Assembly (NCBI GenBank): GCA_012522955.1
Contig: JAAYJK010000127.1
Location: 1-64,000 of the forward strand
Source of the DNA: Syntrophomonadaceae bacterium
Lineage (GTDB): Bacteria > Bacillota > Syntrophomonadia > Syntrophomonadales > Syntrophomonadaceae
Reading direction: 5' to 3'
Length of the DNA stretch: 64,000 nucleotides
Positions 1 to 64,000 of the stretch are shown here, piece after piece (within the stretch, counting starts at the first letter, position 1; each line of letters opens with the position of its first letter). The notes beneath the pieces were generated by a model. The model did not search any database. It saw nothing but the letters and a program-made list of their open reading frames with translations, and had not been told where the DNA came from. The position numbers and the translations under genes were made by a program.

Positions 1-98
1 TATTGCTAAAATATCAGTTCCAGTCTTCTTCGCACTTTAGTCTTGCTGTTCAGTTTTATCAGATCCTTTGCGCTTTGGCTTCCCGCCGCGCAAGAGTT
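1..98 (-). other. probable rRNA-operon leader, 5' part
   Basis: This stretch lies directly downstream of the consensus promoter at 99-127 on the minus strand and holds no convincing reading frame. Read on the minus strand it contains the string AAAACTGAACAGCAAGAC. That resembles the TGAAAACTGAACA-type sequence often found just upstream of 16S rRNA genes in Firmicutes. My inference is that an rRNA operon starts off the left edge. The 16S gene itself is not in the window, so this cannot be confirmed here. Confidence 0.35.
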
Positions 99-127
99 AT
101 ATTACCATCCACCAGCTTAATTGTCAA
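99..127 (-). promoter_or_regulatory. consensus sigma-A promoter, reading left
   Basis: On the minus strand a perfect -35 box TTGACA (122-127) is separated by exactly 17 bases from a TAATAT -10 box (99-104). The bases just upstream of the -35 box are A+T rich, as in an UP element. No coding sequence follows within the window. Such strong promoters usually serve stable RNA genes. Confidence 0.6.
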
Positions 128-278
128 CCAATAATTTTAAGCTTTTGCGAATTCACCATAATCAATATCTACCGGTTGAACTTCCTATGTTCCTGAATGA
201 GGATAGCTCGTTTTTATTGCTATGTCCCATAATACCAAAAGGCTTCAAGTAGATAGACGGCTATGGATGGCAAAAGGA

Positions 279-500
279 TTAGTCTCTCAAAAGACCCTGT
301 TCTTTCTTTTCCAGCTCTCTAAGCCGAGAATAGACCTTGTTTAAAAGTGCTTGCTGTTGTTCAATAAAACAATCCTCTACCTCAGCCCGTTGGTATTGTT
401 CAATGGTTTTCATAATGACTGGTATATTGAATTCCTTCAAGTCTCTAATCTTCTTACGGGTTTCCTGTAAGGCTAGTATTCTAAAGCTTTCTCGATCCAT
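279..500 (-). CDS. small hypothetical coiled-coil protein (73 aa)
   Basis: I do not recognise this protein. It is rich in Glu, Lys, Gln and Arg and has few Gly or Pro, so it should be almost entirely helical. Hydrophobic spacing in the C-terminal half (LLNKVYSRLRELEKKEQGLL) suggests a short coiled coil. I chose the ATG at 500 because GGGAGA lies about 8 bases upstream. A TTG one codon earlier is also open. The gene is divergent from the rRNA methyltransferase at 579. It may be a regulatory or structural small protein, but function is unknown. Confidence 0.6.
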   Translation of the reverse strand: MDRESFRILALQETRKKIRDLKEFNIPVIMKTIEQYQRAEVEDCFIEQQQALLNKVYSRLRELEKKEQGLLRD

Positions 501-578
501 CAACCATTATCTCCCACATATTAGCACTTTACATTTATATATTGTATCATAATAAGAAGTAAAATCAGGGAGGTAAAA

Positions 579-1736
579 ATGCGTCAGGTTGAGTTGATTG
601 CCACCGCTGCCTTTGGCCTGGAGGCCATTGTAGCTCATGAATTAAGACAATTAGGATATCAGGATCTGCAGGTGGAAAACGGCAAAGTTACTTTTTTTGC
701 TGATATTACAGCGATTCCCCGCTGCAACCTGTGGTTGAGGAGCGCAGATAGATTATTGCTAAAGCTTGGTGAATTTGAAGCCAGGTCTTTTGACGAACTC
801 TTCGAAAAGACTAAAGCTCTCAACTGGAATGATTGGATTCCGGCCCAGGCTAAGTTTCCCGTAGAGGGAAAGTCTATCAAGTCGAAACTGTTCAGTGTCC
901 CTGACTGCCAGGCTATCGTTAAAAAAGCTATTGTGGAGAAAATGAAAGAAAAGTATCAAATCAAGTGGTTTGAAGAAATTGGTCCCCGTTACCGGGTGGA
1001 GGTAGCTCTGCTTTCGGATCGCGCTCTTCTTACCATTGACACCTCTGGGGCCGGGCTGCATAAAAGGGGATACCGCAAGTTATCTGGTGAGGCCCCTCTT
1101 AAAGAAACCTTGGCTGCAGCTTTAATAAATATCAGTCGCTGGAAGCCAGACCGAGCCCTTATCGACCCCTTTTGCGGCAGCGGAACTATCCCTATAGAAG
1201 CCGCCTTAATCGGCAGAAATATAGCTCCGGGACTGGGCCGTGATTTTGTGGCGGAAAGCTGGCCCCAAATACCGGGTTATCTTTGGCAGCAATGCCGGGA
1301 AGAAGCCCAGGACTTAATAAGACATGATCAACCCCTAGGAATTAGAGGTACTGATATAGATGCCAACGCCATCAAGCTGGCTCATTACCATTCCCAGCAA
1401 GCCGGTTTACATAACCTTATTTCTTTTCAGCAGCAGGATGCTCGGGAATTAAATTCACGTTACAAATATGGCTACTTGATAGCGAACCCACCCTACGGAG
1501 AGCGCCTAGCGGAAAAAGAAGAGGTGGAAAGCCTGTATCGTACTATGCCTCAGGTTTTCCAGCGTCTGGATACCTGGTCATTTTATATATTAACCGCCCA
1601 TCCGGCTCTGGAGAGATTGATTAAGCGCAAAAGCAGCAAAAGACGCAAAGTATATAACGGTAGAATACAGTGCACCTATTACCAGTTTTTCGGTCCCCGT
1701 CCCGATAATCTGCAGGGGCCGTTTGCTATAGACTAA
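579..1736 (+). CDS. THUMP-domain class I RNA methyltransferase (RlmL/YpsC family)
   Basis: Predicted S-adenosylmethionine-dependent methyltransferase acting on the N2 of a guanine in 23S rRNA, in the cytoplasm. An N-terminal THUMP RNA-binding region covers about residues 50-155. It is followed by a Rossmann methyltransferase domain with the SAM-binding motif DPFCGSGTIPIEAAL near residue 196 and the catalytic NPPYGERL motif near residue 303. The length of 385 residues fits the single-domain Firmicutes form, which lacks the second RlmK half found in E. coli RlmKL. GGGAGG sits 7 bases before the ATG. The exact target base cannot be read from the sequence. Confidence 0.88.
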   Translation: MRQVELIATAAFGLEAIVAHELRQLGYQDLQVENGKVTFFADITAIPRCNLWLRSADRLLLKLGEFEARSFDELFEKTKALNWNDWIPAQAKFPVEGKSIKSKLFSVPDCQAIVKKAIVEKMKEKYQIKWFEEIGPRYRVEVALLSDRALLTIDTSGAGLHKRGYRKLSGEAPLKETLAAALINISRWKPDRALIDPFCGSGTIPIEAALIGRNIAPGLGRDFVAESWPQIPGYLWQQCREEAQDLIRHDQPLGIRGTDIDANAIKLAHYHSQQAGLHNLISFQQQDARELNSRYKYGYLIANPPYGERLAEKEEVESLYRTMPQVFQRLDTWSFYILTAHPALERLIKRKSSKRRKVYNGRIQCTYYQFFGPRPDNLQGPFAID

Positions 1737-1757
1737 AGGGCTCTCGCCCCTTTAGTC
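1731..1757 (+). terminator. hairpin at end of rRNA methyltransferase gene
   Basis: A perfect 10-bp stem (1731-1740 with 1748-1757) with a 7-base loop begins inside the last codons of the methyltransferase gene. There is no T-run after it, so it is either a weak terminator or an mRNA-stabilising hairpin. Confidence 0.45.
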
Positions 1758-2114
1758 GTTCGGCTTCGCAGGGTGTTGCTGTCATGCTGCGTCAGACGAC
1801 CCCTATAATGTTTATGCATTGCATCCAACCCAGTTGTGCTAAGTTTTTCGTAGGAGAATCTATTTTAGATTTTTGCATTATTTATGCCTATGTATATTAT
1901 GGCGCTAGGAGCAAGTTAATGTTTCATAAAGCCTAAGCATCCTATTAAAAAAATAATCTAATAGCCCAAAACACTTCCTTCCTTTTTCTTCCTTACCCCC
2001 AACTTATAGAATCATTTCGATTTAGCCATAATAAATAAAGTGAAGCTTTACTACAGTCGGCATAAGCAGCGGGCTTTTAACATATATGTATAGATATATA
2101 TAACGGAGGTAAAT
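1758..2114. other. intergenic region, no gene seen
   Basis: No coding frame with a ribosome binding site is visible on either strand. A TATAAT-like string near 1805 has no good -35 partner. The last bases before 2115 hold the ribosome binding site of the next gene. Confidence 0.6.
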
Positions 2115-3161
2115 ATGATCGCAGTAATACTAGCTGGAGGCCGGGGACTTCGATTATGGCCGGAAAGCCGCCACCTGCGGCCCAAACAGCTTTGTAAGCT
2201 AGTTAATAATAAATCCATGCTGGACAATACTATAGATCGCTTAACTGCCGCCGGACCCAGCAAAATTATTATAATCACCAGCGACGATTTGCTGTCCGGC
2301 GTCGAGGCCGTGATCGAAGACCGTACTGATGCTTATATGATTGAGGTACTGACCGAACCGGAAGGTAAAAATACCGCCCCCGCAGTTGGACTGGTTTTAG
2401 CCCGGCTACAGCAGGAAAACTCAGATGAAATCCTAGGTTTTTTCCCGGCTGATCACCATATTAGCGATGCCAAGGCTTTCGCTGATAGTATGGAGCGGGC
2501 GATCAGAGCTGCCCAGCAGGGTCATATTGCTACCATAGGTATTGCTCCTGACCGTCCGGAAACCGGCTACGGATATATCGAGAAAACCAAATGGGAACTT
2601 GGGGAAATCGGCAAGGTATTCCAGGTCAGCTCTTTCCGAGAAAAGCCTGATTTACCCACTGCTGAAACTTATATCAATTCAGGGCAATATGTATGGAATG
2701 CCGGAATTTATATAGGTTCTACCGCGGTGCTCTTGGATGAATTTCACACTCATTTGCCGGATATTTATGAAAAAATAAGTAAGGGCTTTGAAGCATATTT
2801 ATCTTCATATGCTGAGTTGCCCAGTATCAGCCTGGATTATGGAATAGCTGAAAAATCTAAGCGCATGGCGGTTGTACCCGCTGATTTTGGCTGGTGCGAC
2901 CTGGGCAGCTGGAATGCCCTGGCTGACATCCATGAACAGGATGAACTGAGCAACGTTTGTACAGGCTCTGATATAGTCGTCCTGGACAGTCACAATTGTG
3001 TGGTCAAGCAAAGGGAAAAAACCATAGTGCTTTATGGGGTAGAAGATACTCTAGTGGTGGAAACCGATGATATTATACTGGTGTCCAACCGTCACCTTTC
3101 CCAGGACATACGAAAAATAACTGAAATTCTTAAGGAAAAAGAGCGCTTGGATCTGCTTTAA
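2115..3161 (+). CDS. manC: mannose-1-phosphate guanylyltransferase
   Basis: Makes GDP-mannose from mannose-1-phosphate and GTP. The nucleotidyltransferase signature is at the N-terminus (ILAGGRGLRLWPESR, residues 5-19, then PKQL), and the FREKPD motif lies near residue 174. At 348 residues it is the monofunctional form; the phosphomannose isomerase domain of the 470-residue bifunctional enzymes is absent. GGAGG lies 5 bases before the ATG. It is followed by a phosphomannomutase gene, so the pair converts mannose-6-phosphate to GDP-mannose for the glycosyltransferases downstream. Confidence 0.9.
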   Translation: MIAVILAGGRGLRLWPESRHLRPKQLCKLVNNKSMLDNTIDRLTAAGPSKIIIITSDDLLSGVEAVIEDRTDAYMIEVLTEPEGKNTAPAVGLVLARLQQENSDEILGFFPADHHISDAKAFADSMERAIRAAQQGHIATIGIAPDRPETGYGYIEKTKWELGEIGKVFQVSSFREKPDLPTAETYINSGQYVWNAGIYIGSTAVLLDEFHTHLPDIYEKISKGFEAYLSSYAELPSISLDYGIAEKSKRMAVVPADFGWCDLGSWNALADIHEQDELSNVCTGSDIVVLDSHNCVVKQREKTIVLYGVEDTLVVETDDIILVSNRHLSQDIRKITEILKEKERLDLL

Positions 3162-3239
3162 TAAAATATTGCTTTGGGAATTGAATACCGATTCATATAC
3201 TTGCTGGTGTGCAATTTTTTTGGTAAGGAGGAGATATTT

Positions 3240-4616
3240 ATTAAGCATATATTTCGCCAATATGATATCCGGGGCTTAGTAGGAGAAGAATTGAACCAAG
3301 AACTGATGCAGGATATTGCCCGAGCTTTTGCCGTCATGGCTAAGCAGCAGGGCTATACCAGCATCCTGGTAGGCAGGGATAACCGAATTTCCTCTCCTGA
3401 GCTTAGAGATGCCGTAGTGGAAGCCCTTTTAAATTCGGGCTTCGATGTAATGGATCTAGGCCTGGTCATAACCCCCATGTTCTATTTCGCAGCTCGCCAT
3501 CTGAACGTCCCGGCCGGTATAATGATTACTGCCAGCCACAATCCTGGTGAATACAACGGTTGTAAGCTGCTGCTGGGGGAGTCCACCATCTACGGGGAGC
3601 AAATCCAGCATTTATACAGTTTAATTGAAAAACAGGAATTTATCAGTGGCCCTCCTGGTATTACTTATGACTATGATATTAAGGCGGAATACAGTGAAAT
3701 GATAAGCGGCAAAATTAAAATGGGCCCAAATCTCCCCAAGATAGTGGTAGATTGCGGCAATGGGACGGCTTCCCTGTTCGCCCCCCAGGTTTTCCGAGCT
3801 CTAAGGTGTGAGGTCATAGAATTATATTGCGATTCTGATCCGAGCTTCCCCCATCATCATCCCGATCCAGTAAACCCGGAAAACATGCTGGATCTAATTC
3901 GAGAAGTTAAACACCATCAGGCCGATCTGGGAATAGGCATCGATGGTGATGGGGATCGGCTGGGCGTGGTTGACGCCCAAGGCAATCTCATCTGGGGAGA
4001 TATGCTAATGATTTTATTCTGGCGGGATATCCTGCCCCGGTATCCCGGTACCCAGTGTATAGTGGAAGTCAAGTGTTCCCAAAGTCTTATCGATGAAATT
4101 GAAAAACTGGGAGGTAAACCCATAATTTATAAGACTGGTCATTCCCTGATTAAAGCTAAAATGAAAGAAATCGATGCCGTATTTACCGGAGAAATGTCCG
4201 GCCATATGTTTTTTGCCGATGATTATTATGGGTTTGATGATGCCATCTATGCCGGAGCCCGGCTTTTATCCTTGCTTTCTTTCAGCCAACAGAGCATTGA
4301 TGAAATGCTGGCTGATATCAACAAATACTACTCAACCCCAGAAATAAGGCTGCCCAGTACAGATCACGAAAAATTCCAGGTAGTTGATCGAGTTCTGCAA
4401 GATTTTCAAAAGACTTATCAAATCCTTGATATCGACGGAGCCCGGATAATATTTCCGGATGGATGGGCCCTGGTTCGAGCTTCCAACACCGGTCCAGAAC
4501 TGATTGTGCGCTGTGAAGGCAATACTCCGGAAGCCTTGGAAAGGATAAAGCAAGAACTATTTTCGGTTTTGGAGCGTACAGGCGCGACCGCATCATTAAT
4601 AGCCTCAGCGACCTGA
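3240..4616 (+). CDS. phosphomannomutase/phosphoglucomutase, probable ATT start
   Basis: Alpha-D-phosphohexomutase that interconverts hexose-6- and hexose-1-phosphates, here most likely mannose. The phosphoserine loop TASHNPGEYNG places the catalytic Ser at residue 99, and the metal site DGDGDRLG is near residue 235. A strong AAGGAGG (3225-3231) sits exactly 8 bases before an ATT at 3240, which encodes the first residue of the usual family N-terminus (IKHIFRQYDIRG). No ATG, GTG or TTG fits between that site and the conserved region. In-frame TTG (3174) and GTG (3207) lie upstream and would place the ribosome binding site inside the gene. The mutase role is secure; the ATT start is an inference. 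Confidence 0.88.
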   Translation: MKHIFRQYDIRGLVGEELNQELMQDIARAFAVMAKQQGYTSILVGRDNRISSPELRDAVVEALLNSGFDVMDLGLVITPMFYFAARHLNVPAGIMITASHNPGEYNGCKLLLGESTIYGEQIQHLYSLIEKQEFISGPPGITYDYDIKAEYSEMISGKIKMGPNLPKIVVDCGNGTASLFAPQVFRALRCEVIELYCDSDPSFPHHHPDPVNPENMLDLIREVKHHQADLGIGIDGDGDRLGVVDAQGNLIWGDMLMILFWRDILPRYPGTQCIVEVKCSQSLIDEIEKLGGKPIIYKTGHSLIKAKMKEIDAVFTGEMSGHMFFADDYYGFDDAIYAGARLLSLLSFSQQSIDEMLADINKYYSTPEIRLPSTDHEKFQVVDRVLQDFQKTYQILDIDGARIIFPDGWALVRASNTGPELIVRCEGNTPEALERIKQELFSVLERTGATASLIASAT

Positions 4617-4689
4617 CGCAGGTATAATGGTGGACCGCAGGTGGAATAATGTCATTTATTACCCTACAAAGATATAAAGGAGTGAAATA

Positions 4690-5883
4690 ATGCTTATACT
4701 CAATCTAGGAACCTATCCTCCGAAACAGTGCGGTATTGCAACTTTTTCCATGGATTTGCGCAACAGCCTCTTGTTGCATGGCAATGAAGTTAAGGTGATG
4801 GCAGTGTCGGAGGAAAAAAATAAATACGCTTATCCCTCAGAAGTGGTATTTGAAATAGACCATCAGCACCAGCCTGATTATATTAAGGCGGCATCTTTTA
4901 TTAACTCCCAACCGGATATTGACTTGCTTATTATCCAACATGAATATGGTATATTTGGGGGAAGGGATGGTGAGTATATTATGGACCTGGTAGGCTTATT
5001 GGAAAAGCCCTATGTACTTGTTACTCATACTGTATTGCCCAACCCCTCACGCAACTGCAAAAGCATTCTCAACTATTTGGCCGGGCGGGCATCGGCAATA
5101 GTATCCATGACTAAAAATTCCCTACAAATGATGTCGGATCTATATGAAGCTCCAGCTGAGCTGATTTATCTTATTGCCCATGGAGTACCAGAATTCAAGG
5201 CTCAGGAAAATAAATTACTTAAAAGAAGATACGGTCTGCAGGGGCGAGAAGTGGTTAGTACCTTTGGCTTGATCGGGCCAGGCAAAGGCTTGGAACTGGG
5301 TATTGAGGCCGTAGCCAGTCTTACTTCCAAGTTTCCCCAGCTAATATACCTGATCCTTGGACGAACTCATCCCATGCTGGTAAAATATGAAGGAGAACGA
5401 TATCGTCATATGCTGGAAAATAAGGTAATACAGCTTGAAATCAAGAATCAAGTGCGTTTTGTAAATAAATATCTAAGCAACGAAGAACTTGGCGAATATT
5501 TATACATGAGCGATATTTACCTTAGTCCCTATCCCAATAAGGATCAGGCCGTCAGCGGAACCATGGCCTTTGCACTAGGATGTGGGCGAGCCATTGTTTC
5601 AACTCCCTATTCTTATGCCCTTGAAACCCTATCTGAAGGAAGAGGACTGGTGGCGAAAGAAGCTGATGCTGAAGAACTGGCAGCTCTAATGGAATCTATA
5701 TTGCAAAATCCGGCATTGAAGCTGGACTTGCAGAAAAAAGCCTTTAGGTTGGGCAAACACTGGACCTGGTCTAGCGTGGGTCAGCAATATACAAAAATGT
5801 TTAAATCTATGCTGGATGCAGATAGTGAATTCTTATGGAAGGATAAAACCGCAACTTATGGTAACTTACCAACATTTTCTTAA
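4690..5883 (+). CDS. family 4 glycosyltransferase (GT-B fold)
   Basis: Predicted retaining nucleotide-sugar glycosyltransferase. The N-terminal Rossmann half begins MLILNLGTYPPKQCGIATF, with the glycine-rich acceptor loop typical of GT4. The C-terminal half holds GPGKGLELGIEAVA (about residue 196) and the donor-site region QAVSGTMAFALGCGRAIVSTP near residues 288-308. Its position after the GDP-mannose genes suggests a mannosyl donor, but donor and acceptor cannot be read from sequence. AAAGGAG lies 6 bases before the ATG. Its 3' end overlaps the next gene by 26 bases in another frame, so the two are probably translationally coupled. Confidence 0.85.
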   Translation: MLILNLGTYPPKQCGIATFSMDLRNSLLLHGNEVKVMAVSEEKNKYAYPSEVVFEIDHQHQPDYIKAASFINSQPDIDLLIIQHEYGIFGGRDGEYIMDLVGLLEKPYVLVTHTVLPNPSRNCKSILNYLAGRASAIVSMTKNSLQMMSDLYEAPAELIYLIAHGVPEFKAQENKLLKRRYGLQGREVVSTFGLIGPGKGLELGIEAVASLTSKFPQLIYLILGRTHPMLVKYEGERYRHMLENKVIQLEIKNQVRFVNKYLSNEELGEYLYMSDIYLSPYPNKDQAVSGTMAFALGCGRAIVSTPYSYALETLSEGRGLVAKEADAEELAALMESILQNPALKLDLQKKAFRLGKHWTWSSVGQQYTKMFKSMLDADSEFLWKDKTATYGNLPTFS

Positions 5884-6862
5884 AATGACCGATGATATCG
5901 GTATGTTACAGTTTAGCCGCCTGGATCAGCCTGATCCCTACAGCGGTCATACCCTGGATGACAATGCACGGGCCTTGATCTTGTCCATCTTCATGCAAGA
6001 CGGGCAAGACTTGGCTCAAAAATACTTGGCCTTTATGGATCACTGCCAGCAGGAAGATGGCAGTTGGTCCAACCTTCTTTTAAAAGGCCGCTACAGCTCT
6101 CTGATAAACTCGGAGGACTCAATTGGCCGTGCCCTCCTGGCCTTAAGCGTAGGTGCTTCCCGCAGTAATTGGGACGATATTAAAAACTACTGCCGGGATC
6201 TCCTGCAGCTTAACCTGCCCCGGGCCGTCACTTTTACTTCTCCCCGGGCCATAGCCTATACCCTCCTTGCTTTAGCCATAGGAGACGCAGTTAAAAAAGT
6301 TCATACCATGACTGGCATGGCTGAATACTTGTTGAATCTGTATAAAGGAAAAAAAGGTGCTGGCTGGTACTGGTTTGAAGATTATATGACCTATTGCAAC
6401 GGAATTCTGCCCCAATCCATGATAGCAGTCTACGAGATTACCGGAGACAAGAGATACTTAAAGGCAGGACTGGAAACCCTTAATTTCCTTAATGACACTC
6501 TGTTTCGTGATGGATATTTAAATATTATCGGCAATCAGGGCTGGTATCAAAGAGGACAGGCCATACCCGCTTATGATCAACAGCCAGTTGATGCAGCTTC
6601 AGTTGCTTTTGCCTGCTACCAGGCCTACACTATTACAGCCAAATCAGAATACCTGGAACTGGCTAAAAGGGCGTATGCCTGGTATTTTGGAGCCAATATT
6701 TGCGGGCTTTCGTTATATAATCAAAATACCGGTGGTTGTTATGACGCCCTGACCCCCTCCGGAGTTAACCTCAACCAGGGAGCGGAAGCCATTTTGTCTC
6801 TTTTGTTGACGGACCGGCTCATCAGCACTTCCGTTAATGCTGCGGGCAGCGCCATTGGATAG
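5858..6862 (+). CDS. (alpha/alpha)6-barrel protein, partner of the GT4
   Basis: All-helical protein with repeated motifs typical of (alpha/alpha)6 glycoside-processing barrels: DDNARALI near the start, EDGSWSN, DSIGRALLAL, GWYWFEDYMTYCNG, and PVDAASVAFA. Proteins of this type occur fused or adjacent to GT4 glycosyltransferases and near GH130 genes, and their biochemical activity is poorly defined. I chose the ATG at 5858 because the conserved domain starts at once after it (FLKMTDDIGML). An earlier in-frame ATG at 5816 has no ribosome binding site. GGAAGG lies 13 bases upstream of 5858, which is weak and fits coupling to the preceding gene. Confidence 0.75.
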   Translation: MVTYQHFLKMTDDIGMLQFSRLDQPDPYSGHTLDDNARALILSIFMQDGQDLAQKYLAFMDHCQQEDGSWSNLLLKGRYSSLINSEDSIGRALLALSVGASRSNWDDIKNYCRDLLQLNLPRAVTFTSPRAIAYTLLALAIGDAVKKVHTMTGMAEYLLNLYKGKKGAGWYWFEDYMTYCNGILPQSMIAVYEITGDKRYLKAGLETLNFLNDTLFRDGYLNIIGNQGWYQRGQAIPAYDQQPVDAASVAFACYQAYTITAKSEYLELAKRAYAWYFGANICGLSLYNQNTGGCYDALTPSGVNLNQGAEAILSLLLTDRLISTSVNAAGSAIG

Positions 6863-6924
6863 AAACATTTGAAAAATGGGGGCTAATATTCAGGACATTT
6901 TATTAAACCTGCTACTCTATGCAA

Positions 6925-6976
6925 AAATCAACTGCCCATGTAAATTTACAATTTAGCAGTTGATTTAAGTTTTTTT
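6925..6976 (+). terminator. terminator of the mannose operon
   Basis: An 11-bp inverted repeat (6925-6935 with 6956-6966) is followed by AAG and a run of seven T. It fits a Rho-independent terminator for the manC-to-barrel operon. Confidence 0.7.
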
Positions 6977-7116
6977 ACCAATTTTCCGATGTTCTAGCTC
7001 CGGAAGCAGAACAAATCCTAGCCCGATATCTGGTGCCGGTTCTTAAACCTGCTGCTTAGAGCCTAAGTGCGCCCGACGGTGATCCCTCCTTGCCTACCCG
7101 CATTACTCAGCAGGTT

Positions 7117-10100
7117 TTAGTTCATCCTGAATTCTTCCGGTATCAATTCTGCCACTGTAGCAGTAGCTACCCCAATACTGGTATCTGCGGCTCCGTAATA
7201 AACCAAAACTTCATCGTCATCGTCCAGTACTTCCTTATCTTCTGCTCCCACAGCCCCACAAGTGAAAACTACGTTAGGCACCCAAGCCCCGCTTAGACCC
7301 ACTTCATAGTCCTCCTCCGGCTCCAGGATAGGATTGGGAGAGCGGTATATCACCTTCTGAGGATTTTCCAGGTCTACCAGTAGAACTCCCAAACTATAAA
7401 CATAGTTATGGTCTACCCCATGATAAATCAAGAGCCAACCGTGCCTGGTTTTAATAGGCTGGGCTCCGGCCCCAATCTTTAAGGAATCCCACATCCGGCC
7501 GGGCCTGGGGCCGACGATTATAGCATGTTTTTCTTTGATGGGAAATTTTATCTGATTCATATAGGTAACCCATATACTGGGTTCAATTCGGTGGTAAATA
7601 ACATATTTGTCATTGATTCTATCCGGGAAGAGAATTGCATCCTTATCCCAAATGTTCTTAAAAGCCAGGCCATCCCTTCTCCAGGCTCGATATTTTTCAT
7701 TAAGCAGGTCCTCTACCGCAATGGAAGCAGCTGCGATTTGAGCAATGTTACCATCATAAGCGGTATAGAGCATGTAGATGCGATCTTCTATTTTAATTAG
7801 CCTGGGGTCCTCGCAACCCATCTTCTCTTCCGGAGTAGCTGGTGAAAAAATAGGTTCCGGTAGCCTTTTCAGAACTCGATAACCATCGGTAACAGCCAAG
7901 CCGATATGGGAAATATCATCATCCCCTACTGCTCTATAAAACAGGTATACTGTCTCTCCTATGCGGAGTGAACCGGGGTTTAATACATATTTGGATTCCC
8001 AGTAGTGTTCCTTGATGGGTTCCAGGATAGGATTGCGCTCATATCGAAGCAGGTGTTTGCTTGGTTTATCGGTGGGTTCCTGCACCACTACTGTAACATC
8101 CTTGGGCCGGGTGGGCAGAAGGGTATCCAGCAGATTTTGACTGCTTTGGCCAGATTGAATCAAACGGATAACAATTTGCATTATGCTATCCACATCATAG
8201 CCCAACTGCTGGTAAAGAATCTCCAGGAAATGATGATTAAACCAACGGCTTTCTACCGTGGTAGTCCAGGGGCCAGGATTGGTTTGCCCTCCTTTGAAGC
8301 TATAGCTAGCCCAACTCCAGGCTGAACAAGTTAAAAAACTGTTGTCTTCCATAACCTGGGCCAGGCTATAACCATCGGCAGCCAGACGAAGTAGTCGAGC
8401 CGAGCCTTCTTGTTCATCAGCGGCTAATTTATCGGATAGGTAACGAATTTTTTCCACCATTTCCCGATGATGAAAATTTTCGAAAATATTATGGGCTGAG
8501 AAATCCTCTCCTTTAGTAAGTCCCATAATGGAATTATAGAGTCGGCGGCCAATGTTTTTCCGTTCTGATACTATGCGGCGGAACAGCTGGGAGTAATGTT
8601 CAGCTACCACCATACGACGCACAATGCTCATAAAATATCTCAGCCGGGGATATTTGCCCCCACTGTCGTATTCCAAAGGTTTTATCGGTATCCGGGCCGT
8701 AATATGATTGGAATAGGATATCTTTCCCCGGGATAATATTCCCATATGCAGATCCTCATCCAATATAATCGGTTTCATTTCCACCCATTCAAAACTCTCA
8801 GGTTTGAGGCTATTGGCTAGCCACTCCAGGTCTCGGTCAGCATAAGCTCGGGTTTCAATCAGATTGGAGAAAGTGACTGCATCACGGGTGCCCATAGCCT
8901 CAATCAGATCCGCCGGCTTATAAAAACCCAAAGGTATCATCACGTTGATGGGCGGAAACCTTACCAGCATTTCCCGCAAGATGTCAGAGTGAATGGTAAA
9001 CATTTTATGCTTGGGCATTAAGTTAAACAATATATCTACGAATTGCCTTACCCCATCCCTTTTGTGCAGGTCGCCCGGCAGCAGTTCTGCCAACATTTCT
9101 TCCAGGCTTTTCATAAACTGCTCCATCGCCAGGTTCATCTCAGTCGGAGCAGCATCCGGAGTCAAGCCCAAACCATCAGTCATAAAATGATTAAAAGATT
9201 CTCCATATTGCTTGCGTAAATCTTTAAATATGTGATCTGTCTCTACCAGTCGTTTATCTTTGCCTACAATTTTCTTGGGTATAACTATGGGTTTACCCGG
9301 TACATATTCCATATAACCAAGTGGCACCAGAGGTGGACGGGACTGTTCTAAGCGGGTGATCCAGTCCCTGACAAAATCGCCTTTCATACCCCTTACCGCA
9401 GCGGTGAGCCGTTGTCGCATAGCATCAATTTTGCGAGTAAGGAATTCGTCTTTCTCTTCAAAACTAGATTGCTCTAATTGCAGCTGGAAATGATGCAACT
9501 CTACCCCATAACTGGCTATCCTCCCATTGTACAGAGAAGTTAAGGCAGAGCAAACACTGGTCTGTTCATCTTCCGCTCCAAAGGTATAGGCAAACATAAA
9601 GTCAAAGAGAAGTGACACCCACAGCTCATCATCAAAAGAAAATTCATTTTCCGACTGCCCAAGCAAATCTTGAAGCCTCTTCTCTTGATCATAATGGTCA
9701 AAAATGTCTTTATATGTTCCATACCCGGCTTTAAAATTGCCAATAAGAAGGGGAATGGGGTGGGTAATTACTTCGGTCCTTTTTCGGGTGCTGCGGGCTA
9801 AGGTATCAGCTACCTTGAGCACCAACTTATCCTGCATCCAGATAGCGCTATCCCGCTTAATAGATTCGAACACGGTTAATACGGTATCATAGAATATCTG
9901 ATTTTTTTTCTCCACGCTATGGGGGGCTGGTTCACTGCCAATGTTCATTTCACAGATAATCTTATTCCAGCATAAGGCCCGGGTGAGTATCCAAAAGTCG
10001 ATTCCATAACCCTGGATGCGGTTTCCCCAGAATATGGCCTCATGGGCCAATTGTTCCACCAAATCGTGGGAAATGGCATATATTCCACCCAAGGGTTCGG

Positions 10101-10644
10101 ACATGCGAAAACCATAAAAGCTTTCAAGTATAGGGGCTGCCAGCATATGGGCTACACTGTCAATCCCCAGGTAACGTCGCAAACTGCCCAAAACCATATC
10201 ATAATTACCCTGAATAGGGGTAAGAAGGCTTTCCAGCCAGGTGCTGTCAATACCTGGCCCCTCAGGAGTAGCCATTTTAGCACTGAATATCAGTAGATCT
10301 GCTTCCAGCCGCTTACTAATTTCTAACATGGCCCGGATAGCCGCCCCCCGCCCGCTTATCTCAGCCGGCAACACAAATTCCAGATGCGGATGCTTGAGCT
10401 TCAATTTCCCGATTAGTTCCAGGGTTGGTTGGGCCGAATGATCCCCTACACATACTATAAGCTGTCGGCGTCCAATCCAGGAGTCCAGTACTTCATCGAT
10501 AGATTCCAGCACTCTTAAGAGTTGCTCATTTTCTTCGTTGAAAGGTATTCCTATAACCAGGTCATAGCTAGCCAGTTGTTTTAAACGAGAATAGATTTTC
10601 TCCATAGCATGATCGAAAATGGCCTCACTATTTAATTGGGTCAA
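7117..10644 (-). CDS. GT-A glycosyltransferase / GH130 mannoside phosphorylase fusion
   Basis: Very large three-part cytoplasmic protein (1175 aa, no signal peptide). Residues about 25-280 are a GT-A glycosyltransferase like the GT78/GT81 glycosylglycerate synthases (DLVIGIPFNEEN, and GYGIDFWILTRAL near the metal/donor site). Residues about 290-840 are a mostly helical region I do not recognise. Residues about 845-1175 are a GH130 five-bladed propeller with NPGSLRIGE, the GCEDPRL motif (catalytic Asp near 943), YHGVDHNYVYSLG and VYYGAADTSIGVA. GH130 enzymes phosphorolyse or transfer beta-mannosides. Together with the GDP-mannose genes this suggests synthesis or recycling of a beta-mannan or mannosylated solute. 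The gene converges on the mannose operon. A GGGGGG tract precedes the ATG. Confidence 0.8.
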   Translation of the reverse strand: MTQLNSEAIFDHAMEKIYSRLKQLASYDLVIGIPFNEENEQLLRVLESIDEVLDSWIGRRQLIVCVGDHSAQPTLELIGKLKLKHPHLEFVLPAEISGRGAAIRAMLEISKRLEADLLIFSAKMATPEGPGIDSTWLESLLTPIQGNYDMVLGSLRRYLGIDSVAHMLAAPILESFYGFRMSEPLGGIYAISHDLVEQLAHEAIFWGNRIQGYGIDFWILTRALCWNKIICEMNIGSEPAPHSVEKKNQIFYDTVLTVFESIKRDSAIWMQDKLVLKVADTLARSTRKRTEVITHPIPLLIGNFKAGYGTYKDIFDHYDQEKRLQDLLGQSENEFSFDDELWVSLLFDFMFAYTFGAEDEQTSVCSALTSLYNGRIASYGVELHHFQLQLEQSSFEEKDEFLTRKIDAMRQRLTAAVRGMKGDFVRDWITRLEQSRPPLVPLGYMEYVPGKPIVIPKKIVGKDKRLVETDHIFKDLRKQYGESFNHFMTDGLGLTPDAAPTEMNLAMEQFMKSLEEMLAELLPGDLHKRDGVRQFVDILFNLMPKHKMFTIHSDILREMLVRFPPINVMIPLGFYKPADLIEAMGTRDAVTFSNLIETRAYADRDLEWLANSLKPESFEWVEMKPIILDEDLHMGILSRGKISYSNHITARIPIKPLEYDSGGKYPRLRYFMSIVRRMVVAEHYSQLFRRIVSERKNIGRRLYNSIMGLTKGEDFSAHNIFENFHHREMVEKIRYLSDKLAADEQEGSARLLRLAADGYSLAQVMEDNSFLTCSAWSWASYSFKGGQTNPGPWTTTVESRWFNHHFLEILYQQLGYDVDSIMQIVIRLIQSGQSSQNLLDTLLPTRPKDVTVVVQEPTDKPSKHLLRYERNPILEPIKEHYWESKYVLNPGSLRIGETVYLFYRAVGDDDISHIGLAVTDGYRVLKRLPEPIFSPATPEEKMGCEDPRLIKIEDRIYMLYTAYDGNIAQIAAASIAVEDLLNEKYRAWRRDGLAFKNIWDKDAILFPDRINDKYVIYHRIEPSIWVTYMNQIKFPIKEKHAIIVGPRPGRMWDSLKIGAGAQPIKTRHGWLLIYHGVDHNYVYSLGVLLVDLENPQKVIYRSPNPILEPEEDYEVGLSGAWVPNVVFTCGAVGAEDKEVLDDDDEVLVYYGAADTSIGVATATVAELIPEEFRMN

Positions 10645-10744
10645 TTTAATCCCCCCTGCTAACTTGGATAATCTTTAAATAATATGCGCATTTTGAGGTT
10701 TTAATATTTAACCCGGCCCAATTAAATATTTATATGTCAAGAGC

Positions 10745-10785
10745 AAAGGGGGATGTTAAGCGGTAATCAGCCAACATCCCCCTTT
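10745..10785 (-). terminator. terminator between pepF and the GT/GH130 gene
   Basis: A perfect 13-bp stem (10745-10757 with 10773-10785) lies just after the pepF stop codon. The T-run is short on both strands. It should separate pepF transcription from the GT/GH130 gene, which lies in the same direction. Confidence 0.65.
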
Positions 10786-10801
10786 ATTTAACAAAAAATT
10801 A

Positions 10802-12598
10802 CTATACCATGGCTTCCAACTCAGCCAGCAGGTGATTAAAATACTGCAGGGCTTTGTCCACCGGCTCCGGAGTGTCAAGGTCTACTCCCGCCTTCTGCAG
10901 CAAGGCTATGGGATAATCACTGGAACCCGAACTCAAGAATTGCAGATAGCGATCTACTGCTGCTTGACCTTCCTTCATTATCATTTGCTTAATAGCAGTA
11001 GCTGCTGAAAAACCAGTAGCATATTTATACACATAAAAAGCGGAATAAAAATGGGGGATACGGGCCCATTCCATTTCAATTTCCTTATCCAGTATTACTT
11101 CAGGGCCATAATATAGAGCATTAAGTTCCCGATAAATCTGCCCCAGAGAATCAGGCGTCAAAGCCTGACCGGCTTCTACCTGATCGTGTACTATTTTTTC
11201 AAACTCGGCAAACATGGTCTGCCTAAATACGGTACCTCTGAACTGCTCCAGGTAATGATTAATCAGGTACATTTTTTCCTTGGGATCAGTGCTTTTCTTC
11301 AATAGGTAATCAATAAGCAGTGATTCATTAACCGTAGAGGCCACCTCAGCTACAAATATTGTATACTGGCTGTAAATATAGGGTTGGGCTTTATTGGAAT
11401 AATAACTGTGCATGGAATGCCCCATCTCATGAGCCAGGGTGAATACATCATCTAATTTGTTATCATAGTTCAGCAGTACATAGGGATGACTGTCATAAGA
11501 ACCCCAGGAATAGGCACCGCTGGTCTTGCCCCGGTTTTCGTATACATCAATCCACCCCGACTCCAGGCCGTTTTTAAGAGCTGAAAGATATTGATCTCCC
11601 AGCGGAGTCAAAGCCTGGAGGATTATATTCTTGGCCTCCTCATAGTCTACTTCCATCTTGAATTCGGATACCAAGGGGGTATAGATATCATACATGTGTA
11701 ATTCATCCAGGCCCAACATTTTCTGACGCAACCTCATATAACGATACATGTATTCCAGATTATTGTGTACTGATTTTATTAAGTTATCATAAACCTGAAG
11801 GGATATCTTGTCTCCATCCAGGGAAGCTTGCAAGGCGGAATCATATTTCCTGACCCTGGCATAGAAAATGTCGCTTTTAACACTGGAACTCAAGGTACTG
11901 GCAAGGGTATTGCGCATTTTAGTATAGGAATCATAGAGTCCGGTAAAGGCTTCTTGTCTGACCCTTCGCTCACTGCTTTCCATTAACCTGCCATACCGCC
12001 CCTTGGTCAGCTCGATCTCTTCACCATTCTCATCCTTAATTACCGGAAATTTTATATCAGCATTATTGAACATGGTAAATATATTGCGAGGGGCAATGGA
12101 AAGATCCGCCGACATTGCAAGTATCTTCTCTTCGGCGGGTGTTAAGATGTGTTTTTTCTGCCGGAGCAATTCATCAAAGAACTTTTTATAGAGCTTCAGG
12201 TCAGATTCCTGAGCTATAAATTCCCCCAGTCTTTCTTCTGGTATGGCAATTATTTCTGGAACTACAAATGAGGTGGCACTCTGCACTTGTACCATAATTC
12301 CCTGGGCCCGATCAAACAGGGTTTGATAATGGGGATTGGTGTTATCCTCATCCTTACGCATTTTGGCATATACAAACAGGGCTTCAACCCGGCGATCAAT
12401 AGTTTCTAGTAAATGGAGAGTCTTAAGTAGTTCTTGGGCTGAATCTCCCAGAGTATCCCTAAGACTTTCTATCTCCTGGGTCTGCAGCTTTAGTTGCTCA
12501 AAATCCCGTTCCCAGTCCTCTTCCTGACTGTATATATCTTCCAGCTTCCATTTATATCTGGCTTCTATTTCTTCCCTTATTCTTGCTTTACCCTTCAC
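10802..12598 (-). CDS. pepF: oligoendopeptidase F
   Basis: Cytoplasmic zinc metallopeptidase of family M3 that cleaves oligopeptides. The zinc-binding HEMGH motif lies near residue 389 in LAHEMGHSMHSYYSN, with the third ligand (Glu) in the ASTVNESLL segment. Length (598 aa) is typical. I chose the GTG at 12598 because AGGAGGA lies 5 bases before it; a longer open frame upstream would put that site inside the gene. It is transcribed alone, with a terminator after it and the divergent PG-binding gene in front. Confidence 0.92.
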   Translation of the reverse strand: MKGKARIREEIEARYKWKLEDIYSQEEDWERDFEQLKLQTQEIESLRDTLGDSAQELLKTLHLLETIDRRVEALFVYAKMRKDEDNTNPHYQTLFDRAQGIMVQVQSATSFVVPEIIAIPEERLGEFIAQESDLKLYKKFFDELLRQKKHILTPAEEKILAMSADLSIAPRNIFTMFNNADIKFPVIKDENGEEIELTKGRYGRLMESSERRVRQEAFTGLYDSYTKMRNTLASTLSSSVKSDIFYARVRKYDSALQASLDGDKISLQVYDNLIKSVHNNLEYMYRYMRLRQKMLGLDELHMYDIYTPLVSEFKMEVDYEEAKNIILQALTPLGDQYLSALKNGLESGWIDVYENRGKTSGAYSWGSYDSHPYVLLNYDNKLDDVFTLAHEMGHSMHSYYSNKAQPYIYSQYTIFVAEVASTVNESLLIDYLLKKSTDPKEKMYLINHYLEQFRGTVFRQTMFAEFEKIVHDQVEAGQALTPDSLGQIYRELNALYYGPEVILDKEIEMEWARIPHFYSAFYVYKYATGFSAATAIKQMIMKEGQAAVDRYLQFLSSGSSDYPIALLQKAGVDLDTPEPVDKALQYFNHLLAELEAMV

Positions 12599-12753
12599 GA
12601 TATTCCTCCTTATCGATAATATTGGCATTAACACTTTATTTTATCCTTTAATGGCATAATTATACCAGAAAAGAAAAAACCAAGGCATGCAAGCCCTAAA
12701 AGCTACTTGTATCAGCCCGCCAAGAACCCTCCTTTTAACTTTTTCATAGGATA

Positions 12754-14736
12754 ATGGAGGATAATTATAACAAGGGAAGGGTTGCTTTGAAACAGATACA
12801 GGGACCTGTGCCCTATTTTTCCAGCCGAGTTCTTAGGCTGCAGGTTCCTTATCAGCAAGGGCTGGACATAAAGATTTTACAGGCCCTGCTCAACCTGTTG
12901 CCAGAACCCATGGGTGGCCAGCAAATTGAGGTGGATGGCATCTTTGGACCGGATACCCGCAAGGCCCTTATGCTTTTTCAAAAATATTTCCAACTAGCCG
13001 TAACAGGAGCAAGCAGTGATGAAACTTACCATTGTCTGGGGCATTCCAGCGGTAAGTTTTCCCGAGGGAATCCGGTTTTTTCTTCCCGTATGATTATACC
13101 AGGAAGCCAAGGCCGGGATGTACAGATTCTGCAAAACCGTTTATCTGCCTATTATAAAACCTATTTGAATCGACCCGGCAGTGGTAAATATGATAAATAT
13201 ACAGCCCGGGCCGTAAAATCTCTGCAGGAAGACTTTAAGCTGACAGGTGAAGAAGACCGTGTCGGACCTTACACTTATGCGCTTATACTGCTGCAATCTC
13301 CCTTGGGCGGACGAATATTACAGAAAGGCAGGCATGGTCTGGACACTTATTTTCTACAGCTCTATCTTAAGCGCTGGGGTTATTACCATGCTACTTCCAA
13401 TGGTTTTTTCTCTCATTCTACCTTTAAAGCCCTAACCAGCTTTCAAAGGGATGCTGCCATCAGAGCAGATGGGATAGTCGGACCCCAAACTTATCTGGCT
13501 TTAGGCCATGCCCAATCCTTTCCTCCTTTGGAATACAGCTGTATAATCGAGAACGCTGATACCATCTCCAAACTGTCCCGGCTAGTTAAGCAACCTGAGG
13601 CCAAGTTAATGAAGTTCAATAAGTTTAAAGGCCGAGGCAAGAGGCTTAAGCCTGGACAATGCTTACGCCCGCCGACTCCCCTGGCGTTTCATCTAATCGA
13701 GAAAAATGACAGTTTAAAAAGTATTGCCGATAAATATGGCCTGGATCCCCAACACCTAACCCAAGCTAACCCAATTCAAGCCGGGCAGGGACTGGTGCCG
13801 GGAGCAACCCTTTTCTTGCCCGAATACAAGCCCCGATTGAAGGGCCAAATATGGTATCTTAATAACCGGCCCGGGTCAGTGGAGCTAAAATCTATAAATC
13901 TGAAAAATATGCATAGAACCATCCTGTACCGGTTTAATGAAGAGGAACTGGGTTTTGGCAGACATGGTTTAGAAAAGGGGATAGGAGCTTCCCACATCTG
14001 GCCCAAGGTTTACCGCTTATGGCGGAATAATGCAGCTTACCCTCCGGCAACCCTGGGTCATAAACCCTGGTGCCTGAAGAAAAAGGATAATTTCTATTCA
14101 GCATTTAATAAGGCCAACAGCAGTCCAAAAGCTATTTCCCCTTCGTTATCGGCAGATAGATTTTCCTTGTGGAATAAGTTTTCTCCTGTCCCTGAGCCCA
14201 AGGCAGTCTCATCCCCTGGCTATGCCCCGCCTATCATTGAAACTTCTATAAACCGGTATTTCGATGAACAAGCTCTGGTTCATTACCGCCTAAGCCTTGA
14301 TAATAATCATCTGCTGCTTTTTGTAATTATACCTCCAGCCCGGGAAACTGCTGCATTTCTTTATCACTTGCCATCGGAAGAGCTGCGCAAAATAAGCGAG
14401 CATGCGATAGATGGAGTATTTAGCTCTGATAGCCAGCTCTTTCTGCTCCTGGAAAAGGACAGTTATGGAGCATATTATCCATGGTTTTACCAGCAAATAA
14501 AGCTCTACTCATCACGGGGTTATTGCCGAGGTGAAGTAATAAAGGTGCGATCGTGCCAGTTCAATCAATATTGCTTTAACCCGGATAATACTCTCCTGCT
14601 GTTCATCATGCACACTCCCCGCACCTTTTATCCACTGCCTGAATACTGCCGACATATGTATATTAAACCATTGCAATCTCCCTTATTGTTTCAGCTGACC
14701 TCAAATGAAAGGCCTTTTTATCCTATATGGATATAG
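12754..14736 (+). CDS. triple peptidoglycan-binding / LysM protein
   Basis: 660-residue protein with three PG_binding_1 repeats (about residues 25-95, 110-175 and 185-250; signatures VDGIFGPDTRKALMLFQ and ADGIVGPQTYLAL). Two LysM-like modules follow (about 265-300 and 310-355, FHLIEKNDSLKSIADKYGL). The last 300 residues match nothing I recognise. No signal peptide is visible, so it may act in the mother cell or spore rather than outside the cell. The ATG at 12754 has a poor ribosome binding site. A TTG at 12787, with GGGAAGGG upstream, is an alternative start. A cell-wall or spore cortex role is likely but not proven. Confidence 0.75.
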   Translation: MEDNYNKGRVALKQIQGPVPYFSSRVLRLQVPYQQGLDIKILQALLNLLPEPMGGQQIEVDGIFGPDTRKALMLFQKYFQLAVTGASSDETYHCLGHSSGKFSRGNPVFSSRMIIPGSQGRDVQILQNRLSAYYKTYLNRPGSGKYDKYTARAVKSLQEDFKLTGEEDRVGPYTYALILLQSPLGGRILQKGRHGLDTYFLQLYLKRWGYYHATSNGFFSHSTFKALTSFQRDAAIRADGIVGPQTYLALGHAQSFPPLEYSCIIENADTISKLSRLVKQPEAKLMKFNKFKGRGKRLKPGQCLRPPTPLAFHLIEKNDSLKSIADKYGLDPQHLTQANPIQAGQGLVPGATLFLPEYKPRLKGQIWYLNNRPGSVELKSINLKNMHRTILYRFNEEELGFGRHGLEKGIGASHIWPKVYRLWRNNAAYPPATLGHKPWCLKKKDNFYSAFNKANSSPKAISPSLSADRFSLWNKFSPVPEPKAVSSPGYAPPIIETSINRYFDEQALVHYRLSLDNNHLLLFVIIPPARETAAFLYHLPSEELRKISEHAIDGVFSSDSQLFLLLEKDSYGAYYPWFYQQIKLYSSRGYCRGEVIKVRSCQFNQYCFNPDNTLLLFIMHTPRTFYPLPEYCRHMYIKPLQSPLLFQLTSNERPFYPIWI

Positions 14737-14956
14737 GGTGAGTTGCCATCATCCGTACCGTTTGGTCAGCTGGCTATGGAATATTCCAACAGATAAATAC
14801 TGGAACAATATAGATCCATAACAGCAGGATACCAGGGGCATAAAAATTTATATTTGAATATTGATAGGCTCCAAGTTAAATGTGGCCCATATTAGTATAT
14901 AATCTAGTAGACAGTCTACACTGTACTAATCAATACCCATATCGGAGGAATTATTA

Positions 14957-15553
14957 ATGAAACGAATTCTTTCCATGTTCGTAGCCGGACTAGCCACCTT
15001 ATTGCCGGTATACATCTCTATCTGGCTGATAGTATGGCTATTTAACATGGTTGATAATATATTGAAACCACTTTTGGAACCAATTATAGGTTGCGCTGTG
15101 CCTGGCCTGGGTTTTATAATTATTATTACTTTAATTGTTCTGCTTGGATTCATCTCCACCAACTACCTGGGCCACAGGATACTGGGATGGTGGGAGAATA
15201 TTATGCAGAATATTCCCCTCTTGGGCAAAGTATATGGAACCATAAAACGTATTACCGATTCTTTATTCTCATCCAATAAAAGCGCTTTTAGGCAAGTGGC
15301 CTTATTGGAGTTTCCCCGCCCCGGCATTTATTCCCTGGGCTTTATTACCAACGACGAATTCCCCTATATTAATAAGGACACCTACTCTATCTTTATTCCT
15401 ACTACTCCCAATCCTACTTCGGGCTGGTTTGTGGTACTGCCCCGGGAAGATGTAACTATACTGGACATAAGTGTTGATCAAGGCATGGAAATTATAATCT
15501 CAGCCGGCATGGTTTCCAATGGCAAGAGTACCCCTTCCTGTAAAGGGGATTAA
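14957..15553 (+). CDS. DUF502 membrane protein
   Basis: Two N-terminal membrane segments (about residues 7-30 and 48-72) with a polar link VDNILKPLLEPIIG precede a soluble domain containing IPLLGKVYGTIKRITDSLF and the FIPTTPNPTSGWFVVLP motif. These match the DUF502 family, which has no assigned function. GGAGG lies 8 bases before the ATG. It stands between the PG-binding gene and a flavin-binding protein with no sign of close coupling to either. Confidence 0.85.
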   Translation: MKRILSMFVAGLATLLPVYISIWLIVWLFNMVDNILKPLLEPIIGCAVPGLGFIIIITLIVLLGFISTNYLGHRILGWWENIMQNIPLLGKVYGTIKRITDSLFSSNKSAFRQVALLEFPRPGIYSLGFITNDEFPYINKDTYSIFIPTTPNPTSGWFVVLPREDVTILDISVDQGMEIIISAGMVSNGKSTPSCKGD

Positions 15554-15628
15554 TTTTAATGTATAAGTACTCAGGATATCAAGTACAATAGTAACATAAT
15601 AAGTATTATATGGAAGGAGTACCCTCAT

Positions 15629-16138
15629 ATGTCAGAACAGATAAGTTACAATGCTATGGCTCAGGAACTCTTGGGACAGCTGCCACGAGGTGCTTTTCTC
15701 TCGGTACGGGCTGAAGAAAGGATTAATACTATGACCATTGGTTGGGGATCCCTGGGCTATTTTTGGAACCTTCCAGTGCTTATGGTGGCTGTCAGGTATT
15801 CAAGATATACCTATGACCTTATGGAAGAAGCTCGTGATTTCTCGGTAAGTGTACCCTTAAATTCTGATTTCAAAAAATCTCTGGCCGGTACTGGCAGCCA
15901 ATCCGGAAGAGATATAGATAAATTCAAGGTGTTCAGTCTTAAAGCAGAAAAGGGCAAATCCATTGAAAGTCCGGTGATTGGGAGCTGTGGCCTGGTTTAT
16001 GAGTGCCGGCTGATATTTAAGCAGACAATGGATCCAGCACTCTTAGCGCCTGAACTGCGGCAGAAATTCTATTCCCAGGAAGATTATCATGTAATGTATT
16101 ACGGTGAAATAGTATCTACTTATCTGAATAAGAACTAG
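15629..16138 (+). CDS. flavin reductase-like FMN-binding protein (flavoredoxin type)
   Basis: Predicted FMN-binding split-barrel protein, probably an electron carrier or flavin reductase. The motif ERINTMTIGWGSLGYFWN followed by VAVRYSRYTYDLMEEARDFSVSVP is typical of the anaerobe flavoredoxin group. At 169 residues it is a little short for the family, but no part of the core is obviously missing. GGAAGGAG lies 10 bases before the ATG. Redox partner unknown. Confidence 0.8.
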   Translation: MSEQISYNAMAQELLGQLPRGAFLSVRAEERINTMTIGWGSLGYFWNLPVLMVAVRYSRYTYDLMEEARDFSVSVPLNSDFKKSLAGTGSQSGRDIDKFKVFSLKAEKGKSIESPVIGSCGLVYECRLIFKQTMDPALLAPELRQKFYSQEDYHVMYYGEIVSTYLNKN

Positions 16139-16216
16139 CTTAATGACAAATTCTTCGCTATGATATTAAGACTTGCCCGGCAGCTTAAGGTATGAACAGA
16201 CAGTGTTGTGTCAATG

Positions 16217-16253
16217 GCCCGCCAAACTCCCGAATCAGGAGTATTTGGCGGGC
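16217..16253. terminator. bidirectional terminator between flavoredoxin gene and hflX
   Basis: Inverted repeat GCCCGCCAAA (16217-16226) with TTTGGCGGGC (16244-16253), extended by ACTCC/GGAGT inside the loop. It begins immediately after the hflX stop codon and lies between convergent genes. T-runs are short on both sides. Confidence 0.6.
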
Positions 16254-17366
16254 TTAATAACAAGTAGTCCAGGGCTGAATATAACTGCTATTATCCAACT
16301 GCAGCCGTTGCAGTATGAGTTCCAAAAGACTGTCCAGCCCCTGTCCGCTGCGGGCGGATAGGTATATGGATCCCTTATGACCGCTATGGGCTTGTTCCTC
16401 TAATAAATCCACCTTGTTAAATACCGTTATAATTTTATTTTTTTCAGCTCCCAGCTCTTCCAGAACTGTTTCTACTACCCCAATTTTATCCAGGTAATTT
16501 GGATCAGAGATATCCACTACATGCAACAATAAATCAGCATCGATGGCTTCCTCCAGGGTCGAATGGAAGGCGGCCACCAAAGCCGGAGGCAACTCCTGAA
16601 TAAATCCCACTGTATCGGTTATCAGAATATGCCTCCCCCCGCCCAGGTCTATGCGTCGAGTGGTAGTATCAAGGGTTTGAAAGAGACGCCCATCCGCTTC
16701 CACCTGATTGGAGCCGCTTTTATGAGCCAAGCTGCACAAGGAGTTGAATAGACTTGATTTGCCGGCATTGGTATAACCCACCAAAGACAAGGTTTTAATG
16801 CCCGAACGCTGTCTCTGTTTCCTATGCAAGGCCCGGGTAGCTTCCACCTTGGCCATCTGTCGTTTTATCTCTTGAATCCGGCCCCGAATATAGCGGCGAT
16901 CCAGTTCCAGTTTCTGTTCCCCTGCTCCCCGGGTACCAATGCCTGCACCAAGGCGGCTTAATTGGGTTCCGATTCCCCGCAGCCGAGGCAGCCGATATTG
17001 TAGCAGAGCTAATTCCACCTGTAGTTGCCCCTCCCGGGACCTGGCTCTCTGAGCGAATATATCCAGGATCAACATGGTCCGATCCAGGACTTTTATCTTA
17101 AGGGCCTGCTCCAGATTGCGCAGCTGCACCGGTGAAAGTTCCCGATCAAATACTACTGTATCCGGCTCCAATTCCTGCACCAGATGTTTTAGTTCCTCCA
17201 CCTTGCCCCGGCCCAGATAGCTAGTGGACTCCATCCGACGGCGGGCTTGTACCAAAGTGACTATTACCTGCCCCCCGGCTGCCTCTACCAGCCCTTTTAA
17301 TTCCTCCAGGTACTCATCAAATCCAGAACTGCCGGAACCTTCCAGTTTTAAAGCTGCTAGAATCAC
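16254..17366 (-). CDS. hflX: ribosome-associated GTPase HflX
   Basis: GTPase that binds the 50S subunit and splits or rescues stalled ribosomes. The N-terminal HflX domain holds STSYLGRGKVEELK and FDRELSPVQLRNLE, then a coiled coil, then the G domain: G1 GYTNAGKSSLFN, G3 DTVGF, G4 FNKVD. At 370 residues it lacks the extra N-terminal extension of some homologues. The start is a GTG at 17366 with a GGAAAG upstream. It follows the ABC-F gene by 28 bases on the same strand, which makes a ribosome-protection pair. Confidence 0.9.
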   Translation of the reverse strand: MILAALKLEGSGSSGFDEYLEELKGLVEAAGGQVIVTLVQARRRMESTSYLGRGKVEELKHLVQELEPDTVVFDRELSPVQLRNLEQALKIKVLDRTMLILDIFAQRARSREGQLQVELALLQYRLPRLRGIGTQLSRLGAGIGTRGAGEQKLELDRRYIRGRIQEIKRQMAKVEATRALHRKQRQRSGIKTLSLVGYTNAGKSSLFNSLCSLAHKSGSNQVEADGRLFQTLDTTTRRIDLGGGRHILITDTVGFIQELPPALVAAFHSTLEEAIDADLLLHVVDISDPNYLDKIGVVETVLEELGAEKNKIITVFNKVDLLEEQAHSGHKGSIYLSARSGQGLDSLLELILQRLQLDNSSYIQPWTTCY

Positions 17367-17394
17367 TCTTTCCTTGTTATTACTATTTATAAGC

Positions 17395-19317
17395 TTAACC
17401 CCCTGTTTCTTCTTGGCTGTGATGGACCTCCTCTAATAAGCGTTCCCATTCCTCATAAGCCTGATTTAATTCTCCCTTGATCTTTTCGTATTCCTCCAGA
17501 CAGTAGCGAGATTTTTCCTGATCACTATATATCCCTGGACTGACCAGCAATTCTTCTGTTTCATCTTTACTAACTTCCAGCTGCTGTATTCTCTCTTCCA
17601 GTTTCTCCAGGCGATTAGCCAGCATTTTTTTCTTCCGTTCTCTTTCCTTCTGTTTCAGTCTTATTTCTTGCTGCCGGCTAATTTTGCTCTTACCTGCACT
17701 TGCTTCGGCCCGGTCCTGAACTTCTTTTCTCTTCTCCAGATAGTAGCTATAGTTGCCGGCATAATTCTGCAGACCATCCGGCTCTATGGCTAAGACCCGC
17801 TGGGCTACCCGATCAATTAAATAGCGGTCGTGAGATACCAGCAACAAGGTCCCTGAGTAATCTCCCAGCATGTCCTCCACTATCTGCCGGCTTTCTATAT
17901 CCAGATGATTGGTAGGCTCATCCAGTATCAAAAAGTTGGCACCACTGAGTATATTTTTCAACATTGCTAGCCGGCCCTTTTCTCCCCCGCTTAAGTCGGC
18001 AACCTTCTTAAATACCTCATCACCTCGAAACAACATGCGACCCAACAGATTACGAGCCTGTCCTAAGCTTATATCAAAGCTTAATGTAATTTCTTCCAGA
18101 ACCGTATGGCTATCCTCCAAGCCCTCATACTGCTGCGCAAAATAAGCCACCTTGACTCGGCTGCCTAATTTAACCGTACCCTGGTCAGCCTGCTCCTGTC
18201 CAGTTATGATTTTTAACAAAGTGGTCTTGCCGCTGCCGTTGGGTCCAATAAGAGCCACCTTTTCGCCTCGGTATAAATCCAGGTTTATCCCTCTAAACAA
18301 GCTATTATCCCCAAATGCTTTAGATATTTCCCGCAGGCTCAGCACATCCTGCCCGCTCTCTTGCTCTAATGAGAAATTCCAGGAGGTAATGCTAGCTGTT
18401 TCCTGTGGTCCTTCCAGTTTCTCCATTCTTTGCAGACGGGTTTCCCGGCCCCTAGCCTGTTTAGATTTGATACCAGCCTTGAATCTCCTAATATATTCTT
18501 CCGTTTCTTTAATATATTCTTGCTGTTTTTCATAAGCTCTCTTTTCAGCTTCTTCATCCAGCACTTTAGCTTTAAGAAAAGCAGTGAAATTGCCAGGATA
18601 GGATTTTAACTGACCATTTTTTAACTCAATTATCCGGGTCACCACCCGGTCCAGGAACCAGCGGTCATGAGATACAATGACTATTGTACCTGGATAATCC
18701 TTCAGAAATCCTTCCAGCCACTCCACTGACTCCACGTCCAGGTGATTGGTAGGCTCATCCAGCAAGAGCAGATCCGGAGCCTGGGCTAGCAGCCGCCCCA
18801 GATTGATGCGAGTTTTTTGACCGCCGCTGAAGCTGGACAGGGGCCGATGGAAATCATCTTCTTTAAAACCCAATCCTACCAGTATTCTACGGGCTGTGTT
18901 TTCACAGGCATAAGCATTATTTCTTTCATATTCATCCATTAACAAAGCATAGCGATCCATCAGAGGGGTCAGTTGAGAATCCTCTGTCTGGCTGATCCGC
19001 TGTTCCAATTCCTTGATTTGGCCGCGCAGAGCAATAAGGTGAGCATAACTGCTCATTACCATTTCCCAGGCGCTAAGGTCTTTGGGCAGAGTGAGCATCT
19101 GTTCCAGGTAAGCCAGGGACAAAGAAGCCCCTTTAATTATTTCTCCGCTATCAAATTCCAACTGCCCGCTGATGCAGTTTAACAAAGTAGTTTTGCCGGT
19201 GCCATTGGCACCTACCAAGCCTACCCTTTCTTTTTCATTAATCAGCAGAGCAGCAGATTTTAAAATATGATTGTCGCCATAGAACTTGTTGATATTCCTG
19301 GCCTGCAAAGCTATCAT
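17395..19317 (-). CDS. ABC-F family ATPase (translation factor type)
   Basis: Soluble protein with two ABC domains and no membrane part, as in EttA, Uup and YkpA. Walker A GANGTGKTT and signature SSFSGGQKTRINLGR lie in domain one; Walker A GPNGSGKTT and signature LSGGEKGRLAML in domain two; LLLDEPTNHLD and LILDEPTNHLD are the Walker B boxes. A charged linker (about residues 240-310) and a C-terminal coiled coil (about 545-640) complete the fold, the latter resembling Uup. ABC-F proteins act on ribosomes and some give antibiotic resistance; this one cannot be assigned further. I chose the ATG at 19317 over an upstream GTG because it opens directly on MIALQARNINK. Likely cotranscribed with hflX. 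Confidence 0.88.
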   Translation of the reverse strand: MIALQARNINKFYGDNHILKSAALLINEKERVGLVGANGTGKTTLLNCISGQLEFDSGEIIKGASLSLAYLEQMLTLPKDLSAWEMVMSSYAHLIALRGQIKELEQRISQTEDSQLTPLMDRYALLMDEYERNNAYACENTARRILVGLGFKEDDFHRPLSSFSGGQKTRINLGRLLAQAPDLLLLDEPTNHLDVESVEWLEGFLKDYPGTIVIVSHDRWFLDRVVTRIIELKNGQLKSYPGNFTAFLKAKVLDEEAEKRAYEKQQEYIKETEEYIRRFKAGIKSKQARGRETRLQRMEKLEGPQETASITSWNFSLEQESGQDVLSLREISKAFGDNSLFRGINLDLYRGEKVALIGPNGSGKTTLLKIITGQEQADQGTVKLGSRVKVAYFAQQYEGLEDSHTVLEEITLSFDISLGQARNLLGRMLFRGDEVFKKVADLSGGEKGRLAMLKNILSGANFLILDEPTNHLDIESRQIVEDMLGDYSGTLLLVSHDRYLIDRVAQRVLAIEPDGLQNYAGNYSYYLEKRKEVQDRAEASAGKSKISRQQEIRLKQKERERKKKMLANRLEKLEERIQQLEVSKDETEELLVSPGIYSDQEKSRYCLEEYEKIKGELNQAYEEWERLLEEVHHSQEETGG

Positions 19318-19326
19318 AAAAATCAC

Positions 19327-19705
19327 CAGCCATCTATTAATTAAGTATCCCCTTTATGTGTCATGCTGAGATCTTGTAACTCTATAAACACCAAAAATAA
19401 GCTATTATTGATGAGATCCTTCGTCGCCTTCGGCTGCTTTAGGATACCAAGCAGGTACTTTTTCAGTGGTTTCGAACTTCATAGCAGATTAACGCAGACG
19501 ACAGGGATTAGAGCTCGCCTTTCCTGTTATTCAGGAACCTGGTATTACTGTACACAACTTTTTGCCTCGTTATAATATAACATTTTAACCTGCGGCGGTC
19601 ATCTTCTAGCATTGATTTACCAAGCAACATGATATCCGATTAAAAAACAAGGCTTTAGGACAATAATAAGCTCAGGTATATAATGCTATAAGGAAGTGAT
19701 GCAAA
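19327..19705. other. intergenic region between ABC-F and pfl remnant
   Basis: No gene is supported. Short open frames lack ribosome binding sites and family features. The last 30 bases contain the AAGGAAGTG ribosome binding site of the pfl remnant. Confidence 0.55.
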
Positions 19706-21801
19706 ATGGCAGCCAGCTCAGGATTTGAACCGGGACCATGGGTAGACAGCATTGAGGTCAGGGATTTTATTCAGAAAAACTACCAAGCTTACGATGGAGA
19801 CAGCAGTTTTCTTGCCGGCCCCTCCGAACAGACTTCCCGCCTATGGAAAAAGTGTCAGGTACTCTTAAGAGCCGAATACCAAAATGGAGGAGTGTTAGCA
19901 GTCGATGCCAGCAACCCCATTACCATAAATAGTCATTCCCCAGGCTATATTGACCTGGAACTGGAAATTATAGTAGGATTGCAAACCGATCAGCCTTTAA
20001 AAAGGGCTATAAATGTTTTCGGTGGGTTAAAGCCCAGTATCAAAGCCTGTCATGCCTATGGTTATGAGCCTGATGAAGAAGTAGTGGATTTCTTTCGCCG
20101 CTATCGTCCTACTCACAATGATGGAGTATTTGCGGTATATACCCCGGAAATGAGGCTGGCCCGCCGGGTAGGAATAATAACCGGCCTGCTCGATTCCTAT
20201 GGAAGGGGCAGGATTATCGGGGATTACCGCCGGGTCCCACTTTATGGAATTGACCGCTTGCTGGCTGCTAAACAGAAGGACCTGGATTCAATGGGTAGAA
20301 GAATGGATAATGATTCCATTGGACTGCGGGAGGAAATTTTCTATCAATTAAGAGCCTTGGAAGCCATGAAGGAAATGGCGGCTCTTTATGGTTTCGATAT
20401 TGCCTCTTCTGCCGGCAATGCCCGGGAAGCCGTACAATGGCTATACTTCGCCTACCTGGCTTCAGTTAAAGAGCAGAACGGAGCAGCCATGAGCCTGGGC
20501 CGTATTGCCAACTTCCTGGACATCTATATTGAACGGGATAAGGCCCGGGGCATAATCGATGAAAGCCAAGCCCAGGAGTTAATAGACCAATTGGTTATAA
20601 AACTGCGCCTGGTAAGACATCTGCGGGCTCCCGAGTATAATGAACTCTTTGCTGGTGATCCCAATTGGATCACTGAATCTATAGGGGGAATGGGGCTGGA
20701 TGGCCGCCATCTGGTCACCCGTACTGCTTACCGGATGCTCAACACCCTCTACAACTTAGGTCCAGCTCCTGAACCTAATATGACTATATTGTGGTCCAAA
20801 AATCTGCCTCAGTATTTTAAGCGCTTTTGCAGTGAACTCTCTATCAATACCAGTGCTTTGCAATATGAGAATGATGACGTTATGCGCCGATACTACGGTG
20901 ATGATTATGCCATTGCCTGCTGTGTATCAGCCATGAAGATTGGGGAGGAAACCCAGTTTTTTTTGGAGCCCGCTGCAATTTGGCTAAACTATTGCTATAT
21001 GCCATAAATGGAGGCCGGGATGAAATTACCGGCCAACAGGTAGGAATCGAAACTTCAGTCTACCAGGACTCGGTGCTTAATTACGATGAGGTCCTGCGCC
21101 GCTTGAAAATTCAGCTGAATTGGTTATCTGAACTCTATGTCAATACCATGAATGTCATTCACTATATGCATGATAAATATGCCTATGAAGCAGCCCAATT
21201 TGCCTTACATGACAGTAAAATTCATTATTATATGGCCTTTGGCATTGCCGGCCTTTCGGTAGCCGCAGATTCTCTAAGCGCCATCAAATATGCTCAGGTT
21301 AGGGCTATTAAAGATGAGCGGGGCCTGATTACTGACTTCTCCATTGATGGAGAATTTCCTAAGTTCGGCAACGATGACCCCAGGGTGGATGGAATTGCCG
21401 CCTCTCTGGTAGAGGATTTCATCCAAAATCTTAAGAAATATCCTACTTACAAGAATGCCGACCATACCCTTTCCATTCTGACCATTACCTCTAATGTAAT
21501 GTATGGCAAACATACCGGCACCACCCCTGATGGCCGAGCTGCCGGTCAGCCGCTGGCTCCAGGTGCCAACCCTTTGCACGGCAGGGAAGAACACGGAGCT
21601 TTGGCCGACTTTATCGCCCCTTTGTCCTGGGTGGAAAGGGTCGATCTGCTTCCCTATCATGCCCTAGGCCGCCACAAGTGGTCCTTGCTGGGCATGTCCT
21701 ATGAATTGGAAGAGCTGCGTCCGCCTCCCGGGGAAAAGATGCTGGAACTGAAGAAAATAGTGGAAGAGCATAGCAAGAAAAAGGTAGCAGTACACGATTG
21801 A
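19706..21801 (+). pseudogene. pflB: pyruvate formate-lyase remnant joined to the tail of pflA
   Basis: The first 425 or so codons encode a clear formate acetyltransferase N-terminal part, including the active-site pair in IACCVSAM (near residue 405). At 20957-20964 a run of eight T breaks the frame. Six T would restore the family sequence [11 protein letters not shown], and the downstream frame continues with [10 protein letters not shown]. That second frame runs through [22 protein letters not shown] and then, at about 21595-21610, changes into the C-terminus of the PFL-activating enzyme ([22 protein letters not shown]). The last 230 or so residues of PflB, including the glycyl radical RVSGY site, and most of pflA are missing. 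One deletion between adjacent pflB and pflA explains this. The enzyme cannot be functional as known. Confidence 0.85.
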
Positions 21802-21954
21802 CATGGTCCGGTATCGAGAAATACATGGGATTGTCGGCCCTAGCCCACGGCAATACAGTCAACCGCTCAAGGGGACTTACGCCACCATCTTACTCTTAAT
21901 AAAAACTGCTTTCCTTTTAATTACAGCTTAAATCTTTTAAAATATCAGCAATGA

Positions 21955-21989
21955 TGAGAAAACCACCCGATCTGGATAAACCGGGTGGT
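21955..21989 (-). terminator. terminator of the SLH/BsuPI gene
   Basis: Stem ACCACCCG (21962-21969) with CGGGTGGT (21982-21989), followed in the minus direction by TTTTCTC. It lies 18 bases past the stop codon of the gene at 22007. Confidence 0.75.
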
Positions 21990-22006
21990 CAAATGACATT
22001 TATTTA

Positions 22007-22882
22007 TTATATGTTAAAGCTCAAAATGCTAGACATGGAACTGTTGTCAGGACCTCCGCTTTCCATGGGAATAAAGCTAATTTGCACATTATAGCGTCCC
22101 GGGGGGAGCAATTGTCCAGATTTATCCTTCATATCCCATAACACCTGCCCGCTCAGGAATTCCCCGGCTGCAAACGTCTTGGCACCGATTACCTGGGCAA
22201 ACATCATCTTATCCGAATAGCGATATACTTCCTGCCCGTTGCGGTCAGTAACCACCACTTCATATATCTGACCCGAAGCAAAAGTTAAATCGTGACTTTT
22301 TCCTGATCTATTGACCAATTTAAAATTGAATTTGATGTTTTTCTCCTGTTTGACTACTTCTCCATCTACATAAAAAGAGGCGTCAGCAATCATACTCTCC
22401 AACCTGCTGGTAAATACCAAGGCTTCTCCATAAGTCAAGTTATCTTTTGGATACATTAAATTATTTCCTCTGCCTTTCAACAATCCACTACTGTATGCGT
22501 ACATAATATTTCTGGTATACTCCGGGTTGATCTGGGCAAAATCTTCAAAAGGCACCAGGGCTACAAATAATATTTCATCAAGATTGATTCCGGTGTGATC
22601 GGAAAAAAGATCCACCATCTTGCTGACTATTTCTTGCCTGCTGCCGTTAATCAATTCCAGATCAGAGTTCATAGTACACTTAATCAGACGTTCCATTGCA
22701 TCTGGACTAATATAATCATTCAGATTATAATCTCCCATGAGCTCATGGATGGGATACCGAGTCTGCAATTGATCGGCATAAGTCTGAGCCCAATGGGGCT
22801 GCCCAGTCGCAATCACGGGAACCGGAGACAGTAAAGCTACCATAAAAAACAAGCTTAATAGTATAGCGATAAATTTTCTCAT
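22007..22882 (-). CDS. secreted protein with SLH-like repeat and BsuPI domain
   Basis: A classical signal peptide covers about residues 1-26 (Lys-rich start, then a hydrophobic stretch). The segment YAYSSGLLKGRGNNLMYPKD followed by LTYGEALVFTSRL matches an S-layer homology repeat, which anchors proteins to cell-wall polymers. The C-terminal half (about 180-290; NFKLVNRSGKSHDLTFASGQ and LLPPGRYNVQISF) matches the BsuPI proteinase-inhibitor fold. It is therefore probably a cell-surface protein; inhibition of a protease is possible but unproven. AGGAGG stands before the ATG. Single-gene transcription unit with its own terminator. Confidence 0.75.
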   Translation of the reverse strand: MRKFIAILLSLFFMVALLSPVPVIATGQPHWAQTYADQLQTRYPIHELMGDYNLNDYISPDAMERLIKCTMNSDLELINGSRQEIVSKMVDLFSDHTGINLDEILFVALVPFEDFAQINPEYTRNIMYAYSSGLLKGRGNNLMYPKDNLTYGEALVFTSRLESMIADASFYVDGEVVKQEKNIKFNFKLVNRSGKSHDLTFASGQIYEVVVTDRNGQEVYRYSDKMMFAQVIGAKTFAAGEFLSGQVLWDMKDKSGQLLPPGRYNVQISFIPMESGGPDNSSMSSILSFNI

Positions 22883-23087
22883 TAACTAACCTCCTCCTGA
22901 CATAAGATCTGGTTTTACTTATATTACGTCCATTCCAAATGCTACTTACAGTGCACCCCTAAATTAATATTACCACCTGAGTCAATTATGACTATTCTTT
23001 TCACAAAATGGTATAGGTACGACTTAAATAAAATTAAAGTGCTATAATAAACAGAAATGTATGCAATATAGCCTGGGAGGAAGAAAT

Positions 23088-23510
23088 ATGGATCAGTATC
23101 CGCAATTTGATTATAGCAGAACTGTTATGGGAGCCCTGGATATAGAAATGCTTGAATTTAGCCCCGAGAGAGTTGTGGCAGTTATGCCGGTGACCTGGAA
23201 AACTCATAATCCCTATGGTATTTTGCATGGGGGAGTATCAGTGGTCTTAGCGGAAACCGTTGCCTCCGCCGGCAGTTATGTATTTATTGACCAGGAAAAG
23301 CAAAGCGTAGTAGGACTAGAGGTCAATGCCAATCATATAAAAAGTGTAGCCCAGGGTATGGTTAAAGCAGTAGGCAAACCGGTTCATGTTGGAAGAAAAA
23401 CCTTGGTCTGGGAAGTACATATTATAGATGAAGAAGAAAACCTGATCTGTATTTCTCGTTGTACGGTGGCGGTTTTGGATAAACCCAGTAACAAGGACAG
23501 TATTAAATAA
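23088..23510 (+). CDS. PaaI/YdiI-type hotdog-fold thioesterase
   Basis: Predicted acyl-CoA thioesterase of 140 residues. The hotdog-fold signature is NPYGILHGGVSVVLAETVAS, where HGG and the Glu lie in the active-site helix, followed by VVGLEVNANHIKSV. I chose the ATG at 23088 because GGGAGGA lies 7 bases before it; an ATG at 23061 would put that site inside the gene. A TATAAT at about 23042 could be its -10 box, with a poor -35. Substrate unknown. Confidence 0.82.
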   Translation: MDQYPQFDYSRTVMGALDIEMLEFSPERVVAVMPVTWKTHNPYGILHGGVSVVLAETVASAGSYVFIDQEKQSVVGLEVNANHIKSVAQGMVKAVGKPVHVGRKTLVWEVHIIDEEENLICISRCTVAVLDKPSNKDSIK

Positions 23511-23572
23511 TATTAAGCCTTGCGGATATTCAACCTTTACCCTATTAGTAAGGCCCTTGTCTTCATAACTAA

Positions 23573-23598
23573 GGGGTCAGGTTCCAAAACCCGACCCC
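23573..23598. repeat. GGGGTCAGG-type palindrome
   Basis: An imperfect 11-bp inverted repeat (23573-23583 with 23588-23598, one mismatch) follows the thioesterase gene. One arm, GGGGTCAGGTT, recurs at 42721-42731 beside the catalase gene. It could serve as a terminator, but the shared string suggests a dispersed REP-like element. Confidence 0.45.
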
Positions 23599-23602
23599 GC
23601 TA

Positions 23603-23749
23603 CTAGAAAATAAAAAAATGTGGATCCATGATCATTTCTGCCATATACTGTTCCACATCCTCGGGAACCCCTCTTGCCTTATTATCAGGCCTCTTACTGG
23701 TATCTGAGGCAGGATTCCTTCTCTGAGACCTGAAATTATTTTGGGTCAT
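23603..23749 (-). CDS. small hydrophilic protein (48 aa)
   Basis: Open frame starting ATG at 23749, with the weak site GTGGGG upstream. The product is polar and basic at the N-terminus (NNFRSQRRNPASDTSKRPD) and ends in a hydrophobic IMDPHFFIF. I do not recognise it. The middle GVPEDVEQYMAEMI could be a helix. It may be a real small protein, or a chance frame. Confidence 0.4.
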   Translation of the reverse strand: MTQNNFRSQRRNPASDTSKRPDNKARGVPEDVEQYMAEMIMDPHFFIF

Positions 23750-23953
23750 ACTTCATTACCCCACTTTCCTTTTCACCTAGCTTATGCAATTCTTGCTTCT
23801 TTATGCTGGGGATTATGCGGCCATAGTTTTACTGCTTTAAAAAGTTTTTAAATGAAAGGTAATTCCCCCACGAAAAGTTATGTTACGCAGGTTTGGATGA
23901 ATGAATATCGTCGTCAGATTTCGCATGGCCCATCTGCCTGTTTGCTGCTTAGG

Positions 23954-24685
23954 CTAAACTTCAGCGAAAAGATCTGCCAATAACAGCTCAAGACCATCAA
24001 AAGCCGATGATTTAATAATATCTTCTTCCTTAATAGTGGTTAGGCTATCGATATCTCTTTCCTCATTAAAAGAATATTGCATAATACTTCTGCTCTCCAG
24101 GTCCACAATCCAGTACTCACAAACCCCGCTTTTCATATACAGCTGCAATTTAGCCGCCATGTCCTTCCCCTTAGTAGATGGACAAAGCACTTCAACTATC
24201 AATGTGGGTACACCCTCATACCTGTTGTCAATGACCTGGTTGGTATCACAGATCACCATTACATCCGGCTGAACCACATTGGGATCTTCCTCAAACTTGG
24301 TGGCAATACCGAATAACCTAATGTCTAATGGCGCAGTCAGTGATTTACATGGATGTCCCTTAAAATAATTATTGAAATGCCATGCTATTTCGTTTACCAT
24401 CATCTGATGCCTAAAACCAGGTGACGCCAGAAGATAAATCTCACCGTCAATAAGTTCGTAGCGTTGATCAGATGAACTGGTCAAATTCATATATTCTTCA
24501 TAGCCGATCCTCCGGGTGGATTTATAATTGCCCATTTCTTCATGAAGCAGGAAATAATCGGGTTCACTATAGTGAATTAGCTTAGCCACATTCCTGCCAT
24601 TTTTGGTAATAATAATATCTTCCTTCTCGACCAGGGCTAAATATTTACCGAAAGCGTTCTGCAAATCAGTGGTATTAACACGCAT
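23954..24685 (-). CDS. Phd/YefM antitoxin-like domain fused to Uma2 nuclease fold
   Basis: 243-residue protein. Residues 1-50 (MRVNTTDLQNAFGKYLALVE, then IIITKNGRNVAKLI) match the N-terminal DNA-binding part of Phd/YefM antitoxins. Residues about 70-243 match the Uma2/DUF820 PD-(D/E)XK family: QRYELIDGEIY, VQPDVMVIC, LIVEVLCPSTKGKDMAAK and YWIVD. Uma2 proteins are usually alone; here a DNA-binding module seems to be built in. I chose the ATG at 24685 because GTGGGGG lies 8 bases before it and the domain starts there. A palindrome upstream may be its operator. It has no separate toxin partner. Confidence 0.8.
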   Translation of the reverse strand: MRVNTTDLQNAFGKYLALVEKEDIIITKNGRNVAKLIHYSEPDYFLLHEEMGNYKSTRRIGYEEYMNLTSSSDQRYELIDGEIYLLASPGFRHQMMVNEIAWHFNNYFKGHPCKSLTAPLDIRLFGIATKFEEDPNVVQPDVMVICDTNQVIDNRYEGVPTLIVEVLCPSTKGKDMAAKLQLYMKSGVCEYWIVDLESRSIMQYSFNEERDIDSLTTIKEEDIIKSSAFDGLELLLADLFAEV

Positions 24686-24702
24686 ACTATTCACCCCCAC
24701 TA

Positions 24703-24743
24703 TAATATTAGCTATAATCTTAGCATTATTATAGCTAATATTA
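24703..24743. promoter_or_regulatory. 41-bp palindrome upstream of the Phd-Uma2 gene
   Basis: Perfect 16-bp inverted repeat (24703-24718 with 24728-24743, 9-base spacer), ending 17 bases before the start codon. Each arm contains TAGCTATAAT on one or other strand, so it overlaps possible -10 boxes. Phd-type antitoxins bind such palindromes and repress their own promoter; autoregulation here is an inference. Confidence 0.6.
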
Positions 24744-25188
24744 CAAGTAATTATATTTATTCTTGTGCCGGTTTTATAGTAATAATATTCTTTTTTTGCC
24801 CCGAATTGATTTAAATATTTTATTAGAAAACTGACCCGATAAGGCAGGAATGCCGGTCTTACTATGAGAATAACAATCATAAACTCCCTTGCTTATTCCT
24901 GATTGTACTGAATGCCGGTGAGTCGAAGCCGCCTGTCCGGTACGTATTGAGCCACCAGTCCGAGTTACCCACTAAGCGGAGGAAAGCAAGCCATTAGTGA
25001 ACAAGCCGAGATTAATTACAAGAAAGATTTTCACTCCCCTTGTTTCTTATGTTCTGGCGAATTATAATAATTTATGGACTTACTTTAATGGTGGGCTGAA
25101 GCAGGCTGGCAAATATACTCTTAGTCCTATCCAGATTGATTAAACGTCTTACTTTAGTCCTACCGCAGCAGAAAGGTCAAGTCAATAT
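24744..25188. other. intergenic region before tRNA-Ala
   Basis: No gene is supported on either strand. The part from about 24890 to 25010 has a different, more G+C-rich texture but no readable frame. Confidence 0.5.
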
Positions 25189-25264
25189 GGGGGCGTGGCT
25201 CAGCTGGGAGAGCACCTCGTTCGCAACGAGGGGGTCAGGGGTTCGAGTCCCCTCGTCTCCACCA
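25189..25264 (+). tRNA. tRNA-Ala (anticodon CGC)
   Basis: A 76-base cloverleaf including an encoded CCA end. The acceptor stem GGGGGCG/CGTCTCC contains the G3-U70 pair that marks alanine tRNAs. The anticodon stem CCTCG/CGAGG closes the loop TTCGCAA with anticodon CGC, and the T arm is AGGGG-TTCGAGT-CCCCT. It reads GCG alanine codons. Confidence 0.93.
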
Positions 25265-25282
25265 TAATTTTAGGTAGTAAAA

Positions 25283-25312
25283 GATGCCATGCGGCGAAAC
25301 CCGCATGGCATC
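25283..25312 (+). terminator. hairpin after tRNA-Ala
   Basis: A perfect 12-bp stem (25283-25294 with 25301-25312) with a 6-base loop lies 18 bases after the tRNA. It is followed by moderately T-rich sequence. Likely the tRNA terminator. Confidence 0.6.
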
Positions 25313-25639
25313 AGCATTTCTTAGGGTTTTCACTCTCGTTTTATTGTCCCTCAGTTTCATAGATGACATCGAACCTTTTTGACATGCTGGAGTGATTTGA
25401 ACCCACGTAATCTTATTCAGATGTTCCCTGCATATAGGAACTGTTAGAGGATTTTTCATTGACTTTCAATCCATACAAATAATGCTGGATGTAAGAATCT
25501 TTCCTATCCTGCTTGATATGGGAAATGTAAATACCTGCATCTGCAGACTGGTGGACATGGGCATGACCAATATCATTATCGCCGATAGTCTGGAGGATGT
25601 CCAACGGAGGATTGGTTGCAGCGGTACAAGCGGATAGCG
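25313..25639. other. unassigned region, possibly gene fragments
   Basis: An open frame on the plus strand (25482-25637, from MLDVRIFPILLDMGN) and one on the minus strand (25413-25604) both look somewhat protein-like but match no family I recognise. Neither has a ribosome binding site. This is probably decayed DNA continuous with the LuxR remnant that follows. Confidence 0.4.
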
Positions 25640-25975
25640 GAATGCTTTACACTGTCTCACCCGACTCGACAGCATCCCTCTGTGGCTGCAAACTGGAGGT
25701 ATTTCCCCCGCGCACTTTTTTTACGAGGGCCTGGGCTTCAACTATATCGTCTACGGCAAGGCACTTCTGCTCTCAAAGAATTACATCAAGCTCGAAGTGC
25801 TCACTGATGAATTTGCGCGCTATTTCGCCATCTTCCACAACCAGTTCGGCTTTCTGCACAATCAGATTTTCAGGACAGCGGCGAAATATCCTCTTTACGG
25901 CCTGGAGGCGGGCTGCGCCGCCCTCCGCGAAGCCTTCGGCATGGCGCGGCAGGCACTTGTCATAGCCTGGCAGAA
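25640..25975 (+). pseudogene. internal fragment of a LuxR-family (MalT-like) regulator
   Basis: In one frame the stretch encodes IPLWLQTG, then FFYEGLGFNYIVYGKALLL and IFRTAAKYPLYGLEAGCAAL. These resemble the helical repeat region of large ATP-binding LuxR-type regulators. Both the ATPase and DNA-binding parts are missing, and the similarity stops near 25960. The fragment is visibly richer in G+C than its neighbours. It is a remnant, and I infer horizontal origin because of the composition and the adjacent tRNA gene. Confidence 0.6.
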
Positions 25976-26081
25976 CCATGTGCCGTGCTTCTACAATTTG
26001 GTAATTTTATTGTACCTTATCAATTTTAATGGTACATTTTATACAACCTTAATTGGCAAAAAGATATGAGGGAGAAGGTTT

Positions 26082-28970
26082 GTGAGAAAGTTTTTTGCCT
26101 TATTGTTTGTGTTTGTTAGCATGGCTTCATTCATGACAATTCCTTGTTATGGGGCAGATTATAGCATCAATTGGACGGATGATGAAATTGCTTTTATCAA
26201 GAACCATCCGGTGATTCGACTTGGCATTGATCCTCAGTTTGTACCATTTGAGTACATTGATAAGGATGGAAATTATAAGGGCATTGCTACGGATTATATT
26301 GCGTTGATAAGTGAGAGAACCGGCATAAAATTTGAAGTGATCCCGGGACTGACATGGCCGGAAGCATATGATAAGGCTCTAGCAGGTGATATCGATGTTT
26401 TGCCCGCCATATCCAAAACAGATGAAAGAGAAAAACATTTCCTTTTTTCTGAACCTTACTACAACTTTAAAAGAGTAATCGCCATCAGAGATACGGATAC
26501 CGGTATTTCTGGAATTGAAGATTTGGAAAAGCTAACCGTAGCTGTGCAGCGCAACAGTTCGCATCACAGCTACTTGTTATCTTATCCCAAAATAAATCTG
26601 AGTTTGTACGACTCTGTGGAAGTTGCCCTTACAGAAGTAGCAAACGGCACGGAAAAAGCTTTCGTAGGCAACCTGGCTACCACCAATTACTTAATACGAG
26701 CGAACGGTCTGAACAATTTAAAATTCATCGCCTTCGAAGCCGAAAAACAGCAGGCTTTGTATTTTGCGGTCCGTAAAGATTGGCCTGAGTTGGTAAGTGT
26801 TCTCAATAAAGCCTTGGACACCATTAGCGAGGAAGAGAGATTTGCTATTCATAATGAGTGGATTGGCCTGGAAACAGAAATCGACTACGGACCGATGATT
26901 CGAATTATTTCTATCATTGGTCTTTTCGTAGCAGTGGTATTTGCAGTTTCATTCTACTGGATCGTTCGCCTGCGCAAAGAAGTCAGGATGCGGGAACTTA
27001 TTCAAGTTGATTTGGAAAAGGCCAAAAGGGAAGCAGATGAGGCCAATGAATTCAAATCCAGCTTTATGGCCAGGATGTCTCATGAAATTCGGACTCCACT
27101 TAATGCCATTACAGGTATGGCATATCTGCTGAAAAGAACAGAGATCACCTTAACCCAGGGTATGTATATCGACCGGGTCACTCAGGCCGCTGATAATATG
27201 CTGAGTATCATCAATGATATCCTGGATTTTTCTAAAATTGAAGCCGGAAAAGTGGAACTGGAGATCACTTCTTTCAGCCTTGACCAGGTCATTCAGAATG
27301 TGGTAAATATAGCTTCCTACAAAATTGAAGCTCAAGAAATCGGGTTAAAATTATCCAAAGAACCCCAGATTCCCAATTGGTTTTTCGGTGATCCCAAACG
27401 AATTGAACAGATCCTCATTAATCTCCTTAATAATGCAGCAAAATTCACCAATGAGGGGGAAATTACGCTAGATATCAGACTGATAGCCAAAGAAAATGAA
27501 AAATATCATTTGTCATTTTCCATTCGTGATACTGGGATTGGGATGACTGAAGATCAGGTGAAAAAGCTTTTTACGCCTTTCATTCAAGGTGACAGCAGCA
27601 TTAACCGACGTTTCGGAGGTTCTGGACTGGGTTTGTCGATCGTCAAGAACCTGGTCGAGATGATGGGGGGACGAATTCAGGTTTTCAGCACCCCGGGAGA
27701 GGGTTCCACTTTTATTATTCATTTACCATTAAGGGTCGATAAAGAAAAAGAAGCAGCATATGTGAAAGCCTGGTCGGCCAATAACTTCAAGGATTTTAGG
27801 ACCCTGGTCCTGGAAAAAACCGGAGCCAGTATGAACCTGATCGGAAGCTATCTTGCTACCATCGGCATGCAGCAATGTGAGTTCACCACTTCAGAGGCTA
27901 GTGCATTGAGTATGCTGGAAGCAGCTGATGGAAAATTCACCCAACTCTTTGATTTGTTTATTATAGATTACGACACTCCTGCGGAAGGTGGTTTTAAGTT
28001 TTTAGAGTCGCTCCGGAATAATAAAGCCATTGTCAAAGTGCCAAAGATCATCATCTTGTTGCCGATGATGCGAGCTGATTTGTTCGATAAACTCAACGAA
28101 TATGGAGTTAATATGGGCATTGGCAAACCCATCATCCCTTCCATTCTCTTAAATGGAATTCTAGATATTTTCAAGCTAAATGCCGTATCGACCTCTCAGC
28201 CTTCTGACAAAATGAAACTTAGTCCGGCCAGGCTTGACAAGAGCTACTATGCCTTGTTGGTAGAAGATAATAAGACCAATCAACTGATCGCTAAATCCCT
28301 TCTCCAACAATTAGGGATCCAATCGATTGTGGCTAACGATGGTCGGATAGGGGTTGAGCTTTATCGGCAGCATAAGGATAAAATCGATTTGATTATAATG
28401 GATTTACATATGCCGGTTATGAACGGCTATGAGGCTGCAAAGGAAATTAGAAAGTTATCAGCTAACGTACCTATCCTAGCTATGACAGCAGATGTAATCC
28501 TGGGGGTCAGGGAAAAATGTGAGCAAAGCGGAATTTACTATCATATCGGTAAACCCTTTGATCCCGATCGCTTTATTCAAACGATTAAAGATATCATTAT
28601 AGAAAATGAGGCCAAACATGTTCAAGATTTGCGTATCCTGGATCAAGACGCGGGGCTCATAAATTTGGGTAGGAATGGGGAGATTTATCGGCAGGTCTTA
28701 AATGAATATTTCAAGGAAAACCAGGAAACCTTAGATAAGATCTCCCTGGCTGTTGATCAAAAAAGATATGGGGATGCTGCCCAAGTCATCCACAAGCTCA
28801 AAAGCAGTTCAGGCAGCATTGGAGCCAAGACCCTGTACGATTTGTCGATAAAACTGCAAAAAGCCTTGAATGAAGCAAGGGAAGAAGAAATACTGCTTCT
28901 GACAGAGGAATTTTCTCATTTATTTATAAAACTGCTGGGGGAAATTGAGGAATTTCTAGAGGGTAATTAG
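26082..28970 (+). CDS. hybrid sensor histidine kinase with periplasmic-binding sensor domain
   Basis: 962-residue membrane sensor. Order: signal peptide (1-25), SBP_bac_3 solute-binding domain (about 35-265, beginning HPVIRLGIDPQFVPFEYIDK), one membrane helix (about 272-294), HisKA with phospho-His at residue 334 (MSHEIRTPLNAI), HATPase (FGGSGLGLSIVKNLVEMMGG), a degenerate receiver (about 570-690), a full receiver with Asp at 774 (IIMDLHMPVMNG), and an HPt domain with His at 904 (HKLKSSSGS). It probably senses an amino-acid-like ligand outside the cell. Start is a GTG with GGGAGAAGG upstream. The REC-EAL regulator gene follows by 37 bases and is the likely phosphorelay target. Confidence 0.9.
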   Translation: MRKFFALLFVFVSMASFMTIPCYGADYSINWTDDEIAFIKNHPVIRLGIDPQFVPFEYIDKDGNYKGIATDYIALISERTGIKFEVIPGLTWPEAYDKALAGDIDVLPAISKTDEREKHFLFSEPYYNFKRVIAIRDTDTGISGIEDLEKLTVAVQRNSSHHSYLLSYPKINLSLYDSVEVALTEVANGTEKAFVGNLATTNYLIRANGLNNLKFIAFEAEKQQALYFAVRKDWPELVSVLNKALDTISEEERFAIHNEWIGLETEIDYGPMIRIISIIGLFVAVVFAVSFYWIVRLRKEVRMRELIQVDLEKAKREADEANEFKSSFMARMSHEIRTPLNAITGMAYLLKRTEITLTQGMYIDRVTQAADNMLSIINDILDFSKIEAGKVELEITSFSLDQVIQNVVNIASYKIEAQEIGLKLSKEPQIPNWFFGDPKRIEQILINLLNNAAKFTNEGEITLDIRLIAKENEKYHLSFSIRDTGIGMTEDQVKKLFTPFIQGDSSINRRFGGSGLGLSIVKNLVEMMGGRIQVFSTPGEGSTFIIHLPLRVDKEKEAAYVKAWSANNFKDFRTLVLEKTGASMNLIGSYLATIGMQQCEFTTSEASALSMLEAADGKFTQLFDLFIIDYDTPAEGGFKFLESLRNNKAIVKVPKIIILLPMMRADLFDKLNEYGVNMGIGKPIIPSILLNGILDIFKLNAVSTSQPSDKMKLSPARLDKSYYALLVEDNKTNQLIAKSLLQQLGIQSIVANDGRIGVELYRQHKDKIDLIIMDLHMPVMNGYEAAKEIRKLSANVPILAMTADVILGVREKCEQSGIYYHIGKPFDPDRFIQTIKDIIIENEAKHVQDLRILDQDAGLINLGRNGEIYRQVLNEYFKENQETLDKISLAVDQKRYGDAAQVIHKLKSSSGSIGAKTLYDLSIKLQKALNEAREEEILLLTEEFSHLFIKLLGEIEEFLEGN

Positions 28971-29010
28971 TGGTTCATCATAAGTATTTTCTATTGAAGG
29001 AGGAGGTTTG

Positions 29011-31110
29011 ATGTCAAAAATATTGGTGGTTGACGATTCAGCGTTAGACCGTTTCATTATCAAAAGCATGTTGAGCGAATACCAGATCCTTACTGCATGC
29101 GATGGTTTAGATGCTATGGAACAGATCAATAAGGATGAAGATATTGATCTGCTTATACTTGATTTGAATATGCCTAATATGAATGGATTTCAGGTCCTTA
29201 CTGCGTTGAAGTCCGATGCCCGATATAATCGACTGCGTACTATAATATTAACCAACTATGATGAACTGGACAATGAAATCAAAGGCTTACAACTGGGTGC
29301 AGTGGACTTTATCAGAAAGCCTATTCATATGAACTCCTTGAAAACTAGAGTTGATATTCATATTGAACTGATTCATATCCAGCGATTACTTCAACAAAAA
29401 CTGGATGAACAGAGTTTAACATTAGATACGATTTTCTATCATGCCCCAGTAGGTATAGCAATTTCATACGGTAGTGAACCATTAATGAAGGACAGCAATT
29501 TTGTCATTATGAATCCAATGTACGAGGAAATTACTGGGAGAAGCAAAGAAGAACTATTGAAGCTGGGCTGGGCAAAGATTACCCATCCTGATGATTTTGA
29601 CCAGGAGATGAAGAACTTCAGGAAACTCCAATCAGGGGAAATCAATAATTATTCGATCGAGAAGCGATTTATTAAACCGGATGGCTCGATGGTATGGGTA
29701 CATATGATTGTAGCTCCCATGACTTTATCCAATAAGCATGCATATAACTATATTTGCATTGATATCTCAGACCGAAAAGAGATTGAGAATAATCTCAGAT
29801 ATAATAATGAATATGACCGCTGGACGGGTTTATACAACCGCAGCTATTTGGAGAGCCTTTTGAAAAATGATGCAATATTGCGAACAGCTCAGAAAAGAGC
29901 TATTGTAGGCATTAATTTGAATGCTATGCACTTATTAACCACCACTTATAGATTTCATTACACCCAGGATTTGATAAAAGAAATAGCCCAATCCCTTGCC
30001 TTACATTGCATAGACCAGCGATTATTATTCAATACCTATGAAAATCGATTTGTCTTCTATTGGAAAAATTATCCTGGCAAAAAGGAATTGTATGAATTCT
30101 GCGAAGCGGTTGCCAATACACTGGAATCTATACTAACGGCAGAAAGAATAGGCGGCGGAATTGGGGTGGTTGAAATAGATCAGAGTAACGAGGGCGATAT
30201 AGACCAGCTTTTGAAAAAACTTCTGATTGCATCAGAAAGGGCAGTTGATATTTATGACAGAGACTTTGGAATTTGTTTTTATGAAGCAGAAATTGAAGCG
30301 CAAATAAGCCGCGAGGAAGATATACAATGTGAACTTACCCAAATTACAGAGACCGAAAATGATGGTGGGCTATTTCTGCAATATCAACCAATTCTCGATC
30401 TCCAATCAAATCAGATATGCGGCTTTGAAGCTTTATCCAGATTAAAGAGTAGCAAACATGGCCTGATACCGCCCTTAGAATTCATTCCTATAGCCGAGAA
30501 AACAATGCCAATAATTCCCATTGGAGAAAAAATTATTCTCCAGGCTTTCCGTTTCCTAAATAAATTGAAGGAGCTTGGATATGGAACAATCAACGTTTCA
30601 ATTAATATCTCTGCCATTCAGCTACTAAGTAATGGTTTCTGTAAAAATCTGTTTAAGATGATAAACGAAATGCGGGTTAATCCCGAGAATATAGGCCTCG
30701 AAATTACAGAGTCGGTACTTGCTTCAAACTTTCAAGAAATAAACACTATTCTTGGTGAATTGAAGGATGCTGGACTCTACATTGCTATAGATGACTTTGG
30801 GACCGGATACTCCTCTCTGGCCCGGGAAAGGGAATTAAACATCAACTGCCTTAAAATCGATAAATATTTCATTGATAAGCTATTATTAGTTGATCCTGAT
30901 AAGGCTATAACCAGCGACATTGTCTCCATGGCCCATAAACTGGGGCACTGTGCTATAGCAGAAGGGGTAGAGCATGAAAAGCAGAGACATTATTTGCTCA
31001 ATTGCGGATGTGATAAAATTCAGGGATATCTGATTAGTAAACCCCTTGGTGAAGAAGCGGCAATCGAACTGCTGAATAAACAAATAATCATCAATAATGA
31101 CTGTCATTAA
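29011..31110 (+). CDS. response regulator with PAS, degenerate GGDEF and EAL domains
   Basis: Receiver domain (1-120, phospho-Asp 51 in LILDLNMPN), PAS domain (about 140-265), GGDEF-like domain (about 270-420) and EAL phosphodiesterase domain (about 450-695). The GGDEF signature is replaced by YENRF, so cyclic-di-GMP synthesis is unlikely. The EAL site looks complete: Glu473 in FEALSRL, LEITES, DDFGTGYSS, LKIDKYFI and AEGVE. The protein should therefore degrade c-di-GMP when phosphorylated by the kinase encoded just upstream. The ATG at 29011 has GGAGGAGG 5 bases before it. Confidence 0.88.
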   Translation: MSKILVVDDSALDRFIIKSMLSEYQILTACDGLDAMEQINKDEDIDLLILDLNMPNMNGFQVLTALKSDARYNRLRTIILTNYDELDNEIKGLQLGAVDFIRKPIHMNSLKTRVDIHIELIHIQRLLQQKLDEQSLTLDTIFYHAPVGIAISYGSEPLMKDSNFVIMNPMYEEITGRSKEELLKLGWAKITHPDDFDQEMKNFRKLQSGEINNYSIEKRFIKPDGSMVWVHMIVAPMTLSNKHAYNYICIDISDRKEIENNLRYNNEYDRWTGLYNRSYLESLLKNDAILRTAQKRAIVGINLNAMHLLTTTYRFHYTQDLIKEIAQSLALHCIDQRLLFNTYENRFVFYWKNYPGKKELYEFCEAVANTLESILTAERIGGGIGVVEIDQSNEGDIDQLLKKLLIASERAVDIYDRDFGICFYEAEIEAQISREEDIQCELTQITETENDGGLFLQYQPILDLQSNQICGFEALSRLKSSKHGLIPPLEFIPIAEKTMPIIPIGEKIILQAFRFLNKLKELGYGTINVSINISAIQLLSNGFCKNLFKMINEMRVNPENIGLEITESVLASNFQEINTILGELKDAGLYIAIDDFGTGYSSLARERELNINCLKIDKYFIDKLLLVDPDKAITSDIVSMAHKLGHCAIAEGVEHEKQRHYLLNCGCDKIQGYLISKPLGEEAAIELLNKQIIINNDCH

Positions 31111-31179
31111 ATTACAGCAGCTGGTAAGCTGACGATAAACTATAATTTAACAACGCGTTTTAGTCCAAGACAATGAGAT

Positions 31180-31220
31180 GGCACGAATGGCAAGAGCATT
31201 TTAATCATGTCATTCGTGCC
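31180..31220. terminator. bidirectional terminator between EAL gene and mscL unit
   Basis: Stem GGCACGAATG (31180-31189) pairs with CATTCGTGCC (31211-31220) between convergent genes. The loop holds ATTTTAAT and the flanks are A+T rich without a long T-run. Confidence 0.6.
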
Positions 31221-31231
31221 TTGTAGCGAAA

Positions 31232-31450
31232 TCAAAACAGTTTTTTTACCTGCCCCAGCAAGTCATCCGCTTTGTCCAGCGATACTTTTGCTTTAACGCC
31301 CTCTATCAAAGGATTGATTTGATCATCGGGAAGATCGATGCCCAGTATAGATTCTATCGCTTTCACCGGATCTCTAGAAAACTTGGATGCAAAATCCTTA
31401 TCTGATTTAATTTTATCAACTACCTCTTCAATTTTCGCCTTAATATCCAT
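31232..31450 (-). CDS. conserved-looking small acidic/basic helical protein (72 aa)
   Basis: Soluble 72-residue protein of alternating charge: KIEEVVDKIKSDKDFASKF, then DPVKAIESILGIDLPDDQI and a Lys-rich end. The DPVKAIE-LGI-LPDDQ pattern is like small Clostridia proteins of unknown function, and distantly like the N-terminal part of Nif11-type leader peptides. No Gly-Gly cleavage site or modification enzyme is nearby. AAGGAGAA lies 5 bases before the ATG. It follows mscL by 16 bases and is probably cotranscribed with it. Confidence 0.7.
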   Translation of the reverse strand: MDIKAKIEEVVDKIKSDKDFASKFSRDPVKAIESILGIDLPDDQINPLIEGVKAKVSLDKADDLLGQVKKLF

Positions 31451-31466
31451 AATTATTTCTCCTTTT

Positions 31467-31862
31467 CTATTTTGATTTCATCAAATCTCTGATTTCTTCC
31501 AACAGAACAACTTCCTGCGATGGCTCCGGAGGAGCAGCTGGTGCCTCAGCTTCTTGCTTTTTCCTGGACGATAAAAGCTTAATAAACAGAAAAATAGAAA
31601 AAGCAACGATTACAAAGTCTACAACCGATTGAATAAAAGCGCCATATAGAATGGCTACTTCAGCAATATCACCGCTGGCCGGAGTAATCACATACTTTAA
31701 GTCCTGGAAGCTAATGCCCCCCATAAGAACTCCAATTGCTGGCATAAGTATATCATTAACTAAAGACGAAACAATTTTACCAAACGCTCCGCCTATTATG
31801 ACTGCAACGGCAAGGTCCATCACATTGCCCTTGAGGGCAAATTCTTTAAATTCTTTTAACAT
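31467..31862 (-). CDS. mscL: large-conductance mechanosensitive channel
   Basis: Opens on membrane tension to release solutes during hypo-osmotic shock. The N-terminal helix [31 protein letters not shown] is spread over residues 1-31 and is the family hallmark; a second membrane helix spans about 70-92, and a charged C-terminal helix ends the protein. At 131 residues length is normal. I chose the ATG at 31862 with GAGAGG upstream; a longer frame exists but has no family sequence. Confidence 0.93.
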
Positions 31863-32266
31863 ACAGATACCTCTCTCTTCCAAATTTTTATTCTGCAAAA
31901 TCCTGATCACTGCGCCAACCTTACCCAATCTTCTCTGCTTCGAGGAATTTTCCTCACCATAGACTTAGCGCCATTGGTTTCCTGCTTTTGAAAAGATTCC
32001 TGGCTTCCAGCTTGCAGGTTCCGGAACAATATCACCCCCAGCAGCTTCCATCAATTAGGCATACTCCTTCAACTGGTTTCCTCGGATCTCCCATTTCCTG
32101 GATCTAAGCTTTTACATGTTATGCCCCTTTCACAGTTTTTTGATCATATCTCTCTTGAGCGAGAAAGCTGATTCCATTCAACATTTTGTCACGAGACATA
32201 CTGCCAATAAATCCATATTTCTTAAAAATTTTCTTCTATTCATGATAGAAATCTTGGCTACTAAGA
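31863..32266. other. intergenic region
   Basis: Between mscL and the TspO-like gene. No supported gene. Short open frames on both strands lack ribosome binding sites. Confidence 0.5.
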
Positions 32267-33067
32267 TCAAAATAAACTTGTACTGCGTTTGGATATCATT
32301 ATATATATTTCTGCTGCGATGAATATAATTATGCAGGCAGCTACAACTGCTATAACCTGAGGATACTGGCCATTAAACCCTGAAGATCCGGTATGTTTAA
32401 TAAGAATACCCAGATAGGCCCAGATCAGAACTAGACCATAAGCTATATTCCGGTCCTTAAATATTCTCCTGACCCCGATCAACATTCCCAAAGCAATTAC
32501 AATGGAAGCCCACACTATCTCTGATATGCCGAAACCAGCCCAGCCCAAGCTAACCAGCAGAACGGTGGCATTGGCAATAGTGGCCACAGTAATCCAAGCA
32601 AAGTATACGCTGAACGGCACCCGGAGAAAGAACTTCTCCTTGCTGGAAAGTTTATTTTTATTAATTTCCTTATTTACCATAATGAGACAAATCAAAATAA
32701 CTACCATTAATAACATTGACATTGGAATCTGTTGAAAGTGCCATGCAAAAATCCATGCTGCATTGGCCAAGGAGGAAATAATAAAATATATAGCAATATT
32801 CCTCATCAGTTTGGGATCAGGTTCTTGGCCAATTTTTTGAAAGAATCCCCACTGGTACAGGATATAGCAAGCCAGCAAAAAATAGATGACCCCCCAAATA
32901 GCAAAGGTTAGTCCTGCAGGTGCGAACAGGTTTGGATACGAATCTGAGACCATGCCGGTACTCATACCATTGAGGGGGAGAAGATTGCCAACACCGTTGA
33001 TAATAATCATGGTAAGGTAGGCAAGCACCACAAATATTCTGAGAGATGCATTATAGTTTTCTTGCAT
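32267..33067 (-). CDS. TspO/MBR-related membrane protein
   Basis: Polytopic protein of 266 residues with about 7-8 predicted membrane helices. PAGLTFAIWGVIYFLL and SVYFAWITVATIANATVLLV resemble the first and later helices of TspO/MBR (tryptophan-rich sensory) proteins, but the sequence is longer than the usual 160 residues, as in the wider family. Ligand unknown. I chose the ATG at 33067 with AAGGGG 9 bases before it. It lies 28 bases after a Fur-family gene on the same strand and may be controlled by it. Confidence 0.65.
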   Translation of the reverse strand: MQENYNASLRIFVVLAYLTMIIINGVGNLLPLNGMSTGMVSDSYPNLFAPAGLTFAIWGVIYFLLACYILYQWGFFQKIGQEPDPKLMRNIAIYFIISSLANAAWIFAWHFQQIPMSMLLMVVILICLIMVNKEINKNKLSSKEKFFLRVPFSVYFAWITVATIANATVLLVSLGWAGFGISEIVWASIVIALGMLIGVRRIFKDRNIAYGLVLIWAYLGILIKHTGSSGFNGQYPQVIAVVAACIIIFIAAEIYIMISKRSTSLF

Positions 33068-33095
33068 TTTATACAGCCCCTTATTTTTTATGTAG

Positions 33096-33533
33096 TTAGC
33101 TTCTGTAGTCTTGAGATGTATTCTCAATACACTTGGGACAGACACCTGTAAAATAAACATTCTTTTCGCTTATTTCAAAATTCTTTAACTCGTCGTTAGA
33201 AAAGGAAATAAATTGGATATTGAAATCAAATATTCTACCACATTTTTCACACTTTAAATGACCATGCATTTGGGTATTTATATCATACCTGCTTTCGTTA
33301 TTATCGATAGTAATCACTTTTACTAGTCCTGCTTCGACTAAAGTTTTCAAAATATTATATACAGTAGTTTTTGATAATGTGGGGATGCTATTCTTTAAAG
33401 ATAAATAAATCTGATCCACCGTTGGATGGATATGGTTTTGACATAGATATTCCACCACCTTCAAGCGTTGATGGGACAGCCTTATATTTTTTCCTTTTAA
33501 ATCATTTAATAACCTATCTTGCATTTTTTTCAT
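33096..33533 (-). CDS. Fur-family regulator (PerR-like)
   Basis: Metal-dependent DNA-binding repressor of 145 residues. A winged helix (about 10-85; LSHQRLKVVEYL, TLSKTTVYNILKTLVEAGLV) precedes the dimer domain with a structural zinc site made of CEKCG and CPKC. HGHLKCEKCGRIFDF is characteristic of Fur and PerR. PerR-type sensing of peroxide would suit an anaerobe that also carries a catalase gene, but Fur, Zur and PerR cannot be separated safely by eye. GGGAG lies 6 bases before the ATG. A small palindrome (33601-33607 with 33612-33618) upstream could be an operator. Confidence 0.85.
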   Translation of the reverse strand: MKKMQDRLLNDLKGKNIRLSHQRLKVVEYLCQNHIHPTVDQIYLSLKNSIPTLSKTTVYNILKTLVEAGLVKVITIDNNESRYDINTQMHGHLKCEKCGRIFDFNIQFISFSNDELKNFEISEKNVYFTGVCPKCIENTSQDYRS

Positions 33534-33758
33534 TTAATACTCCCAGGAAAAGGAATTGGAATAATTACAATATTGTATCTATTATAATCGTTTTATATTT
33601 AATTGCCATAGGGCAATTATAAAAATATAATTTTTATACACTCCGAACAATATGAATCATTACGGGGAGAGGGGAAGAGATAGGGCTATCTTATCGGCCA
33701 AACCAGGCCAACCCTCAAGTATTGCTGGGTGGAATTAGCTCGGTATTGTTTATCCTTA

Positions 33759-33785
33759 GATAAAAACAAGCCGGGGAACCCGGCT
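33759..33785 (-). terminator. terminator of the zinc-finger small protein gene
   Basis: Stem AGCCGGG/CCCGGCT (33769-33775 with 33779-33785), followed in the minus direction by TGTTTTTAT. A clear Rho-independent terminator about 80 bases after the small gene. Confidence 0.75.
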
Positions 33786-33862
33786 GATAAACGGAGTTAT
33801 TCAATTTATGGACCACATCCAGATCCGCGATAAGCATGATAGTGTTTCTAACCGACTTAAGA

Positions 33863-34054
33863 TTAATGGTTAACCGGTCTATTCTGCTTGAGACATTCAA
33901 TATGAAAGTACCTCTCTTCGAATACTACATGTTTTCTGTTGCCTATAATTTCATGGCATACTCTGCATCGAGTATAGGATAATTCCTGGCTTTTTTCCTT
34001 CATAACCTGCTTCTCATAGCTGGAGATTTTGTTCCTTGCAATCGTAGTGGCCAT
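33863..34054 (-). CDS. small zinc-ribbon/LIM-like protein (63 aa)
   Basis: A basic N-terminal half (ARNKISSYEKQVMKEKSQE) is followed by a compact Cys/His cluster, CRVCHEIIGN..., ending HIECLKQ. The CxxC and HxxC pairs, about 20 residues apart, suggest one zinc-binding finger. AGGGGG lies 8 bases before the ATG and a strong terminator follows, both of which support a real gene. Function unknown; DNA or protein binding is possible. Confidence 0.65.
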   Translation of the reverse strand: MATTIARNKISSYEKQVMKEKSQELSYTRCRVCHEIIGNRKHVVFEERYFHIECLKQNRPVNH

Positions 34055-35483
34055 ATATAACACCCCCTATTATTACAACTAAAATACGACTAAGTGTGAG
34101 GTTAATCTGAAATAAGTAACTTGCTATACCATCATGCTTACCACGTTCCGGTTGAATTCTCTTTATCCCATTTAGGGAGAACCAATGCCCTTATTTTGTT
34201 TCTTGTATACATTATACAACGTAGTCAGAAATATGACGACTAGAATTCTCCAGCCAATTTGGAAGGATTTATGGATAATCACATCTTATCACCATGTGAT
34301 GAAGTGTTTCGTAGATTTCTGATTATTTACTACTTAAATATACGCTTTTTATTCCCTATACCGCGCTACGGAGTTGGGCAAGTTGAAAATGCCAGCAACG
34401 GCAAAAAAACAAACGTAGCCCCCGGATGGAAATGACTTTCTAATTTGGGTTGGCTCCAATGAATAACTTTTGCCTGCGAATGTGATTAAAGTATTGGAGC
34501 CAAGCTCATTATTACTAACTCTGCAAGCTGGGTTTAGCCGATTGTTTAGCAGGATCGAAATAATGAGAAAGAATATATCAAGGAGTACTATAATGTAACT
34601 AGTTGTGAGAAGATAATTAAGGACTTAATGGTAAGTCTTGGTTTATGACTGGTATTAAAGTAACTAAGCAAACATGTATAAACTGAATCCAGGCTCTTGT
34701 CCTTTATCGTATAAATACTGCCAGGCTACTTAATGAAATCCTGGTGTTGGGTTATCGCAGTTTCTTCAATGAAGAACGCCAACTTATTTAATCATGTATT
34801 AACCACCAAGGTGCCGGGTGTTAAGTTATTAAGCTGAGTCAAACAACTTAATAACTTAACACCCGGCACCTTGGGGTATAAATATTTAAAGCTCCAACGA
34901 ACCTTTCTCAACTTCCAGCCTTTCTTCCCCTTCCGCCTTCCGTTTCCCATTTCCAACTTTTCGCCGCACCTTCGTCTAACAGGGTTTCCAGTTACTCATT
35001 GTCCACAACAGCTGTACTCCACTTCCATTCTTCCTCACTTAAGCTTTTCAGATTTCGCGATTCAAACTTCCATGTTGTCAGACCCATCATAAACTCTTTT
35101 CCCTGAGTCCTCTTGGATATAGTGAATTTAATTCACCTGGTACTTAGATCCATTGTTATGTTCTGTTTCGGCTTCCGGCTCTGAAGGCCTTCCATCTTAG
35201 GAATTCCTTGGAGCTTGCTTTTATAATACTAGAGATATGATCTAATATCAATCCCCATATATGGCGATATTGGCTCTTATTGAGTGTTTTTATCATTTAT
35301 AATCTACATTACTCTTTCTTGCTTGTTATTTCATTATATTTAATCTTCTCCAATTTAAATTTCATGTCCTCCAGCTGGAGAATCCTTGGAGCCCCCTGGC
35401 TCTCATGGTATACTAGAATCAAGTTCCATTCCCATTGGTCTATAATCCATGTATTACGGAATAGTGCTAGAGGTGAAATTAAT
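34055..35483. other. gene-poor region of about 1.4 kb
   Basis: No complete gene is supported. It contains a perfect 28-bp inverted repeat at 34806-34874. Just before this, 34720-34792 can be read as ARLLNEILVLGYRSFFNEER, which could be a transposase fragment, although I cannot assign it to a family. The region from 34900 to 35100 is C+T rich on the plus strand with no family features. Confidence 0.5.
34806..34874. repeat. perfect 28-bp inverted repeat
   Basis: The arm 34806-34833 is the exact reverse complement of 34847-34874, separated by 13 bases. The arm opens CCAAGGTGCCGGGTGTTAAG. It is too long and too perfect for an ordinary terminator and has no T-run. It may be a REPIN-like element or the paired ends of a small mobile element. 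No gene lies within 600 bases on its right. Confidence 0.75.
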
Positions 35484-36410
35484 TTGCTGTTTATAACTGT
35501 TTCCAGACAAACCGGAAGCCTGGGTAAAGAAATCACTGAACTTCTAGCCCAAAAGCTGGATCTTCCCATAATTAATCGGGACCTGGTTATGAGTCAGTGG
35601 TTCCCAGAAATAGCTAATAAGCATGAACTGCATATGCTGTCAGAAAGCCCGGGCTTTTTTTTAACTTCCAGCCAGGAAAACATTAGTTTCGCCGAATACC
35701 TGGAAAACCGACTCAGGGATTATATTGCCGCCCAGCCCGCCATTATCTTTGGCCTGGGGGCCCAAATAATATTTGCTGATCATCCTGCTGCATTGCATCT
35801 TAAAATCATTGCCTCACAAAAGGTTCGTACCCAACGCATTATGCAAACTCATTGCCTGGAGCAAAAAGATGCCGAGAGATTTCTGGCTCTTACCGACCGT
35901 AAACACAAGCGATATATTTCCACCATTTATGGTAAAGATTGGTCTGACCCCACCCTCTATCACCTGATCTTGAACACTGATTTAATAGGACTGGATGAGG
36001 CTGCCGGGCTTCTCTATCATGTGGCTCAGAACAAGGAAATAGCATGTAATGTTGAACCCCAGACTGCAGTGGCTAAAGATGAAATTGTTGTTTTTAAGCA
36101 TCCCTCGGAAGAAGAATTTGCCAAGATTCTGGATATGCATAGTATTGAATGGGAATACGAACCTCGCACTTTCCCTACCAAGTGGGACACAGAAGGCAAC
36201 GTTACCCAAGCCTTTTCCCCAGATTTTTACCTGCCCCGATTTGATACCTATATTGAATTAACTACCATGAACCAAAAATATGTATCGGAGAAGAAAAAAA
36301 AGGTGGCTTTGCTGAGAAAGCTCTATCCAGGCATTAATATAAACATAGTATTCAAGGATGACTTCAATACCTTAATGAAAAGATTTAAGTTAAAGGACGA
36401 TGTTGAATGA
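35484..36410 (+). CDS. cytidylate kinase-like protein with C-terminal nuclease-like domain
   Basis: 308-residue cytoplasmic protein. Residues 1-195 match the cytidylate-kinase-like P-loop family (ITVSRQTGSLGKEITELLAQKL start, then RTQRIMQTHCLEQKDAERFL and RKHKRYISTIYGKDWSDP). Residues about 215-308 resemble a PD-(D/E)XK nuclease fold: IEWEYEPRTFPTKWD, FSPDFYLPRFDTYIELT and a Lys-rich helix. The start is TTG at 35484 with GAGGTG 9 bases before it; a longer frame upstream has no family sequence. It overlaps hpt by 4 bases (ATGA), so the two are coupled. Substrate unknown; the nucleotide-salvage neighbour suggests a nucleotide ligand. Confidence 0.75.
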   Translation: MLFITVSRQTGSLGKEITELLAQKLDLPIINRDLVMSQWFPEIANKHELHMLSESPGFFLTSSQENISFAEYLENRLRDYIAAQPAIIFGLGAQIIFADHPAALHLKIIASQKVRTQRIMQTHCLEQKDAERFLALTDRKHKRYISTIYGKDWSDPTLYHLILNTDLIGLDEAAGLLYHVAQNKEIACNVEPQTAVAKDEIVVFKHPSEEEFAKILDMHSIEWEYEPRTFPTKWDTEGNVTQAFSPDFYLPRFDTYIELTTMNQKYVSEKKKKVALLRKLYPGININIVFKDDFNTLMKRFKLKDDVE

Positions 36411-36937
36411 AAAAACCTGGCATGGGAAAAATCATCTATACCCAGGAGCAAATCCAAGAACGCATAGCAGAGGTGGGCCAGCAAATCACTCAGGACTATC
36501 AAGGTAAAGATTTGGTGGTAGTGAGTGTTCTGAAGGGATCTTTATACTTCCTAGCCGATTTGACCAGACAACTAACTATCCCTTTAAAAATTGATTTCCT
36601 GTCCATCGGGGTATCTTCAGAAGCCAGCAGCAAACCAGGAGCGGTACGCTTTACCAAAGACCTGGATATTAGCCTGACCGGGCGCCATGTGTTGTTGGTT
36701 GAGGATGTAATCGGCACCGGTCTTACCCTGGGTTATATCTGTCAGCATTTAGAGTCTTCCCAGCCAGCCAGCTTAAAAATCTGTACTCTGTTGGATAATC
36801 CCGCCGAGCGCCTAATCACCATTAATATTCACTATCGTTGCTTTGTTATGCCCGATGTGTTTTTGGTCGGTTATGGCCTGGATTATAAGGAAGAATACCG
36901 CAATCTACCTTATATCGCTGAGTTTCGCCCCGGCTAA
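36407..36937 (+). CDS. hpt: hypoxanthine phosphoribosyltransferase
   Basis: Salvages hypoxanthine and guanine to IMP and GMP with PRPP. The PRPP-binding loop VLLVEDVIGTGLTLGYI, the motif VVSVLKGSLYFLADL and the base-specificity region VFLVGYGLDYKEEYRNLPYI are all present in a normal 176-residue length. It starts by a 4-base overlap with the kinase-like gene before it. Confidence 0.92.
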   Translation: MKKPGMGKIIYTQEQIQERIAEVGQQITQDYQGKDLVVVSVLKGSLYFLADLTRQLTIPLKIDFLSIGVSSEASSKPGAVRFTKDLDISLTGRHVLLVEDVIGTGLTLGYICQHLESSQPASLKICTLLDNPAERLITINIHYRCFVMPDVFLVGYGLDYKEEYRNLPYIAEFRPG

Positions 36938-37134
36938 AATAATATACGCCTTAAGCATTGGCAATCCAAACAGCTTAATTCCCTGTTATTACATCTTCAA
37001 ACCAAGCTGGACCATAGCACCAAAAACCTATACCAAACTGATGCTATCCTTTGCTAAAACACCTTACTTTGAACCCATAACAACCTCAGTAACCTGATAA
37101 GGACATAAAAATGGTATAGATTAGGTGTGCCAAT

Positions 37135-37971
37135 CTAACCTTGATACCGTGAGTCAGGCGAACTGTGGCTCCGGCTGAATAGCAAGCTTCTTAACCAGAG
37201 AGCTCTCTCGTAGGCTTTGTCGATAAAGTGCCGGGGTGATTTTCTTAAATCCGCCTCCCCGGGACAAACTTCCAGAGTAATATTACCCTCATAGCTATCC
37301 CTGGGGAAATAATGGCTTAACTGCTGCCAATCAATTTGTCCCTCACCTGGCAGCCAGTGTCGGTCCATTTTCAAATCATTGTCTGACAGATGCAGGTGTT
37401 GTAATCTGGACCCCTGTTTTCTTAATATGGCAGCTTTTTGAGCACTGTATAAATAATCATGGGAACTATCATAACAGAAAAGCAGATGATCGGAAGGCAA
37501 TTCATTGAGTACAAAATCAATATATTCCACACTGCCCGTGTTTTCCAGGGCTATCATTACCCCCAAATCCTCAGCTGTTCTTAATAGGCGGCCAATACCA
37601 TCTATACCGCACTGGTTAGGGGTGGCAGGATAATGGTGATCAATAATATGCATCAACATAACCGGTATTCCCAGGAGGGCACAATCATTAAGCCAACGGA
37701 TATGCCGGTCTACTATCCTATTCCGCAATATTTTGGATTCGCTCCATAGATGATCTACATTATCGTAGGGAACATGAATGTTTTCCAGGCTCAAACCACA
37801 ATCCCTTACTATAGCTGGCATATTTTCTTTCTTGATTTCAGGAGTTCCCACCTCATCTTCCCACCATATAGTGGTGGCCTCAAAACCGGCTTGCTTAATC
37901 ATTTCCAATCTTTGGGGCAAGGGAAGTACGAACCCAAACCACGAGAATATTCCCAGTTTATTATCGGACAT
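37135..37971 (-). CDS. TIM-barrel sugar isomerase / AP endonuclease 2-like protein
   Basis: Predicted Xylose-isomerase-like TIM barrel of 278 residues. IALENTGSVEYIDFVLNEL, FCYDSSHDYLYS and LQHLHLSDN follow the metal-binding pattern (Glu, Asp/His, His) of the family, and GEGQIDWQQL and ITLEVCPGE are further family strings. Members are sugar epimerases, isomerases or endonuclease IV; this one cannot be assigned. I chose the ATG at 37971 with GGGAGGGA 5 bases before it. It follows the B12 salvage genes but is separated from them by a terminator-like hairpin. Confidence 0.78.
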   Translation of the reverse strand: MSDNKLGIFSWFGFVLPLPQRLEMIKQAGFEATTIWWEDEVGTPEIKKENMPAIVRDCGLSLENIHVPYDNVDHLWSESKILRNRIVDRHIRWLNDCALLGIPVMLMHIIDHHYPATPNQCGIDGIGRLLRTAEDLGVMIALENTGSVEYIDFVLNELPSDHLLFCYDSSHDYLYSAQKAAILRKQGSRLQHLHLSDNDLKMDRHWLPGEGQIDWQQLSHYFPRDSYEGNITLEVCPGEADLRKSPRHFIDKAYERALWLRSLLFSRSHSSPDSRYQG

Positions 37972-38043
37972 TTTTATCCCTCCCACATCAACCACCATGA
38001 TCAAGGAACACAACCGAGTATGAAAATTTTGGGCTATGCTGGG

Positions 38044-38066
38044 AAAACTGGCGGTCAAAGACCGCC
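38044..38066 (-). terminator. hairpin between cobC and the TIM-barrel gene
   Basis: Perfect stem GGCGGTC/GACCGCC (38050-38056 with 38060-38066) with a 3-base loop. AAAA at 38044-38047 gives a TTTT in the minus direction. Likely terminator of the cobalamin operon. Confidence 0.6.
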
Positions 38067-38138
38067 CCTACAATTGTTTGGTGATGAGTAACACTAGGTA
38101 CATCGGGATAAACCATTTTCGTGTGAACTTTATAGCAG

Positions 38139-38726
38139 CTACACCACCAAGCCCGTATCCAGGGTGGTGTAAATCCCCTGGGAATACTGGATAAAAGTCA
38201 TGGACCCGGGATCAATGGCTGTTTTCCATATATCTACGGAAGAGTCTATTTGACCTAGAAATGCTTTAATCACACCTCCATGGGTGACCACCAAGACTGT
38301 ACCATGGTGCTGCCTGGTTATATCCCGGACAGCCAAGGATACCCGCTCCCATACTTCGGTGAAGGTCTCTCCCCCGGGCATCTTATATTTCCATATATCC
38401 TGATACCAGCTATTGAACTCCTGGGAATGATGCTTATATACGTCACTGAAGCTCATCCCCTCCCAGATACCGAAAGAAGCTTCTCTTAAACGGGCATCAA
38501 TGTGTACCGGCCTTTTTATCTTATCAGCAGATATTTGGGCTGTTTCACGGGTCCGGGACAAGTCGCTGCAGTAGATGGCCTCAAGGTCTTCATGTTTTAA
38601 CAGGTATTCCGCTGCCTTTTGCGCCTGTTCTCGGCCGGTATCGTTGAGGGGAATGTCAGTGTGTCCCTGATACCTTCTTAGAGAGTTCCATTCAGTTTCT
38701 CCATGCCTTAATAATATTAATTTCAT
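38139..38726 (-). CDS. cobC: histidine phosphatase, probably alpha-ribazole phosphatase
   Basis: Phosphoglycerate-mutase-like phosphatase with catalytic LLRHGETEWN (His9) and the later VVTHGGVIKAFLG box. Length 195 residues is normal. The family includes unrelated phosphatases; its place as the last gene of a cobT-cobU-cobS operon argues for CobC, which removes the phosphate from alpha-ribazole-5'-phosphate in B12 assembly. It starts 47 bases after cobS. Confidence 0.8.
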   Translation of the reverse strand: MKLILLRHGETEWNSLRRYQGHTDIPLNDTGREQAQKAAEYLLKHEDLEAIYCSDLSRTRETAQISADKIKRPVHIDARLREASFGIWEGMSFSDVYKHHSQEFNSWYQDIWKYKMPGGETFTEVWERVSLAVRDITRQHHGTVLVVTHGGVIKAFLGQIDSSVDIWKTAIDPGSMTFIQYSQGIYTTLDTGLVV

Positions 38727-38773
38727 TGCTTAAAACCCATTTCTATATATTTATCTCTATTCTAACCCATCCT

Positions 38774-39529
38774 TTACAGTAGGGCGTATAATTTTAGGCT
38801 TATAACTGCCATTACTATCAATAGAGTTTCAGTAATTTCACAAAGGGCGCCATAGGTATCTCCGGTCATTCCCCCCAATGAATCAGCCATCCGCCTGGCC
38901 GTTAAGACAACAATAGCCCCGGTCAAGCTTATTATCCATATCCCCGGCCACTTCAGCACCAGGAATGCCGCCCCCAATAAGGTTATGGAGGCCCCCACCA
39001 TTGGTCCCGGTTTACGAACCTGCCCAAAAGACCTGCCCAGGCCCGGACCGGAACGTGCATAAGGGAAGTAAGATACCGCATATACCATGGCTCCCCTGCC
39101 CATGGCCGGAGCGATCAGAATGATTCCTAATTTATCAGCATAAGGCAAGGTAGTCAGAAAGGCTAATTTCAGCAGTATAATAACAGCGAAAGCTATAACT
39201 CCCATGGCTCCCATCCGGCTATCCCGCATTATTTCCAGCTTTTTCTCCCGCTCCCGCCCGCTGAATAAGCCATCGGCCGAATCCATTAAGCCATCCAGGT
39301 GCAGAGCCCCGGTTACTGCAATCCAAACTGCGATGATAATGGCGTCCCCGGCCCACTCCAAATACAGCGTTTGGGATATCCAGGCGGTCAAAACCAGTAG
39401 TCCCCCGATCAAAAATCCGGTCAAAGGGTAGAAATATAATGAAAGAGCCATTTCTTTTTCTCCGGCTTTTTGGTTTCCGTGAAGCGGGATAATGGTTAAA
39501 AAGCTTATGGCTAGGAAGAAACTTTTCAT
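38774..39529 (-). CDS. cobS: adenosylcobinamide-GDP ribazoletransferase
   Basis: Integral membrane enzyme that joins adenosylcobinamide-GDP and alpha-ribazole to form cobalamin. About six membrane helices with the conserved loop DGLMDSADGLFSGREREKKL, rich in Asp, followed by RDSRMGAMG. Its ribosome binding site GGAGGAA lies within the last codons of the small open frame upstream, so the two are likely coupled in translation. Confidence 0.92.
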   Translation of the reverse strand: MKSFFLAISFLTIIPLHGNQKAGEKEMALSLYFYPLTGFLIGGLLVLTAWISQTLYLEWAGDAIIIAVWIAVTGALHLDGLMDSADGLFSGREREKKLEIMRDSRMGAMGVIAFAVIILLKLAFLTTLPYADKLGIILIAPAMGRGAMVYAVSYFPYARSGPGLGRSFGQVRKPGPMVGASITLLGAAFLVLKWPGIWIISLTGAIVVLTARRMADSLGGMTGDTYGALCEITETLLIVMAVISLKLYALL

Positions 39530-39531
39530 GC

Positions 39532-39720
39532 TTATTCCTCCAGTTTTGTAATTCGATTTTCACCATCGGCATTGGGTAGAATATGAAGCCCTGAACCACA
39601 ACCGGTCTTAGCAAATAGAAGGATATGGTCTATATATATGATGCTTGCTAGCTTAGCCCGGTAGGCATTGTTTATCGCCTGGCCTTCCTTCTTAAGACCA
39701 AGCCTAGTACTGTAGGACAT
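39532..39720 (-). CDS. small unknown protein inside the cobalamin operon (62 aa)
   Basis: Open frame exactly filling the space between cobU and cobS. It begins MSYSTRLGLKKEGQAINN and ends LPNADGENRITKLEE, whose last codons carry the cobS ribosome binding site. Middle part: RAKLASIIYIDHILLFAKTGCG. I do not recognise it. The ATG is preceded only by a weak AGGAAC. Fit in the operon, coding-like composition and coupling to cobS favour a real gene. Confidence 0.5.
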   Translation of the reverse strand: MSYSTRLGLKKEGQAINNAYRAKLASIIYIDHILLFAKTGCGSGLHILPNADGENRITKLEE

Positions 39721-39733
39721 TTGGCTGTTCCTA

Positions 39734-40291
39734 TTATTTTATTTTCAACTCAATGCCGCAGACTACCATATAAACCTGCTGGGCCTCGGCAGCCAGTTTC
39801 TGGTTGGTGATACCGTTCAAATCTCGGAATATCCTGCCTTCATGGCTGGCCGGCACCACGTCCATGCCTACTTCATCCGCCACCAGGATTACCGTACCAC
39901 TGGCATTTTTCAAGGCCTCTGCCAATAGATCCAGCTGGCCTATAAAGTCCTGTTCTTTTTCCTGGCTCCAGTTGAAGACAGACCCATTATCCTGGTACAT
40001 CATATTGCTAACCCAGGTTCCCAAGCTGTCCAGCAGATATACTCTAGCCTGGTCCCGGTACTCATTAAATATTCTGCTTAGATCACAGGGCTCCTCAATA
40101 GTCTGCCAGGTAGAGGGACGTCTGCTACGGTGCTTTTCTACCCGCAGGGCAAAATCCTCATCCCAGATAGTACCGGTAGCTATGTATACTACTGGATGCC
40201 CTAGCTTTTTCTCACCATCGTCAGCTAGTTTTTCAGCCATTGAACTCTTGCCGCTACGGCTGCCTCCCACCACCATAATTATCTCAGCCAT
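39734..40291 (-). CDS. cobU: adenosylcobinamide kinase / adenosylcobinamide-phosphate guanylyltransferase
   Basis: Bifunctional enzyme that phosphorylates adenosylcobinamide and then adds GMP. The N-terminal P-loop is VVGGSRSGKSSMAE, followed by VYIATGTIWDEDFALRVEKH, which contains the guanylylated His region, and LLDSLGTWVSNM. Length 185 residues is normal. AAGGAGG lies 6 bases before the ATG. Confidence 0.92.
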   Translation of the reverse strand: MAEIIMVVGGSRSGKSSMAEKLADDGEKKLGHPVVYIATGTIWDEDFALRVEKHRSRRPSTWQTIEEPCDLSRIFNEYRDQARVYLLDSLGTWVSNMMYQDNGSVFNWSQEKEQDFIGQLDLLAEALKNASGTVILVADEVGMDVVPASHEGRIFRDLNGITNQKLAAEAQQVYMVVCGIELKIK

Positions 40292-40356
40292 GGATAACCT
40301 CCTTATGTTTTTCTCCCGATAATGGTACTTAAGAATTCAACCCTTACCATCTGGGA

Positions 40357-41412
40357 TTAATCTTTATTGCTCACCCCGGCTTCTGCAAAGGTAGCCATTT
40401 CACTTATTATCTTAATGGCGGCTTCAATCAGGTTAAAGGCCAATACTGCTCCAGTTCCTTCTCCCAGTCTTAGGTCAAGCTGCAAGATTGGTTTAAGTCC
40501 TATTTCCTCCAGCAAGATCTTATGCCCTGGTTCCTGGGATAGGTGAGAAGCAATCATATAAGACTTGCAATGGGGGTTTAGTTTATATGCTAAGAGGGCT
40601 GCGGTGCTGGAAATGAAACCATCTATTACTACTGGCACTTTCCTGGCTGCAGCCCCTATTATCACTCCGGTCAGGGCTGCAATCTCCAGCCCTCCAACTT
40701 TTCTCAATACCTCCACCGGGTCGGCTGCATTCGGCTGATTGACCTCTATAGCATTTTTGATGGCTTTCCTTTTTCTTATCAGACCTTCATCGTCTATTCC
40801 TGTGCCCCGGCCGGTTATAAGTTCCAGGTCTTGGCCGGTAATACATGCCAGTATGGCTGCACTGGAAGTAGTATTGCCAATTCCCATCTCACCGGTTGCC
40901 ACTATAGTGGCTCCCCTGTCAATCTCCCGGTTGACCATGGATATTCCCACTTCAATGGCAGCCCTGACTTCTTCTTCCGTCATGGCCGCTTCCTTAACCA
41001 TGTTCCCCGTCCCCGGTCTGACTTTACGTATATGTAGTTCCTCATGTTGGATTGCTTCCCCTTTAATGCCCACATCGCTTACGACCACCTGGGCCTTGGC
41101 TTGATCTGACAGGACATTTATAGCTGCACCGTGATTCAGGAAATTCATTACCATCTGCTGGGTAACCTCCTGAGGGAAGGCGCTCACTCCTTCTTCGACT
41201 ACTCCATGGTCAGCTGCCATTACCATAACCACTTTCTTACCCAGGACTGGTAACGCTTTTCCCTGAATTGCAGCCAACTGAACTGCGATTTCTTCTAACA
41301 CCCCTAGGCTGCCGGGTGGTTTGGCAAGACTGTCCAGCCTTAGCTGCGCTTGTTCTCCTGCTCTCCTGTCTATGTCAGCAATTCCAGATAAAGTTTTTTT
41401 TAATAATTCCAT
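40357..41412 (-). CDS. cobT: nicotinate-nucleotide--dimethylbenzimidazole phosphoribosyltransferase
   Basis: Activates the lower-ligand base as alpha-ribazole-phosphate for B12 assembly. The family strings RLDSLAKPPGSLGVLEEIAVQ, split over residues 27-47, VMAADHGVVEEGVSAFP, GEMGIGNTTSSAA and the C-terminal LRLGEGTGAVLAF are present, the last with the catalytic Glu. First gene of the operon and directly behind the cobalamin riboswitch. I chose the ATG at 41412 with GAGGAGG 8 bases before it. Confidence 0.93.
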   Translation of the reverse strand: MELLKKTLSGIADIDRRAGEQAQLRLDSLAKPPGSLGVLEEIAVQLAAIQGKALPVLGKKVVMVMAADHGVVEEGVSAFPQEVTQQMVMNFLNHGAAINVLSDQAKAQVVVSDVGIKGEAIQHEELHIRKVRPGTGNMVKEAAMTEEEVRAAIEVGISMVNREIDRGATIVATGEMGIGNTTSSAAILACITGQDLELITGRGTGIDDEGLIRKRKAIKNAIEVNQPNAADPVEVLRKVGGLEIAALTGVIIGAAARKVPVVIDGFISSTAALLAYKLNPHCKSYMIASHLSQEPGHKILLEEIGLKPILQLDLRLGEGTGAVLAFNLIEAAIKIISEMATFAEAGVSNKD

Positions 41413-41425
41413 TGGCAAAACCTCC

Positions 41426-41466
41426 TCACAAAAAAATTCTCAAGCCTAAACAGCTTGAGAATTTTT
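41426..41466 (-). terminator. riboswitch-controlled terminator before cobT
   Basis: A perfect 14-bp stem (41432-41445 with 41453-41466, 7-base loop) is followed by a T-run in the minus direction. It lies between the cobalamin aptamer and cobT, so it is the likely expression platform. Confidence 0.85.
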
Positions 41467-41489
41467 CCATCATCCTCAATATTTTTGAT

Positions 41490-41650
41490 GCTTTCGGGCA
41501 GGTTTCCTGGCTTCCGACTCCAACGTCTGTTGGCCAGCCTTCCCAGGATAAGCCCAGTGGCTAATTGGCCAGACTCGCCGGTTACAGTGGCGGGACCGCT
41601 CAGGATTTAAACCTGGATTCCCTTTTACCCCTTTATGGGCACCCGGAAAC
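41490..41650 (-). promoter_or_regulatory. cobalamin riboswitch aptamer
   Basis: Read on the minus strand, the block starts GTTTCCGGGTGCCC, contains AGGGAATCCAGG and the B12-box string GCCACTG twice-flanked by paired G+C-rich arms (TCCCGCCACTGTAACCGG), and ends GCCAGGAAACCTGCCCG. These match the conserved core of cobalamin riboswitches. With the terminator that follows, binding of adenosylcobalamin should shut off cobT-cobU-cobS-cobC. Confidence 0.9.
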
Positions 41651-41802
41651 ATTTACTCCTTATATTAACTAACTTATTATATTTTGGTTATTATTGCAAG
41701 CATGGTTTAAAGTGTTTATAGTGATAATTGAGAACGAGTCACGCCTGACTCGCTAATAAATGAGTCAGGAAACCATTTCTGATTTATATAGGAGTTGAGA
41801 TA

Positions 41803-42579
41803 ATGTGTATAGTTCTATGGGCCAGTGATTGTCATGATAAATACAAACTCGTAGTAGCAGCCAACCGGGATGAATTCTACCAGCGTCCCACCCTGCCAGC
41901 AGAATTTTGGCCGGAAAATCCAGCTATATTGGCGGGTAAAGATATGAAGCACGGCGGTACCTGGATGGGTATTACTTTAGCCGGAGGTTTTGCTACTCTA
42001 ACCAATTTCCGTGATCCGGCCAACTATAATCCTAATGCTCCCTCCCGGGGACATCTGGTGCAGGAATATCTGGAAAGCACTGCCGACGCCCAAAGCTATA
42101 TGCAAAAAATATTAGCAGCTGGGCTGGATTTTAATGGGTTTAATCTACTGGCCGGTACAGTAGACGAATTGTATTATCTTTCTAATCAGGAAAGGATAAT
42201 CAGGCCAGTGGCCAAAGGCTATCATGGTCTAAGCAACAGTCTGCTGGATGTACCCTGGCCTAAGGTTACACGGGGCCTTCGTAATCTGGCCGCCTGCTTG
42301 CAGAAATCCCATATTGAAGTGGAAGATTTGTTTGAAATGATGGCAGACCGCCATCAACCACCTGACCAGCAACTGCCCCAAACCGGAGTCAGTCTGGAAA
42401 TGGAAAGGCTGTTGGCTCCAGCTTTTGTGGAGATGCAGGATTATGGCACCCGTACCACCACAGTTATATTAGTAGATAGAAATAATTTAGTTCAGTTCCG
42501 GGAACGAAGTTTCGTCCCCCCCCTCCAAGGCAACTGGACCGAGGTACGGTACCAATTCCAGCTGGAAGCTGATATTTGA
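41803..42579 (+). CDS. NRDE (TANGO2/DUF833) family protein
   Basis: 258 residues starting Met-Cys, as in Ntn-hydrolase-like members of the family, with the hallmark ANRDEFYQRPT (residues 20-30), GGTWMGIT and FATLTNFRDP. TANGO2-like proteins have been linked to heme or lipid handling in other organisms; the activity in bacteria is not settled. AGGAG lies 8 bases before the ATG. Single gene. Confidence 0.88.
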   Translation: MCIVLWASDCHDKYKLVVAANRDEFYQRPTLPAEFWPENPAILAGKDMKHGGTWMGITLAGGFATLTNFRDPANYNPNAPSRGHLVQEYLESTADAQSYMQKILAAGLDFNGFNLLAGTVDELYYLSNQERIIRPVAKGYHGLSNSLLDVPWPKVTRGLRNLAACLQKSHIEVEDLFEMMADRHQPPDQQLPQTGVSLEMERLLAPAFVEMQDYGTRTTTVILVDRNNLVQFRERSFVPPLQGNWTEVRYQFQLEADI

Positions 42580-42690
42580 TATATATACTCCTGGGTCGGC
42601 TCAAGAAATGATACTTACTCTTATATACCTTAGACGGCTGATACGAGTTTAACCATAGCAACCGATCTTACCGGGAAAATATATTAATGG

Positions 42691-42716
42691 AATAGCCCCG
42701 CTCCAGCGGGGCTATT
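42691..42716. terminator. bidirectional terminator between NRDE gene and catalase
   Basis: Perfect 12-bp stem AATAGCCCCGCT/AGCGGGGCTATT with a 2-base loop between convergent genes. The inner stem can open to give a larger loop. Confidence 0.7.
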
Positions 42717-42736
42717 AGACGGGGTCAGGTTTCAGC

Positions 42737-44875
42737 TTACGCCCGCACCATTTCTTTTATTGCCTGTCGGCACCAATGGCGATGCTGGGCTATAGACTCT
42801 AAAAACTCATCGGCGAATGAGCTCATCTGATTGGCGTTTCTTACCGTTACCACTCCTGCATCTGAGAACACTTGGCTGCCGTCACTGCTCCCGGCCAATG
42901 AAATTTCACCCAGCTTGCATTCAATTAGCATATCTACCCCTTCATTGGAAGCTCCGATAGCCTTACAGTGCTTAAAGGCCTGGTTGATGAAATGCAAGGC
43001 ATACCCATGAGTCATCAAGCTTTCTATACTCTGCTGGCCTCCGGGTATATAGACTGCATCATATAGTACTGAAGATGTAGTATGATAGTTCTCCTGTACC
43101 TCCAGTTGGTGACTATCGCTGCTGCTGAGCATGCCCTGTTGTTTGCTGATTATTACCGGATGAACCGCAGTTAGCTTAAATGCCTCCATAAGCTGCAGCA
43201 ATTCGTTATGGTTATATCCATTCTCAACCAGGACCGCTATTCGGCGGGTATTGGCCAATTTGGTAGTGTTGGCTTGACTGACCGCTGCTGAGGACTCAGT
43301 AATTCCAATATCACATGCAACAGTCGGAGCCGGAACTCCTATACCGGAAGCTATGTCAATGGCCAGCTGACCATTAACCTGGTTGAACATATCCACTACC
43401 CGTTCTTTTATGGTTTTGTTCTTTACTTTGCCTACTTCGAAATGAAAGGCTTCGATTATATGCTGCTTTTCCGGATCCGACATACTGTTCCAGAATAGAG
43501 CCGCCTGACTGTAATGGTCTTTGAAACTGCTGCTGCGTTCCCTCACCTTGCGGCCATCTACTCTCTCCTCATAGTGAACATAGCCTCCTTCCAATTCAGA
43601 AGCTGGATGGGGTTGGTTTTCCTGCAGCATATTGGGGGAATAGCTAACCTTGCCCTTATCTATGGTCATCCGGTGATAAGCATCCCGCTGATTGGTATGC
43701 ACCGGAGCTACGGGTCTGTTTATAGGTATTTCGTGGAAATTAGGTCCTCCCAGGCGTATCAGTTGAGTATCCAAATAAGAAAACAGCCGTCCCTGCAGGA
43801 GAGGGTCATTGGTAAAATCGATACCCGGCACTACATTGGCCGGATGGAAGGCCACCTGTTCAGTTTCCGCAAAGAAATTGTCTACATTACGGTTTAGGGT
43901 CATCTTACCGATGCGGCGTACGGGAATGAGCTCTTCTGGCCAGAACTTGGTGGGATCCAATATGTCAAAGTTGAAGTCGAACTCCTGCTCCTGTTCCAAA
44001 ACCTGTATCCCCAGTTCATATTCCGGAAATTCTCCGTCCTCAATAGCATTCCATAAGTCTCCCCGGTTAAAATCCGGATCCTTCCCTGCTATTATCTGAG
44101 CTTCGTCCCATACCAGGGAATGTACCCCCAGCAGGGGTTTCCAGTGAAATTTCACAAAACGGGCTTGGCCCTGCTCATTGATCAGACGGAAGGTATTTAC
44201 CCCAAAGCCCTCCATCATTCGGAAACTACGGGGTATTCCCCGATCAGAGAGTAGCCATAGTATCATATGGGCCAGTTCTGAGTTATTTACCATAAAATCC
44301 CAAAAGGTGTCGTGAGCCGCCGAGGCCTGTGGTATTTCCTTATCCGGTTCCGGCTTAATGGAGTGGACTATATCAGGAAATTTAATGGCATCTTGAATAA
44401 AGAATATAGGGATGTTATTACCCACCAGGTCATAATTACCCTCTTCGGTATAAAACTTGGTAGCAAACCCCCGCACGTCCCTTACCGTATCCGCTGAACC
44501 CCGAGAACCTACCACGGTGGAAAAACGAACAAAGACCGGGGTTTTGACGGCAGGATCCTGGAGGAATTTAGCTTTAGTTAAATCAGCTAAGGACTCATAT
44601 ACCTGAAAATAGCCATGGGCTCCAGCCCCTCGGGCATGAACTACCCGTTCAGGAATCCTTTCATGGTCAAAATGAGTAATTTTCTCCCGGAAATGAAAGT
44701 CTTCCATCAAGGTAGGCCCTCGGGTCCCCGCCTTTAACGAATCATCGGTATGGGACACCTTGAGCCCCTGATTGCTGGTAAGTGGCTCCTTATCATGGCC
44801 CACACGGAAAATCTCCAGCTGTTCATTTTTGGTATTCTCATTAACCCCGGATTGGTTTTTTTGTACTGTATCCAT
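42737..44875 (-). CDS. katE: large-subunit catalase (HPII type) with C-terminal DJ-1-like domain
   Basis: Heme catalase that destroys hydrogen peroxide. Core strings: [19 protein letters not shown] with the distal His near residue 80, [14 protein letters not shown], and [14 protein letters not shown] with the heme-ligand Tyr. The last 170 or so residues ([32 protein letters not shown]) form the class I amidotransferase/DJ-1-like domain found only in large catalases such as E. coli HPII. The ATG at 44875 has AAGGAAGG 9 bases upstream; the ATG at 44884 has no spacing. A terminator follows it. Confidence 0.93.
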
Positions 44876-45047
44876 CCATCCCATCCTTCCTTATAAATTG
44901 GCATTTTTAGTGTGCCACCGGCTATGATCTTATATACGAACACAGGCAAAAGAACCGTCCCTATGCCTGTAATGAATAAATGCTGTAATCATTGACAAAC
45001 TAATCTATATGTACCAAATTATCAAATTTTAGACTTTAGGGGGCCTC

Positions 45048-46598
45048 ATGCGCTACATAAGTAAAAAAAAGTCCACCAAATCACATATGGACGCAAAAAA
45101 TATGGTAGCTCAAGCTATATCTGCCGATATTCAGGTAAATATCGATAGTCTAAAAGTATTGCTTAACCGTTGTTCTGACGCAGTTATCAGAGAATTTACC
45201 TTGGGGCGAGAAAGCAATACCCGATGCGTATTGCTGTATTTTGATGGTATATCCGACAAGGCGGAGATAGAAGAACATCTGCTTAAACGCCTGTTGCAGG
45301 AGTTAGATAGCTGGGATGAGCCCCAGGAAGAGCTAAACTGCTTGCAAACCATTAAAAGTCGAGTATTATCCCTATCCCAATTGAGTTATATTAATACTTT
45401 GGAAGAAGTCTGCTATCACTTGAATTCCGGGGATGCGGTGCTGCTACTGGATGGCAGCAATCAAGGCCTGGCGGCCGGCACCCGCTTCTGGGAAAGCCGT
45501 GGTATACAGACTCCGGAAAATGAACTTACTATTCAGGGGCCAAAAGACAGCTTTAGCGAAACCCTGCGTTACAATACCGCTCTGATCAGGCGCCGTCTAA
45601 AAACCACTCAGCTTAAAACCGAGATTTTGATAATAGGGCGATTAAGCAAAACAGATGTTTTATTAAGCTATATTGAAGATATTGCCCCCCACAGTATGGT
45701 TGAACTAGTAAAGGAACGTCTTTTAAAAATTAAGCTGGACGGCATCCTGGATAGCGGTTATCTGGAAGAATTCCTGGCTGACAGCAAATGGACTATTTTT
45801 TCCCAGGTTGAATATACTGAACGACCTGATCGTGCATGTGCCCACCTCTTGGAGGGAGGAGTAGCTATCATGGTTGATGGATCGCCTATGGCTTTATTGG
45901 CCCCCATTAGCTTCCCCCAATTCATGATATCATCCGAAGATTATTATCAAAATTTTGTAGCCGGTTCCATATATCGCCTTTTGCGCTTCCTGGCCTTTTT
46001 TGCTGCACTGCTCTTACCTTCCCTGTATGTTGCAATTATATCCTATCATCACGAGATGATTCCCACCACTCTTTATTTGACAATTGCTTCAACCCGGGAA
46101 GGGGTTCCCTTTCCGGCCGTCATTGAAGCCTTGTTATTGGAACTAACCTTTGAGCTGCTGCGAGAAGCAGGTTTAAGGCTGCCACGGGCTATAGGCCCGG
46201 CTGTAAGTATAGTAGGAGCCCTGATCATCGGAGATGCAGCAGTTAAAGCCGGTCTGGTCTCCAGCCTTATGGTGGTAGTAGTAGCCTTTACCGGAATTTC
46301 TTCTTTTGTAATTCCAGCCTATAATGCCAGTGTAATAATCCGTATATCTCGTTTTGGCATTTTAATCGCCGCCGGTCTTATGGGTTTGCCGGGCGTTATT
46401 ATGGCCTTGCTGCTAATGCTAATTAGAATGGAAAATATAAAGTCCCTGGGAAAACCTTATTTATCCCCCCTTTCACCCATCAATACTGCTCAGCTTTCTG
46501 ATGTACTGCTACGCCGGCCCTGGCCTATGAGTGTACAGCGTCCCCATCTTCCAGGAATGCTTAACCGAACACGCCAAAAGCAGAAAGGAGGATTATAA
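45048..46598 (+). CDS. gerAA: spore germination protein, GerAA family
   Basis: Membrane subunit of a nutrient germinant receptor in the spore inner membrane. A long hydrophilic N-terminal half (about 1-290) contains LDGILDSGYLEEFL and PDRACAHLLEGGVAIMVDGSP. Four to five membrane helices follow (about 305-475), with REAGLRLPRAIGPAVSIVGAL, the family hallmark. At 516 residues it is normal. GGGGG lies 6 bases before the ATG. First gene of a gerA operon. Confidence 0.93.
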   Translation: MRYISKKKSTKSHMDAKNMVAQAISADIQVNIDSLKVLLNRCSDAVIREFTLGRESNTRCVLLYFDGISDKAEIEEHLLKRLLQELDSWDEPQEELNCLQTIKSRVLSLSQLSYINTLEEVCYHLNSGDAVLLLDGSNQGLAAGTRFWESRGIQTPENELTIQGPKDSFSETLRYNTALIRRRLKTTQLKTEILIIGRLSKTDVLLSYIEDIAPHSMVELVKERLLKIKLDGILDSGYLEEFLADSKWTIFSQVEYTERPDRACAHLLEGGVAIMVDGSPMALLAPISFPQFMISSEDYYQNFVAGSIYRLLRFLAFFAALLLPSLYVAIISYHHEMIPTTLYLTIASTREGVPFPAVIEALLLELTFELLREAGLRLPRAIGPAVSIVGALIIGDAAVKAGLVSSLMVVVVAFTGISSFVIPAYNASVIIRISRFGILIAAGLMGLPGVIMALLLMLIRMENIKSLGKPYLSPLSPINTAQLSDVLLRRPWPMSVQRPHLPGMLNRTRQKQKGGL

Positions 46599-47771
46599 AT
46601 GATGAGATGTATACCAATAATGCTGCTTCTGCTAAGCCCCTTTATACTCTCGGGCTGTTATGACAAATTAGAGGTCAGTGACACTATTGTAGTTATAGCC
46701 CATGGATGGGATATCCAAGGTGACAATAAACTTCTTTCAGCCCAGTTGGCTCTAACTCCGCCTCGGGAAGGACAGCTGCAAAGAGATCCCAAATACATGA
46801 CGCTTTGCTCTACTGCCCCTTCCTTTGCCCAGGCCGCCCGGGAATTATCCCTTACACTACCCCGTCAACCCCTATGGTCCATGGCCGATACGATTGTAAT
46901 AAGTGAAAAACTGGCATTACGGGACACCACCCTGTTTATTGATACGGCTACCCGCAATCCCCATATACGCTATAATGTTAAGCTATTTGTAGCACGAGGC
47001 GTTACCCCGGCAGAAATATTCGAAGTACAGGTGCCTCCGGAAAACTATTCCGGAACCGCACTGGAAAAAATAATCAGAATTCAAACTGGACAGGCTGGAA
47101 TCTATATGCCAATTGATTTGAAGGATTTTATTTACCGGAATTCCACCGAAGGCATTGAACCAGTGATACCCCAAATTGTATTGGAAAGCCAGAAGGGCCA
47201 AAAAGGGATCAGGCTGCAAGGAACTGCCGTCTTTAAGGGGCACCAAATGGTAGGAGAATTGGACCCAGCTCAAACCAGAGGTTTAGCTCTAATGAAATCA
47301 GGAGCGATAAATAGTACTATCTTCAATATAAAAAACCCATTGATTGGGAGGGAAGAAGAACCCCTTAAAATGTCTAACAACTTATGTCTTGAATTGACCT
47401 CCTATCGGGTGAAGGTTAAACCCTTAATAAATGGCAGCCACATAAAAATGCAGATTGTACTGGAGGGGGAAGGCAATATTGTAGAGGATAATAATACCAG
47501 TTCCATTTGTGAGCCGGAAACCGTCCAAGATATTGAAAAAGAAGCGGCCCGGGCCTTGAAGCAGGATATACAGATGTGCATAAAGCAGGCCCAAGGCCTG
47601 AACAGCGACATTATGGGTTGGGGTTTGGCCATTAACCGCATTCATCCAAGAACCTGGCAGAAAATAAGGGATTATTGGCCTGAAATCTTTCCCGGCATAC
47701 CTGCAAATATTCAAGTTAAATACCGTCTAAACCAACCTTATCTGCAAAAAGACGCCTTTCTCCAGCAATAA
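46599..47771 (+). CDS. gerAC: spore germination lipoprotein, GerAC family
   Basis: 390 residues with a lipoprotein signal (hydrophobic start, LSGCYDKLEV; lipidated Cys near residue 20). A Ger(x)C domain follows, with TRNPHIRYNVKLFVARG, EGIEPVIPQI and a C-terminal region with WPEIFPGIPANIQVKYRL. Its ATG follows the gerAA TAA directly, so the two are coupled. Part of the same germinant receptor. Confidence 0.92.
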   Translation: MMRCIPIMLLLLSPFILSGCYDKLEVSDTIVVIAHGWDIQGDNKLLSAQLALTPPREGQLQRDPKYMTLCSTAPSFAQAARELSLTLPRQPLWSMADTIVISEKLALRDTTLFIDTATRNPHIRYNVKLFVARGVTPAEIFEVQVPPENYSGTALEKIIRIQTGQAGIYMPIDLKDFIYRNSTEGIEPVIPQIVLESQKGQKGIRLQGTAVFKGHQMVGELDPAQTRGLALMKSGAINSTIFNIKNPLIGREEEPLKMSNNLCLELTSYRVKVKPLINGSHIKMQIVLEGEGNIVEDNNTSSICEPETVQDIEKEAARALKQDIQMCIKQAQGLNSDIMGWGLAINRIHPRTWQKIRDYWPEIFPGIPANIQVKYRLNQPYLQKDAFLQQ

Positions 47772-47799
47772 ACCCAATTCTTTTATGGGAGGAACCGAA

Positions 47800-48000
47800 A
47801 TGATCTGGCTGTTTATTATTTTAGTAATCTTTATTATCTATGTGGAAGCACTCCCGCTATATAAAACTGGAGCCTTTAATGAACTTATTGTCTTTGGCAT
47901 TTTCTTGTTCTTGGGCTTATATCTGGCTATGGCTCAGGTATATCATGCTCCCTTTTATAGTGTGCTATCGGAATGTGCCAACCGTCTGGCATACCCATAA
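47800..48000 (+). CDS. small membrane protein in the gerA operon (66 aa)
   Basis: Two predicted membrane helices (about 2-20 and 27-47) with a short polar tail. AGGAGG-like GGGAGGA lies 8 bases before the ATG at 47800; an ATG at 47785 would put this site inside the gene. Small proteins of this kind occur in some ger operons as a fourth subunit (GerD or GerAD-like), which is a possible role here, but identity is not shown. Confidence 0.7.
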   Translation: MIWLFIILVIFIIYVEALPLYKTGAFNELIVFGIFLFLGLYLAMAQVYHAPFYSVLSECANRLAYP

Positions 48001-48054
48001 TATTACTATTGGTATTCACTATGATTAAAAGCAGACTCACAAGGAGGATTGTCC

Positions 48055-49170
48055 ATGCCCCAGATAAATCATAGGCAGCTATTCAGCTTGTTATTCCTAA
48101 CCATTACTCCATGTTTTTTTGTATTATGACCTAATGTGCTGGGAGAAGTTTCTGCCCAGAACTCCTGGTTGACGGTTATTGCTTCTTTCATACCCGGTTT
48201 ACTGCTTATTTATGTGTATAGCGCCCTGCTGGGCAAGAGTTCCCAACCCTTTCCCTTGATGCTTGAGGAGCACCTGGGGATAGCGGGCAAGGTAATGGGT
48301 ATTGCTTATATCATAGTTTTTCTGATTTTGGCCTCTTTTTACCTGCGTTTTTTTACAGAATTCCTGGAAATAACGGTGCTTTTCAATACCCCCACCAGTT
48401 TAATTATACTGGCCCTTCTTATACCGGGAACCTATGCCATTCGCAGCGGCATGGAAGTCATAGCTCGCATAAGCGAAGTAATATTTATAGTTTTTCTGCC
48501 TCTTTCTCTGTTGCTGCTGCTGACCTCGGTGGCCGCACATCCAGACCTTGATAATTTGCTGCCTCTGGCCTTTATTAGCCTGCAGGATTTAGGCTATGGA
48601 ATATACTTGAATACCTGGCATTTGGCCAATATGATTATCGTACTTGCCCTAGCCTATTTCACCTGTCAGAGGGATAAGCTTCCGCGAACCCTGCTGGTTT
48701 TTTTAGTCACTTTAACTCTTTACTTGTCTGTTGCCATGGCAGTTTCGGTTATAACCCTCGGGGTAGCCATCGTTTCCAGTTCAAACTTCCCTCTGTTTGA
48801 AATTGCCCGTTCCGCCTCCTATGCCGGTTTTATCCGTAACACTGAACCCGTATTCGTTTCCATATTCAATCTAGGTATCTTTATATCGGTGGTTGTGTTT
48901 TGGTTAATGGCCTGCTACAGTACCCAACAGCTTTTCCGTCTGCAGGATTATCGTTTTTTAGCGACCCCCTCCGCCATTATTATTGGTTTCCATGCAATTC
49001 TATTAAGTCCTAATACCTATACTATATTTAGAATCCTACGTTATAGCGCCCCGTTGATCTTTGGAGTCTTTTTCGTACTGATCCCAGTCCTATTATATAT
49101 ATTGCTGCTGTTCCGCCCCCGTAAAGTGAATGAGCAAACTGGCAGCGGTTTACAGAGTCCTGAAACTTAA
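48055..49170 (+). pseudogene. gerAB: GerAB-family germinant permease with in-frame TGA at codon 25
   Basis: A strong AAGGAGG precedes an ATG at 48055, which opens MPQINHRQLFSLLFLTITP, a normal GerAB N-terminus. Codon 25 (48127-48129) is TGA, after which the same frame continues without a break for 347 codons with a normal APC-type permease body of about ten membrane helices. Only one base separates TGA from a sense codon. The gene is either inactivated, read through, or reinitiated at the GTG at 48136, which has no ribosome binding site. The rest of the frame shows no further damage. Confidence 0.8.
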
Positions 49171-49273
49171 ATAAGCACTTGACGCCAGGGTATTTTTTCT
49201 TCATCAATTACTAATAGGGCTAAAGGCATCCCGTCCTGGGACGATCCTATCAATTGATTCACGGAGGCACAAA

Positions 49274-50086
49274 ATGGATTTTTACCAAGGTAAGCGGATA
49301 AGCGCCAATACTTTATTTCATTTTACCGACAGCTTCGATAATCTGGCCGGTATCTTTAGCCACTGTTTTTATCCCCGTTATTGTTTGGAAGACCAGAGCT
49401 ATCTGGTTGAGGACTATCTGCCCCAATACGTTGCTATCCCCATGGTTTGTTTCTGTGATCTGCCTCTTTCCCAGGTCCATTACCATACTGAAACTTACGG
49501 CTCCTATTGTATAGGATTATCCAAAGAATGGGGGCAGGCCAAGGGGATTAATCCAATTATGTATGCACTGCCCAACTCTTATTCTACTCTTTTGCTTAAA
49601 AAGTGTTTTGGTCAATTATACCCATTGAACCCTGAGTTGCTTCGATATAAACCAGAGCAAAGGGACCTGGCAGCACAGAACGTGGCCACTATGCTTTATT
49701 CCTTTTTTACTTTTCTAAAACCCTATGAAGGAGAGGTATGGAAAAATGGCGAGCAGATAAAAAGCAAGGTTAGATTTTATGATGAGCGAGAATGGCGCTA
49801 TGTGCCAGCCCTGGATAGACTTAATCAATTAGGCTTGATTCCGGTAATGAGCCAGCAGCATTATAAGGAAGATGGCACCCGTAAGCATGGCAACATAATT
49901 CTTCGGGAATCTTTCCAATTGAATTTTTCTGCCCGGGATGTCAAGTATATTATTGTGAAAGAAGAAGATGAAGTCTTAAGAATAGCCGATAAGATAAATG
50001 CCCTGGCTTCCAGGTATAGCCAGGAAGAAATTAAGCTGCTCAGTACCCATATTATTTCCATGCAGCAGATACGGGAAGATTTTTAA
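49274..50086 (+). CDS. AbiGi-like abortive infection protein
   Basis: 270 residues. LFHFTDSFDNLAGIFSHCFYPRYCLED, split here over residues 15-41, together with AIPMVCFCDLPLSQV and GIGLSKEWGQAKGINPIMY match the AbiGi family described in lactococcal phage-resistance loci. In those loci AbiGi acts with a nucleotidyltransferase-like AbiGii. No such partner lies next to it here. Standing alone it may be a solitary defence gene, a toxin/antitoxin half, or something else. GGAGG lies 7 bases before the ATG. Confidence 0.65.
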   Translation: MDFYQGKRISANTLFHFTDSFDNLAGIFSHCFYPRYCLEDQSYLVEDYLPQYVAIPMVCFCDLPLSQVHYHTETYGSYCIGLSKEWGQAKGINPIMYALPNSYSTLLLKKCFGQLYPLNPELLRYKPEQRDLAAQNVATMLYSFFTFLKPYEGEVWKNGEQIKSKVRFYDEREWRYVPALDRLNQLGLIPVMSQQHYKEDGTRKHGNIILRESFQLNFSARDVKYIIVKEEDEVLRIADKINALASRYSQEEIKLLSTHIISMQQIREDF

Positions 50087-50242
50087 GTAAAAAGAGCTTT
50101 ATTGAACTTTTTCCTTATTAGGAAATGCTACAAATCCCGTCATCAAACACAGATGTAACAGTATGTTTCTTGTTAAACCGGTAATCCCTTTGCCCGCAGG
50201 TTGTTAGATAAGACGGACGAAACGTCCCCCTGTCATATGACG

Positions 50243-50268
50243 AAAAAAAGCCCGCTATAAAAGCGGGC
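50243..50268 (-). terminator. terminator of the nuo operon
   Basis: Stem GCCCGC/GCGGGC (50250-50255 with 50263-50268), followed in the minus direction by seven T. It lies about 175 bases after the nuoN stop. No gene is supported in the 355 bases between nuoN and the AbiGi-like gene; a 95-codon minus-strand frame crosses this terminator. Confidence 0.8.
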
Positions 50269-50442
50269 AGAAAAAGATTGGGATTGTATAACAAAATTTC
50301 CATAGAACCTTTTGCCAAGTTAAAATAATTGCTTAACTGCTTAGTTAAAAGGCCACATTTGGCACTACTATCATCATTGTCAACCTCATCCAGTTTTACT
50401 CCCAAGTCTAAGTACTAAGCCATATACATCCAGAGATTTTAT

Positions 50443-51858
50443 TTATATAAAGATTTTAATGGCATAGCCGGCCAACTCAGATAAGGGTCCGGGGTATACT
50501 CCCAAGATAACGGTAGCCAGTAAACAGACCCATAGGGCGGCGGTACTACCCCATCCTAGGGACAGTGGTGCTTGATCCGTATTCTCACCAATATACATGG
50601 CCTTGGATACTCCCAGATAGTAGTAAACGGATACCATACTCATCACCAAACCCAAGAGGGCCAGCCATAGATAGCCGGCCTCGATGGCTCCGGCAAACAA
50701 ATAGAATTTGCCTGCAAAGCCGGCCATGGGCGGAATACCGGCCAGGGAAAGCATGCATATGGTCATTATGGCTGCCATTAGGGGAGAACGCTTGCTCAAA
50801 CCGGCAAAAGCTTCGATATCGGTTCGCCCCGTATCCACTTCCACTGCTGTAGCTACGGCAAATGCTCCTACATTAGCGAAAACATATATCATGGCATAGA
50901 ACAATACCCCTTTTAAGCCATAGCTATTAGCGGCAGTAGCTCCCACCAAGATATACCCGGCCTGGGCAATACTGGAGTAAGCCAATAGTCTTTTAATATC
51001 CCGCTGGGAAAGAGCAATCAGGTTGCCCACCACTATAGTTATGGCGGCCAGAACAGCTAAGAGCAAGCCCCAGTTAAACACTGCATTAGGATCCACTGCT
51101 AACATGAACACCCGCAGCAGAGCAGCAAACCCAGCTGCTTTGGAGGCCACCGAGAGATAAGTGGTAATAGGAATGGGTGCCCCCTGGTATATGTCCGGGG
51201 TCCACATATGAAAGGGAACCACGGAAATTTTAAAAGCAAAACCGGCTATTATCATTACCACCCCGGCTATAACGGCTGCGGACGAGCTAAAAGAAGCGCC
51301 GATTTCGATAAAGTTAGTGCTTCCCAGACTGGCATAAAGTAAACTGATGCCAAACAACAGGATAGCGGAAGAGGTAGCACCCAGAATCAGGTATTTCAAT
51401 CCTGCTTCACCCGATAACTTGTCGCTCTTTAAATAAGCGGTCAGAATATAGAAGCTTATGGTCATCAATTCCAGTCCTACATAAAGGGTAATAAATTCCC
51501 CCGCCGCTACCATCAGCATCATACCCAGAGTTGCAAAAATCATCAAAGCATAAAACTCACTGCTCTTTTCTTTAAAACGACTAATGTACTGAGCAGCCAT
51601 TAACATAACCAGGAGGCCAGCCATCAGGAACAAGAGCTTGAAATAGTTGCCATATACATCTATCTGATAAACCCCGTTAAACAAGCTGGCTTCCCGAGAA
51701 AAATTCAGGATCAAGTAAAGCAGAATCAGGACCATTCCCACCAGGGCCAGGCCATTCACATATTTTTGAGCCTTTCCCGGCAGAGCCAGACCCAAAACCA
51801 GTACCGCCAATCCTAACAGGGCCAGCAGAATTTCAGCTGCCAATATCGAAAAATCCAT
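50443..51858 (-). CDS. nuoN: NADH-quinone oxidoreductase-type complex I subunit N
   Basis: Antiporter-like membrane subunit of complex I, one of three (L, M, N) that move protons or sodium ions. About 14 membrane helices. The channel-related segments LIALSQRDIKRLLAYSSIAQAG and VVPFHMWTPDIYQGAP are both present. At 471 residues it is normal. Its ATG overlaps the nuoM stop by one base (TAATG), so translation is coupled. Last gene of the operon. Confidence 0.93.
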   Translation of the reverse strand: MDFSILAAEILLALLGLAVLVLGLALPGKAQKYVNGLALVGMVLILLYLILNFSREASLFNGVYQIDVYGNYFKLLFLMAGLLVMLMAAQYISRFKEKSSEFYALMIFATLGMMLMVAAGEFITLYVGLELMTISFYILTAYLKSDKLSGEAGLKYLILGATSSAILLFGISLLYASLGSTNFIEIGASFSSSAAVIAGVVMIIAGFAFKISVVPFHMWTPDIYQGAPIPITTYLSVASKAAGFAALLRVFMLAVDPNAVFNWGLLLAVLAAITIVVGNLIALSQRDIKRLLAYSSIAQAGYILVGATAANSYGLKGVLFYAMIYVFANVGAFAVATAVEVDTGRTDIEAFAGLSKRSPLMAAIMTICMLSLAGIPPMAGFAGKFYLFAGAIEAGYLWLALLGLVMSMVSVYYYLGVSKAMYIGENTDQAPLSLGWGSTAALWVCLLATVILGVYPGPLSELAGYAIKIFI

Positions 51859-53366
51859 TACCACCAACCTCCTATCTGCAGCGGTCCTATCTGGGCCAGC
51901 ATTTCTCCTACCCCATTATTAATCAAATCCATCAGGGTAAAGGGCAGAAAACCTCCTATGAATATGGCCAGCCCCAATACCAGCAGTGGGACCATTTCCA
52001 CCCCTTTTAAATCCTGGAGATGGTCCCATTTCTCATTGCGAGGACCAAACAACATGCGGCCTAAAGCCCGCAAGACATAAAGGGCAGTAAAAACTATCCC
52101 TGATATGGCCAGTATGGTTATTACTCGATAGGTGCCAAAAGCTCCCACAAATATGGTGAATTCCCCGATAAAGTTAACCATACCCGGTAAGCCTAAAGAA
52201 GCCAAGCCGGCAATCATAAAACCTGCAGTCAGTTTGGGCATCTGATGAGCCAGCCCGCCAAAATCCTCAATGTTACGAGTATGACTTTTCTCATACAAGT
52301 TGCCGATCATAGCAAAGAACAGGGCTGCCATTACTCCATGGGCAAACATCATAATCACTGCCCCATTTATACTGATAAGATTCAAGGCTGCTATTCCCAC
52401 CAGAACATAGCCCATATGGCTGACACTGGAATAACCCACTATATATTTCAAGTCCTTCTGGCTTAAACAGATATAAGCGGCATATATTATATTGCCCAGG
52501 GCCAGAACCGCAATAATAGGAGCTACCACAGCTGCTCCGGCTGGCAGAATGGTCAAGGCAATACGGATTAAACCGTATCCCCCTATTTTTTTCAAAACTC
52601 CGGCATGGATCATGCTAACCGCAGTTGGCGCCCCGGCATAACCATCCGGAGACCAGGCGTGGAAAGGAAACATGGATAAGAGAGTGCCAAAGCCAAAAGC
52701 CATAAAGGCATATACCAGAATTTGAAATTCCACTCCATAATTCAAGGTAGCCAGGAAAGCCATATCCATGCTGGCTATGCCGCTAATGGCTCGGGCCTGG
52801 ACAAAGAGAGCAATCAAGGCGGTCAGTAGAAAAGCGCTTCCAATCAAAAGATATATGGTTAGCTTCATACCGGCGTATTCCTTGCTGACCCGTTTAGTAC
52901 TGCCAAACATAATAACCATAAGATAAATCGGTATTACCACCACTTCATAGAAGAGAAAGAAAATAAATAAATCAGTGGTAATAAAGGTTCCCATTACCCC
53001 GGCAATCAAAATCAAAAGCAGGGCAAAGAATTCTCTTACCCGCTCCCTCAGATTCCAGGAAGCATATATGGAGCTAAACCCAATCAGGTTAGTCAAAAGC
53101 AGCAGGGGAATACTTATTCCGTCTACCCCCAGAGCATAATTAACTCCCAGGTCCCTGATCCAGGGTATGGTCTCTACAAACTGCATGCCTCCCAGAGCCC
53201 GGTCATAGGTAAGGAAAATGAATATAGACAGCAAGAGACTAATTAGAGTAGCAAAAGCAGCCGTCCACTTAATCCCTTTATGCTGCCCAGCAGGTAGGCA
53301 CATGATAATCATTGCTCCCAGCAAAGGCACTATTAAAGTTATGGTTAATACTGGTATTTCATACAT
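51858..53366 (-). CDS. nuoM: complex I subunit M
   Basis: Antiporter-like subunit of 502 residues and about 14 helices. The conserved segments are FFLFYEVVVIPIYLMV, with the Glu of the proton path in helix 5, SMFPFHAWSPDGYAGAPTAVS and LSQKDLKYIVGYSSVSHMGY. GGAGG lies 10 bases before the ATG. It sits 16 bases after nuoL. Confidence 0.94.
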   Translation of the reverse strand: MYEIPVLTITLIVPLLGAMIIMCLPAGQHKGIKWTAAFATLISLLLSIFIFLTYDRALGGMQFVETIPWIRDLGVNYALGVDGISIPLLLLTNLIGFSSIYASWNLRERVREFFALLLILIAGVMGTFITTDLFIFFLFYEVVVIPIYLMVIMFGSTKRVSKEYAGMKLTIYLLIGSAFLLTALIALFVQARAISGIASMDMAFLATLNYGVEFQILVYAFMAFGFGTLLSMFPFHAWSPDGYAGAPTAVSMIHAGVLKKIGGYGLIRIALTILPAGAAVVAPIIAVLALGNIIYAAYICLSQKDLKYIVGYSSVSHMGYVLVGIAALNLISINGAVIMMFAHGVMAALFFAMIGNLYEKSHTRNIEDFGGLAHQMPKLTAGFMIAGLASLGLPGMVNFIGEFTIFVGAFGTYRVITILAISGIVFTALYVLRALGRMLFGPRNEKWDHLQDLKGVEMVPLLVLGLAIFIGGFLPFTLMDLINNGVGEMLAQIGPLQIGGWW

Positions 53367-53382
53367 TACTACCTACCTCCTC

Positions 53383-55263
53383 TCATAATAGGGCGGATTC
53401 AACGGCTATTAGGGCTAGTACTACCAGAATTAATACCCCCGCCATCATGTACATGGCATAGCTTTGAACCTGTCCATCTTCAGTGTATTTCAAACTATCT
53501 CCGCTTTTCCCGGTTAGAAACGCGATGCCATTGACCATCCCATTTACCACATGAATATCAAACCAGAACATGGCTCGAGCTGCCCCGAAAACTAAGACAT
53601 CACCCAGGCGGGCATAAATTTCATCCACATAGTATTTGTTTTTCAAAAGCTGGTATATGCCACTGTATTTCTCCCTCAGCACTTCATGGCTGATAATCTT
53701 TTTCTGGTAAATAAGCCAGGCAAGAATAATACCGGCCAGGGCTATCAAAGTAGAGGAGATCATTATAGCAGTGCTGGGCTCTGGCTGTATACCAGCCGGA
53801 CTGTTTATAAAATGCCCAAAAGCATGATGCATCAGGGGCGAATTAACAAATCCGGCAAAAACCGCTGCAATAGCCAGAATAATCAAGGGTACCGTCATTA
53901 CGGCAGAATTCTCATGGGCTTTCTTCTCCCCATAGCTATTGCTGCCAAAGAAAGCTACAAAGATCAGACGGAACATATAAAAAGCGGTAAGGAAAGCCAC
54001 GAAAGCTCCAAGGATATATAGGCCCATGTTACCACTGGCATAAGCAGCCAGGAGTATTTCATCCTTACTCCAGAATCCCGATAGGGGGGGTATTCCGCAG
54101 AGGGCCAGGGCTCCAATAATGAAGGTCCAGGTGGTAACAGGCATCTTCTTGTATAGATTTCCCATCTTCCAGATATCCTGTTCCTCATGCATGGCTACAA
54201 TGACACTGCCCGCTCCCAGGAACAAAAGGCTCTTGAAAAAGGCATGGGTCATTAAATGGAACATTCCTGCCGTCATTGCCCCTACCCCCATAGCCATCAT
54301 CATATAACCCAGCTGGCTTAAGGTAGAATAGGCCAGAATTCTTTTTATGTCATTCTGAGTAATGGCAATGCTAGCAGCAAATATGGCGGTGATACCACCA
54401 ATAGCCGCGATAAAGGTCATGGCCTGGGGCACACTGGCGAATATGAAGAAGGCCCGAGCCACCAGGTAAACTCCAGCCGCTACCATGGTGGCAGCATGGA
54501 TCAGAGCACTAACCGGAGTGGGTCCTTCCATGGCATCCGGCAGCCATACATGCAGGGGAAACTGGGCTGATTTGCCCATAGGCCCGAAGAACAGCAATAT
54601 GCTCACCGGAATCAGAATGGCCATATTAGTATAACCGGCTATTTCCTGTGACAATCCAGCAAAATTAAGAGTACCAAAAATAATCTGCAGGAAGAGTATC
54701 CCCAGTAAAAATCCAAAATCTCCTACCCGATTGGTTACAAAGGCCTTAATAGCAGCATTTTTGGCTGAATCCCGGCCAAACCAAAAGCCGATCAGGAAAT
54801 AGGAACAAATTCCAACCAGCTCCCAGAACACGAACATTTGTCCAAAATTATTGGCCACTACCAGTCCCAACATGGAAGCTGCAAAAAGGCTTTGATAGGC
54901 AAAATAACTGCTAAACCCAGGATCGCCTTTCATATAGCCCAGGGAATATATCTGAACCATGGAGGCGATGAAGGTAACTACAATAAGCATTACCGCCGTT
55001 AATGGATCCAATAGAAGACCCATGTCTACGTTCAATCCCGGCATACTCAGCCAGCGGGTGGAGAATTCAAAAACTGCTCCCCCCTCTTCGCCAAAGACGG
55101 CCAGGGCTACCGGCAAAGATAAAATAAATGCTGCCATTATGGCAAATATGGATAAACCTGCTGATATACCAGGCCAGCGATGCACAAAAAGGAAGATCAA
55201 TGCAGCTGCCAAAAAAGGTAAAAAGGCTATCAGCCAGGCGTTAGGCAAAATAAATTCATACAT
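53383..55263 (-). CDS. nuoL: complex I subunit L
   Basis: Largest antiporter-like subunit, 626 residues, with about 16 helices and the long C-terminal lateral helix that ties subunits L, M and N together (about 545-575, VDEIYARLGDVLVFGAARAMF). Family strings are FPLHVWLPDAMEGPTPVSAL and ITQNDIKRILAYSTLSQLGYM. I chose the ATG at 55263 with GAGGTG 6 bases before it. Starts 10 bases after nuoK. Confidence 0.94.
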   Translation of the reverse strand: MYEFILPNAWLIAFLPFLAAALIFLFVHRWPGISAGLSIFAIMAAFILSLPVALAVFGEEGGAVFEFSTRWLSMPGLNVDMGLLLDPLTAVMLIVVTFIASMVQIYSLGYMKGDPGFSSYFAYQSLFAASMLGLVVANNFGQMFVFWELVGICSYFLIGFWFGRDSAKNAAIKAFVTNRVGDFGFLLGILFLQIIFGTLNFAGLSQEIAGYTNMAILIPVSILLFFGPMGKSAQFPLHVWLPDAMEGPTPVSALIHAATMVAAGVYLVARAFFIFASVPQAMTFIAAIGGITAIFAASIAITQNDIKRILAYSTLSQLGYMMMAMGVGAMTAGMFHLMTHAFFKSLLFLGAGSVIVAMHEEQDIWKMGNLYKKMPVTTWTFIIGALALCGIPPLSGFWSKDEILLAAYASGNMGLYILGAFVAFLTAFYMFRLIFVAFFGSNSYGEKKAHENSAVMTVPLIILAIAAVFAGFVNSPLMHHAFGHFINSPAGIQPEPSTAIMISSTLIALAGIILAWLIYQKKIISHEVLREKYSGIYQLLKNKYYVDEIYARLGDVLVFGAARAMFWFDIHVVNGMVNGIAFLTGKSGDSLKYTEDGQVQSYAMYMMAGVLILVVLALIAVESALL

Positions 55264-55273
55264 ATGCATCACC

Positions 55274-55582
55274 TCACCACTTCAACAGATTAAAATCGTG
55301 CAGGTCCACTGATCTGCGCTGCCGGTATATGGATATGACTAAAGCCAAACCAACAGCTATTTCAGCGGCCGCTACCACGATTATGAAAACAGAGAACAAT
55401 TGACCCACGGCAGTGTCAGGTGCTATATACTTGTTGGCGGCTATAAAATTAATGTTTACCGCGTTAAGCATCAGTTCCACCGACATCAAAACCGCGACTG
55501 CATTGCGCCGGGTTAAAACTCCAAAAGCGCCAATACAAAAAACTATGCTACCCAATAATAAATAATGGGGTAATCCGATCAT
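55274..55582 (-). CDS. nuoK: complex I subunit K
   Basis: Three-helix membrane subunit of 102 residues with the conserved Glu residues in helices 2 and 3 ([15 protein letters not shown] and [13 protein letters not shown]) that carry protons. ATG overlaps the nuoJ stop by 4 bases. Confidence 0.94.
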
Positions 55583-56106
55583 TGGTTTTCGCCCCCCTTT
55601 GCCAGTATAATAGCTCCCACCACTGCCACCAGTAGCAGTATGGCGGCCGCTTCAAAGGCTATTACATAGTCCCCCAGCATTAATTCAGCCAGCAATCCGG
55701 TTGAATTGTCGGGACCTGGCCGGCCCCCCAGAGGCCACTGGGTAAAGCCAATTACTGCTACTAAGGCGGTTAAGAGCATGGCGGCTATCGTAGCGCTGGT
55801 AAAAACCTCCCGAGTGCGAGGACTGCTCAGATTACTCTCACCCGCTGGCCGATTCATCACCAGCATAATAGCAAATATGATTAAGACCGATATAGCTCCA
55901 GCGTAAACCAAAATCTGTATTACTCCTAAAAAACCGGCATTTAGCTGAAAGTAAACTGCCGCTGCTCCCAAAAAGGCTAAAATAAGGCTCAAGGCACTGT
56001 AAATTATATTCTTAAACAATACCACCCCCAGGGCGGCGGTTACGGTTATTCCAGCTATTAGAATGAAAACCGCATCATATAATGAGAAAGCAGCCAGATT
56101 AAACAT
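55579..56106 (-). CDS. nuoJ: complex I subunit J
   Basis: Five-helix membrane subunit of 175 residues. The family segment [21 protein letters not shown] forms helix 3, which bears the pi-bulge in known complexes. I chose the ATG at 56106 with AAGGAGGAG 7 bases before it. It overlaps the nuoI end by 8 bases and nuoK by 4. Confidence 0.92.
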
Positions 56107-56797
56107 CCTTATCTCCTCCTTCCCCATTTTCCCCTTTTTGAGCCCGGTTTTTCCTGTCCTTGTTAATAAAACCGGTGGCTACTTTAACTGCCTTTTCCTT
56201 GTCTTTCACTATTAATTCTGCTATCTTTCCTGCTGTTTTCTGGTCGGACTGTATCAACTCAGATAGAATATTGATATCCTCTTCTCCTTCCAGCAGTTTT
56301 GACAGCACTTTCTGTGGGCTCTTCTGCAGGGCTTTTAACATGGCCGCAATCTGTTTTTGCTCTTTGTCCTTTTGCTCTTCCTGATCAGCCGGGCTGTCTT
56401 GGGCCTCATCCAATCCTTCGGGCCGCAGGTAGATCATTTTAATATCTTCCCGCTTAAACTGGGACAACTCGAAATCATGATCGAAACTCAGGCAGGAAGT
56501 TGGACAGCCTTCCACGCATAAGTTGCAGAACATACAGTATTGAAAATCTATGGTATAGCTTAAGAGTTTCTTTTTCTTGCTTTTGTCTCTCTTTTCAGTT
56601 TCAAAAGACAAAACATCATTGGGACAGCTGTTTACGCAGATTCCGCAGGCTATACATTTTTCAAATTCAAAGCGCAGGCAGCCCCGAAACCGCGGAGCCA
56701 GCTCTGGCATTACATCTGGATACTGCTCGGTTATTTCCTTTTGGAAAAAATGCTTTAAGGTAATGGCCAGTCCTTTAATTAATCCCTGTCCGTTCAT
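56099..56797 (-). CDS. nuoI: complex I 4Fe-4S subunit I with long charged C-terminus
   Basis: Two 4Fe-4S clusters are marked by CIACGICVNSCP (about residues 47-58) and CMFCNLCVEGCP (about 88-99), both CxxCxxCxxxCP. They carry electrons towards NuoB. After residue 125 comes a charged tail of about 105 residues with KDKEQKQIAAMLKALQKS and repeated Lys/Glu helices, which ordinary NuoI proteins lack. No ribosome binding site fault or frameshift explains the tail. It starts 3 bases after nuoH. Confidence 0.92.
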   Translation of the reverse strand: MNGQGLIKGLAITLKHFFQKEITEQYPDVMPELAPRFRGCLRFEFEKCIACGICVNSCPNDVLSFETEKRDKSKKKKLLSYTIDFQYCMFCNLCVEGCPTSCLSFDHDFELSQFKREDIKMIYLRPEGLDEAQDSPADQEEQKDKEQKQIAAMLKALQKSPQKVLSKLLEGEEDINILSELIQSDQKTAGKIAELIVKDKEKAVKVATGFINKDRKNRAQKGENGEGGDKDV

Positions 56798-56800
56798 AAA

Positions 56801-57841
56801 CTAACACCACCCCATCCATCGACAGAAATAGATCCCCGCTCCGGTTAGCAATATATTGCCCAGGCTAACAGGAACCAGAACCTTCCAACTAAAAGACATC
56901 AAGTGATCCATACGGATACGGGGAAAGGTCCATTTGACCCAGAAAAACACCAGGATTATAGCGTAGGTCTTAATAATGATCCATAACCAGGAGGGTAGCC
57001 AGGGTCCCTGCCAGCCTCCCAGAAAAACCGTAGCCATCAAGGCTGATACGGCTACCAGGTTGGTGTATTCAGCCAGGAAAAACAAGGCCCAGCGCATTCC
57101 GGTGTATTCGGTATATGCTCCCCCGGTCAGCTCTTGCTCGGCTTCCGGCATGTCAAATGGCCCCCGGTTTAATTCGGCGGTGGCTGCGATAAAATAGGTT
57201 ATAAATGCTATTGGCTGAAGGATTACAAACCACCATTTATCCTGAGCTAATACTATATCCTGCAGGTTTAATGATCCGGTAATCATAACCACCCCTAAGA
57301 GGGAAAATGCCAGTGGAATCGCATAACTGACCATCTGAGCTACAGAACGCACCGCCCCCATTAAGGACCACTTGTTATTGGAGCCCCAGCCGGCCATTAA
57401 CAGGGCTATGGTACTAAGGGATCCCACTGAAATAAAAAACAGCAGGCCTACGTTCAGGTTGATAACTTGCATGCCTTTACCCATGGGTATAACAGTATAG
57501 AGCATTACCGCTACAACTATAAAAAACATAGGGGCGGTTTTAAAGATAAGTTTATCCGCTGCCGATGGCACAATGTCCTCCTTGGTTAAGAGCTTGATGG
57601 CATCAGCAATAGTCTGAAAGATCCCAAAAGGCCCCAGCCGATTGGGTCCCAACCTTTCCTGGAAAAAAGCACTGACTTTTCTCTCCAGCCAGATCAGGAT
57701 AATAATATTTACTGTGATTATAGTAACTACTATTATCCATTTCACTACTAACAATACGGCTTCGGCCCACCCTGGATCCAAGCCCAGGCTTATCATCCAC
57801 CCGGTAAAGGCCTCCGCCAGATTGATAAACAAAGGTTCCAT
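56801..57841 (-). CDS. nuoH: complex I subunit H
   Basis: Membrane subunit of 346 residues with eight or so helices that forms the quinone cavity together with NuoB and NuoD. Conserved loops: ERKVSAFFQERLGPNRLGP, IADAIKLLTKEDI, and ELNRGPFDMPEAEQELTGG, rich in the acidic residues of the quinone path. Aggagg-type site about 12 bases before the ATG. Confidence 0.94.
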   Translation of the reverse strand: MEPLFINLAEAFTGWMISLGLDPGWAEAVLLVVKWIIVVTIITVNIIILIWLERKVSAFFQERLGPNRLGPFGIFQTIADAIKLLTKEDIVPSAADKLIFKTAPMFFIVVAVMLYTVIPMGKGMQVINLNVGLLFFISVGSLSTIALLMAGWGSNNKWSLMGAVRSVAQMVSYAIPLAFSLLGVVMITGSLNLQDIVLAQDKWWFVILQPIAFITYFIAATAELNRGPFDMPEAEQELTGGAYTEYTGMRWALFFLAEYTNLVAVSALMATVFLGGWQGPWLPSWLWIIIKTYAIILVFFWVKWTFPRIRMDHLMSFSWKVLVPVSLGNILLTGAGIYFCRWMGWC

Positions 57842-57894
57842 AAGTAATTCGCTCCTCCTGAGTCTAATTGTTTATCTAAAGTGACCCTAAATAT

Positions 57895-58995
57895 CTATCT
57901 ATCTGATTCTCCCAATATGGGATCCAAAGTGGCAATATTGGTAATAAGGTCTTGGAACACCCCACCCCGACAGATCACTGGCAATACCATAAGATTGATA
58001 AAAGATGGTGCTCTCACATGCAGGCGATAGGGTTTACTGCTCCCATCGCTGACTATATAATAGCCCAGCTCCCCTTTGGCTGATTCTATTCGGTGATAGA
58101 CTTCCTTCCCTGGCTCAGGTTTCAAAACCTTGGGGACTCGAGTGCTGATCTCGCCATTCGGCATCCCCTCCAGGGCCTGTTCTATGATCCGGCCGCTCTC
58201 ACCAATCTCATCAATTCTTACCTGCCAACGATCCAGAGAATCCCCTCCGTTTCGGGTGGGAATATCAAATTCAAAGCGATGGTATATTCCATCAGGCTCC
58301 GCTCTTCTTAAGTCGTAGGCTATGCCGGAAGCACGAAGATTGGGGCCGGTAACTCCATATTGAATGGCAGTCTCGGGGGTGAGTATTCCTACTCCCTGCA
58401 TGCGAGCAGCCCATATTTCATTACCGGTCATCAAACCGTTGTATTCATCCATCATACCGGGTATGTCCTGGACCAGGCTCATGACCGCGGGTATGAATCC
58501 ATCGGGAATATCTGCTGCTACTCCCCCGATCCTGATGTAGGAGGATAAAAGGCGCTGGCCTCCGGTCATTTCAAAAATATTCATTATTCTTTCCCGATCC
58601 CGCATACCGTACATCAAACCCGTGGTCGCCCCCAGGTCAATTCCGGTAGCAGAAATGGCTATCTGGTGTGATGCTATACGGGATAACTCAGCCATGATAA
58701 CCCGAATATACTGGGCTCGTTCTGGAACTTCAATCCCCAGCAGCTTTTCTACCGCCTGGCAGTACCCCAGAACCGGCAAATTGGTAGCCAGATAATCCAA
58801 GCGAGCGGTATAGGGTACATATTGCTGATAGGTCTTACCTTCTGCAATCTTTTCCACACTGCGGTGTACATAACCTAAATGGACGATGACATTCTCTATA
58901 ATCTCCCCATCCATTATGGCTTCTGCATGCAAGCCACCATGGGTACTGGGATGGATAGGACCTACATTAACTGTATAAATATCGCTTTCCAGCAA
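57895..58995 (-). CDS. nuoD: complex I subunit D
   Basis: Quinone-site subunit of 366 residues, related to the large subunit of NiFe hydrogenases. VGPIHPSTHGGLHAE carries the quinone-binding His, and RIGGVAADIPDG and GELGYYIVSDGSSKPYRLHVR are the other family strings. The start is TTG at 58995, directly after the nuoC stop, with GGGAGG 10 bases upstream. NuoC and NuoD are separate, unlike in E. coli. Confidence 0.93.
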   Translation of the reverse strand: MLESDIYTVNVGPIHPSTHGGLHAEAIMDGEIIENVIVHLGYVHRSVEKIAEGKTYQQYVPYTARLDYLATNLPVLGYCQAVEKLLGIEVPERAQYIRVIMAELSRIASHQIAISATGIDLGATTGLMYGMRDRERIMNIFEMTGGQRLLSSYIRIGGVAADIPDGFIPAVMSLVQDIPGMMDEYNGLMTGNEIWAARMQGVGILTPETAIQYGVTGPNLRASGIAYDLRRAEPDGIYHRFEFDIPTRNGGDSLDRWQVRIDEIGESGRIIEQALEGMPNGEISTRVPKVLKPEPGKEVYHRIESAKGELGYYIVSDGSSKPYRLHVRAPSFINLMVLPVICRGGVFQDLITNIATLDPILGESDR

Positions 58996-59448
58996 TTAAC
59001 TTCGCCCTCCCATCACAAAATCTTTGCGCAGAGGATGACCCTCGAAATCTTCGGGCAATAAGACCCTGATTAGATTGGGATGAGCTTTGAACTTAATGCC
59101 CATCAAGTCATATACCTCTCTTTCCTGCCAATCAGCAGTAGGCCAAATGGTGATAAGTGAATCAAGCTCCGCTGATGTGCGGGGAACCCGGGTTTTCACC
59201 AGCAGCTTTTTATTATCTGGAATAGAATAAAGATGATATACCAACTCGAACTCTTCGCCATAATCAACTGAACTGAGATTGGCCAGGTGGTTAAAACCAT
59301 ATTCATCTCTTAACTTGGTCATCAACACTGTTAACATATTAGATTCTATGTTTAACACCGCAAAGAACTGATCACTGCCAATTCTCAGTTTGTCTCCCAT
59401 CAGTACTTCCAGTTCCTTGATCATTAGTTCTAAATTGAATTCCTGCAC
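58996..59448 (-). CDS. nuoC: complex I subunit C
   Basis: Peripheral-arm subunit of 150 residues. The family signature is EREVYDLMGIKFKAHPNLIRVLLPEDF, split over residues about 112-138, ending in GHPLRKDF. The start is GTG at 59448 with GGAGG 11 bases before it, which overlaps the end of nuoB. Confidence 0.93.
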   Translation of the reverse strand: MQEFNLELMIKELEVLMGDKLRIGSDQFFAVLNIESNMLTVLMTKLRDEYGFNHLANLSSVDYGEEFELVYHLYSIPDNKKLLVKTRVPRTSAELDSLITIWPTADWQEREVYDLMGIKFKAHPNLIRVLLPEDFEGHPLRKDFVMGGRS

Positions 59449-59454
59449 AGCTTA

Positions 59455-59964
59455 TCAACTCCTCCGGTAGTCTCCCTGCTGGACTTTCTTCTTTAGTTCC
59501 AGCATCCCGTGGAATAGGGCTTCCGGCCTTACCGGACATCCCGGGATATAAACGTCTACCGGTATAATGGAATCCACTCCCGGCAGAACGCTATAGCCAT
59601 CCTTAAAAGGACCGCCGCTGATAGCACAATTGCCCATAGCGATTACCCATTTGGGTTCGGGCATTTGCGCCCATACCCTCAATATGGCGGGCTTCATCTT
59701 CAGGGTGATAGGCCCGGCCACGGTTAGCAAATCTGCCTGCCGGGGTACGGCTCTTACTACCTCATATCCGAAGCGGGCCTGATCAAATCTGCCAGCACCA
59801 GCAGCCATGACCTCGATAGGACAGCAATTACAGCCATAGTTTAAGGGCCAGAAGGACCAGGAGCGACCCCAATTCCACAATTTCTCAAAGCTGGTAACCA
59901 GTATATTGTTTTGAGCCAGTTCGTCTACATCCTTCATATTATTGTTCTTTGTATCTAATACCAT
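59455..59964 (-). CDS. nuoB: complex I subunit B
   Basis: Carries the terminal N2 4Fe-4S cluster. The four ligands are seen in YGCNCCPIE (two adjacent Cys), AMGNCAISGG and YIPGCPVRPE. 169 residues is normal. I chose the ATG at 59964 with GGAAGGGG 8 bases before it; it overlaps the nuoA end by 10 bases. Confidence 0.94.
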   Translation of the reverse strand: MVLDTKNNNMKDVDELAQNNILVTSFEKLWNWGRSWSFWPLNYGCNCCPIEVMAAGAGRFDQARFGYEVVRAVPRQADLLTVAGPITLKMKPAILRVWAQMPEPKWVIAMGNCAISGGPFKDGYSVLPGVDSIIPVDVYIPGCPVRPEALFHGMLELKKKVQQGDYRRS

Positions 59965-60320
59965 TCCAATGCCCCTTCCTTCCAGGCATACCATAAGCCT
60001 ATCAAGAGTATACCGATGAAAATTATCATCTCAATAAAGGCAAAAGCTCCCAAGACCTGAAATTTTACCGCCCAGGGATAAAGAAACAATACTTCCACAT
60101 CAAAGGCTAGAAACACCAGAGCATACAGAAAGTAATTTACCTTAAACCTGATCCAGGTCTTACCCCGGGTATCTACCCCGCATTCATAGGTAAGAAATTT
60201 CTCATGGTCTTCAGCCGCTTTCGGTTTAGGCCGGAAAAGCCAGGCCAGGGCCATAGCCGCTACCGGAAACGCTATGGTTAATAATATAAATAGTCCTAGG
60301 GCTGGATAGTCTGCCAACAA
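59955..60320 (-). CDS. nuoA: complex I subunit A
   Basis: Three-helix membrane subunit of 121 residues. EDHEKFLTYECGVDTRG, with the loop Cys, and YALVFLAFDVEVLFLYPWA, with the acidic pair in helix 2, identify it. The start is TTG at 60320 with AAGGAGGG 7 bases before it. First gene of an 11-gene operon A-B-C-D-H-I-J-K-L-M-N with no nuoE, nuoF or nuoG in the window. Confidence 0.93.
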   Translation of the reverse strand: MLADYPALGLFILLTIAFPVAAMALAWLFRPKPKAAEDHEKFLTYECGVDTRGKTWIRFKVNYFLYALVFLAFDVEVLFLYPWAVKFQVLGAFAFIEMIIFIGILLIGLWYAWKEGALEWY

Positions 60321-60408
60321 GCCCTTTCCCTCCTTTTAATATAAGTCTTTTAAAGAAATAATTTCCTCCTCTCCAATTTTCTGCAATTACCTAAATAAAT
60401 ATGCAATT

Positions 60409-60437
60409 ATTATACCAAGTTGCGATAAGCTTGACAA
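60409..60437 (-). promoter_or_regulatory. sigma-A promoter of the nuo operon
   Basis: On the minus strand TTGTCA (-35, 60432-60437) and a perfect TATAAT (-10, 60409-60414) are 17 bases apart, about 90 bases before nuoA. No other good promoter is seen in the leader. Confidence 0.7.
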
Positions 60438-60960
60438 AATATCTGCGGCACGAAATTGCCTGACTGAAATATAGTCATAAATCCAAGAATACCTCAGCTC
60501 TCCTTAAGCATAAAACATTTGCTCTGCTAAATCTAAATGCATATTTAATATATTATGAAAAGTGAAAATCCAAGATATAAGTGCAGTATATTTCGCGCTT
60601 GTGATTTTTTTGTCTAACTTTGTCCTATTATAATATAAGTTGCTTCTAAAGCCCATAGCAAAAAACTTTCAGATTGATGCAGTGCCTAACAAGACTAAAA
60701 ACCGGCTGGGGACAGCAGATGCCCACCTATAGTGTAAAGGAGTGAAATTAGGATTCATCGACTGTAATTAACCGCTGTAGCAGAATCCGGAAAGACTTGG
60801 GGAGTAATTTTGGGGGATCGTTGGACTTAAAGAAAGCTTTCTGACATATATATTATCAGGGATGAAAAATACTTATTGAAATATGACTGCAGATCTGGCA
60901 AAATACAGGTGTAGGAATAAAATCAGATTTTGGTTTTATTGGAAGATATGCATGATCACA
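60438..60960. other. intergenic region between nuo promoter and tandem leaders
   Basis: No gene is supported. The promoter of the dctP leader must lie here or just downstream, but I see no strong consensus pair. A TATAAT string near 60635 has no -35 partner. Confidence 0.5.
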
Positions 60961-61076
60961 AGGTAGTAAGGTAAGTACGGTAGGTAAAAGAATGAAGGGT
61001 TATTTCCTTAAGCTCATCAAATTGAGCGGCTTGGGTAATAGCTTTATTCTTCGGCTCCTGCGGGAGTTTTTTTATT
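60961..61076 (+). ncRNA. candidate structured leader RNA, copy A
   Basis: The copy opens with a GGTA-rich block (60961-60990, four GGTA in 30 bases) and then a stem of 10 pairs with one G-U (60988-60997 with 61042-61051) enclosing a hairpin (61012-61015 with 61024-61027, 8-base loop). A short terminator CTCC/GGAG with seven T follows at 61055-61073. The same order and the near-identical GGTA block recur in copy B 230 bases downstream. Behind the terminator an AAAGGAGG (61091-61098) stands before no long gene. It looks like an attenuating RNA, possibly a riboswitch or a protein-bound leader. I recognise no known class. Confidence 0.65.
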
Positions 61077-61188
61077 TACTGTCCATAAGAAAAGGAGGCG
61101 AAGAAAGAGTAGCTTTGTTTCTTGAATTGTGACCACTGTCTTGAGAACCCATTTCTTTAAGGCAGGCATATGGAATGCTTAACAACAA

Positions 61189-61303
61189 AAGGTAGGAAGG
61201 TAAGATGGTAGGTAAAAGAGCGGTGTTATCCCGGCATTTTCTGGCCGGGCCTGGTTTAGCAGGTTTTCAGCACCATTCTGGCAACTCCCAGGGGGAGTTT
61301 TTT
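61189..61303 (+). ncRNA. candidate structured leader RNA, copy B, before dctP
   Basis: Same architecture as copy A. The GGTA-rich block (61189-61218) matches copy A at all but about three positions. The closing stem is 61217-61225 with 61271-61279 and the inner hairpin is CCCGGC/GCCGGG (61230-61235 with 61244-61249), again with an 8-base loop. The terminator AACTCCC/GGGAGTT lies at 61283-61299 and is followed by T. The stem differs in sequence from copy A but keeps pairing. It ends 30 bases before the dctP start codon, so it should control the TRAP transporter. Confidence 0.7.
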
Positions 61304-61332
61304 CTTGCCTGAAACAGACAAGGAGGAGAATA

Positions 61333-62418
61333 ATGCAATTTTTCTTGGGTAGAAACAAAGATATTGGAGATTGGAGTAAAATGCTCTTATCCCTGTTGCT
61401 TATCTTGATATTGGGTGCGGCCATGGGATGCTCCAATACTGGAAATGACTCCGGGCAGAAACCGGTAATTGAATTGAGACTGGCTCATTTCTTCCCCAGC
61501 ACTCACCCAGCTGAAATGGATTTGATACAACCCTGGATCTCGGCAATAGAAGAAGCCACGGACGGGCAGGTAAAAATCGTCAGTTATCCCAACCAGACAC
61601 TATTAAATGCGGATTCTATATATGCTGGAGTAGTAGATGGCAGTACTGACCTGGGTCTTTCCTGTTTTTCATACACTAGGGGCCGTTTCCCGGTGTTGGA
61701 GGTATTTGAACTGCCGGGGATTACTTATAATAACTCAAAAGTGGCCAGCAAAGTAGCCTGGGAAGGTATCAAGGAGCTAAATCCCCAGGAAATCCAGGAC
61801 ACCAAGTTGATGATGGTCCTTACTACCGGCCCGGGTGATTTGTACACCAAGACTCCAGTACGCATACTGCAAGATATAAAAGGTATGGAAATCAGGGCCA
61901 CCGGGCTCAGCGCTACCACCCTGCAAGCTTTGGGAGCTGTACCGGCAGCCATGCCCCAATCTGATGCCTATGAAGCTCTAACTAAAGGGGTAGTTAAAGG
62001 AAATCTGGGACCTATCGAAGTTCTGAAAGGATGGAAACAAGCCGAGGTCACCAATTATATCACCCAGACTCCATTCCTTTACAATACCCTGTTTTTTATA
62101 ACCATGAATCTGGATAAATGGAACTCATTGGATCCTTCCATTCAGGAGGCTATAGAAGCAGTCAATGAAGAGTATTTCGAAAAGGTAGCCATTTCTTTAT
62201 GGGATATGCAAAATGAAGATGCAATGCAATATGCGGTAGATGAACAAGGGATGGAAATTTTCACCCTGTCTCCAGAAGAAAGCCGGCAATGGATAAGTCT
62301 GGTCCAACCTATTCAAGATGATTTTGTAAGGCGTATGAACGCTGAGGGAAATCCGGGACAGGAAATACTGGACACCGTTAAAAGACTGGCTGATCAATAT
62401 AATGAAGAATACCAATAG
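61333..62418 (+). CDS. dctP: TRAP transporter substrate-binding protein DctP
   Basis: Extracytoplasmic binding protein of 361 residues, probably a lipoprotein: a hydrophobic segment (about 17-34) ends in AAMGCSN, giving a lipidated Cys near residue 33. The DctP family features are RLAHFFPSTHPAEMDL, GMEIRATGLSATTLQALGA, with the Arg that binds the carboxylate of the ligand, and AMPQSDAYEALTKGVVKG. The substrate is probably an organic acid; it cannot be named. AAGGAGGA lies 6 bases before the ATG. Confidence 0.9.
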   Translation: MQFFLGRNKDIGDWSKMLLSLLLILILGAAMGCSNTGNDSGQKPVIELRLAHFFPSTHPAEMDLIQPWISAIEEATDGQVKIVSYPNQTLLNADSIYAGVVDGSTDLGLSCFSYTRGRFPVLEVFELPGITYNNSKVASKVAWEGIKELNPQEIQDTKLMMVLTTGPGDLYTKTPVRILQDIKGMEIRATGLSATTLQALGAVPAAMPQSDAYEALTKGVVKGNLGPIEVLKGWKQAEVTNYITQTPFLYNTLFFITMNLDKWNSLDPSIQEAIEAVNEEYFEKVAISLWDMQNEDAMQYAVDEQGMEIFTLSPEESRQWISLVQPIQDDFVRRMNAEGNPGQEILDTVKRLADQYNEEYQ

Positions 62419-62437
62419 GATAGGAGGTGCAGTTAAT

Positions 62438-62923
62438 ATGAATAAAGCCAGTCACTGGATTAAAGAGATAAGCCAACATATGAACAATCTGGCAGGCGTG
62501 TGCATTGTAGCAGTGATGCTCTTGGTGGTGAGCAATATCTTGCTGCGAGTTTTGTTACATCGTCCGGTCTTAGGTACCTATGAATATGTCAATATGATTA
62601 CGGCAGTAGCTATTGGACTTTCCCTGGCCTATTGCGCTTATCAAAATGGTCATATCGCTGTGGATTTTATCATCCAGCGTTGCTCCCAGAAAATACAGAG
62701 AACAGTGGATATAATTACCCATATTATCTCCATCTCCTTCTGGAGTGCATCGGCCTGGTATGTAGCCAAATATGCTCAGACTATGCTGGATAGCAATACA
62801 GTGTCACCAACTACTCAGGTTCCATTATCACCGGTAGTGTACTTGATTGCTTTGGGCCTCCTGGCCTTAAGCCTGGTCTTAGCCCTCAGGTTAAGTCAAT
62901 CGCTAAAGAGGGCTTTTCGATGA
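62438..62923 (+). CDS. dctQ: TRAP transporter small permease DctQ
   Basis: Four-helix membrane subunit of 161 residues. LLRVLLHRPVLGTYEYVNMIT contains the conserved GTYE motif of the family, followed by YCAYQNGHIAVDFI. I chose the ATG at 62438 with AGGAGGTG 9 bases before it; an ATG at 62402 lies inside dctP and has no site. Partner of the large permease that follows. Confidence 0.9.
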   Translation: MNKASHWIKEISQHMNNLAGVCIVAVMLLVVSNILLRVLLHRPVLGTYEYVNMITAVAIGLSLAYCAYQNGHIAVDFIIQRCSQKIQRTVDIITHIISISFWSASAWYVAKYAQTMLDSNTVSPTTQVPLSPVVYLIALGLLALSLVLALRLSQSLKRAFR

Positions 62924-64000
62924 ATTCTCTAATTATAGGACTTTTAGGCTTGGCTGCTTTTATACTCTTATTAGTACTGAGAATGCCCATCGCCTATGCT
63001 ATGGCCCTGGTAGGATTTCTTGGTTTTAGTTTGCTGACCTCCATCTCATCTGGATTCAGTATGGTAGCCAAAGAAATATATAATACTTTTTCTTCCTATT
63101 CATTGGGTGTAATTGTCATGTTTATCTGGATGGGTTTTTTAGCTTACTATTCCGGCATCGGCACCAGATTGTATGTATTTGCCTACAAGCTGATAGGGCA
63201 TTGGCCTGGAGGGCTGGCCATAGCCACCCAGGTAGCCTGTGGCATTTTTGGCGCCATATGCGGGTCGAATACGGCTACTTCTGCTACCATGGGAGCCATT
63301 GCCCTGCCGGAGATGAAGAAGTACCGGTATGATATGTCACTGGCTACAGCCAGTATTGCCGCCGGCGGAGTCCTGGGGGTATTAATTCCTCCCAGTGTAA
63401 TTTTTATTGTTTATGGGATGGCAACCGAACAGTCCATTGGCAGGCTGTTCATGGCCGGGATTATCCCGGGCCTGCTGCTAATGCTCCTATACATTGCCGT
63501 TATTGCGGCTTTAACCCTGCGCCAACCCCTTTTGGCTCCTCCGGGTCCCCGGAGCAATTGGAAAGAGCGTCTTGAAAGCCTGCGCGGTGGTCTGGCTGAA
63601 GTCTTATTTGTTTTTGCCCTCTCTATGGGAGGTCTTTTTGCGGGCTGGTTTACTCCTACTGAAGCCGGTGCAGTAGGGGCGGCTGGCGTATTGCTGGCAG
63701 CACTGCTGGGAAGACACCTGGATAGGGAAGGTTTTAAGAAATCCCTTTTTGATACCACCCGAACTACAGCCATGATCATGCTGATGATTGCCGGGGCCAT
63801 GATATTTGGCCGCTTTATGGCTATCAGCCGGGTGCCTTTTGAACTAGCTGCCTGGGCTGGTTCTTTGCATCTCCCACCGGTAGGCGTACTAGCTCTGATT
63901 CTGCTGATATACTTTATTCTGGGTTGCTTCATTGATGCTCTGGCCTTGATTTTACTGACCATTCCCATATTTTTTCCAGTGGTAGTTAATACCCTAGGCT
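62920..64000 (+). CDS. dctM: TRAP transporter large permease DctM (partial)
   Basis: The ATG at 62920 overlaps the dctQ stop by 4 bases (ATGA). The open frame runs to the window edge (360 codons) without a stop. Family strings: GIFGAICGSNTATSATMGAI, YDMSLATASIAAGG, then LGVLIPPSVIFIVYGMATEQ and GWFTPTEAGAVGAAG. About ten membrane helices are visible. It is the sodium- or proton-coupled transport channel of the TRAP system. The 3' end lies beyond the window. Confidence 0.92.
   Translation, partial: MNSLIIGLLGLAAFILLLVLRMPIAYAMALVGFLGFSLLTSISSGFSMVAKEIYNTFSSYSLGVIVMFIWMGFLAYYSGIGTRLYVFAYKLIGHWPGGLAIATQVACGIFGAICGSNTATSATMGAIALPEMKKYRYDMSLATASIAAGGVLGVLIPPSVIFIVYGMATEQSIGRLFMAGIIPGLLLMLLYIAVIAALTLRQPLLAPPGPRSNWKERLESLRGGLAEVLFVFALSMGGLFAGWFTPTEAGAVGAAGVLLAALLGRHLDREGFKKSLFDTTRTTAMIMLMIAGAMIFGRFMAISRVPFELAAWAGSLHLPPVGVLALILLIYFILGCFIDALALILLTIPIFFPVVVNTLG

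Follow-up and report, generated by a model that had tools for sequence, protein, structure and literature searches.

This locus raises the question of why two similar leader RNAs stand one behind the other in front of a transporter operon, and which regulator reads them. The window, by which we mean the whole analysed stretch of 64,000 nucleotides, carries both copies and the operon on the forward (+) strand. Copy A (60958–61083) is a complete leader attenuator that matched the covariance model over all positions, with an E value of 2.2e-25 in a search of the whole genome, and it is kept in five genomes. It consists of a repeat block GGTAGTAAGGTAAGTACGGTAGG (60962–60984), which is nearly invariant within the genus and is a candidate protein-binding site, a P1 hairpin with a variable interior (60988–61051, basal strands 60988–60997 and 61042–61051) and an intrinsic terminator (61053–61074), in which a stem with a UGCG loop is followed by a T-run and UCCUGC is complementary to the GUAGG of the block. 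The position frequencies over 95 elements mark the block's three NAG triplets, UAG at 60964–60966, AAG at 60973–60975 and UAG at 60981–60983.

Copy B (61187–61311; E 1.8e-22 in the whole genome) is a second complete attenuator, with the repeat block GGTAGGAAGGTAAGATGGTAGG (61191–61212; UAG 61193–61195, AAG 61202–61204, UAG 61209–61211), P1 (61217–61279, basal strands 61217–61225 and 61271–61279) and an intrinsic terminator (61283–61305). It is followed by a ribosome-binding site (AAGGAGG at about 61320) and by dctP, dctQ and dctM in this order. The dctP gene (61333–62418; PF03480, E 3.1e-44) encodes the solute-binding protein of a TRAP transporter, dctQ (62402–62923; PF04290) the small permease subunit, with a true start perhaps further in, and dctM (62920–64000; PF06808), which continues past the window end, the large permease subunit.

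An earlier note on this DNA described two copies with four GGTA units each, closing stems, hairpins and terminators, and all of these were found in place. It also pointed to compensatory base pairs, A-T at 60996/61043 against T-A at 61224/61272 and A-T at 60995/61044 against G-C at 61223/61273, and both changes were confirmed in the sequence; they are more than a chance likeness, since the tandem and the element recur in other genomes, as set out below. Its view of the two copies as attenuator leaders was borne out by the repeat block, P1 and terminator found in both copies and in the homologues. The suggestion of a duplicated copy A whose gene has been lost was not upheld: a pattern search found the A–B tandem before dctP in all five genomes of the genus, the distance between the two copies being 221–257 bases, and copy A is not followed by any reading frame that has a start codon. 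Behind copy A stands AAAGGAGGCGAA (61091–61102, +), with AGGAGGCGAA conserved there in each of the five genomes and never followed by a start codon, so copy A is not the remnant of a gene that broke down in a single genome. It is a plausible guess that two serial attenuators give a tighter shut-off in this genus, which is close to Syntrophomonas according to the named records.

Single copies of the element were found in most of the order and beyond. A first covariance model, built from ten sequences of the genus, matched 34 of the 63 genomes of the order, while a second model, built from 42 sequences, matched 41 of these 63 and, in a phylum-wide sample of 398 genomes, 68, at a threshold of E 1e-3 that lets in some false matches. 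The pattern scan also gave hits outside Bacillota, which we put down to chance or to repeats. The covariation was not above that of shuffles on the ten genus sequences alone. On the 42 homologues, the structure of P1 and terminator was 91% paired and 13 of 15 pairs changed on both sides, in an alignment that was fitted to the structure and thus leans in its favour; with the same reservation about the alignment, none of 500 shuffles and none of six slid versions approached this pairing and covariation. The selected RNA structure proposed earlier thus agrees with the strong covariation of P1. The interior of P1 is not conserved, and the repeat block is the constant part. A search of Rfam 15 with the window leaders and 13 homologous loci gave no match at gathering score, and permissive settings gave weak hits far below it, so the earlier statement that the leaders belong to no described class also held, and homologues with a covarying stem were found.

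The conserved element reads UAG-NAYGG-UAG-NAYGG-UAGG and stands before P1 and the terminator. The four GGTA units of each copy are real, and they are better described as NAG triplets within an octamer UAGNAYGG. A block has about three unpaired NAG triplets, 7–9 nt apart from start to start; the steps are 8–9 nt in most elements and 7 nt in a few, such as between the second and third triplets (T2 and T3) of copy B. Between the last two triplets the step is 8 nt in 78 of the 95 distinct elements and 7 nt in 7, and NAG is present at the expected T2 and T1 steps along with T3 in copies A and B and in 77 of the 95. In the 8-nt class, an invariant A and G in the middle triplet follow from the way the class is defined; all four bases (U, A, C and G) occur at the first position of this triplet, and the spacer is NAYGG. 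A further upstream unit was found in 46 of the 95 elements, compared with 2.7 in shuffles, at a gap of 12–58 nt. A G-quadruplex formed by the GG runs was considered and rejected, as the GG pairs are not invariant. AGGUAAG could also pair with CUUGCC behind the T-run; judged by reading alignments, this pairing was set aside too, as it fits the genus and not clearly other genera. A pair of GGCAGGAATT and GTAGAATAA, resembling a sigma-H type promoter, recurs before leaders of TRAP transporters (L023, L024, L029, L030 and L041).

The genes behind the element indicate what it controls. Its members mostly precede DctP-type TRAP transporters, and others precede an OFA/MFS carrier. In many genera the element stands before aroF, encoding DAHP synthase, and several of these elements head operons of the aroF-tyrA-aroA type; in the window's own genome it lies before aroF at C4:8942–8994. 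Further targets are tyrA (prephenate dehydrogenase), a hisC-type aminotransferase, trpX (tryptophan ABC binding protein) and tryptophanase/tyrosine phenol-lyase. No match to trpE was obtained in the window's own genome. As judged from these gene neighbourhoods, the element family is a regulon of aromatic amino acids, covering both synthesis and uptake. It is this wider regulon, which could not be seen from the window, that gives the function. From its theme, an aromatic amino acid or the corresponding keto acid is the probable substrate taken up by the window's TRAP transporter. Element-like repeats were also seen before sodium:solute symporter genes (L114 in G084, L263 in G074 and G000 C112:14803), which are possibly members of the regulon.

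The clue to the regulator was that two weak matches of the element sat before hutP-family genes. The window's genome encodes a HutP family protein (G000 C107:49410–49793, E 3.8e-49) beside the chorismate mutase gene aroH, and HutP (PF09021) is present in all 35 high-quality genomes of the order. In the phylum sample, 65 of the 68 genomes with the element encode it, compared with 192 of the 330 remaining ones, counts that are uncorrected for phylogeny. All 30 genomes with strong element matches have HutP, and the three exceptions that lack it have weak matches. With family assignments checked, aroH follows hutP in 42 of 58 loci; hutP is also a neighbour of trpX, the element lying in between, and elsewhere of aroF. 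Six hutP genes carry a block and terminator themselves (L260, L272, L312, L316, L320 and L325). Elements before hutP at L284, L297 and L307 were rejected because they fall within the last part of the preceding reading frame. Taken together, the position of hutP, its co-occurrence with the element and its apparent autoregulation all point to a HutP-family protein as the most likely regulator, as far as sequence comparison can tell. The presumption of the earlier note that the repeats suit an oligomeric RNA-binding protein agrees with the blocks of three NAG triplets, to which binding is predicted. According to a review, the HutP hexamer of Bacillus recognises NAG triplets in clusters of three. 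The present system resembles the HutP antitermination of the B. subtilis hut operon in that such clusters lie in a terminator-bearing leader and a PF09021 protein is encoded in the genome. HutP-type sites have a second triplet cluster about 20 nt away, to which the upstream unit of some elements, at its gap of 12–58 nt, may or may not correspond.

The clostridial subfamily of HutP is far diverged and only remotely similar to the solved Bacillus protein. The clostridial proteins match PF09021 at 167.7 bits and B. subtilis HutP matches it at 111.3 bits, and phmmer and profile searches of clostridial HutP against the PDB found nothing. A single-sequence AlphaFold model of clostridial HutP reached a mean pLDDT of 47.6 and was too poor for use. 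In a weak profile alignment, the motif SHALYHATMEAL of Bacillus HutP, which we take to hold the two histidines for the metal and ligand (L-histidine/Mg2+), aligns with GAVAGATREAI of the clostridial proteins, where both histidines are replaced by glycine. The loss of both ligand histidines suggests that the clostridial protein is likely to have a ligand different from that of Bacillus HutP. A second, divergent hutP paralogue lies 8–13 kb from the TRAP-transporter element in genus g4 (G006 C154, G007 C39 and G009 C2), and the element of this genus is the most divergent of the order.

We consider it fairly likely that copies A and B are serial attenuators of the aromatic regulon, in which a HutP-family protein binds the triplets and causes termination when the end product is plentiful; both the binding and the direction of control are what we infer. 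With no protein bound to the leader, the last repeat GGUAGGA would pair with the 5' arm and loop of the terminator (UCCUACC or UCCUGC), enclosing P1. This pairing would act as an antiterminator, and transcription would read through. When the aromatic end product is plentiful, the liganded HutP-family protein would hold the NAG triplets and no antiterminator could arise, so the terminator would form and the transporter genes would be turned off, which would amount to end-product repression. The complementarity of block and terminator was computed: the median duplex energy was -7.2 kcal/mol, compared with -5.2 kcal/mol for control terminators, and 30 of the 95 elements ranked in the best 10%. 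The four-base loops of the terminators are mostly UGCG or UACG and never UUCG, and a purine is kept opposite the U of GUAGG.

Several points stand against HutP as the regulator. Bacillus HutP sites have uniform 4-nt spacers and no conserved spacer sequence, whereas the spacers of the element are 5–6 nt long with the conserved NAYGG. The middle triplet is UAA in the trpX leaders of one family, and the similarity to the solved protein is remote, as noted above. Bacillus HutP antiterminates, which is opposite to the proposed direction, in which the bound state would terminate. Other differences from the B. subtilis hut system are that the genes are aromatic and not histidine genes and that the block lies upstream of the terminator. 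In the window the upstream unit is degenerate and the antiterminator of copy B is weak, and MtrB co-occurs with the element too.

The last point leads to MtrB (TRAP), which is the main rival to HutP. It was the first binder that we considered, on account of the UAG repeats and the co-occurrence: MtrB is encoded in the window's genome (L259) and found in 59 of the 68 genomes with the element, compared with 141 of the 330 remaining ones, again uncorrected for phylogeny. It would bind the UAG triplets when tryptophan is plentiful and cause termination, as on the B. subtilis trp leader. The fixed A and G of the triplets and the presence of trpX in the regulon fit this explanation, and the element does resemble the TRAP system of B. 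subtilis in that NAG triplets overlap the proposed antiterminator, the bound protein would favour the terminator and tryptophan-related genes are controlled. However, TRAP sites have about 9–11 NAG triplets with 2–3 nt spacers, while the block has about three triplets with 4–6 nt spacers of conserved sequence, and GAG is depleted upstream. In the same genus the trpE leaders have classical GAG/UAG sites with mostly 2-nt spacers. Moreover, the element is kept in genomes with no mtrB match (G006, G009, G040 and G045, of which the last three are good assemblies and G009 is 100% complete in 20 contigs), and HutP is present in eight of nine element-bearing genomes that lack MtrB. On the canonical trpE sites and the elements in MtrB-negative genomes, MtrB was demoted, and we regard it as an unlikely binder.

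It is quite improbable that the block is a DNA operator, on which a repressor would bind the tandem 8-bp repeats just downstream of the promoter with the terminator being incidental. Tandem direct repeats do lie near promoter-like -10 boxes at several loci, but nearly every locus has a terminator behind the block, P1 covaries, the block is complementary to the terminator arm and it has no dyad symmetry. The least probable explanation, and a very doubtful one, is a riboswitch whose RNA would itself bind an aromatic amino acid or related metabolite with no protein. It would suit a conserved leader that serves an amino acid regulon and contains an attenuator and a covarying stem, but the conserved part is unpaired repeats, and the ligand-binding stems that the earlier note had also allowed for were not supported, given the unconserved interior of P1 and the shortest trpX and aroF leaders, which have a 21-nt block, a terminator and little more and are too small for a folded aptamer.

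Returning to control by a HutP-family protein, the family bears a name taken from histidine utilisation, and about two in three of the genomes sampled across the phylum encode a member. With slightly less confidence than in the reading of the window itself, we lean towards the view that HutP-family proteins are mostly sensors of aromatic metabolites that would use leaders with UAGNAYGG repeats to govern how aromatic amino acids are made and taken up, a system that was absent from the literature searched. Our search, mostly without subscription journals, found nothing on a UAGNAYGG leader RNA or on HutP with chorismate mutase, and these leaders form a large, phylum-wide and apparently undescribed set in Firmicutes. 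If this is true, a function would be given to a very widespread conserved protein that is now labelled just 'HutP', and Firmicutes would have a control system for aromatic amino acids additional to T-boxes and MtrB. For those TRAP and OFA transporters of syntrophic bacteria that are otherwise unassigned, it would also predict the class of substrate.

The leaders share with the T-box leaders of aromatic amino acid genes a terminator-based design and the same pathway, but no Rfam T-box match was found at the element loci. A T-box-like GGGTGGTACCGCAG was observed before trpE in several genera (L068, L069, L071–L073 and L076) and MtrB sites in others, suggesting that the control of trpE has changed inside a single order. 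In this order mtrB has dnaE on one side and pfkA (and pyruvate kinase) on the other, at L042–L047 and L259 (G000 C26), and G000 and G013 of the genus keep mtrB though no trpE was found in them. Elsewhere in the window, a cobalamin riboswitch (RF00174, 108.6 bits) lies at 41480–41661 on the reverse (-) strand.
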